Below, piece by piece: positions 1 through 27,616 of a stretch of 27,616 bases of DNA. Source of the stretch: a virus; IMG/VR virus record IMGVR_UViG_3300009505_000057, positions 1 through 27,616 of that record; one strand, given 5' to 3'. A model generated the notes under the pieces. The model worked only from the letters and a program-made list of their open reading frames with translations. It did no database searches and was not told the DNA's origin. How positions within the stretch are numbered: the first letter of the stretch is position 1; the number at the start of each line of letters is the position of its first letter. The position numbers and the translations under genes are program-made.

Positions 1-245
1 AGATTATTAAATATGGTTTCATAGCTTCCAGAATAAGCTTCCCCCTCTTTTGCTAGCTCAATGTAATTTTCAGTGTATGGATCTAACAAGTAATCAGATA
101 GGTTAGAAAATTTACATGATGACGGATCTCCTACGCAATCAACCGCAGACCATAAATCCAAATGATCTTTAGCTAACAGTATTGCATATCTCCCCCCGTT
201 GCATTTTTCGCCCCAATCAATAACGTATGTTTCGTAATTATTCAT
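1..245 (-). CDS. Partial small hypothetical protein, 3' end beyond window
   Basis: An open frame starts at the ATG at 245 and runs 81 codons to the window edge without a stop. It begins MNNYETYVIDWGEKCNGG and later contains a YLLDPYTENYIELAKEG stretch. The sequence is acidic and aromatic-rich, with no domain I recognise. The ATG follows an A-rich leader with a degenerate form (CACTAATA) of the CACTACTAC motif found before other starts, and a GC hairpin lies about 30 bases upstream. It is probably the last visible gene of the operon that starts near 1295. No Shine-Dalgarno sequence is visible. Confidence 0.7.
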   Translation of the reverse strand, partial: MNNYETYVIDWGEKCNGGRYAILLAKDHLDLWSAVDCVGDPSSCKFSNLSDYLLDPYTENYIELAKEGEAYSGSYETIFNN

Positions 246-275
246 TTTTTTATTAGTGTTTTTTGTTTTGTTAAT

Positions 276-291
276 GCCCCCTTTCGGGGGC
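276..291 (-). other. Intercistronic GC hairpin with GAAA loop
   Basis: GCCCCC-GAAA-GGGGGC on the minus strand makes a perfect 6-bp stem with a GNRA-type loop. It lies 7 bases after the stop of the 299-571 gene and about 30 bases before the next ATG. The bases after it are A-rich, not T-rich, so it is not a classical intrinsic terminator. Four similar hairpins occur in this window. Confidence 0.75.
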
Positions 292-298
292 TTGGTTG

Positions 299-571
299 TT
301 ATGCTGCTTTTGTTTCTATGATCATCTTGCAGCCGTCAGAATCTATCATATCAATTCCAATATCTAACAGTCTTGCTTCTAAATCATTAAATACTTTAGA
401 TGAAACGTAGCCAGCTAACAGATAGCCAATGTATTCATCTTCAAAAACTATTTCCGTTTCTCCAAAGGTGTAAATGTCTGGATATAGTTTATCCCCGTTC
501 ATTGTTAGATTGTGATCTTCAATTAGTTTTGCAAATAAGTTTTGCACTATTTCTTTTGTTGGTTTTTTCAT
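299..571 (-). CDS. Small hypothetical protein (90 aa)
   Basis: The start is ATG at 571, preceded by an A-rich leader (ACAATACAAAAAT) without a Shine-Dalgarno sequence. The product begins MKKPTKEIVQNLFAKLIEDH and is acidic. It has an aromatic-rich middle (FEDEYIGYLLAGYVSS) followed by LEARLLDIGIDMIDSDG. I recognise no family. It sits between two GC hairpins in a run of small genes that probably form one operon from the promoter module near 1360. Such genes in phages are often early host-interaction factors, but nothing in the sequence shows a function. Confidence 0.75.
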   Translation of the reverse strand: MKKPTKEIVQNLFAKLIEDHNLTMNGDKLYPDIYTFGETEIVFEDEYIGYLLAGYVSSKVFNDLEARLLDIGIDMIDSDGCKMIIETKAA

Positions 572-591
572 ATTTTTGTATTGTTAAGGTT

Positions 592-608
592 GCCCCCATT
601 TCTGGGAG
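592..608 (-). other. Intercistronic GC hairpin
   Basis: The minus strand reads GCTCCCA-GAA(A)-TGGGGGC, a 7-bp stem with one G-T pair and a loop close to GAAA. It falls about 12 bases after the stop of the gene at 621-857 and about 20 bases before the ATG at 571. No T-tract follows. It has the same placement as the other four hairpins, and the base change is compensated by wobble pairing. Confidence 0.6.
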
Positions 609-620
609 CTTTGATTTCTG

Positions 621-857
621 TTAGACTTCTAGTTCCCAAAGATTGTCTTCTAATTCTTGCGCTGCTTCTATGACTGAGTGAGGCACTTTCTTTTCTGCTA
701 ATGTTCCGTGGTTATCTATGCAACCTGTATCTTCTGCCAGAGCAAGAGAGCCGTAATACTTCCCGCATCTTGACTCTAGGTAAAGATGATACTTTTCTCC
801 GTCATGCTCCGCTTCGATTTTCCAGCCGTTGTTTAGTGTCTTATTAATTGTCTTCAT
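621..857 (-). CDS. Small hypothetical protein (78 aa)
   Basis: The start is ATG at 857, and a CACTACTAC motif lies 4 bases upstream of it. The protein begins MKTINKTLNNGWKIEAEHDG and ends with an acidic, probably helical segment (SVIEAAQELEDNLWELEV). The N-terminal half looks like alternating beta strands (WKIEAEHDGEKYHLYLES). No family is recognised. It is flanked by GC hairpins on both sides and is probably co-transcribed with the genes at 915-1295 and 299-571. Confidence 0.8.
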   Translation of the reverse strand: MKTINKTLNNGWKIEAEHDGEKYHLYLESRCGKYYGSLALAEDTGCIDNHGTLAEKKVPHSVIEAAQELEDNLWELEV

Positions 858-861
858 TTTG

Positions 862-870
862 GTAGTAGTG
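862..870 (-). promoter_or_regulatory. CACTACTAC leader motif before ATG at 857
   Basis: The minus strand shows AACCAAAAA followed by CACTACTAC and then CAAA before the ATG. It is one of a family of identical leader motifs. Ten bases (ACACTACTAC) are complementary to the 3' UTR element at 9157-9170. Confidence 0.7.
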
Positions 871-888
871 TTTTTGGTTTTGAATGTT

Positions 889-904
889 GCCCCCTTTCGG
901 GGGC
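889..904 (-). other. Intercistronic GC hairpin with GAAA loop
   Basis: The 16 bases are identical to the hairpin at 276-291 (GCCCCC-GAAA-GGGGGC on the minus strand). It starts 10 bases after the stop of the gene at 915-1295 and precedes the CACTACTAC leader of the next gene. No T-tract follows. Confidence 0.75.
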
Positions 905-914
905 TGATTGTTAT

Positions 915-1295
915 TTAGATTGCTTCAACTTGTGATGCGTGAAAGAGAGCGTATTGTTTGGGGTAAATAAAAGATTCTTCTTTGGTTTTCTTTTCTACCT
1001 TTAACCAAGTGATTCCGTAGCCGAAAGACTTTTGCCCTTTGGAAACTTGAAACCCTGCTTTCTTCCAGCCAGCGTAAGTTTTGCAATCTACATAAGGCGT
1101 TCCAGTTAGGTTAGCTTGTGCCATTTGCTCTTTGCAAAAAGCGTATCCTGTAGCGGAGAAGTTTAAGCCGTGAGCTTTACAGATTGCTTCCGCTTCGCTG
1201 ATCTGATCAGCCGTTAGGGAGTTTTTAATTTCGCTCCACTCCTTGCGAAGTTTTGCGGAGTGTTCTTGCTTGGTTAGTTTAGTTGCTGTTTTCAT
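915..1295 (-). CDS. Small protein resembling ArdC N-terminal domain
   Basis: A 126-residue protein with a charged, helical first half (KLTKQEHSAKLRKEWSEIKN). The second half has the order W-K-K-x-G-F-x-V-x-K-G-x-K, then a hydrophobic strand (YGITWLKVEKK), then YPKQYALFHASQVEAI. That order recalls the N-terminal ssDNA-binding domain of ArdC-type antirestriction proteins, where a GxxVxKGEK segment is followed by a FNxxQxEG-like end. There is no HExxH metalloprotease part, so at most this is a free-standing N-terminal-type domain. The start at 1295 has CACTACTAC one base upstream. It is the first gene after promoter module A, so it is probably expressed early. An antirestriction role is inference only. 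Confidence 0.8.
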   Translation of the reverse strand: MKTATKLTKQEHSAKLRKEWSEIKNSLTADQISEAEAICKAHGLNFSATGYAFCKEQMAQANLTGTPYVDCKTYAGWKKAGFQVSKGQKSFGYGITWLKVEKKTKEESFIYPKQYALFHASQVEAI

Positions 1296-1296
1296 T

Positions 1297-1305
1297 GTAG
1301 TAGTG
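1297..1305 (-). promoter_or_regulatory. CACTACTAC leader motif before ATG at 1295
   Basis: The motif lies one base from the ATG, so the antisense element at 1467-1479 (13 bases, CTACTACAATGAA as written on the plus strand) would cover both the motif and the start codon. Twelve bases also match the 9157-9170 element. Confidence 0.75.
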
Positions 1306-1391
1306 TTTTTGGTTTTGGTTGCGGTTGCGGTTGCTCCCGCTGATGATTAAAATCTACAGGACTAATTGAAAAAAGGCTAGCACTAAATCAA
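1306..1391 (-). promoter_or_regulatory. Promoter and leader module A
   Basis: On the minus strand TTGATT (1386-1391), a 17-base spacer and CAATTA (1363-1368) form a sigma70-like pair with a weak -10. This is followed by TAATCATCAGCGGGAG and a CAACCGCAACC repeat, then AACCAAAAA and the CACTACTAC motif. The same arrangement recurs before the genes starting at 3059 and 6927. Twenty bases (1371-1390) are identical to 7000-7019. The conserved TAATCATC block begins close to where transcription would start, so it may be the 5' end of the mRNA. Confidence 0.6.
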
Positions 1392-1415
1392 TAAATCTTC
1401 GTCTTTTACCAAAGA

Positions 1416-1463
1416 AGCCCCGCAAACCCTTTGTTTATAAGGATCTGCGAGGCTGTTTTTTTT
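1416..1463. terminator. Intrinsic terminator, probably bidirectional
   Basis: AGCCCCGCA (1416-1424) pairs with TGCGAGGCT (1446-1454) over 9 bp including one G-T wobble. Inside it ACCCTT and AAGGAT can pair as well, giving a long stem. On the plus strand eight T follow (1456-1463). On the minus strand the tail is the weaker TCTTT. It separates the operon ending with the 54-residue gene (stop at 1517) from promoter module A. Confidence 0.7.
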
Positions 1464-1466
1464 CAT

Positions 1467-1479
1467 CTACTACAATGAA
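1467..1479 (-). ncRNA. Antisense element in 3' UTR, complementary to a gene start
   Basis: The minus-strand RNA here reads UUCAUUGUAGUAG. It is perfectly complementary to CUACUACAAUGAA at 1303-1291, which is the leader motif plus start codon of the ArdC-N-like gene. It lies 4 bases before the T8/A8 tract of the terminator at 1416-1463, at the end of the preceding operon. As an alternative, the plus strand here carries the leader motif followed by ATG and a 15-codon frame, so it may be an inverted relic of a gene start. Confidence 0.45.
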
Positions 1480-1492
1480 TGAACTGTTTTTA

Positions 1493-1519
1493 AGGTCAAA
1501 TGACCTGCTTTTTAGGTCA
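1493..1519. repeat. Inverted AGGTCA repeat plus a third half-site
   Basis: AGGTCA-AA-TGACCT (1493-1506) is a perfect 6-bp inverted repeat, and a further AGGTCA follows at 1514-1519, overlapping the stop codon of the 54-residue gene. It could be an operator or a 3' hairpin. No evidence ties it to the winged-helix protein encoded upstream in the same operon. Confidence 0.5.
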
Positions 1520-1681
1520 TGATTCCCAATTACTGCATGGTTTTGTGCTTACATAGTAAACACCATAGGAGTCTGACAGTTGATATTCTGATTTTAGGCG
1601 TTCCGCTTCTGTTATGTTAGAAACTTCATCTACAGTTTCAGCATAAGTTCCGCTAACCTTTCTGTTAATGTATAACGTCAT
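1517..1681 (-). CDS. Small hypothetical phage protein (54 aa)
   Basis: The frame runs from ATG at 1681 to TGA at 1517-1519. The product begins MTLYINRKVSGTYAETVDEV and ends YYVSTKPCSNWES. The pattern is a short strand, a TVDE segment, a helix with EAERLKSEYQ, then a strand ending in a Cys/Trp-containing tail. It looks like the small proteins seen in many phage early regions that lack an assigned function. An AGGAGAA lies 11 bases before the ATG, one of the few Shine-Dalgarno-like sequences in the window. It starts 3 bases after the stop of the 40-residue gene, so the two are probably translationally coupled. Confidence 0.75.
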   Translation of the reverse strand: MTLYINRKVSGTYAETVDEVSNITEAERLKSEYQLSDSYGVYYVSTKPCSNWES

Positions 1682-1683
1682 TG

Positions 1684-1806
1684 TTAGTATTCTCCTGTTA
1701 GATGAATAATTAATGCTTCTCCGTCTGCCTCAAACTGCAAGCCGTCTTTAACGCATTGGTAGATGGATCTGTGAAACGCTTCCCTGCTATCGTGTTTGAT
1801 TGTCAT
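1684..1806 (-). CDS. Small hypothetical protein (40 aa)
   Basis: The frame runs from ATG at 1806 to TAA at 1684-1686. The product is MTIKHDSREAFHRSIYQCVK followed by DGLQFEADGEALIIHLTGEY. The start lies one base after the TAG of the winged-helix gene, and the stop lies 2 bases before the start codon of the 54-residue gene. This tight packing on both sides supports it as a real gene despite its size. I assign no function. A small alpha/beta fold (helix, then two strands) is plausible. Confidence 0.7.
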   Translation of the reverse strand: MTIKHDSREAFHRSIYQCVKDGLQFEADGEALIIHLTGEY

Positions 1807-1807
1807 G

Positions 1808-2062
1808 CTAAGAAATGTTAGAGATGAATTGTTTCCCGTCTTCTGTTATTGAAACGCTAACGCTTCGCCTGTCTGGAACATCACGCCTCCTTTTTACAAA
1901 TCTCTGCATCTCTAATCCATCTACGGCATTTGTTAGATTAACTCTGCTCATAAAATCGCTTGTTAGTTCTTTTAGTGTGCAAGTTTCTTTTTCTAGTAGT
2001 GTCTCCAAGATATAAATTTGCCTTGGGTTTAATCCGCTTCTAATTATGTTTTCTGTTTTCAT
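1808..2062 (-). CDS. MarR-like winged-helix DNA-binding protein (84 aa)
   Basis: Residues 12-24 (NPRQIYILETLLE) form the first helix of a winged helix-turn-helix. Residues 27-54 give the helix-turn-helix (TLKELTSDFMSRVNLTNAVD). Residues 58-77 give the wing, with the typical charged turn RRRDVPDRRSVSVSITEDG. Full MarR proteins are about 140 residues and dimerise through long end helices. This 84-residue form keeps only the DNA-binding core, so it may be monomeric or dimerise differently. It probably regulates phage transcription. The start is ATG at 2062, 7 bases after the stop of the 29-residue membrane peptide gene. Confidence 0.85.
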   Translation of the reverse strand: MKTENIIRSGLNPRQIYILETLLEKETCTLKELTSDFMSRVNLTNAVDGLEMQRFVKRRRDVPDRRSVSVSITEDGKQFISNIS

Positions 2063-2069
2063 GATTTTT

Positions 2070-2159
2070 TTAGATAGATCCGCAAATTGTTCCTAGCCAA
2101 TAGCAAAGAGCCAGAACTATTAGAAATCCTATTTGTGATAAACAATCCAGATTTTTCAT
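2070..2159 (-). CDS. Small single-span membrane peptide (29 aa)
   Basis: ATG at 2157-2159 overlaps the TAA of the preceding gene as TAATG, and the frame ends with TAA at 2070-2072. The product MKNLDCLSQ followed by IGFLIVLALCYWLGTICGSI has a hydrophobic stretch of about 18 residues, long enough for one membrane span, with a basic residue at the N-terminus. The stop-start overlap and the 7-base gap to the next gene support translation. The function is unknown. Small phage membrane peptides can act in exclusion or lysis control, but nothing here shows which. Confidence 0.65.
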   Translation of the reverse strand: MKNLDCLSQIGFLIVLALCYWLGTICGSI

Positions 2160-2341
2160 TAGTCAATTTCTGGGTTAGCCCATTCCATGCGCTCGTTAAA
2201 TTCTTCTTCTTTTCTTGCCTTGATCTCGTAAGCCATTTCCTTTTCCATGTCTTCTTTAAATGCGATCATGTCATTATGCGTTAAGCTATGCAACTTGGCA
2301 TAAGCCAGATCTAATTCTGTTAGTTTTGCTGTAGTGTTCAT
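2159..2341 (-). CDS. Small charged helical protein (60 aa)
   Basis: The product begins MNTTAKLTELDLAYAKLHSL and continues with a highly charged helical segment (EDMEKEMAYEIKARKEEEFNERMEW), probably a coiled coil. The start is ATG at 2341, 12 bases after a GC hairpin and without a Shine-Dalgarno sequence. The ATG is followed by AACACTACAGC, a partial copy of the leader motif that here lies inside the coding sequence. No family is recognised. It is coupled to the 29-residue membrane peptide by a TAATG overlap. Confidence 0.75.
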   Translation of the reverse strand: MNTTAKLTELDLAYAKLHSLTHNDMIAFKEDMEKEMAYEIKARKEEEFNERMEWANPEID

Positions 2342-2353
2342 ATTTTTAAGTTC

Positions 2354-2369
2354 GCCCCCTTTCGGGGGC
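2354..2369 (-). other. Intercistronic GC hairpin with GAAA loop
   Basis: GCCCCC-GAAA-GGGGGC on the minus strand, identical to the hairpins at 276-291 and 889-904. It begins 8 bases after the stop of the gene at 2378-2665 and ends 12 bases before the ATG at 2341. No T-tract follows. Confidence 0.75.
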
Positions 2370-2377
2370 TTGGTTGT

Positions 2378-2665
2378 TTATCTGTTTAAGATTCTTTTTG
2401 CTGTGAAGTCTGATCCTCTCATGTAGTCCATAAGCACTTTCATTTTTTGGGAAATTTGTTCTCTAGTCCATGAATCATCTTTTACCATTTGGGCTAAATG
2501 AGATAGCTCTGAAATGCTTCTATCCGTGCATCCTTGCAGCAATCCTATTGCTGCTGATTCTGGATAATGTAGCTCTGCAATTTCTTCATCCGTCCAAGGC
2601 TCATAGGTTTTGGGATTAATACCCTGCTCAACTGCGATTCTTTGCGCTGATTTAATTGGTTTCAT
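2378..2665 (-). CDS. Small hypothetical protein (95 aa)
   Basis: The product begins MKPIKSAQRIAVEQGINPKT and continues YEPWTDEEIAELHYPES. It then has a long amphipathic region (SISELSHLAQMVKDDSWTREQISQKMKVLMDYMRG). The TDEEIAEL and TREQISQKM segments look like helix starts in small helical DNA-binding or adaptor folds, but I cannot name a family. The start at 2665 has CACTACTAC 4 bases upstream, with the longest (14-base) match to the antisense element at 9157-9170. It lies between the second and first genes of the operon transcribed from module B. Confidence 0.8.
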   Translation of the reverse strand: MKPIKSAQRIAVEQGINPKTYEPWTDEEIAELHYPESAAIGLLQGCTDRSISELSHLAQMVKDDSWTREQISQKMKVLMDYMRGSDFTAKRILNR

Positions 2666-2669
2666 ATTT

Positions 2670-2678
2670 GTAGTAGTG
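2670..2678 (-). promoter_or_regulatory. CACTACTAC leader motif before ATG at 2665
   Basis: The surrounding ACACTACTACAAAT is identical, in opposite orientation, to 9157-9170. A minus-strand RNA from that site could therefore pair over 14 bases and reach the edge of the start codon. Confidence 0.75.
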
Positions 2679-2686
2679 TTAAGGTT

Positions 2687-2702
2687 GCCCCCCGTAGGGG
2701 GC
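2687..2702 (-). other. Intercistronic GC hairpin
   Basis: GCCCCC-TACG-GGGGGC on the minus strand has the same 6-bp stem as the other hairpins but a different four-base loop. A conserved stem with a changed loop argues that structure matters more than sequence. It lies 9 bases after the stop of the gene at 2712-3059. Confidence 0.7.
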
Positions 2703-2711
2703 TTGGTTTTT

Positions 2712-3059
2712 TTAGCTGCTAGTGACCATTACTCCAGCGTTCTGGATAGCCTTTCTTCCCTTGTCAGTCTTTGGAACATAGTTCTCTGTAAAGTGAATAG
2801 TATCATCTTTAACATAAACCAATTCAAATCCTTGGTTGCTGATGCACCCAGAAAATGGGGAATACTTGTTAAGTAGTTTGATGTCGCACTGATACTCGTA
2901 ATAAACTTCCCCTTGCTCCGTGGCGTATGCTACTTCTACTTCTTGGTCTAGCTCATTAAGGTCACGTAGGGCTAGGCTCTTGTTATAGCTTAGATCCATG
3001 CCAGCGTGTTTTACTGCTTCTGATACTGATGCAAATGCGGTTACTGTTTTAGTTTTCAT
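2712..3059 (-). CDS. Small hypothetical protein (115 aa)
   Basis: The product begins MKTKTVTAFASVSEAVKHAG and is followed by alternating polar and hydrophobic stretches (EVEVAYATEQGEVYYEYQCD, FELVYVKDDTIHFTENYVP), suggesting a beta-rich fold. No family is recognised. It is the first gene after promoter module B. It starts at ATG 3059 with CACTACTAC 4 bases upstream and heads the operon that runs to the terminator at 1416-1463. Confidence 0.8.
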   Translation of the reverse strand: MKTKTVTAFASVSEAVKHAGMDLSYNKSLALRDLNELDQEVEVAYATEQGEVYYEYQCDIKLLNKYSPFSGCISNQGFELVYVKDDTIHFTENYVPKTDKGRKAIQNAGVMVTSS

Positions 3060-3063
3060 GTTT

Positions 3064-3072
3064 GTAGTAGTG
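3064..3072 (-). promoter_or_regulatory. CACTACTAC leader motif before ATG at 3059
   Basis: The leader reads AACCAAAAACACTACTAC on the minus strand, then AAAC and the ATG. Thirteen bases (ACACTACTACAAA) are complementary to the 3' UTR element at 9157-9170. Confidence 0.75.
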
Positions 3073-3158
3073 TTTTTGGTTTTGGTTGCGGTTGCGTTTG
3101 CTCCCGCTGATGATTAGAAACTACTGAATGAATTGATAAATAACAAGCATTGATTCAA
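3073..3158 (-). promoter_or_regulatory. Promoter and leader module B
   Basis: TTGAAT (3153-3158), a 17-base spacer and CAATTC (3130-3135) align exactly with the pairs in modules A and C. TAATCATCAGCGGGAG and CGCAACC repeats follow, then the CACTACTAC leader. The upstream part shares TCAATAAATCTTC (plus strand) with module A but lacks the 20-base block that A shares with C, so the three modules are mosaics. Confidence 0.6.
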
Positions 3159-3173
3159 TAAATCTTCAAGTTT

Positions 3174-3188
3174 CCTTATTCTATAAGG
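3174..3188. terminator. Hairpin at operon end (weak terminator candidate)
   Basis: CCTTAT-TCT-ATAAGG is a perfect 6-bp inverted repeat located between the stop of the DnaA-like gene and promoter module B. No T-tract follows on the minus strand, so termination is uncertain. The same CCTTAT..ATAAGG core appears at 7036-7050, and a related CCTT..AAGG core lies inside the terminator at 1416-1463. Confidence 0.35.
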
Positions 3189-3220
3189 GTTAATGTGGCA
3201 TATTTTTTCTGTTCTATCGC

Positions 3221-3544
3221 TCAAGAATTGGCTGTTAGATGCTTTTTTAGCTCTGTTACGGCTGTTTTCATCTTTGGATTCTTTTCCATAGCTTGCTTTA
3301 TGCGTTTAATGGCGTGTAATACTGTAGCGTGATTCCTATTGCTAAAAAACATTCCTACTTTAGCTAGACTTAAAGTTGTTAGATCATAGCAAAGATACAT
3401 TGCAACTTGTCTAACAAAAGCATCTGGTTGTTGCCTTCCTTTTCCTGTTAGATTTTTTGGATTAAGCCCCCAAAGTTTTGCGGTTGCATTGGTTATTGTT
3501 TCGGCTGTTAGATTTCCAGATGGGAGAAATTTTTCGTAGTTCAT
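3221..3544 (-). CDS. Free-standing DnaA domain IV-like DNA-binding protein
   Basis: This 107-residue protein matches only the C-terminal DNA-binding domain of the bacterial initiator DnaA. RQQPDAFVRQVAMYLCYDLT (residues 37-56) corresponds to the helix with the conserved Arg-Gln-x-Ala-Met-Tyr-Leu. SLAKVGMFFSNRNHATVLHA (59-78) corresponds to the DnaA signature, usually GRDHTTVLHA, whose His-Thr-Val contacts bases of the DnaA box. There is no AAA+ ATPase part. The start overlaps the stop of the helicase gene (TAATG), so the two are coupled. It may direct the helicase to an origin, compete with host DnaA, or act as a regulator. The domain match is clear, and the role is inference. Confidence 0.9.
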   Translation of the reverse strand: MNYEKFLPSGNLTAETITNATAKLWGLNPKNLTGKGRQQPDAFVRQVAMYLCYDLTTLSLAKVGMFFSNRNHATVLHAIKRIKQAMEKNPKMKTAVTELKKHLTANS

Positions 3545-4791
3545 TATTCAAATCTCTGCATCGCTCCGTTCAATCTCAAATCCAAAGTTTTGTTTCTCTC
3601 TCCGTTTCTGTTCTTAGCTACGAAAATGTTTTCTGAATCATCTCCAATATTTAAAAGAACATCCGCATCATGCCCAATGGCTCTGCTCTCTCTAACTTTT
3701 CCATCATCATTCAACTGGCTTGCTGTTATGACGGGGCATTTATATTTCTTGGCTAGCTGCTTTAGTGTTCTTGTTACCTCTGCAACTTGTTCATGCCTTG
3801 GTTTATCTTTGGAGTTCATCAAGGAAACCAACTGAATGTAATCAACAACGATTAAATCTATTCGCTTTCCAGAGTCTTGAACTTGCTGTGATTTTGTTGC
3901 TATGCTTTCCAAGCTGATAGAATCCGTATCACAAATTGTTAGACAGTCTGAGGCTATTACGTCTTCAATATAATCTCTCAGTTTGATGATGTCGTTTTTG
4001 ATTAAAGGAAGATGGCTTGTAGCCAGTATTTTTCCCATGTCTATTCTGAGGGTGTTTGCAGCAAGCCTAGCGTGTATTCTACTAGCCTCTGTCTCCAAGC
4101 TAAAGAGCAAGACGTTCTTTCCTAGCCCTAGAAAGTGAGCCATAATCTGGAACATCAAAACAGTTTTGCCACCGCTCGTTTGCGCTCCTACTACCCAAAG
4201 CTCATTTTCTGACAACCCGCCCGTGATTTGATCCAGTTCTAAAATCCCGCTTGGCACTCCCGCTTGCGATTTGTCAGAGTGAATAGTTCTTAGCATATCG
4301 CTAAATTCTTCCGCTCCCTGCTTTGCTGATTTCCAGCCAGCCTCATTTTCTAAAATAGAAAGGATGCCTTGTGTTAGATTTTTGGATGCATCCGCTATTT
4401 CTTCGGCTGTTAATCCCTCTCCTAATCCATGCAGTGCTTCATTCAATCCGATATGCGCAAATCTTGTCGCATACATATTTTTTAAGATCTTGAGATGCTG
4501 CTTTAAAATTTCGCCTCCCTGCCATTCACATCTAACAAGTGATATATCATGAGATAGCTCGCTTCCGTTAGATTGCCCTTTGACTTGATCAGAAAACTCT
4601 AGTGATTCTATTTCGTTTATTCTTCCTTCATCCTTGAAGCTGTTAGCCATTCTCCAAATCATCTTTGGTAAATGGTTATGAAAATAATCGGCTGTAATGC
4701 CTTCCGCTTTTAGATGGTTAATATATTTCTCTGGATTGTTTAAAACTGATGAAGCAACGTAAGCTTCGCTGATGCTGTTAGTGAAATTCAT
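3544..4791 (-). CDS. dnaB: Replicative DNA helicase, DnaB family
   Basis: A 415-residue protein with a DnaB_N-like helical domain (about 1-150) and a RecA-like core. The Walker A motif is GAQTSGGKT (202-210), followed by LLFSLETEASRIHARLAA (228-245). The Walker B strand is DLIVVDYIQLV (312-322), ITASQLND (355-362) is the sensor-like strand, and VAKNRNGERN (391-400) provides the late basic residues. The family forms a hexameric ring that unwinds DNA at the replication fork. At 415 residues it is slightly shorter than typical bacterial DnaB (about 450-470). The start at 4791 overlaps the stop of the 51-residue gene (TAATG). With the O-like gene upstream and the DnaA-like gene downstream it forms the replication initiation block. 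Confidence 0.93.
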   Translation of the reverse strand: MNFTNSISEAYVASSVLNNPEKYINHLKAEGITADYFHNHLPKMIWRMANSFKDEGRINEIESLEFSDQVKGQSNGSELSHDISLVRCEWQGGEILKQHLKILKNMYATRFAHIGLNEALHGLGEGLTAEEIADASKNLTQGILSILENEAGWKSAKQGAEEFSDMLRTIHSDKSQAGVPSGILELDQITGGLSENELWVVGAQTSGGKTVLMFQIMAHFLGLGKNVLLFSLETEASRIHARLAANTLRIDMGKILATSHLPLIKNDIIKLRDYIEDVIASDCLTICDTDSISLESIATKSQQVQDSGKRIDLIVVDYIQLVSLMNSKDKPRHEQVAEVTRTLKQLAKKYKCPVITASQLNDDGKVRESRAIGHDADVLLNIGDDSENIFVAKNRNGERNKTLDLRLNGAMQRFE

Positions 4792-4946
4792 TAAATCAAT
4801 TTAAGCCTTTTGTATTCTAAACGCATCAAGTTTAGAGCAACTGTTAGTTTCTCTTTTGCTTGCTCTGGCTTCGTTTCGTGAATTTCTTTAATCTCCTTAA
4901 ATAAGGATTCTATCTTTTGGTGTATTTCGTTCTGTTTATCGTTCAT
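4791..4946 (-). CDS. Small coiled-coil-like protein in replication operon (51 aa)
   Basis: The frame starts at ATG 4944-4946, overlapping the TGA of the O-like gene (ATGA), and ends with TAA at 4791-4793, overlapping the helicase ATG. Both overlaps show tight translational coupling. The product MNDKQNEIHQKIESLFKEIK continues EIHETKPEQAKEKLTVALNL and ends MRLEYKRLKLI. It is almost entirely helical and charged, with heptad-like hydrophobic spacing. Its position between a candidate helicase loader and the helicase suggests an adaptor in helicase loading, by context only. Confidence 0.8.
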   Translation of the reverse strand: MNDKQNEIHQKIESLFKEIKEIHETKPEQAKEKLTVALNLMRLEYKRLKLI

Positions 4947-5677
4947 ATCTTTCTGAGATTTCTTTGTCTTTCTTCATCCTTGGCAGTGGCATAGGATGTC
5001 TTTGTGTTTTGATTTTCTTTTGTTGGAAATAATCCAGCCCAAGAGTTTTTAATTGATTGCTCAATTCTTGCAATGGATTCTTTTTCGGTTAGGTCTTCAA
5101 GCTCCTTAAACTGTCTCTTAATTGTTGTATGAGTTAAAGGTTTTTTTATCTCTTTTCTGTGCTGAATCCAATCAGCCCAAGTTTCTTTGAATGAACTAGA
5201 TTTGTGGGGAAGCTCAACACTCTTATTTAATTCTTTTAATTCATTTAATTCTTTTAATTCATTGTTTGTTTTCACTTTGATTTCACTTTGATTTCGTTTG
5301 CGTTTCACTTGCGTTTCACTTGCGTTTCGAGTTGTTTGATAAGTCTCATATTTACAGACTCTTAGGTGTTTCGATTTAGGTGACACTAATTGATCAACCA
5401 TTTTCTGCTTTTCCAAAAGTCCAAGGAATCTAACAACTTTGCTTTTATTCCATTTCCAGCGATCAGCCCAAGTTCCAATAGAGTTGACAGACTCTCCCCT
5501 TTTGCAAGTTATCACTGTATCACCTATTAAAAAACTCCGCTCTGAATGATTACATTCCATGAGAATATCAAGCCATGCCTCTGCTTTGCTGAATACCCTT
5601 TTCTCTTGCCATAGCCAATGATCTCCAAGGCTTCTATGTATTAGGATGAATCCTTTGTTCTTTCTTTCTTCGTTCAT
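4943..5677 (-). CDS. Phage replication initiator / helicase loader, O-like
   Basis: A 244-residue protein. Residues 9-105 (GFILIHRSLGDHWLWQEKRV through WADRWKWNKSKVVRFLGLLE) form a winged helix typical of phage O / DnaD-type initiators: a WLDILMECNH helix, a GESVNSIGTWADRW recognition region and a KQKMVDQ wing. Residues 106-155 are a low-complexity linker containing ELKELNELKELN. Residues 165-225 (ETWADWIQHRKEIKKPLT, then IARIEQSIKNSWAGLFP) match the C-terminal helical module that contacts helicases in such proteins. The linker is encoded by the tandem DNA repeats at 5226-5335, a probable origin, as in lambda O. It lies directly upstream of the 51-residue gene and the helicase. The start at 5677 has no clear Shine-Dalgarno sequence. 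Confidence 0.82.
   Translation of the reverse strand: MNEERKNKGFILIHRSLGDHWLWQEKRVFSKAEAWLDILMECNHSERSFLIGDTVITCKRGESVNSIGTWADRWKWNKSKVVRFLGLLEKQKMVDQLVSPKSKHLRVCKYETYQTTRNASETQVKRKRNQSEIKVKTNNELKELNELKELNKSVELPHKSSSFKETWADWIQHRKEIKKPLTHTTIKRQFKELEDLTEKESIARIEQSIKNSWAGLFPTKENQNTKTSYATAKDEERQRNLRKI
5226..5335. repeat. Iteron-like tandem repeats within O-like gene, candidate replication origin
   Basis: Four 9-bp units TTTAATTC(T/A) fill 5226-5261. Six 11-bp units then follow at 5270-5335: TTTCACTTTGA twice, TTTCGTTTGCG, TTTCACTTGCG twice and the degenerate TTTCGAGTTGT. Eleven bases is not a multiple of three, so the repeat cannot be explained by repetition in the encoded protein, and it corresponds to about one helical turn. 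An AT-rich block beside iterons inside the initiator gene is the layout of the lambda origin. Confidence 0.65.
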
Positions 5678-5700
5678 GATTGCTTGAGCTTTCTAGGGCA

Positions 5701-5795
5701 TTATTCAATCTCTGAGAAGTTCATTCTGCAATTATTTTTTAGCCCAATAGCCGTAAACCATCCGCTCTTCCTCCGTCATTGTAATTATAGTTCAT
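5701..5795 (-). other. Leader region with chained tiny ORFs
   Basis: The stretch 5678-5846 has no gene over 20 codons, yet it carries a CACTACTAC leader and an ATG at 5795 (18 codons, MNYNYNDGGRADGLRLLG). This overlaps an ATG at 5779 in another frame (15 codons, MTEEERMVYGYWAKK), and a 7-codon frame at 5724 (MNFSEIE) ends in TAATG with a 2-codon frame. These could be regulatory leader peptides upstream of the O-like gene, or chance. Confidence 0.35.
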
Positions 5796-5798
5796 TGT

Positions 5799-5807
5799 GT
5801 AGTAGTG
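5799..5807 (-). promoter_or_regulatory. CACTACTAC leader motif before ATG at 5795
   Basis: The motif lies 3 bases before an ATG that opens only an 18-codon frame. Eleven bases (ACACTACTACA) match the antisense element at 9157-9170. The motif is preceded here by CTAACA instead of the usual AACCAAAA. Confidence 0.6.
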
Positions 5808-5826
5808 TTAGTGTTTTTAGATTTAT

Positions 5827-5843
5827 GTAACGTGTGACGTTAC
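5827..5843. repeat. Palindrome GTAACGT-GTG-ACGTTAC
   Basis: A 7-bp perfect inverted repeat 3 bases after the stop of the gene at 5847-6119. Its core TAACGTGTGACGTTA differs at one central base from the palindrome at 6155-6171, at the end of the next gene upstream. No T-tract follows on the minus strand. It is an operator or RNA hairpin candidate. Confidence 0.6.
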
Positions 5844-5846
5844 GAA

Positions 5847-6119
5847 TTATTTTTTCCATCCCATTGCGTGAATTGTGTCTTCATTAGCATCCTCTATGCC
5901 TCCCTTGATGTCCTCTATCAAAGCTTCGATGATGGTTGCTCTTGTTTGATTCCAAGGCTTGAATGAATACCACTCCATAACAATGCTGTTAGTGTCCGTG
6001 TTAGTCCAAGCTTTCCAATCTGGAGCATAGACATAAATTGCCCCGCCTTCTTCCGTTAGATCCTCATCCCATGTTGCCCCTTCTGGAAGTAGCTTCTCTA
6101 GTGATTTAATGTTTTTCAT
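5847..6119 (-). CDS. Small hypothetical protein (90 aa)
   Basis: The product begins MKNIKSLEKLLPEGATWDED, continues with an aromatic-rich strand region (AIYVYAPDWKAWTNTDTNS, IVMEWYSFKPWNQ) and ends with a helix (ATIIEALIEDIKGGIEDANE) and a WKK tail. I recognise no family. The start at 6119 has a one-base variant leader, CACTACCAC, 3 bases upstream. It is the third gene of the operon from module C and is bounded by the two ACGT palindromes. Confidence 0.8.
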   Translation of the reverse strand: MKNIKSLEKLLPEGATWDEDLTEEGGAIYVYAPDWKAWTNTDTNSIVMEWYSFKPWNQTRATIIEALIEDIKGGIEDANEDTIHAMGWKK

Positions 6120-6122
6120 TTT

Positions 6123-6131
6123 GTGGTAGTG
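6123..6131 (-). promoter_or_regulatory. Variant leader motif CACTACCAC before ATG at 6119
   Basis: It has the same position and flanks (AACCAAAAA before, AAA after) as the CACTACTAC leaders, with one changed base. If leaders pair with the 9157-9170 RNA, the change converts an A-U pair to an A-C mismatch and gives a natural weak-binding variant. Confidence 0.6.
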
Positions 6132-6154
6132 TTTTTGGTTTACGTTAGATTGCT

Positions 6155-6171
6155 ATAACGTGTCACGTTAT
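6155..6171. repeat. Palindrome ATAACGTG-T-CACGTTAT
   Basis: An 8-bp perfect inverted repeat about a single central base that includes the stop codon of the gene at 6168-6593. It is nearly identical to 5827-5843. Both sit at gene ends in the same operon. Confidence 0.65.
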
Positions 6172-6593
6172 GCTTTGAATACAGCCTTGATATCTACCAC
6201 CCTTCTTGAGTCTCTTTTCCTTGAGGCTGTATCAATAACAGTATTCCCGTTTTGGTCTAAGGCTAACAAGTGTCCTGTTACTGAAACAAAGTAAACAGTT
6301 CCAACTGGATCGTTAAGCTTCTGGATGCTTTTGCGTATGCCTCCAACTGTTGCTCTTTTTGGTATGTAAGATTTACGGCTTCTAACAGCAAATCCAAATC
6401 TGCGAAGTATGCCATGAGTAGCAGAGTTGCCCGTTCTAGTTGTCCAAGTGGATTGATATTGATCTGGGCTGATCCCTACATAAGCAAGGCAAGCTGAAAC
6501 GCAAACTCCCTTGAATGATTTCTTTCTAACTACGTGCTGGTTAAGGTAGCTAACTCCATTAACTTGTCGTGTTCTTTGTGCTGTAATTGTCAT
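6168..6593 (-). CDS. Putative C39/papain-fold cysteine protease-like protein
   Basis: A 141-residue basic protein. A Cys-containing helix start (KGVCVSACLAYVGI, Cys31 or Cys35), a later strand with GHLLALDQNG (His108) and VIDT (Asp121) reproduce the Cys-His-Asp order and spacing of papain-like and C39-type peptidases. The helix GILRRFGFAVRSRKS lies between. Many phages carry a similar small protein with this pattern in early regions. Whether it is an active protease is unproven, and no processing substrate is apparent. The start at 6593 has CACTACTAC 4 bases upstream. The stop codon lies inside a 17-bp palindrome. It is the second gene after promoter module C. Confidence 0.75.
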   Translation of the reverse strand: MTITAQRTRQVNGVSYLNQHVVRKKSFKGVCVSACLAYVGISPDQYQSTWTTRTGNSATHGILRRFGFAVRSRKSYIPKRATVGGIRKSIQKLNDPVGTVYFVSVTGHLLALDQNGNTVIDTASRKRDSRRVVDIKAVFKA

Positions 6594-6597
6594 TGTT

Positions 6598-6606
6598 GTA
6601 GTAGTG
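6598..6606 (-). promoter_or_regulatory. CACTACTAC leader motif before ATG at 6593
   Basis: The leader reads AACCAAAAACACTACTAC followed by AACA and the ATG. Twelve bases (ACACTACTACAA) match the antisense element at 9157-9170. Confidence 0.75.
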
Positions 6607-6633
6607 TTTTTGGTTTCTGTTAGTAATTCAATT

Positions 6634-6927
6634 TTAGCAAAGATGATCTCCCATGCTTGCCCTTCCTAGTGTTCCTAATTGGTCGCAATAGGCTTTCCAT
6701 TCATTTTGAAATTCTCCCTCTTGGAATTTATCCTCTAAGATGTCTTGCGCATCCCAATAAGCTTGTGAACATGTTGCCGCTTCCCAGCTAGCCCCGTTTT
6801 CAAGCTTATTCCTTACAGTGTTTTTGCGCCTCTCAAATTTCAAGATTGCAGCAATGGCTTTCTTGTTAGCAATTGAAGCATTTTTAATGTCTGCTTCAAC
6901 TTCGCTTTTTAGTGTGATCCAATTCAT
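6634..6927 (-). CDS. Small hypothetical helical protein (97 aa)
   Basis: The product begins MNWITLKSEVEADIKNASIA and is mostly helical: a basic segment (NKKAIAAILKFERRKNTVRNKL), then WEAATCSQAYWDAQDILEDK and an acidic end. No family is recognised. The start at 6927 has CACTACTAC one base away. It is the first gene after promoter module C and heads the operon that leads into the replication genes. Confidence 0.78.
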   Translation of the reverse strand: MNWITLKSEVEADIKNASIANKKAIAAILKFERRKNTVRNKLENGASWEAATCSQAYWDAQDILEDKFQEGEFQNEWKAYCDQLGTLGRASMGDHLC

Positions 6928-6928
6928 G

Positions 6929-6937
6929 GTAGTAGTG
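6929..6937 (-). promoter_or_regulatory. CACTACTAC leader motif before ATG at 6927
   Basis: The motif lies one base before the ATG, after AACCAA. Ten bases match the antisense element at 9157-9170. Confidence 0.7.
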
Positions 6938-7020
6938 TTGGTTGTTTGTTTGGTTGCGGTCGTTCCCGCTGATGATTAAAACTTAGCCATAAGATTAATA
7001 AAAGGCTAGCACTAAATCAA
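6938..7020 (-). promoter_or_regulatory. Promoter and leader module C
   Basis: TTGATT (7015-7020), a 17-base spacer and TAATCT (6992-6997) form the best sigma70-like pair of the three modules. TAATCATCAGCGGGA follows near the expected transcription start, then CGCAACC and the CACTACTAC leader. Positions 7000-7019 are identical to 1371-1390 of module A. It should drive the operon 6927 to 3221, including the replication genes. Confidence 0.62.
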
Positions 7021-7035
7021 AGTGATTGCATTTCC

Positions 7036-7050
7036 CCTTATAGAATAAGG
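7036..7050. terminator. Hairpin upstream of module C (weak terminator candidate)
   Basis: CCTTAT-AGA-ATAAGG is a 6-bp inverted repeat, and flanking TGCA sequences can extend the pairing. It lies between the stop of the phosphoesterase gene (7098) and promoter module C. Eight T follow on the plus strand 14 bases later, but no T-tract follows on the minus strand. Confidence 0.35.
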
Positions 7051-7097
7051 CTTTGCATAGCATCTTTTTTTTAGGCTAGCCCTTTGTTAGATACAAA

Positions 7098-7961
7098 TTA
7101 GGTAAAAATCTGTTCGCATTTCATTGCTCCCTTATACATGAAGAATCGCAAAAAGCACCCGCCCAAAGGCTTCGGAGGTCGCTCGTTTAAGTTATGAAAA
7201 TCGTAACCATCTGGATCATATTCTTGCTTGTAAGTTGGCAAGGCAATGTGAACTTGATCCTTCAAACTTCTTTGCCCTTGTTCGCTGATAATTTCTTGAA
7301 CTTGAGTTAATGCCCACCGCTCATGAATGTGACCAGCAACAACCATATCCGCTTGGGGTAAATATGTCGATCTTCTGTTGGCTTTGATCGTTCCCTTTGT
7401 TACAGGTCCTCCCCCTCCCGCTCCGTGATGATAAGCCATTTTTTGAGTGTGACTTCTGCCACCATAAATCCCCCTAAAGAAAACCCATCCACCGATTCCA
7501 CCCGTAACAATGTTAGAGCCTCCAAATCTCATGCGCTCACAAAATCTTTCTATTACGTCTGTATCATTATTGCGGAGGTTAGAAATCTCATGGTTGCCTC
7601 TTGAAGCAAAGCAAAAATGATCCTTGTAGGGTTTCATCCAATCGGCTGATTTGTTTACCACTTGATCCAAGTAGTTATCTTCATCTAAATCACGCCTCAT
7701 TCCGCTACGGCTTCTACGTGGATCATAACGCCCTTGCATGAGGCAAAACAGATCTCCAAAAGCCATAATTGGAGCATCTCGTTTTACAGCCTCATCAAAA
7801 TCACGCTTCAACAAATTAAGATCCGCATGAGCATTATCCCAATGCCAATCTGAGGTTAGGAGAACGTATTGCTCCCATCCTTTTTCTACAGGTCTATCTG
7901 GCACGTTCATTGTTAGAAGTGCCACATCATTCATCTTATTAATCTTCCAGTTTTTGCTCAT
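7098..7961 (-). CDS. Calcineurin-like metallophosphoesterase
   Basis: A 287-residue protein with the metal-binding motifs of the family in order: SDWHWDN (Asp38, His40), FGDLF (Asp70), RGNHE (Asn123, His124), the HHG at 178-180 and GHIHER (His211, His213). Members hydrolyse phosphoesters using two metals and include Mre11/SbcD-type nucleases, cyclic nucleotide phosphodiesterases and protein phosphatases. Its place beside an exonuclease, a PD-(D/E)XK-like protein and an SSB-like protein suggests work on DNA ends or nucleotides. The substrate cannot be read from the sequence. The start at 7961 follows an A-rich leader (AAAACAAACTAAACTT) without a Shine-Dalgarno sequence. The gene is the last before promoter module C. 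Confidence 0.9.
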   Translation of the reverse strand: MSKNWKINKMNDVALLTMNVPDRPVEKGWEQYVLLTSDWHWDNAHADLNLLKRDFDEAVKRDAPIMAFGDLFCLMQGRYDPRRSRSGMRRDLDEDNYLDQVVNKSADWMKPYKDHFCFASRGNHEISNLRNNDTDVIERFCERMRFGGSNIVTGGIGGWVFFRGIYGGRSHTQKMAYHHGAGGGGPVTKGTIKANRRSTYLPQADMVVAGHIHERWALTQVQEIISEQGQRSLKDQVHIALPTYKQEYDPDGYDFHNLNERPPKPLGGCFLRFFMYKGAMKCEQIFT

Positions 7962-8009
7962 AAGTTTAGTTTGTTTTTAAATTCTAAATTACGGCTTAAA
8001 ATCTGTTTG

Positions 8010-8027
8010 TGTATCAAACGTGATACA
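8010..8027. repeat. Inverted repeat TGTATCA-N4-TGATACA
   Basis: A 7-bp perfect inverted repeat in the 76-base gap between the PD-(D/E)XK-like gene and the phosphoesterase gene. No T-tract follows on the minus strand, so it fits an operator or an RNA hairpin better than a terminator. Confidence 0.5.
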
Positions 8028-8037
8028 AATATTAACA

Positions 8038-8385
8038 TCAAAATTCTATTTCATCTCTAACATCAATTAATCTAACCTCCCACTTCATCGCCTTGCCCCC
8101 CCTCTTCACTTTCAGCTTTCTCCAGCCGTGAATGTGAACTTGCCAGCCAGCCCTTAAAATTTTCTCTAAGTTCTCACTGGCTAACATTTTCTTCAATCTA
8201 GCAGAAACTCCAGATCCAGAAGTCGTCTGGACGGCTAAAGTCTCCCCGTCTTTAATTGCTAGAACGTCTATAATGCCAAATAGATCATGCCTACGCTTCG
8301 TGAAGCTACACCACCTCTCTACAACCTGTGCTGTATAGCCCTCGTCTCTGAGTAGCTTTAAAGTTCTTTGCGTGGGGCTACTCAT
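8038..8385 (-). CDS. PD-(D/E)XK-like (VRR-NUC/resolvase-type) small protein
   Basis: A 115-residue basic protein beginning MSSPTQRTLKLLRDEGYTAQ, which continues RRHDLFGIIDVLAIKDGETL and then AVQTTSGSGVSARLKKM. The order helix, then D-x(5)-D before a strand and a short turn, then a strand with V-Q-T-T, is that of a small PD-(D/E)XK nuclease fold often seen in phages. Position Q53 sits where an acidic residue is usual, so catalysis may be altered. It overlaps the exonuclease gene by 4 bases (ATGA), suggesting that the two work on the same DNA intermediates. A role in recombination or end processing is inferred. Confidence 0.75.
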   Translation of the reverse strand: MSSPTQRTLKLLRDEGYTAQVVERWCSFTKRRHDLFGIIDVLAIKDGETLAVQTTSGSGVSARLKKMLASENLEKILRAGWQVHIHGWRKLKVKRGGKAMKWEVRLIDVRDEIEF

Positions 8386-9089
8386 AAAATTCTTTCTGCA
8401 ATGCCTCTTTCCATTGCAACATCATTTGTTAGATACTTCAATGCTAGATTTACATCGGTCTTTAGAACTTGGTGAAAGTTTTTGCCCTCTACGCCTTCAA
8501 ATTTAAGCATCTCTTTACTTTTTATTTTCCCGCATCCTTCATCTTTACCAAAAAGCCCTAGCTGCTTGCAAGCGTTCTCAGAACTACAGTAACTTGGGTA
8601 GCTATCCCCAAACATGTAAATCTGTGAAAGGTCAACAAACTGATCTGTTAGGTAGCCTCTTGTATTGACTACAGCATGAGGAACTAAAACGCCAAGCTTC
8701 CAGCTTCTAACAATAATATGCCTTGGATCAAAACATTCCTTATTGTTAGATCCGCTCCAATAGCACCAAGGATTATGACTTGTTCTAAAGTATCCCCAAA
8801 ACATTTCTAAAATTTCTTCTTCTGCAACTTCGCAAAGGACTTGCACCTCCCTAGATTGTGCCTTGTTTAATCCTATAGCGCAAATCTTGCTGGTATGAGG
8901 ATTTAAAGCTGCCTTGTCTAACAGACTTTGCTTGTATCCTTTTTCTGCAGCTTCAAGTTTCGCTTCTATCTTTTCGGGGTCTTTTAAGTTCCCAAGTTTT
9001 ACGTCACTTGAGTTAAAAGGCTTTGCGAATTTCAGAATGTCATCATCTGAATAAGGTGCGGTTTCTATGTCGAAAATATTTGTTTCCAT
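8382..9089 (-). CDS. DnaQ-like 3'-5' exonuclease
   Basis: From ATG at 9089 the product begins METNIFDIETAPYSDDDILK (235 residues). FDIET is the Exo I motif of DEDD exonucleases (Asp and Glu bind metal). The middle segment with FDPRHIIVRSWKLGV and the later LTDQFVDLSQIYMF fit Exo II-region strands, and ALKYLTNDVAMERGIAERIL fits Exo III (Tyr..Asp). It resembles the free-standing proofreading-type exonucleases related to family B polymerases (PolB_exo2-like). No polymerase gene is in the window. A GTG nine codons upstream would extend the frame but lies inside the terminator stem at 9108-9147, so I reject it. The terminator T-tract ends 6 bases before this ATG. Confidence 0.82.
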   Translation of the reverse strand: METNIFDIETAPYSDDDILKFAKPFNSSDVKLGNLKDPEKIEAKLEAAEKGYKQSLLDKAALNPHTSKICAIGLNKAQSREVQVLCEVAEEEILEMFWGYFRTSHNPWCYWSGSNNKECFDPRHIIVRSWKLGVLVPHAVVNTRGYLTDQFVDLSQIYMFGDSYPSYCSSENACKQLGLFGKDEGCGKIKSKEMLKFEGVEGKNFHQVLKTDVNLALKYLTNDVAMERGIAERIL

Positions 9090-9095
9090 GTCTTT

Positions 9096-9147
9096 AAAAA
9101 ATAATAAGCCCCCCACCCAAAAAGAACGATAATTTTAGGAGGGGGGC
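9096..9147 (-). terminator. Intrinsic terminator / possible attenuator
   Basis: On the minus strand GCCCCCC (9147-9141 side) pairs with GGGGGGC (9114-9108 side), extended by two more pairs after one A-A mismatch. It is followed by TTATTATTTTTT (9107-9096), a good U-tract. It ends the SSB-like gene transcript. Because the exonuclease ATG is at 9089, read-through would be needed for expression from upstream, so it may act as an attenuator. Confidence 0.8.
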
Positions 9148-9156
9148 AGTTTTTGT

Positions 9157-9170
9157 ACACTACTACAAAT
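9157..9170 (-). ncRNA. 3' UTR element antisense to CACTACTAC leaders
   Basis: Two bases after the stop of the SSB-like gene the minus-strand RNA reads AUUUGUAGUAGUGU. This is the exact complement of ACACUACUACAAAU before the ATG at 2665, and 10-13 bases of it match six other leaders. The terminator at 9096-9147 follows within 10 bases, so a 3'-UTR-derived small RNA of about 75-80 bases with this seed is conceivable. The complementarity is seen directly. Its use is inference. Confidence 0.5.
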
Positions 9171-9172
9171 TA

Positions 9173-9760
9173 TTAAAAGGGGATTTCTTCGATCTCTTCA
9201 ACGTCTGCTTCTAACCCTGCGCTTGTTGGAGCTTCAACCTTGCCAGCTATCCAATCTGGAAGCTTGCTGAAAGCCTCTGGATCATGGTTGTAAGGATCAT
9301 AAATTACAGGCGTTGCTTCTGGCTCAATTTTTTCTTTGCTTTCTGATGGCTCAACATCTGCAATATTAGCATAAATCCTTGATCCGTCTGCAGAGGTTTG
9401 ATGCTTAATCTTGAGCATACAAGAAACGCCTAACAGCTTTTTAAGATCGAATCCCTGTAATTCTTCTTGGGTAAATTCTCGATCTCTCCAGCTTTCTAAC
9501 AGCAAACGCAAAGAGGCTTTAGGAGCTAGAGAGCAAGTGAATGTTCTGCTGATTTGCGCTCTGCCTTCTTGTGTCTCTCCGTCTTTTGTCCACTCTCTAA
9601 CAATAGAGGGGATTTCCCAAGTAACAATAACTTGGTTTTTTACACCATAGCTTGTTTCTTGTTCTCCAATTCCTGCAATGGTTACGCAAATTGCCTCATG
9701 TCTTCCTTTTGGGATTGGCTCGTAATCATTGCTCTTGCTACTATTTTCTTTTATAATCAT
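9173..9760 (-). CDS. Single-stranded DNA-binding protein-like, with SSB-type acidic tip
   Basis: A 195-residue protein. Residues 15-140 (YEPIPKGRHEAICVTIAGIG, KNQVIVTWEIPS, ISRTFTCSL, LLGVSCMLKIKH, SRIYANIADVEPS) give a beta-rich OB-fold pattern like phage ssDNA-binding and DUF669-type replication proteins. The middle contains LRLLLESWRDREFTQEELQG. The last residues are DVEEIEEIPF, matching the acidic D/E-rich tip ending in I-P-F with which bacterial SSB recruits repair and replication proteins. It leads a block with the exonuclease and nuclease-like genes. The start at 9760 has an A-rich leader, AACAACAAAAATAAAAACCG, without a Shine-Dalgarno sequence. The 3' UTR carries the antisense element and a terminator. 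Confidence 0.75.
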   Translation of the reverse strand: MIIKENSSKSNDYEPIPKGRHEAICVTIAGIGEQETSYGVKNQVIVTWEIPSIVREWTKDGETQEGRAQISRTFTCSLAPKASLRLLLESWRDREFTQEELQGFDLKKLLGVSCMLKIKHQTSADGSRIYANIADVEPSESKEKIEPEATPVIYDPYNHDPEAFSKLPDWIAGKVEAPTSAGLEADVEEIEEIPF

Positions 9761-9816
9761 CGGTTTTTATTTTTGTTGTTTATGCCTTTTAGCGTTTTGC
9801 TTTTCGGCTTGTCGCA

Positions 9817-10116
9817 TCATTGCGATGCCCCAAGTTTTAGATTACTTTCGTGAAAAGATAAAGCTTCAAATAGCATTAAACAAAATAAAGCCATCACTGC
9901 CACTTTCTTTTTTACATGCAATCCACCATATAAGGCGCAAATCACTTGGTCTAAATTGGTTATGATTTGCGGATCACTTTCTACAGTAGCAAAAATAGGA
10001 ACATCATCACCATAAGAGCAAACCATTACCACTCTTTTATCCAATGAGATTTCTATCCCGTGAGGCTGGGGATTCATTGTTAGCTCTGGATCTTCTTCAG
10101 CCGTGTAAGAATACAT
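9817..10116 (-). CDS. Small hypothetical protein with C-terminal hydrophobic segment (99 aa)
   Basis: I chose ATG at 10116 because it overlaps the TAA of the preceding gene as TAATG. A longer TTG start at 10122 is possible but unlikely. The product begins MYSYTAEEDPELTMNPQPHG, has a strand-rich middle (IEISLDKRVVMVCSYGDD, VPIFATVESDPQ) and near the end a hydrophobic stretch (VAVMALFCLMLFEAL) long enough for a membrane span. No family is recognised. It is the last of three small coupled genes after the lysis cassette. Confidence 0.7.
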   Translation of the reverse strand: MYSYTAEEDPELTMNPQPHGIEISLDKRVVMVCSYGDDVPIFATVESDPQIITNLDQVICALYGGLHVKKKVAVMALFCLMLFEALSFHESNLKLGASQ

Positions 10117-10286
10117 TACCAATGCTTGTGATTAGCCTCAAAATATTTTTCGTCTGCCTCTCGCTTTAAATCCTCCAAGTTTTTTTTATTAACCTCGGAA
10201 AAGATCCAACTAACAAAAGCACAACAAAGACTAAAAATCATCAATGCGAATAAGAAATAAAGCCAAATTGTTACGGGTAGAGGCAT
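10116..10286 (-). CDS. Small single-span membrane protein (56 aa)
   Basis: ATG at 10286 lies one base after the TAA of the preceding gene. The longer frame from 10331 needs a TTG and a 44-base overlap, so I prefer this start. The product begins MPLPVTIWLYFLFALMIFSL and continues CCAFVSWIFSEVN, one strong transmembrane helix, then a charged helix (KKNLEDLKREADEKYFEANH). A short N-terminus, one span and a charged cytoplasmic-type tail fit small holin- or spanin-like proteins, but its place after the cassette does not settle this. Its stop overlaps the next ATG (TAATG). Confidence 0.7.
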   Translation of the reverse strand: MPLPVTIWLYFLFALMIFSLCCAFVSWIFSEVNKKNLEDLKREADEKYFEANHKHW

Positions 10287-10287
10287 A

Positions 10288-10497
10288 TTAATATTTTGGT
10301 TTTCTGTTAGGAACTTGTCTTCCCCCAGCAATCATTTCGTAAGATGAAAAAGACTGCATGAATTTATCCGTAGTCATTTCTTCGCTTTCACATTTAATGA
10401 TTGTAGGCTGAACATAAGAGGAAGGTCTGCTCCAAAATTCAGCAAGTCTTTCTTGCGGAGTTAGTTGCTCGCTTTCGCTGTTACATTTATGAGGCAT
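10288..10497 (-). CDS. Small hypothetical protein (69 aa)
   Basis: The product begins MPHKCNSESEQLTPQERLAE and continues FWSRPSSYVQPTIIKCESEE. It ends in a short basic tail, RQVPNRKPKY. It is polar, with two cysteines and no domain I know. The start ATG at 10497 lies about 40 bases after the stop of the coiled-coil membrane protein gene. The stop is one base from the next ATG, so it is probably co-translated with the small membrane protein downstream. Confidence 0.65.
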   Translation of the reverse strand: MPHKCNSESEQLTPQERLAEFWSRPSSYVQPTIIKCESEEMTTDKFMQSFSSYEMIAGGRQVPNRKPKY

Positions 10498-10539
10498 GGC
10501 TATTAAAATGCAAACAAAAAATCAAAGGTTGTTAGAGAA

Positions 10540-10827
10540 TCAATCTCCTTCACGCCTGTTTAAACTTTTAGAAAGCTTATAGATAACATCTGAAAGCTTC
10601 TCATAGGATGCTGTATGTTCTAACCTTGCCAATCTCCTATCTTCCCGCTCATCTTTTAAAATCTCTTTTACTGTTTGTGTATGTTCCTTGTCTTGTGCTT
10701 TTAAGTGCCATTGGAAAGTTCCAATCAAAATAAATAATGCTGCAAAGATCATGCCAAGCAATCCCCCAGCTTCATTCCATGTTTCTAAATTAAGCTGCGA
10801 GGTTGCTAAAAATGTTAGGGCTATCAT
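10540..10827 (-). CDS. Membrane-anchored coiled-coil protein, i-spanin- or holin-like
   Basis: A 95-residue protein with one hydrophobic segment at about 21-39 (GGLLGMIFAALFILIGTFQ), then a strongly charged helical region (DKEHTQTVKEILKDEREDRR, LARLEHTASYEKLSDVIYKL). One N-terminal span plus a periplasmic coiled coil is the layout of inner-membrane spanins, and small holins are the alternative. It overlaps the endolysin gene by 4 bases (ATGA), so it belongs to the lysis cassette. A partner outer-membrane lipoprotein could be the internal product of the 11417-11770 gene. Confidence 0.75.
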   Translation of the reverse strand: MIALTFLATSQLNLETWNEAGGLLGMIFAALFILIGTFQWHLKAQDKEHTQTVKEILKDEREDRRLARLEHTASYEKLSDVIYKLSKSLNRREGD

Positions 10828-11417
10828 ATTCCAAGATGAGTTTCTATTTTTGTAAGGCGTTCTTCAACTGTTAGAGATTTTTCTGAGTCGTAATGCTCAT
10901 TTACTAAAGACAAAAACCATTCCTTTTCTATCAAAGATCCGCAACAAGTTTTATTTGTTGTAGGATCATCACGATGAAAAAGAACGGTTTGATTGTCTGC
11001 TTTAAGGTGCATTTTTTTAAGCAAAATTGCAACTGTTAAAGCTGTTAGTTTAACTACCTCTAAACCTCTCCCCGTTTTAGGATCATCGCTTTCGTAATTG
11101 CCTAACATTTCGATTCCTATTGAATCCTTGTTAAAGCTCTTAGCGTGAACACCTCGCTTGTATAAACTACTCAAACCAAAGATTGCTTTTTCATCTGTAA
11201 ACAAGTGAGGTCCTGCTGACCACCCCAGAATATTTTTGTAGTGGTTTCTTAGGTTTTCTAAATGTTGCGTTTTCCAGCCGTTAGGGCGGTCTGCTAGATT
11301 GGGCGAGTAAGTATGGTGAACAGTAACAGATTTAGCCCAAGAGTTAATAGGTATTTGCTCAATATACAATTCAAACTCTGCAGGATTCCACGCCATCCCT
11401 GTAAGCTCAAAGCCCAT
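10824..11417 (-). CDS. Endolysin, N-acetylmuramoyl-L-alanine amidase (Amidase_2 type)
   Basis: A 197-residue protein. VTVHHTYSP (His34/His35) is the first zinc-ligand strand. GPHLFTDEKAIFGLSSL and RGVHAKSFNKDSIGIEMLGN (about 69-107) form the conserved core with the usual S-I-G-I-E strand. FHRDDPTTNKTCCG (His148, Cys158) supplies the remaining zinc ligands, with CCG in place of the common CPG. These enzymes cut the bond between muramic acid and L-alanine in peptidoglycan. There is no signal peptide, so export would depend on a holin. A C-terminal helix (SLTVEERLTKIETHLG) follows. The start overlaps the TAA of the holin-like gene (TAATG). Confidence 0.92.
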   Translation of the reverse strand: MGFELTGMAWNPAEFELYIEQIPINSWAKSVTVHHTYSPNLADRPNGWKTQHLENLRNHYKNILGWSAGPHLFTDEKAIFGLSSLYKRGVHAKSFNKDSIGIEMLGNYESDDPKTGRGLEVVKLTALTVAILLKKMHLKADNQTVLFHRDDPTTNKTCCGSLIEKEWFLSLVNEHYDSEKSLTVEERLTKIETHLGI

Positions 11418-11770
11418 TACTTGCTAGTTGTTGGATCTACAAAAAACTTAATGCCTCCCTTTGCGCTGTATTCGGCTTCTAAGCCGTCTTGCATCTTGAT
11501 CCCTATACTGAACGGCAAAGTGCCATTAGAACAGCTTACAAGCCCTAAAGAGATAAAAACGGATACGATAACTAACCCAACTCCACCCTTCATTTTCTCA
11601 ATGATGGGTTTGCCGTATTTTGTGATTGCCCAAGTAGCGGAAGTGACAACTGCTAGAGCAATCCATTCGATTGCTTCGCTTGCTCCTTCCATTGGAAGAT
11701 CGTATTTTTCGACAATGTAAAAAACTGCAATAACGATGCAGTGCCTTGCGTATGATAATAGTGGATTCAT
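11417..11770 (-). CDS. Holin-like membrane protein with internal lipoprotein signal
   Basis: A 117-residue protein with a weak N-terminal hydrophobic stretch (HCIVIAVFYIV, 10-20), a clear span at about 34-50 (IEWIALAVVTSATWAIT) and another at about 64-79. The third is preceded by MKGG (Met60) and ends in L-V-S-C (Cys80), a lipobox. Translation from the ATG at 11593 would give a 58-residue prolipoprotein with a 38-residue mature part, a size typical of small outer-membrane spanins. The full-length form resembles class I holins with several spans. It lies directly upstream of the endolysin, coupled by TAATG. The leader is AACAACAAAAATAAAATT without a Shine-Dalgarno sequence. Confidence 0.75.
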   Translation of the reverse strand: MNPLLSYARHCIVIAVFYIVEKYDLPMEGASEAIEWIALAVVTSATWAITKYGKPIIEKMKGGVGLVIVSVFISLGLVSCSNGTLPFSIGIKMQDGLEAEYSAKGGIKFFVDPTTSK

Positions 11771-11792
11771 AATTTTATTTTTGTTGTTAGAG

Positions 11793-12362
11793 TTATCTTC
11801 CTTTTTTAGTTACTTTGCAATACCAGCCGTGAACATCTACTGTTAGATCATCTGCTGAACTAAGAATAAATTGCGCTGGATTTGTGATGGTGTTTGAGTT
11901 TCTCATGTAGATTCCATTGTATCTGATAACCGCAACCGCCCCAGCCGTTTTATGTTCTTGGTTTACTACGAATGGAACTGTAAAAGCTGTTCCTCCTTGC
12001 CCTAGCTCCATATCAATAGAAAAAGTTTGGTTTACTACAGAAGTAGTTACCTCAAGATCTAACCGAATATCAATCATGTCTCCGATATTTAATTCAGCAA
12101 AACCAAATCTGTTAGTTGCCGTGTTCCAGACATCAGTAACTTCTGTATCTGGCAAGTTTTTGTAGGTTTCTACTCCCGCCCCGTTATTGTTTAATGCTAT
12201 CGGAGTTCCTCCCGTTAGAGATTGCGGGGCTAGTGTGTTTCTATAATCAAAAATGCCAAAATCCCACAAGTCTGTGATTCCGATTGTTGATGATTCCATT
12301 TTTTGAACTCCCAAGTTTGGAACGCCATTAGGAATGATAAATTTGTCTGCTGTTAGTGCCAT
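11793..12362 (-). CDS. Probable tail or fibre-associated protein (189 aa)
   Basis: The product begins MALTADKFIIPNGVPNLGVQ and is beta-rich: LNIGDMIDIRLDLEVTTSVV, NQTFSIDMELGQGG, GAVAVIRYNGIYMRNSN, LTVDVHGWYCKVTKKGR. The pattern of short strands with aromatic ends resembles the jelly-roll C-terminal domains of phage tail spikes and capsid accessory proteins, but I cannot name a family. It starts 4 bases after the stop of the tail-tip protein gene, which supports a tail-tip or receptor-binding role by position. It has no collagen or coiled-coil region. Confidence 0.8.
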   Translation of the reverse strand: MALTADKFIIPNGVPNLGVQKMESSTIGITDLWDFGIFDYRNTLAPQSLTGGTPIALNNNGAGVETYKNLPDTEVTDVWNTATNRFGFAELNIGDMIDIRLDLEVTTSVVNQTFSIDMELGQGGTAFTVPFVVNQEHKTAGAVAVIRYNGIYMRNSNTITNPAQFILSSADDLTVDVHGWYCKVTKKGR

Positions 12363-12366
12363 GTTT

Positions 12367-15060
12367 TTAGTCTGTGTTTAATGTTACTTGATCTCCAAAT
12401 TCGTCTTCTTCTAAATCAATTAGAATGTTAGCTGTTGGGGATTCGCTATCTGATAAGGTTGTAGGTGCATCTACTCTAACAGAGATTGTAGTTTTTTGTC
12501 CAGTATCACTTCCTGTAATGGTCGCTGCTACAGAAAGCATTACTTCTTCTTCTTCAATGTCATGATCTGCTGAAAGAGTAAAGCTAGATGTCGTGCTGCT
12601 AGAGTTGTTAGATATTTGGATGAAGGTTTCTCCGTCTAACGAATACTCAACTAAATAGCTTATAGCCCCCACTGCAGCATCCCAAGAAAAGGTTACAAGT
12701 CTGGTTGTTTCGTTGTAGCTTGTTTGCTGCAGATTGGTGACAATAGGCGCAACTGGAATTGGATCTAAAGGCTCGTAATAAATTGGCGGGGCTTGGTCTG
12801 CATCTTTTTCAAATCTACCAAAGTTTTCAACTACACATTCAATAGTCATCTTGTCATAGCTGTTAGAAACGACTTTGTTTATTTTGCACAAATAGCCGTC
12901 ATCTTCCAGAGGTCCGAAAATGTATATTGGATTTTGGTGTTTTTGCTCATCTATAGGAATTAAAAGCGGGTCTATCTGAACTAACGGATTTGCTAATTCA
13001 ACTTGGTATTCTTCTCCCGCAACTGCCACCACCTCAAAAGGTCCGTATGACTCCCCATTCTTTTTTCTAAATATAATTGTGTGAGTTGCCCCTATTGAGA
13101 AAACTGGTATTTCTGATAATGTGAAGATGCGGTTATTGTCTATCGCCTTTACATATCCATCTTGCCCGTTTTCTGAAACATCAGTGCAAACTTTTATAAC
13201 ATCTCCATAGGTCAAAGCGATTCCAGAATAATCAGTTTCAAATTTAATCTGCTGCCTATTGTAATACTCACTTGCCCAAAGATAATTTGTTAGCTTCTGC
13301 GCTTGATCTCTATTTGTTACGCCAGAGAGATTAATGGTTTTTGGATTTGATGCTGTTTGCGTTCCTATTGTGGCAACTACAGTTTCATTAGTCCAAGTTT
13401 CATGATCTAAATAGGTAGCCTTTAATCCGTCATTGAGATCATTATTCCAAATTCTTCTTGTTAGTTTCAAGCTTCCTTCAAGTATATTTTCTCTGTTGAA
13501 AATTGCTACAGGAATATTGCTTGGAATATCACGAATTACGCTGATCTTTCCCCCTACCATTATCGGAGTGCATCGGCAAACGAAACAACACATTTTAATA
13601 GCGTTCCAGACAGTCATTGATTTTGTAAATGACCAATCAAAAGTTTCTCCCGCTGCTTTCGCTTGAGCTACAGCGAACCTAATTGCGGGGATATCCATAA
13701 GCTCTTGCTCTCGCCCTTCCATTCTGCCTCCCCAATCGGCTCTTAAAATACTTGTCATTGCCCAAATGGGATTTCTTGTTTCATCTGGGGCAAATTCTGC
13801 AGCCCCTACCCAATCCGTAGCAAAGTCAGAAGTTAGAACTCTTACATTTCTTGTGCATAAAACTGTTACCTTGTTAGCTTGCGTGTTTTGAGAGGCTAAA
13901 GTTTCCATTGAGAACCAAGGGAAATCAAAATAAGTCAAATTTGTGTTGGCAGTTGCATCGACATTCCCTCTGTATCCTTTGCATAAATCCCAATTATAAG
14001 AATTATTTCCTTTGCCGTCTGTTATTTCTTTATTTGTTCTAATGCCTCTTATCTCCCATCTTGCTGCATAGGGGGCATTTGCATAAAGAGTAAATCTTTG
14101 CGCTTGTGCGGTTTGGAAGCTTCTTGAATAGCTTGTAAGAGTAGCCCACCCTCCAACTGGATTGCTGTCTTTATCAATTTCTCTTATCTCAAATCTAACC
14201 CCAAAACTAACAGAACGCATCTTTCCTTCTTTGTTCATTCTATATCCACCATTTGGCAGACTTATATCATTTGCGATTTGCTGAATGGTAGTGTTAGGCG
14301 GGTTGATTTTGAAAGGTCCTACATAGCCAGTATAACCATTTTGGTTAGATGCTATCATTTGTATGCTGTTAACCTGTCTGCAAAGACTTATATTATTATG
14401 ACCATGACGAGTAAGCCTTGAGTTTGGACTGTTACCAAAAATCCCAAGTGTATCATACAAAACATTATCGTTATCCTCTGTTCTCGCATCATCTAACAAA
14501 ACAACTTCTTGCTCCCATTCTGCAGGGTAGGGCGGGTTTCCAGAAAAGTAATAAACCCCATGACCTAACGTAAACCTTTGGTATAGATATTGATTATTGT
14601 CCTTATACAAGGTGTAAGGTTGCATTATGTATGAAGGATAAACTTTGTTAGTTCCAAAATTATCTTCAATAGGTTGATTCAGTCTTGCTTGGTTTTTTTG
14701 TCCATCAATACTAAACACTGGATCTCCGCTTTCTGGAGTATCTTGTGCTGCGGGGCTAACAAGAAACAAAACTGCAATCACTAACAGAATTACAACAATA
14801 GCTATTATTATCGTTATCGGTTCTCCTATGTTTACGATGAAACAAATCTTATCATTCTCTTCTAATTCAACCTCCCCCCATTCTTCTCTTAATGGGTGAA
14901 ATCTGTCTTCTCCCCTCATCAAAACGCACATCCAAGGAGTTTCCTCCCATTCTCCTAGCATCTTGTTAGCACACTCTAACAGCGTTCCTTCTGCCTTGTA
15001 ATTAATGCACCTAGTTGCGTGTGGATCTTGTGCGTCTTCTGTTATTGTTACTAAAGCCAT
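12367..15060 (-). CDS. Tail tip / host specificity protein, gpI-gpJ-like
   Basis: An 897-residue protein. Residues 1-80 are a small acidic N-terminal domain. Residues 81-101 form a strongly hydrophobic segment (PITIIIAIVVILLVIAVLFL) such as found in lambda gpI-like proteins. The following part (SIDGQKNQARLNQPIEDNFG, NKVYPSYIMQPYTLYKDNNQ) is typical of gpJ-like central tail fibre bases that contact the membrane. Residues 780-870 (PVAPIVTNLQQTSYNETTRL, SYLVEYSLDGETFIQISN) form a fibronectin type III domain. It would sit at the tail tip and take part in host recognition. At 897 residues it is shorter than lambda gpJ (1132). It overlaps the NlpC/P60 gene by 10 bases. Confidence 0.85.
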   Translation of the reverse strand: MALVTITEDAQDPHATRCINYKAEGTLLECANKMLGEWEETPWMCVLMRGEDRFHPLREEWGEVELEENDKICFIVNIGEPITIIIAIVVILLVIAVLFLVSPAAQDTPESGDPVFSIDGQKNQARLNQPIEDNFGTNKVYPSYIMQPYTLYKDNNQYLYQRFTLGHGVYYFSGNPPYPAEWEQEVVLLDDARTEDNDNVLYDTLGIFGNSPNSRLTRHGHNNISLCRQVNSIQMIASNQNGYTGYVGPFKINPPNTTIQQIANDISLPNGGYRMNKEGKMRSVSFGVRFEIREIDKDSNPVGGWATLTSYSRSFQTAQAQRFTLYANAPYAARWEIRGIRTNKEITDGKGNNSYNWDLCKGYRGNVDATANTNLTYFDFPWFSMETLASQNTQANKVTVLCTRNVRVLTSDFATDWVGAAEFAPDETRNPIWAMTSILRADWGGRMEGREQELMDIPAIRFAVAQAKAAGETFDWSFTKSMTVWNAIKMCCFVCRCTPIMVGGKISVIRDIPSNIPVAIFNRENILEGSLKLTRRIWNNDLNDGLKATYLDHETWTNETVVATIGTQTASNPKTINLSGVTNRDQAQKLTNYLWASEYYNRQQIKFETDYSGIALTYGDVIKVCTDVSENGQDGYVKAIDNNRIFTLSEIPVFSIGATHTIIFRKKNGESYGPFEVVAVAGEEYQVELANPLVQIDPLLIPIDEQKHQNPIYIFGPLEDDGYLCKINKVVSNSYDKMTIECVVENFGRFEKDADQAPPIYYEPLDPIPVAPIVTNLQQTSYNETTRLVTFSWDAAVGAISYLVEYSLDGETFIQISNNSSSTTSSFTLSADHDIEEEEVMLSVAATITGSDTGQKTTISVRVDAPTTLSDSESPTANILIDLEEDEFGDQVTLNTD

Positions 15061-15485
15061 TCTAAAAAAGTTCCTTTAATTGATCTTGTTAATTCTGCTC
15101 TTTTTAGTGGCTCGTAAACCACACCAAGTTTCCCTACACAATGCAAAACGCTTTTGGTTTCGGGGAAATAAACTCCCGTATGAATTGCAAAGTTTCCTCT
15201 TTTAAAAGAAACAACGCAAAAATCTTTTGGGTCTTTTACCTCCTTTAGATATTTGCCTTTTATTTCTTCGGTCGCAGCGTTTTTTGCTTTGTTAGTTGTT
15301 CTCGTTATATACTCGAAAGGCTTGGGGGTTTCAATTCCTAACTCCTTGTAAAAATACCAGACAAGCCCCCAACAGTCAAAGCCATTACGATTAAGCCCAC
15401 CAGACAAATACTTGCAACCTATAAGGCTAATTATTAAGGGCTGGGAAATCTTCGATGGTATAGAGTTTGGATGGATATTTTGCAT
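15051..15485 (-). CDS. NlpC/P60 family peptidase, gpK-like tail tip protein
   Basis: A 144-residue protein with the catalytic Cys in GFDCWGLVWYFYKELG (Cys38) and His in FAIHTGVYF (His102). LHCVGKLGVVYEPLKRA follows, where a polar third residue is expected. These peptidases cleave peptidoglycan stem peptides, and as tail-tip proteins they help the tail cross the wall during infection. The only ATG (15485) gives a 59-base overlap with the preceding gene. The conserved part starts after residue 28, so a shorter product is not excluded. The order, DUF1833-like protein then peptidase then gpJ-like protein, matches the lambda tail-tip order. Confidence 0.88.
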   Translation of the reverse strand: MQNIHPNSIPSKISQPLIISLIGCKYLSGGLNRNGFDCWGLVWYFYKELGIETPKPFEYITRTTNKAKNAATEEIKGKYLKEVKDPKDFCVVSFKRGNFAIHTGVYFPETKSVLHCVGKLGVVYEPLKRAELTRSIKGTFLEWL

Positions 15486-15975
15486 TAACTAATGATCTGA
15501 AGGTTGCCCTTGCATTAATCTGGAAAGGGGTGATTTGCACTCCAAGAACTTCAACTGTTAGAGGTGGATCGTTTTGAGGTAATGGATAACCATTATAGTG
15601 AGTGTCTGGATTGTAGCCTAAATTATTTTCTCCTAAATAAATCCTGTAAACTAAACTTATTGGGGCTGTGCTTTCTACTGGAACGCTTTTTAGAAACTTG
15701 GAGGCTTTCCCGTCAATGTTAGGGAAGGCAACATTAACAAAGCTAACTCCGTCACTGTTTGATTGTGGCAGAGAAAGACTGAAAGAACCCGCTTCATAAA
15801 TAACCTTTAGATCATACGATGCAGAATCAGCCCAAGCTGTTAGAGGCTCTCTGTCATTGACTATATTTATAGAACCCCCCGTTGGGTGATAAATACTAAC
15901 AGTTTCTAAAATTGGTATGTCTCTGTGATTTAGAGAGCCAACTTCTTTTAGTGCTTCCGTATAACTTGTGTTCAT
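15427..15975 (-). CDS. DUF1833-like phage tail tip protein (182 aa)
   Basis: The product begins MNTSYTEALKEVGSLNHRDI and continues PILETVSIYHPTGGSINIVN. Later there are SASYDLKVIYEAGSFSLSLP, FVNVAFPNIDGKASKFLKS and a C-terminal strand region (LTVEVLGVQITPFQINARAT). This matches the pattern of DUF1833 tail proteins, which sit at the tail tip next to NlpC/P60 and gpJ-like genes and may correspond to lambda gpL or gpM. The start is ATG 15975, with a TTTAGAATTTTAAGCC leader. Its end overlaps the peptidase gene by 59 bases. Confidence 0.8.
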   Translation of the reverse strand: MNTSYTEALKEVGSLNHRDIPILETVSIYHPTGGSINIVNDREPLTAWADSASYDLKVIYEAGSFSLSLPQSNSDGVSFVNVAFPNIDGKASKFLKSVPVESTAPISLVYRIYLGENNLGYNPDTHYNGYPLPQNDPPLTVEVLGVQITPFQINARATFRSLVNAKYPSKLYTIEDFPALNN

Positions 15976-15997
15976 GGCTTAAAATTCTAAATTTATA

Positions 15998-17701
15998 TTA
16001 TGCTGCCCAAACAAAATTATTAGCCAAGGCTGTTTCTTCAACATAAGCAGTATCTTGCTCCCCCTCTTGACTTGTAGTGCCACCAGATGAAGAACCCGCA
16101 TTGATTGTGCTAGTTATTGTGTAAGTTGTCGAGGTAGAAGCCGTCACAGTGTGCAAGCCGTCATAATCCGAAACGGAAGCCCCCGCAATCACTGTATAAT
16201 CTCCTGCAGTTAATCCATGACTAACAGAAGTGGTAACTGTGAAATCTGTAGCTGTGCTTGTTATTGATGATATGCCAATATCAGTTCTGGATCTTGCAGG
16301 AAATAAAGCGTTAGAGTTCCAGCAAGGGTTTCCAGAAACTCTTATTTTATTAGCTCCATAAGTAGAATCCCCATATAAATTATCAACTACTGCTTTCAAT
16401 GCACTCATATCCAAAGCGGAATTTGTCCAGTTGCAAGTAGCTCTAAACGGAAAGGGACTGTCTCCAAGAATATTTATTGTTGTTAGTGAAGGGTTAGAGT
16501 GAAAATCAATATTTCCTCTGCCGTGATTAACTGCGACATTTGGGCAGCCGTTTATTGTGACAGTTGTTAGAGCCGCATTACCAGATATTTCAAGATCTGG
16601 GTCTGAGCTTGTAGAAGTGTCAGAATAAAATTCATATTCGCTAAGATCTATTGCAGCAAGAGCATCGTTATTTTGCATTTTACACCTTCTAAGGCTGCAT
16701 TTTGAAAGACTAGGAGCGGGGGTTGTTTCAAAGTTTGAAAGTAAGGTGTTTGAGTTAATTTCTAAACCCACTGTTCCGCTAACCCAACCCAGCATTGTAG
16801 CGTTATCCTCAAGCTCTAAAATAAGGTTTGCCATTTTGCTAATGCCCGTCATTCGTATTTGTCGAAAATTATCTTTTATTGGGTATCGAAAAGTGCCGTT
16901 AATCTCTGGCATATTCCAATTAGTGCAAGTTGTAAAATCCATCACTCGCCAATAATGCTTTGGGTGAGATGCAACTGGATTAAACTCAGAAAGAAGAGGG
17001 GAGTTAGAGAAAGCTACATAATCTAAAACCTGCGATGGCTTCGGGGCTGGATTTGAGTTTGATATGTTAGCGTAAGCATTAACAACAAAAGTTTCCTGTT
17101 GTGTTGTTATGGGCAGGGTCTTTGTCGGAATAAATGAGTTGGTTGTTAGACCAATAGTGCCATCCCAAAACTGGTAAGCTACTGGCACAGTATTATCAAC
17201 TGTTCTCAACTGCATTTTCAGCGTAGTTGCTGAAGAAAGCCCAGTATTGTTGACAAACTTTGCTACAATGGTATCTTCCTCTCCCGCTATTGTTAGTTCG
17301 CCTACGTCAATCAAGTTTCCTAACTCTAACTCATTTATGGTTTCAACCTCGTAAAACTCTATACTTGCTTGAACGGCTACTGATCCTATGCTTCTATACT
17401 TGTAAGTAAAATCAGAAACAAATTTAACTTGGCATTGTGTTAGAACTTGTGCGCCTCCTACTGGCAAATCAATTAAAAACCAATCATTTCCGTTTTTTAG
17501 ATAGTGCTTCCAGACTCCTTTAAAGATTTGAAATTGCTCTTTTAAGAATGAAAAAGCAACTGTGCCTTCTTCTAAAGGTGTTGACCATCTATTCCTTTGC
17601 ACAGTCCTTCCAGACTCCATTTTTTTGCGAAGATTCTGGCTCTTGTTTTTTACGCTTAAAGTTGCAGGATTAGGCAGGGTTGTATCATTCCAATTAATCA
17701 T
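15998..17701 (-). CDS. Distal-tail-like protein with extended C-terminal region
   Basis: A 567-residue protein. The first 130 residues (AFSFLKEQFQIFKGVWKHYL, DWFLIDLPVGGAQVLTQCQV, VQASIEFYEVE) look like the N-terminal belt domain of siphophage distal tail proteins, which link the tube to the tip. A middle part has beta-rich adhesin-like sequence. Around 350-460 short repeated strands (ISGNAALTTVTINGCPNVAV, SNPSLTTINILGDSP) suggest a solenoid. Residues 475-540 (VSHGLTAGDYTVIAGASVSD, YDGLHTVTA) match the FCCH-like beta repeat common in phage structural proteins. It is one base from the tape measure stop, the usual place for a distal tail protein. The long C-terminus suggests an added adhesin function. 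Confidence 0.75.
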   Translation of the reverse strand: MINWNDTTLPNPATLSVKNKSQNLRKKMESGRTVQRNRWSTPLEEGTVAFSFLKEQFQIFKGVWKHYLKNGNDWFLIDLPVGGAQVLTQCQVKFVSDFTYKYRSIGSVAVQASIEFYEVETINELELGNLIDVGELTIAGEEDTIVAKFVNNTGLSSATTLKMQLRTVDNTVPVAYQFWDGTIGLTTNSFIPTKTLPITTQQETFVVNAYANISNSNPAPKPSQVLDYVAFSNSPLLSEFNPVASHPKHYWRVMDFTTCTNWNMPEINGTFRYPIKDNFRQIRMTGISKMANLILELEDNATMLGWVSGTVGLEINSNTLLSNFETTPAPSLSKCSLRRCKMQNNDALAAIDLSEYEFYSDTSTSSDPDLEISGNAALTTVTINGCPNVAVNHGRGNIDFHSNPSLTTINILGDSPFPFRATCNWTNSALDMSALKAVVDNLYGDSTYGANKIRVSGNPCWNSNALFPARSRTDIGISSITSTATDFTVTTSVSHGLTAGDYTVIAGASVSDYDGLHTVTASTSTTYTITSTINAGSSSGGTTSQEGEQDTAYVEETALANNFVWAA

Positions 17702-17702
17702 A

Positions 17703-20700
17703 TTATTTTCTATTTAATCCGTAGTTAGTTTCCAATGCTGGAACAAAATCACCGCCTCCTTCTCTGGCTTCGTTTGTTAATTCAATCTTAGCTTGTGCTA
17801 CTGCTTGCTCAACAATTATCTTAAAGTTGCCTTCCTCGTCTTGCTCTACTTCTCCCTCTAACTGAACAGGGGCATTGTTTACTATTGTAACATTGCCTCC
17901 GCTTTTACCTCCCGCTATTGGGTTGTTAGCTTGAGCGAAAAGATTTCTTTGCTGAGTCTTGTTTAGAATCATTTCCCCGCTATTAACTCTGCCTGTTAGC
18001 TGGTCACCTCCAAATGAAGAACCGCCAACAATACCGCCTTGCTGGTATGCTGGGGGCTGTTGAGATTTTATCTGCGCCACTTGAGCCAATCCGAAAGCAA
18101 TGCTTCCCGCTGCAGCTATGTAGTTGAATGGCGGGGGAATGGTAGCCATAGCCTTAGTGGCACTTTGAAAAGTGTTTACTGTAGCCTCTGCGATTGCAAA
18201 AGCTTGTTGCGCTTTAAATCCCTTTTTGCCAAATGCCTTAGCAAGTGCGCTCATGCCTCCAAAAAGCTCTTTTGTAGCATCAAGCTTTTGATTCATTTCC
18301 TCTCTTGCAATCGCTTTTCTTACCTCTACTCCGTCTGCATCAATTTTATTTATTAACTCGTTTTTTTGCTCATGAGTTAGCCTTGTAGATTCGTCTATAA
18401 GGGTTCTCTTTTCTTCTTCATGAATAGCAAGCAACTCTAATTCCGTTGCGTATTGCCTACTAATCATTTCAACTTGCGAGTTAATCCTTTCCTCGTCTTG
18501 TTCTGCGCTTGAAATGCTAGTTGCTTTTTCTTTGTCTGGCTCTATGTCTTTATTGAATAGATCAGTTGCTCTTTGCAAATAAAGGGCTTCTTCCTCTGGA
18601 TCAAATTCGCCTTTTTGAATTTGTGTTACTGTATTGGTATAGTTGATGGAGGCTCTTTCTTCTTTTGTTGCAAGCTGCCCTCTAATTGATTCCCTGTTTA
18701 CTAAAGCTGCGCTTTTCCCTGCCTCTGCAGTTTGCTGTTTTAGGATGCCTAATTGATTTTCTAAAAGGTTTTTTATTGCTTGCTCTGCAGCGGTTAGCTC
18801 TTCTTTTTGCGCCAATAGATCATCAAAAGCAGTAAGCTTCTTTTCAAGAAGTGCTATGTTTTTATCGGTGTTTTCATTTAAAATTGCATCAACCCTAATC
18901 TGTGCGCTGCCAAGCTCTAAGGCTCTTTCTCCTATCTTTATTGCTTCCGCATTATATCTAACAACATCGCCAAATAAAGTTGCGTATATTTGCCCAAAAG
19001 CCTTAACCCTTCCTTCTATTTCTGCGTAAGACTGTTTAAGTTTTTCTGTCTCAGCTTTCCATTCTTCAGTAGTGATTTTAGAATCTTTTAGAAGTTGGTT
19101 GAGTCTTTCAACTTCAACCGCAATTTTAAATTGCTCTTGTTTAATCTGCCCTCCTGCACCTCCTATTCTTTTATAAACACCAAGTTGGATTTCTAACTGT
19201 TTTGTTGCCTCTACTTCTTCAGCAACTCTATTTCTTGCGCTTTTAAGATTTGCAAGATCAGATAGCCCTTTCTTGTATTCAGCTAGAGTTATTTTGCCCC
19301 TATTTAGGTTGTCAGCCATTATCTTTAAAGATGCTGAAACCTTTTCAATGTCTGCATCTAACGCATCTAACCCCTCTTGCCCTCCGTAGCCTTGGGTTAT
19401 TTCTCTCTGCATTGCTAATGCCTTTTCAGCCTTTAAAACTCTCGCTGCAATTTCTATTTGCTTTGCCCCTGCCAATGCTCTTTTATCTGCTGAATCTTTT
19501 ATAGCTGCGCTATACCTTGCTAAATCTAACGCTCCGTCATCTAGTGTTTTGCCAAAGTTTTTAACTTGCTGCTCTGCGCCTTGACCTAAGAAAATAAACC
19601 TTCCAACAATAGCGGGGAATTGCTGCAAAGCTTCCACGTAAGCACTGAAAATTTCTGGATCGGCTACTATGTCTGCTAGTCTTGCAATAGATCCAGAAAG
19701 CCCTTCGTTAGCTCCTGTAGCTTGGTTTGCGTTTTCAGCAAAAATCAAAAACGAGTTGCCAAGCTTCTTAAATGAAGTTCCTAAAGTTTCCCCTGCTATT
19801 TTAGAAGCTGCTGCCGTATCTCCAGAAGCCTTGCCAACTTCCTCAATAGCCTTTTTTGTTTCTCCTAATTTAGCCCCCGTAATGGCTGCTGTTAGGCTGT
19901 ATGCCTCAATAGATCTTAGAGCCTTTACTAGAACTTGATCACTTCCACTTGCAGCCAATCTAACTTGCTCTAAAGCTCCCGCTAATCCTTCTTGCTCAAT
20001 TAAAGCTCTGCCACCCTCAACGCCTAACTTCTCATAGATTGCAGCCATCGTTTCAGATGGATTCAATAGTGCTACAACTGCAGCTTTAACTTGTGTGAAA
20101 CTCTCAGCCGTTTTAACCCCCTGCTTTGTAGTTGCTGCAGTAATGCCTAACAGTTCCTCTAGGCTAACTCCCGCTGTAGCTGCTGTAGCGGATGCTCTGG
20201 CAAGGCTCTTGGCTAATTGTGGAATGTTTGTCTTGCCTAGCTTTACTGTTCTAAATAATTGGTCACTTACTTTTTCAGCTTCGCTAGCTGATTTTCCATA
20301 ACTGTTTAATGCAGTTGTTAGAAGGTCTGTAGAAGATCCAATATCTGCCAAACCGCCTTGCGCTAATTGCGCTGCAACTCTAACAAATTTATCAACTTCG
20401 CCAGTAGGAACTCCCGCTGAAATTGCTTGGTAAAAACCTTGCGCTGCCTCTGTAGCATCAACCCCTAATGCTTGAGCTATTCCAAGAGCTTTAAGCCTTA
20501 GACCATCCATTTCTTTTCCGCTAACCCCCGCAATGGTTTGCACTTCCTTCATGGCTACATTAAACTTTAGCCACTGTGCTGTAGTTTTTGCAATCGTTAC
20601 CCCAACTGCAGTAACTCCAATAGCCATAGCCCCAATGGCAAGCCTAGAAGCCGTTGCCCCCGCTCCTACTTTATCAAGCGATGATTTCCCGCTAGTGCCT

Positions 20701-20780
20701 AAAGTGTTTAGCTTTGCTCTGGCTTCGTTTATACCAGTCGAATCAACTGTTAGTCTTAATCTTGCTACGTCTTCAATCAT
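17703..20780 (-). CDS. Tail tape measure protein, TP901 type
   Basis: A 1025-residue protein. Residues 1-50 are the usual N-terminal segment (VARLRLTVDSTGINEARAKL). Residues 70-300 contain the TP901 core (MKEVQTIAGVSGKEMDGLRL, AAQGFYQAISAGVP, LLTTALNSYGKSASEAEKVS). Long charged coiled-coil helices fill 400-850. Near the end lie AFAIAEATVNTFQSATKAMA, FNYIAAAGSIAFGLAQVAQ and QQGGIVGGSSFGGDQLTGRV, a conserved C-terminal pattern. Using the known rule of about 0.15 nm per residue, the tail would be roughly 150 nm. The start overlaps the end of the frameshifted chaperone by 8 bases. No lytic transglycosylase or peptidase domain is visible. Confidence 0.93.
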   Translation of the reverse strand: MIEDVARLRLTVDSTGINEARAKLNTLGTSGKSSLDKVGAGATASRLAIGAMAIGVTAVGVTIAKTTAQWLKFNVAMKEVQTIAGVSGKEMDGLRLKALGIAQALGVDATEAAQGFYQAISAGVPTGEVDKFVRVAAQLAQGGLADIGSSTDLLTTALNSYGKSASEAEKVSDQLFRTVKLGKTNIPQLAKSLARASATAATAGVSLEELLGITAATTKQGVKTAESFTQVKAAVVALLNPSETMAAIYEKLGVEGGRALIEQEGLAGALEQVRLAASGSDQVLVKALRSIEAYSLTAAITGAKLGETKKAIEEVGKASGDTAAASKIAGETLGTSFKKLGNSFLIFAENANQATGANEGLSGSIARLADIVADPEIFSAYVEALQQFPAIVGRFIFLGQGAEQQVKNFGKTLDDGALDLARYSAAIKDSADKRALAGAKQIEIAARVLKAEKALAMQREITQGYGGQEGLDALDADIEKVSASLKIMADNLNRGKITLAEYKKGLSDLANLKSARNRVAEEVEATKQLEIQLGVYKRIGGAGGQIKQEQFKIAVEVERLNQLLKDSKITTEEWKAETEKLKQSYAEIEGRVKAFGQIYATLFGDVVRYNAEAIKIGERALELGSAQIRVDAILNENTDKNIALLEKKLTAFDDLLAQKEELTAAEQAIKNLLENQLGILKQQTAEAGKSAALVNRESIRGQLATKEERASINYTNTVTQIQKGEFDPEEEALYLQRATDLFNKDIEPDKEKATSISSAEQDEERINSQVEMISRQYATELELLAIHEEEKRTLIDESTRLTHEQKNELINKIDADGVEVRKAIAREEMNQKLDATKELFGGMSALAKAFGKKGFKAQQAFAIAEATVNTFQSATKAMATIPPPFNYIAAAGSIAFGLAQVAQIKSQQPPAYQQGGIVGGSSFGGDQLTGRVNSGEMILNKTQQRNLFAQANNPIAGGKSGGNVTIVNNAPVQLEGEVEQDEEGNFKIIVEQAVAQAKIELTNEAREGGGDFVPALETNYGLNRK

Positions 20781-21491
20781 GTAAACTATTCAGTTGGATT
20801 TGGTCTATAATTCTAATTGCTTTAATTTCAAAATTGCTTAGTTCAATTCCTGTTAGGTTTGACCAGCAAGCAATCTCATTAAAGTCTATAGCCTTATCTG
20901 TTTTTAATTCTTGGTAATATTGTAAAATATATAATAGGCGGTCTGGTAACGGCTTTAATTCTTCTAACTCTTTTGGCTTAACTCCTGTAGTTTTCCAAAC
21001 TTGCTTTAGGTGTTCTACTTGGCTTGTGCTACTGCCTTCTGGTCTTTTTTGGAGCTTAAATTGTTCTTCTGCAAATCGCTCGATTCGTCTAAGCTCCTTT
21101 TGATAAAATTTTTCCTTCTTGCGGATGCTGCATCAATTTCTTGAGCTAAAACAGGCGCATCTTTTAGGAGCTTAATTGCGTTAGCCTTTGTGCATTTGTA
21201 AGGAGTGCCATCATCATTTTTAAAGCTCCACCCAATGATAAGACAAGCCAACAAATCCAAGCTCAATTTCTCAGTTTCAAGAATTGATTGTAAAGAGTCA
21301 TCAGCTTCTTCTTGCTCATGTATTGCAACAATCTTTTTTCTGAATTTAGATTGTGCCTTTTTAAATGAAATTGAATCAGTGCTTTTGATTTTGATCCAAT
21401 GTTTTGTTTTGTTTCCTTCAACGTCTGTTAGAGGGATCTTAACCCCTTCTTCTGCTAGTTTCGCTGTGGCGAATCCTTCTAGGTCTTTCAT
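20773..21491 (-). CDS. Frameshifted long form of tail assembly chaperone (gpGT-like, about 239 aa)
   Basis: After a -1 shift the frame stays open from about 21110 to TGA at 20773-20775 and encodes protein-like sequence (SQVEHLKQVWKTTGVKPKEL, PLPDRLLYILQYYQELKTDK, ACWSNLTGIELSNFEIKAIR) without its own start codon. The stop overlaps the tape measure ATG at 20780. In lambda and many siphophages the gene between the tube and tape measure makes gpG plus a minor gpGT by -1 frameshift, and both coat the tape measure during tail assembly. The candidate slip sites are A_AAT_TTT at 21105-21111 and six A followed by G at 21044-21050. Confidence 0.8.
21015..21491 (-). CDS. Tail assembly chaperone, short form (gpG-like, 158 aa)
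   Basis: The product begins MKDLEGFATAKLAEEGVKIP. The middle (WIKIKSTDSISFKKAQSKFR, LSLDLLACLIIGWSFKNDDG, TPYKCTKANAIKLLKDAPVL) fits siphophage tail assembly chaperones: a short beta start, then helices with a W-x-F and an L-L-x-x-A-P-x-L segment. The C-terminus AASARRKNFIKRSLDESS is followed by a Lys-rich tail. It lies between the tail tube and tape measure genes, the usual site. The start ATG 21491 has an A-rich leader (AATTAAAACAAAAAC). Confidence 0.8.
   Translation of the reverse strand: MKDLEGFATAKLAEEGVKIPLTDVEGNKTKHWIKIKSTDSISFKKAQSKFRKKIVAIHEQEEADDSLQSILETEKLSLDLLACLIIGWSFKNDDGTPYKCTKANAIKLLKDAPVLAQEIDAASARRKNFIKRSLDESSDLQKNNLSSKKDQKAVAQAK
21105..21111 (-). promoter_or_regulatory. 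Candidate -1 frameshift slippery site A_AAT_TTT
   Basis: The heptamer AAATTTT is in the correct phase (0-frame codons AAT and TTT) and fits X_XXY_YYZ with X=A and Y=Z=T. Everything downstream in the -1 frame is open to 20773. An alternative is the run AAA AAA G at 21044-21050, where a single tRNA could slip. Confidence 0.5.
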
Positions 21492-21564
21492 GTTTTTGTT
21501 TTAATTAGTGTGCGTGATTATCGCTAGGGAATACGCACCCCTCCCAGCATGAGGCAGAAAAGAA

Positions 21565-22506
21565 TTAAACTGCCGAGCGATCTATTTGTATGTTAGATAA
21601 TACTGTTGTATCATCAACCAGTGCTTGGAATGGCACTGCAAGGGTGATTGCACCCGCTCCGCTCACATCGGGGTTAGCCCCTCCTGTATAAGTGATGCGA
21701 GGAATCAAAAATTCATATTTGTTAGTTCCATCGTTAAGTTCAAACTCAAGGCTTGATTCTGTCTCGTTAATGAACTTTTCAACCTGTTGGGCGTTCTCAA
21801 AATACATGGTTGCTTGTCCTGTTAGGGTAGAACGTCCAATAGTTGGATATTCAGTTAGATCTGATCCAACTACGTTGCGAGGCTCAAGCCCATTTTCAAG
21901 AGTCAGAGTAAGTTCCGTAATGATTGAAATAACAGAGCCGTCTACTTTAACAGATCCAGTAAATCCGTTGAAAGGACAGTTTGCGCTAGTTGTCCCTAGG
22001 GTTGATCCTGCTGGCTCTGTCTGGTTTACTGACATATCACGCCCAATAGTTCCAAAAGAGCCTGTGAGAGTGCCTACGGGGGCTACAGTTAGGTTAAGAG
22101 TGTTATACTCTACTCCCGTGTAAATATAGTAAGGCTTATCCGCTGCAAGCTGATCTGAGAAATGGCGCATTAAGCTAAAGCTTCTGCGAGTAACTCCACC
22201 CTTCAAGCGGTCAATATCAGTGCCGCCTCCGTCAACTTCCCAAGTGCCTAACAGAACAGCTTCTAGCTCTTCGTCATAAGATCCATAGGAAATTTCAAAG
22301 CCAATATCTCCAGCTACGGCTTTGACCCCGTGCTTGGCACATTTGATTTGGCGATCTTCTCTTAGCTCTTCGCTAACAGTGATATCTTTCGACATTCCAA
22401 GACTAACAGCCGTATGGCGTAGCTTTTTGAATGAAGGAGTTGCGGGTGTTACCCCGTAAGTTGATTCCTCTACAGAGTAAAGGGCATGGCGTGAAGCATC
22501 TGACAT
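21565..22506 (-). CDS. Major tail tube protein
   Basis: A 313-residue protein with the pattern of siphophage tail tube proteins: N-terminal ALYSVEESTYGVTPATPSFK, then the strand-loop region KDITVSEELREDRQIKCAKH and GDIGFEISYGSYDEELEAVL, and a C-terminal domain with DGSVISIITELTLTLENGLE, which is followed by FINETESSLEFELNDGTNKY and AITLAVPFQALVDDTT. The start motif E-x-x-Y-G-x-T-P and the late E-x-x-L-T-L-x-L-x-N segment are typical of the Phage_tail_tube_2-like family. It polymerises around the tape measure. It lies between the terminator and chaperone genes as expected. The start ATG 22506 has an AACACAAAAAATATT leader. Confidence 0.88.
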   Translation of the reverse strand: MSDASRHALYSVEESTYGVTPATPSFKKLRHTAVSLGMSKDITVSEELREDRQIKCAKHGVKAVAGDIGFEISYGSYDEELEAVLLGTWEVDGGGTDIDRLKGGVTRRSFSLMRHFSDQLAADKPYYIYTGVEYNTLNLTVAPVGTLTGSFGTIGRDMSVNQTEPAGSTLGTTSANCPFNGFTGSVKVDGSVISIITELTLTLENGLEPRNVVGSDLTEYPTIGRSTLTGQATMYFENAQQVEKFINETESSLEFELNDGTNKYEFLIPRITYTGGANPDVSGAGAITLAVPFQALVDDTTVLSNIQIDRSAV

Positions 22507-22527
22507 AATATTTTTTGTGTTTGGTGT

Positions 22528-22953
22528 TTAGTTAATTGTGCGTGTTAAGCGAGAATACCAGATCACCGACACAGGCACTCTAAAAAAGTTGTTAGCAATA
22601 AATCCATCCGTTCTGCCACAGTTGCGAATAACAACCTCCTGCCCACTATAAACAAAACGCCTACCCGCTGTAAAGTAACTTCTGAGTTTGTCGGTTATAT
22701 CTAACGCTTCCTTCTCGCCCTTGCCTGTTGGAACGTAAATGTCTAACTGAAGTATTCCCTCTAAGTCATCTTCTCCACCATCTCCAAGCGTTATAACTTC
22801 TGGAACATCTGGCAAATATGTTAGACCAATCCAGACGTTATTTTTATCTGGCTCTTGTGGGCTGTTTTCAGTGATGATTTTATAAGTCCAGCCTTCCGCT
22901 GTGCTTAAATCCATGAAAGCTTTTACTAATGCTGATCTAACTAATGAACTCAT
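22528..22953 (-). CDS. Tail terminator protein (gpU / DUF4128-like)
   Basis: A 141-residue protein beginning MSSLVRSALVKAFMDLSTAE. The central strand ILQLDIYVPTGKGEKEALDI and its helix DKLRSYFTAGRRFVYSGQEV correspond to the core of tail terminators, which form a ring closing the tube at the head side. It ends with a strand pair (FFRVPVSVIWYSR). Its place between the gp10-like neck gene (3-base gap) and the tail tube gene is the canonical order. Confidence 0.85.
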   Translation of the reverse strand: MSSLVRSALVKAFMDLSTAEGWTYKIITENSPQEPDKNNVWIGLTYLPDVPEVITLGDGGEDDLEGILQLDIYVPTGKGEKEALDITDKLRSYFTAGRRFVYSGQEVVIRNCGRTDGFIANNFFRVPVSVIWYSRLTRTIN

Positions 22954-22956
22954 AAT

Positions 22957-23388
22957 TTAAATTTGCTTTTGTCTCGCCATTTTTCTAAGAATCTTCTTTG
23001 CTCTAAGAGCATTTTTTCTCATCATTCCCTTTGTGGCTTTTCTGCTGAATCCGCTAGCAGTTACCTTTTCAGTAGGTCCATTCCATTGTCCATACTCTGC
23101 AACTTTAGCATAAGGCAAGTTGTTAGTCATATGAACAGAATCACCAAACTTCCCAAGCTTGTTTAGGATTTTGCCTTTTGTTGCTGTGCCGTTTTTATCC
23201 TTACTGCTTAAAGTTCCATCTAGCGTTTTATTTACTGAAGTTCTCCAGTTGCCCCGCAGCCTCCCCGTATCTACTGGAGTATCATCTATCACTTGGGAGA
23301 ACAGCTTGATAATTGTTCCCCTTCTAATGCGGTCAACTTCTTTAGCTGACTTGTTAGAAAAGTTTATTATGTCACTTTGAAAGCTCAT
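22957..23388 (-). CDS. Neck / tail completion protein, HK97 gp10 family
   Basis: A 143-residue basic protein with the family signature: helix EVDRIRRGTIIKLFSQVIDD, then TPVDTGRLRGNWRTSVN, and later NNLPYAKVAEYGQWNGPTEK. D-T-P-V-D-T-G-x-L-R and the Y-A-x-x-x-E-Y-G strand are diagnostic. The C-terminal KGMMRKNALRAKKILRKM is strongly basic. Such proteins join the connector to the tail. The start is 3 bases after the stop of the LamG gene at 23392, an unusual upstream neighbour. Confidence 0.9.
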   Translation of the reverse strand: MSFQSDIINFSNKSAKEVDRIRRGTIIKLFSQVIDDTPVDTGRLRGNWRTSVNKTLDGTLSSKDKNGTATKGKILNKLGKFGDSVHMTNNLPYAKVAEYGQWNGPTEKVTASGFSRKATKGMMRKNALRAKKILRKMARQKQI

Positions 23389-23391
23389 GAT

Positions 23392-24852
23392 TTATGGTGC
23401 ATCGTTTGGTCTGTAAACTGAGCTATCATAACCATCGCTGTTTCCTGCCTTGTCTAGCCTGTCATCATCGTTAGTTAAGTAATGATGCTCTAACCCGCTT
23501 TGAACATCTGTGCCAGCAACTAGATCGTTTATTTCTGATTGTGATAAAGCCTTTGAATAAATTCTAAAATCGCAAATCCTCCCATTTAAATACAAATCTG
23601 GATCATTAACAACTGATCTAGCTCCTACAAAAATATCTGTAGAATTGCTGTAATTAGACATTGTTGCCGAAGACATATCTCCGTCATCAGTTGCGTCTAA
23701 AGTTTCTTGAACCCCATCAAGGTAAACGCTCATTCCTGCTTGCGTAGTGATGCCAACCACATGAACCCAATCAGTCAACCCATTTGCCTGTGCTGTTGTT
23801 GTCTTAGCTCTCCCTTGGTTTCCAGTCTCAATGTAGCCGAGAGTCATTTTTCCATCACTACCTAAGAAAAAAGAAACTCTTGTTACACTAGGACCACTTG
23901 CACTTTGCGCAGCAAAAATCATTTCTGAACTTGCTGGATTCCCGTCAATAAACTTAACCCAAAATGCAAAGGTGTGACTTGATTGGAAGATTGATTCCAT
24001 AGCAGAATCCTGTCTAACTGTAAAAAAATCACTACCATTACACAATAAATACCTGTTTCCAAATACAGGGTTACTTGGTAGAGGTGGAACGCTTGTGGAG
24101 GTTGACAGACTTACTGTGTCTGCCCCGCCTAAGTTGTTAGAGCTTTGATCTTCTACTGAATCAACATCTGTCAGCCAATGCCCGACAAGACCAGATTGAA
24201 CATCGGTTTCTTGATAAAGGTCAGTTATCTCCTGTGAAGACAGAACCCTATCATAAACTCTACAATCTGCCATTTTGCCTTCTGAAAAATATCTCACTCC
24301 AGCGTTTTCGTTCGCTATTCCTATTGCTGGATTAGAGTTTGTATTTTCCATTGCCACATAACTAGCACTCGTAAAGGCTTGAGTAACTGTCATTGGAACT
24401 CCACCTATACTAAAGAAGCACCCTTGGTTAGCTGTAGCCCCGCCTCTTCCATCGTATGTAGCAACAAAGTGAGTCCAAATTCCTATTCTTGAGGAAAGAT
24501 TAAATGCGCTTTTTATTCCTTGGTAACTCGTTGTGCCTTCCGAATTATCTGCTAATATCAAAATCAAAAAACCATTACCATCAGTGGTAAATATGTATTC
24601 AATATTAGAATTGCCAGCATTTACATAATCATACTTTGTAAAAATACGGAATCTGCTCATATCTTCTATCTTAACCCAGCAAGATATTGAAAAAGGCGAG
24701 TCGTTTGTTCCATCACCAAACGTCAATAAATTAGTGTCTGGAATAATGATTGCCTCTTTATGTAGCTGATTAAAACTCCTAGAGGAATTGCCAAAGGGAA
24801 CGCCCCCAGCCCCTTGAAATCCTTTTCTTTTATGTGATAAATATGAACTCAT
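23392..24852 (-). CDS. Virion-associated protein with two LamG-type lectin domains
   Basis: A 486-residue protein. It has two concanavalin-like LamG_3 modules of about 200 residues. The first starts near SSRSFNQLHKEAIIIPDTNL and contains SISCWVKIEDMSRF, IGIWTHFVATYDGRGGATAN and KMADCRVYDRVLSSQEITDL. The second starts near GNRYLLCNGSDFFTVRQDSA, with TFAFWVKFIDGN, WVHVVGITTQAGMSVYLDGV and ICDFRIYSKALSQSEINDL. Each ends in a W/Y-L-T-x-D-D linker. The W-x-H-V..Y-x-D-G..I-x-D-x-R-I-Y pattern is the LamG signature. The fold binds glycans or proteins, so it may act as an adhesin or capsid decoration. It lies directly downstream of the three-LamG gene and before the neck gene. Confidence 0.85.
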   Translation of the reverse strand: MSSYLSHKRKGFQGAGGVPFGNSSRSFNQLHKEAIIIPDTNLLTFGDGTNDSPFSISCWVKIEDMSRFRIFTKYDYVNAGNSNIEYIFTTDGNGFLILILADNSEGTTSYQGIKSAFNLSSRIGIWTHFVATYDGRGGATANQGCFFSIGGVPMTVTQAFTSASYVAMENTNSNPAIGIANENAGVRYFSEGKMADCRVYDRVLSSQEITDLYQETDVQSGLVGHWLTDVDSVEDQSSNNLGGADTVSLSTSTSVPPLPSNPVFGNRYLLCNGSDFFTVRQDSAMESIFQSSHTFAFWVKFIDGNPASSEMIFAAQSASGPSVTRVSFFLGSDGKMTLGYIETGNQGRAKTTTAQANGLTDWVHVVGITTQAGMSVYLDGVQETLDATDDGDMSSATMSNYSNSTDIFVGARSVVNDPDLYLNGRICDFRIYSKALSQSEINDLVAGTDVQSGLEHHYLTNDDDRLDKAGNSDGYDSSVYRPNDAP

Positions 24853-24857
24853 TATTT

Positions 24858-26909
24858 TTAAGATGGGCTATCAGTTGAGTAAGTAGAACCATTGTTAGTT
24901 CCATCATTTGTTCCCGCATGATCTAAAACGTCATCGCTGTTAGTTAGCCATTGACCAATTAGGTTAGTTCTATCTGTTGTGCCATTGTAGATGTCTAGGA
25001 TTTGAGAAGCTGTTAGGTCAGTATCGTAGATGCGAACATCTGCATATTTCCCGTCTGCATAGGTTGTAGCGTATCTTCCAATGTAAACATTATTAGCTGT
25101 GTTTACATCCATAGCTCCGTAGCCTGCAGATCCAAAATCCGCATTGTCAACTTGAACGCCATTTACATATAACTTTAAACCCAACCTAAAGTTTTCTCCC
25201 CCGCTTCCGTCATAGGTAGCTGATACGTGTAGCCATTCATTCTCTGGTAGTGGGGTTGTGTATTCTCTACCTCTAAATACTCCACCATCTATTAAATAGA
25301 TATTTAAGTTGCCCCCAGCATCAGTAGCTAAAAGCCATTCTCTATCAGAGCCTATACCATTATCCTTACCCAATACTCTAAATGTTGAATTATCATCAAT
25401 TTTCAACCATGTGCTGAGAGAAAAAGGTTCGTCATTGTTTCCATCTGAAAAACTAAACTCAGTGGAGTTACCTAAATTGACATGATCACTAACACCATCA
25501 AAGTCACGGCTTGCTTGCCTAGATGGAACTAGATCCATAGGAGGGTTATCATAGGAGTAAGTAGAACCAAAGTTAGTGCCGTCATTAGTTCCAGCCTTGT
25601 CTTCTACGTCATCGTTATCTGTTAGCCAATGTCCTGCAAGATTTGTTTGAACATCTGTGCCAGAGTAAATGTCAGAAACTTGGGAAGCTGTTAGGTCAGT
25701 ATCGTAATATCTAACATCTGCAATCTTGCCGTCTTGAAAAAAGTTTGCGTTGGTTAACGCATTATAAGCTCCAATAACTACGCTTGCGGTTGATGTCGTT
25801 ATTGTCCCGTCAAATGCAGTGGTGTTTTCTAAGTTCCCGTTTATATAGATTTTTATTTCGCTTCCGTCAACTGTAGCTGCAAGATGAAACCATTCACCAA
25901 CTGAAGCATCGGTTGTAGAGGTGCAAATAATATTTGTATTGTTGGTTTGCCTTATAAGAAATCTAACATCTGTTTCCCCTGTAAACAAAACCCAACTTAT
26001 GCCCCCACCCCCACTGCCAGAGTCAAATTTTGAGATTACACCCTTTCCAAAACTAGCATCTGTTGTTTCTTTTTTAATCCAAGATGAAACACTAAACACT
26101 GTGTCTCCGCTAAATATATTTCCAAGATCAACATAATCATTAACACCATCAAAGCTACGGCTTGCACTGCCAAACTCTACAGGTGGTGAGGGGTTATCAT
26201 ATGAATACTTTGATCCGTAGTTAGTGCCGTGATTTGTTCCCGCAGCATCTAGCAAGTTGTCTGCATCTGTTAGCCAATGCCCTACAAGATTTGTTTGAAC
26301 ATCTGTGCCAGCGTATAGGTCAGAAACTTGGGAAGCTGTTAGGTCAGTATCATAGATTCTAACATCTGCCATTTTCCCATTAATGTGATTTAATGGAGTT
26401 GTTGGGTTAGTCAAAAAACCTAACCCTAATTCGTTTGCAGCGTTTCCAGTGGCGGTATGTTGGTAGTTGTAACTCCCTATAAATGTCCCGTCTCTATAAG
26501 CTGAAATAGTAGATCCATCTGAACTCAACGCCCAATGATGCCAGCCAGAATCGGGAACGCAATTATCAATTTTTAAGTCATCTAATTGTGCTTGATTGGC
26601 ATTGTATATAATAAATCGTATTCCGTTAGGCTGAGTCCCCGTCCTGTTGTCAAGCTGAAGTAAAAACCCCCTGCTGTTTCCAGCGTAATTGTTAGCGACC
26701 AATGCCCCAGGATTATTAGTGTTATACTCGTCCCATTTAGCCCATAACGTGATAGTAAAAACCTTGCTTATATGAATAAAGTTAAAGCTGCTTGTTGTGC
26801 CTATAGAATCAACATTATCATCAACACCATCAAAGCTACGGCTTCGATTTCCAAAGCCGTCAAATGTTAGAGCCTCGCCCCCGTGAATATATGGATTGAT
26901 TATATCCAT
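24858..26909 (-). CDS. Virion-associated protein with three LamG-type lectin domains
   Basis: A 683-residue protein built of three LamG_3 modules. Each opens with a R-S/D-F-D-G-V-x-D-x-V segment (near residues 23, 252 and 466). Each then has W-x-H-W/L/V, a Y-x-D/N-G strand and A-D-V-R-I/Y-Y-D-T-D-L-T-A-S-Q, and closes with W-L-T-D/N-x-D-D and D-A-A-G-T-N-x-G-T-N-x-G-S. The modules repeat about every 216-226 codons, and their ends remain nearly identical at DNA level (see the repeats at 25007-26354), showing recent duplication or gene conversion. The start overlaps the stop of the upstream gene (TAATG). The position between probable head genes and the neck gene suggests a capsid or collar attachment rather than the tail tip. 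Confidence 0.87.
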   Translation of the reverse strand: MDIINPYIHGGEALTFDGFGNRSRSFDGVDDNVDSIGTTSSFNFIHISKVFTITLWAKWDEYNTNNPGALVANNYAGNSRGFLLQLDNRTGTQPNGIRFIIYNANQAQLDDLKIDNCVPDSGWHHWALSSDGSTISAYRDGTFIGSYNYQHTATGNAANELGLGFLTNPTTPLNHINGKMADVRIYDTDLTASQVSDLYAGTDVQTNLVGHWLTDADNLLDAAGTNHGTNYGSKYSYDNPSPPVEFGSASRSFDGVNDYVDLGNIFSGDTVFSVSSWIKKETTDASFGKGVISKFDSGSGGGGISWVLFTGETDVRFLIRQTNNTNIICTSTTDASVGEWFHLAATVDGSEIKIYINGNLENTTAFDGTITTSTASVVIGAYNALTNANFFQDGKIADVRYYDTDLTASQVSDIYSGTDVQTNLAGHWLTDNDDVEDKAGTNDGTNFGSTYSYDNPPMDLVPSRQASRDFDGVSDHVNLGNSTEFSFSDGNNDEPFSLSTWLKIDDNSTFRVLGKDNGIGSDREWLLATDAGGNLNIYLIDGGVFRGREYTTPLPENEWLHVSATYDGSGGENFRLGLKLYVNGVQVDNADFGSAGYGAMDVNTANNVYIGRYATTYADGKYADVRIYDTDLTASQILDIYNGTTDRTNLIGQWLTNSDDVLDHAGTNDGTNNGSTYSTDSPS
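25007..26354. repeat. Near-identical LamG module junctions (three copies)
   Basis: AAGCTGTTAGGTCAGTATC occurs at 25007, 25685 and 26333. The second and third copies share a 30-base block ending there, and a 27-base block nearby beginning CAAGATTTGTTTGAACATC. The spacings of 678 and 648 bases are multiples of three, so exchange between copies would keep the frame. Confidence 0.8.
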
Positions 26910-27487
26910 TAAATCATTCCGTCTGGATCAACTGCAGGAGGAACGTAATTAAATAGCTCGTAGCAGTGGAGTCCATAGAGAACCATGTCAGCATGGAATT
27001 GCTCAACTGTTAGACCAATGGAAGCCCCTAGAACATCTTTAACAACTAGAGCTTGTTCGCTAGGCATTTGGGTTTCATTAACCAATGTAAGCATACGAGT
27101 AAATGCGTTTTGTGCATCAACCGCAACATCGTATTTGATAGTTGTGTTAGGGCTTAAAAAATGAGCTGGAATTTTAGCATCAATTTCATCTTGTGTTAGG
27201 TCGACAACTTCAAAGCTTTGAATTGTTGCAGTCTCGTTAGCCACATCGTAATTAACGGGAAGCCTTTTGATTTTCTGAGTTGAAGAATCATAGCTTGGCT
27301 GTGCCTCTTTAACTTCAATAAGCCACTTAATATTATCAGCCAAGAAAGGAATCATTTCTGAAGTATCGTTAGATCCCCACTTGAGTCCTGTCATTGGTTT
27401 CCCGCTGCCGTCTTTTAGAGGTGCGGAGGTGTTTGTATCATAGACAGTAAACCTGTCAGATTCTTGGATTGGATATGTGATAGCCAT
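26909..27487 (-). CDS. Hypothetical virion-region protein (192 aa)
   Basis: The product begins MAITYPIQESDRFTVYDTNT and continues SAPLKDGSGKPMTGLKWGSN. The middle (ETATIQSFEVVDLTQDEIDA) and the C-terminus (LVVKDVLGASIGLTVEQFHA, YGLHCYELFNYVPPAVDPDG) are helical. I do not recognise the family. It is coupled to the three-LamG gene by TAATG, and the gene upstream ends 19 bases before its ATG. It may be an assembly chaperone or base for the LamG proteins, since large phage adhesins are often preceded by such a gene, but this is conjecture. The leader ACTAACAAAAAACAAAA has no Shine-Dalgarno sequence. Confidence 0.75.
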   Translation of the reverse strand: MAITYPIQESDRFTVYDTNTSAPLKDGSGKPMTGLKWGSNDTSEMIPFLADNIKWLIEVKEAQPSYDSSTQKIKRLPVNYDVANETATIQSFEVVDLTQDEIDAKIPAHFLSPNTTIKYDVAVDAQNAFTRMLTLVNETQMPSEQALVVKDVLGASIGLTVEQFHADMVLYGLHCYELFNYVPPAVDPDGMI

Positions 27488-27506
27488 TTTTGTTTTTTGT
27501 TAGTTT

Positions 27507-27616
27507 TTAATCCCATGAGATAAGCAAATCGCAATGCAATCCCGCTCCCCCCGCTGTAGTTGTATCTACTTCAAATTCAAATTTATCTCCAGCATTAAAA
27601 GTAGTTGGATTAGTTG
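27507..27616 (-). CDS. C-terminal end of a probable virion protein (5' part beyond window)
   Basis: An open frame enters from the right edge and ends with TAA at 27507-27509. The visible residues are TNPTTFNAGDKFEFEVDTTT followed by AGGAGLHCDLLISWD. A G-D-x-F-x-F-E-V strand, a Gly-rich turn and a final C-D-L-L-I-S-W-D strand are typical ends of beta-rich phage structural proteins such as capsid accessory or minor head proteins. Too little is visible to name it. Confidence 0.65.
   Translation of the reverse strand, partial: TNPTTFNAGDKFEFEVDTTTAGGAGLHCDLLISWD

Follow-up and report, generated by a model that had tools for sequence, protein, structure and literature searches.

A probable replication origin of 11-bp iterons, a junction box and AT-rich DNA within the initiator gene of a phage and its relatives

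The window analyzed in this study is a virus record of IMG/VR that comprises 27,616 bases. Its positions 5226–5335 very probably serve as a theta-type replication origin that is nested in the linker-coding part of an initiator gene. This reading agrees with the original prediction of an in-gene origin and is supported by a survey of homologous genes, most of which carry a similar array with AT-rich DNA on a fixed side of it. The features of the putative origin and of its surroundings are listed in Table 1.

Table 1. Features identified in the window, with positions, strand and supporting evidence
Feature	Position	Strand	Evidence or remark
Initiator gene (O-like/DnaD-like helicase loader), 244 aa	4943–5677	-	Profile matches; putative origin mid-gene
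N-terminal winged helix-turn-helix (wHTH), residues 9–110, presumed iteron binder	5348–5653	-	AlphaFold2 models
11-bp iteron array	5270–5335	-	Repeat reading, period scores, synonymous shuffles
Junction box ACAAACAA	5262–5269	-	8 bp separating iterons from AT-rich array
AT-rich array of four 9-bp units (presumed DNA unwinding element)	5226–5261	-	Repeat reading, stability scan
C-terminal helical part, residues 161–210, presumed helicase/partner contact	5048–5197	-	Model, low to moderate confidence
Phage DnaB-type replicative helicase, presumed client of the origin complex	3544–4791	-	PF03796, E = 8e-43; phrog_19
DnaA domain IV-only protein (107 aa); improbable as iteron binder	3221–3544	-	PF08299
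Copies of AACACTACTAC, one with a mismatch	862–872, 1297–1307, 2670–2680, 3064–3074, 5799–5809, 6123–6133, 6598–6608, 6929–6939	-	

On the plus strand, positions 5270–5335 are made up of six 11-bp units, which are TTTCACTTTGA twice, TTTCGTTTGCG, TTTCACTTGCG twice and TTTCGAGTTGT. The sixth unit is degenerate and similar to the others in its first bases only, so that the array holds about five good units. Read on the minus strand, the iterons are of the GTGAAACGCAA type (three units) and of a GAAATCA/GAAAACA type. Positions 5226–5261 consist of four 9-bp AT-rich units, in which TTTAATTCT and TTTAATTCA alternate. The earlier observation of six tandem 11-bp units with two exact pairs and of four 9-bp AT-rich units, both in the linker of the initiator gene, is confirmed, as both arrays are inside the ORF at 4943–5677 of the minus strand. 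The 11-bp array breaks the codon register, as had also been pointed out, and the 9-bp array keeps it (NELKELNELKEL). When periods of 6–60 were scanned, the top period score of the entire 27.6 kb was 29, at a period of 11, with 5265–5328 as the best segment. The AT array ranked second and third (18-bp score 21, 9-bp score 20), and when the whole window was Markov-shuffled 20 times, the highest score obtained was 14. In addition, the period-11 score of the initiator gene was reached by none of 100 synonymous shuffles. Neither the repeat search nor the box search identified a second copy of the array elsewhere in the window.

The iteron array begins immediately past the wHTH-coding part of the gene. 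In the AlphaFold2 models the pLDDT of the wHTH domain was about 90 over much of its length, and that of the disordered linker residues 140–158 was under 50. The 244-aa protein matched phrog_2514 (E = 2.2e-20) and phrog_186 (E = 1.8e-13), both of which are DnaD-like helicase loaders, and phrog_2514 was also matched by all 55 aligned family members. Moreover, phrog_678, which contains O-like initiators, aligned with residues 105–229 in its C-terminal half. The window protein had no match to PF09681 (Phage_rep_org_N), to which the relative L090 scored 24.1 with a cut-off of 23.3. For the window initiator, no Pfam or NCBIfam match was found, a sequence search against solved structures returned nothing significant, and Foldseek searches, run on the complete model as well as on the isolated wHTH, returned generic winged helices only, none at E ≤ 0.001. 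Judged by its profile matches, the window initiator is a DnaD-like protein, probably of a common group with Phage_rep_org_N, and not a member of the lambda O family. The genes for the DnaB-type helicase and the DnaA domain IV-only protein are downstream of the initiator gene and in the same direction.

Several other features of the window were also observed. The motif AACACTACTAC is found a few bases 5' of the start codons of many early genes. When up to 2 mismatches were allowed, 21 matches were counted where 6.1 were expected, and the motif may act as a leader or a translation signal common to these genes. The near-palindromes TAACGTGTGACGTTA and TAACGTGTCACGTTA are located at 5828–5842 and 6156–6170, in short gaps between early genes; with both strands counted, 4 matches were found and 0.6 expected, and these sites are possible operators of a phage regulator. 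Finally, 23392–26909 of the minus strand, which adjoins structural genes, encodes two large proteins of repeated SRSFDGVDD..ADVRIYDTDLTASQ segments. These segments are LamG-like by eye, and the proteins are probably tail or receptor-binding proteins.

The conserved wHTH domain was used to retrieve relatives of the initiator among viral contigs and species genomes, and 63 relatives whose N-domains were <75% identical formed a divergent set. Synonymous-codon shuffles, which preserve the protein, were used as the null for the period scores. Beyond these shuffles, a period of 11 was found in 41 of the 63 relatives, a period of 22 in 32 and a period of 33 in 17, with about 1.3 expected for each. 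The background periods 10 and 13 were significant in 2 and 0 relatives, respectively. Among 295 other ORFs at the same loci, which served as controls, period 11 was significant in 2 (4.8 expected) and the largest score was 10. Part of the family uses a period of 12 or 11/12 mixtures (23, 34, 35). With these periods included, 57 of the 63 divergent relatives carried an array and six had no significant array by the same criteria. A search of homologous genes had been proposed as a check of the original prediction, with conserved genes that lack the repeats as the outcome that would speak against it; this outcome did not materialize. Arrays were also present in the known phages EH-TP1, Pascal, Ray17, PVL, and KLEP17-4.

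The sequences of the units varied by phage and included GAAACGCAAGT, AGACCACAAGC, GCGACACAAAA and AACATCAAAAG, among others. A weak core was common to them (information of 5.23 versus 4.23 for a column-shuffled null, sd 0.11) and held one nearly fixed C (91%). The columns of the iteron motif were spread about equally over the three codon positions, a pattern that a period of 11 bp requires and that a protein constraint would not permit. Position-by-position conservation within the arrays was uneven, at a level that is suggestive at most (p = 0.07). In L050 and L051, whose N-domains are near-identical, the arrays differed by 66 bp, or six units, with the frame kept, which is the one case found of growth in frame-keeping steps. 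Between the window and L002, 22 of the 735 positions of the gene differed, none of which was in nucleotides 343–452 (p about 0.03). As had been claimed for the window, these comparisons with shuffled and control genes show that selection acts on the 11-bp array as DNA and that its layout is conserved across the family.

Between the iteron array and the AT-rich tract is a box, ACAAACAA(K)AATG, that the original prediction had missed. The family motif on the coding strand is ACAAACAANAAT, of which the window retains 9 of 11 positions. The full 11/11 box was found in 32 of 68 genes, with 3 expected from synonymous shuffles, and had no occurrence in 825 kb of flanking strands. Where genes read Thr-Asn-[NKDE], the Thr codon of the box was ACA in 35 of 38 versus 40% gene-wide, and the first Asn codon was AAC in 36 of 38 versus 37% gene-wide. 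Moreover, the box of L057, L089, L007, L009, and L196 was in another reading frame. In a DNA-only scan, the 19-mer ACACAAACAAKAATGWWAA was compared with 2.9 million viral contigs. Among the 80 matches listed, 71 loci were in the wHTH gene family, as were 45 of 54 when the listed matches were counted by distinct protein. The listed family matches were mostly near codon 125–145, usually with an 11-bp array upstream, and two other loci among the matches listed, L149 and L153, were fragments of the same kind of gene. Because the protein family conserves T-N-K/N-N at the box, the enrichment of the 19-mer is partly at the protein level, and it is the choice of codons and the boxes in other frames that argue for a constraint at the DNA level. 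Judged by these two, the junction box is constrained as DNA, independent of the reading frame. At L165 (box at 2997–3015), the wHTH frame stops soon past the box and the usual TNNNDNN linker goes on in another frame, which could reflect a split gene, a frameshift or a faulty assembly.

The box and the array were also found outside a gene. G001, a prophage record of 35.3 kb, contains an array and a box in the gene of its wHTH initiator (G001:C1:9341-9423) and, 7.5 kb away, an array, a box and an AT tract in DNA that has no open frame (L168; G001:C1:16786-16962). Both copies have RACAGCA units at ~11-bp steps, an identical box and an AT tract. The non-coding copy is just 5' of small genes, which are followed by a gene whose product, judged from its translation, looks like a terminase large subunit. 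An Rfam search returned no match. A systematic search for further non-coding copies yielded L168 alone; the other candidates were near contig ends. Although a single case, this duplicate is consistent with the prediction of an initiator-specific DNA element.

The AT array coincided with the least stable DNA of the window, of which the least stable 50 bp were 5223–5272 and the least stable 80 bp were 5216–5295. Across the family, A+T content averaged 0.54 within the array and 0.64 in its 5' flank, compared with 0.74 over the 60 bp that follow it on the 3' side. A+T was higher 3' than 5' of the array in 41 of 48 genes, and in 36 of 48 the 45-bp stretch of the gene with the highest A+T content began −10 to +80 from the end of the array. 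The 9-bp periodicity exceeded synonymous shuffles in 10 of 63 relatives versus 37 of 63 for codon permutation. Thus, the 9-bp period is mostly an amino-acid pattern, and low stability is likelier than the period to be the target of selection. The comparisons show an order of iterons, box and AT-rich tract that is fixed across the family. Similar to known in-gene iteron origins, the initiator gene contains direct repeats that are selected as DNA, adjoined on a fixed side by an AT-rich region. GC skew was also checked and was uninformative: cumulative skew declines steadily across the array, and it is no help because nearly all genes are on one strand.

We propose that the wHTH domain of the 244-aa protein would bind along the 11-bp iterons in head-to-tail order, with one unit per helical turn, so that the bound copies would be aligned on one face of the DNA. 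Assembly of the protein would stop at the junction box and strain the adjacent 9-bp AT-rich array, which would melt at what is the least stable DNA of the window. The C-terminal part would then recruit the DnaB helicase encoded by the phage to the strand thus opened, as the domain layout and the neighboring genes suggest.

The original prediction had named either the 244-residue protein or the DnaA domain IV-like protein as the binder, of which the former is favored and the latter is unlikely. The phage possesses a free-standing DnaA domain IV (PF08299), encoded in the same gene cluster, as might be expected of a DnaA-type origin whose array is bound by this protein or by the host DnaA. Its relatives in IMG/VR, however, were limited to a 98%-identical contig, whereas arrays occur across the family in phages without such a protein. 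Moreover, the iteron units are unlike DnaA boxes, and the window has only two exact matches to TTWTNCACA (at 12.9 and 13.9 kb; 3.8 expected by chance), both 7–9 kb away, so that no DnaA box was found near the array or the unwinding region, where a DnaA-type origin has them. A DnaA-type origin is therefore very unlikely. DnaA-trios were also considered as a reading of the AT array and set aside. Given the restriction of the DnaA domain IV homolog to its 98%-identical relative and the lack of nearby DnaA boxes, the wHTH protein is likely the iteron binder, far more so than the DnaA domain IV protein.

Other explanations do not involve a replication start at all. Control sites are a common second role of iterons, and the array could be a regulatory site, such as an operator, a site of autoregulation or copy-control iterons, with a 9-bp tract that is AT-rich for unrelated reasons. 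Against such a role, which we consider improbable, stand the location within the initiator gene, the fixed order with the box and the AT-rich tract, the AT tract of the stand-alone copy in G001 and the precedent of SPP1, which has two similar origins (PMC6316719). The repeats could also do no more than reflect the coding of a charged linker of low complexity, as the model shows this linker as disordered and the 9-bp array keeps codon register. However, period 11 outlasted synonymous shuffling in the relatives and not in the controls, the iteron columns are even over the codon positions, and the box is kept in other frames and in the non-coding DNA of G001. This reading is highly improbable, and we take it as refuted by these comparisons where the 11-bp array and the box are concerned. 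Neutral slippage of repeats, in a linker free of constraint, would fit the growth of arrays by 66 bp between L050 and L051, but it would be expected to produce frame-keeping periods (9, 12) and not 11, as single 11-bp steps break the frame. Nor would it be expected to produce a common core and a fixed place in divergent genes, and it is disfavored as an extremely improbable origin of the array.

A nested replication origin is of a kind that is already known. Lambda and Stx phages are established examples of iteron origins that lie within a gene next to an AT-rich tract (PMC7466680). SPP1 possesses two origins of similar make-up, of which oriL, with direct repeats and an unwinding element, is inside the initiator gene 38 and oriR is elsewhere (PMC6316719). 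In pSK41-type RepA_N plasmids, the Rep boxes are located centrally in rep and the linker is encoded by ori, while the N-domain of the initiator is a wHTH related to DnaD (PMC5703833). For P1, oriL is postulated to be located within repL (PMC9948254). By analogy, the window origin would work like those of lambda, SPP1 and RepA_N plasmids: iterons are mid-gene beside an AT-rich tract as in gene O of lambda/Stx phages, G001 has a second origin-like copy away from the initiator gene as published for SPP1, and a wHTH N-domain is combined with centrally placed repeats as in pSK41.

The layout of the lambda-type origin originally proposed thus stood, but its iteron spacing and protein group did not. 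As a positive control, the same method recovered the mapped iterons of lambda at 20- and 23-bp spacing. The 18-bp iterons of the lambda O family are about two turns apart, whereas the window array has 11-bp units at one turn, so that the one-turn unit is a difference of the window family. In addition, no ACAAACAA box was found in the sequence past iteron 4 of lambda, and the window phage, different from lambda/Stx phages, encodes its own DnaB. The window initiator did not show a RepA_N domain either, as it had no Pfam match and 4pt7 ranked 25 with a non-significant E of 0.04. Its direct protein relatives are the DnaD-like loaders and probably the Phage_rep_org_N phage proteins, with which it has arrays in common. 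Among lactococcal phages, Rep of Tuc2009 is annotated as origin-containing and ORF49 of BK5-T has an annotated in-gene repeat region; the repeats of BK5-T are 22–23 bp apart, however, compared to 11 bp in the window. No array of the window kind was found in TP901-1, and none of BK5-T, Tuc2009, and TP901-1 had the box at the right place. The origin of Lactobacillus phage A2 was considered as a relative and rejected, as it belongs to a different replication module and is without the box. The open-access papers searched yielded neither the 11-bp period nor the junction box as a family feature. With caution, the family-wide 11-bp rule and the junction box are regarded as the new elements.

We tentatively suggest, with rather less than even confidence, that the in-gene origins of this family share a previously unnoticed, DNA-constrained and frame-independent box, that their iterons drift as a phage-specific address, and that array, box and AT-rich tract form a portable cassette that could work outside the gene. 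Given that the box stays fixed while the iterons drift, it may mark the start of melting or the entry of the helicase and may be read by a factor common to these phages, perhaps an invariant part of the initiator. Origins are unmapped for most phages known only from metagenomes, and the one-turn iteron period together with the fixed box would provide a sequence rule for finding origins computationally in a common initiator family. The rule separates a drifting specificity code, the iterons, from an invariant part, the box, the function of which is open to synonymous recoding. Finally, the coding and non-coding copies of G001 would permit the origin to be mutated without altering the protein.
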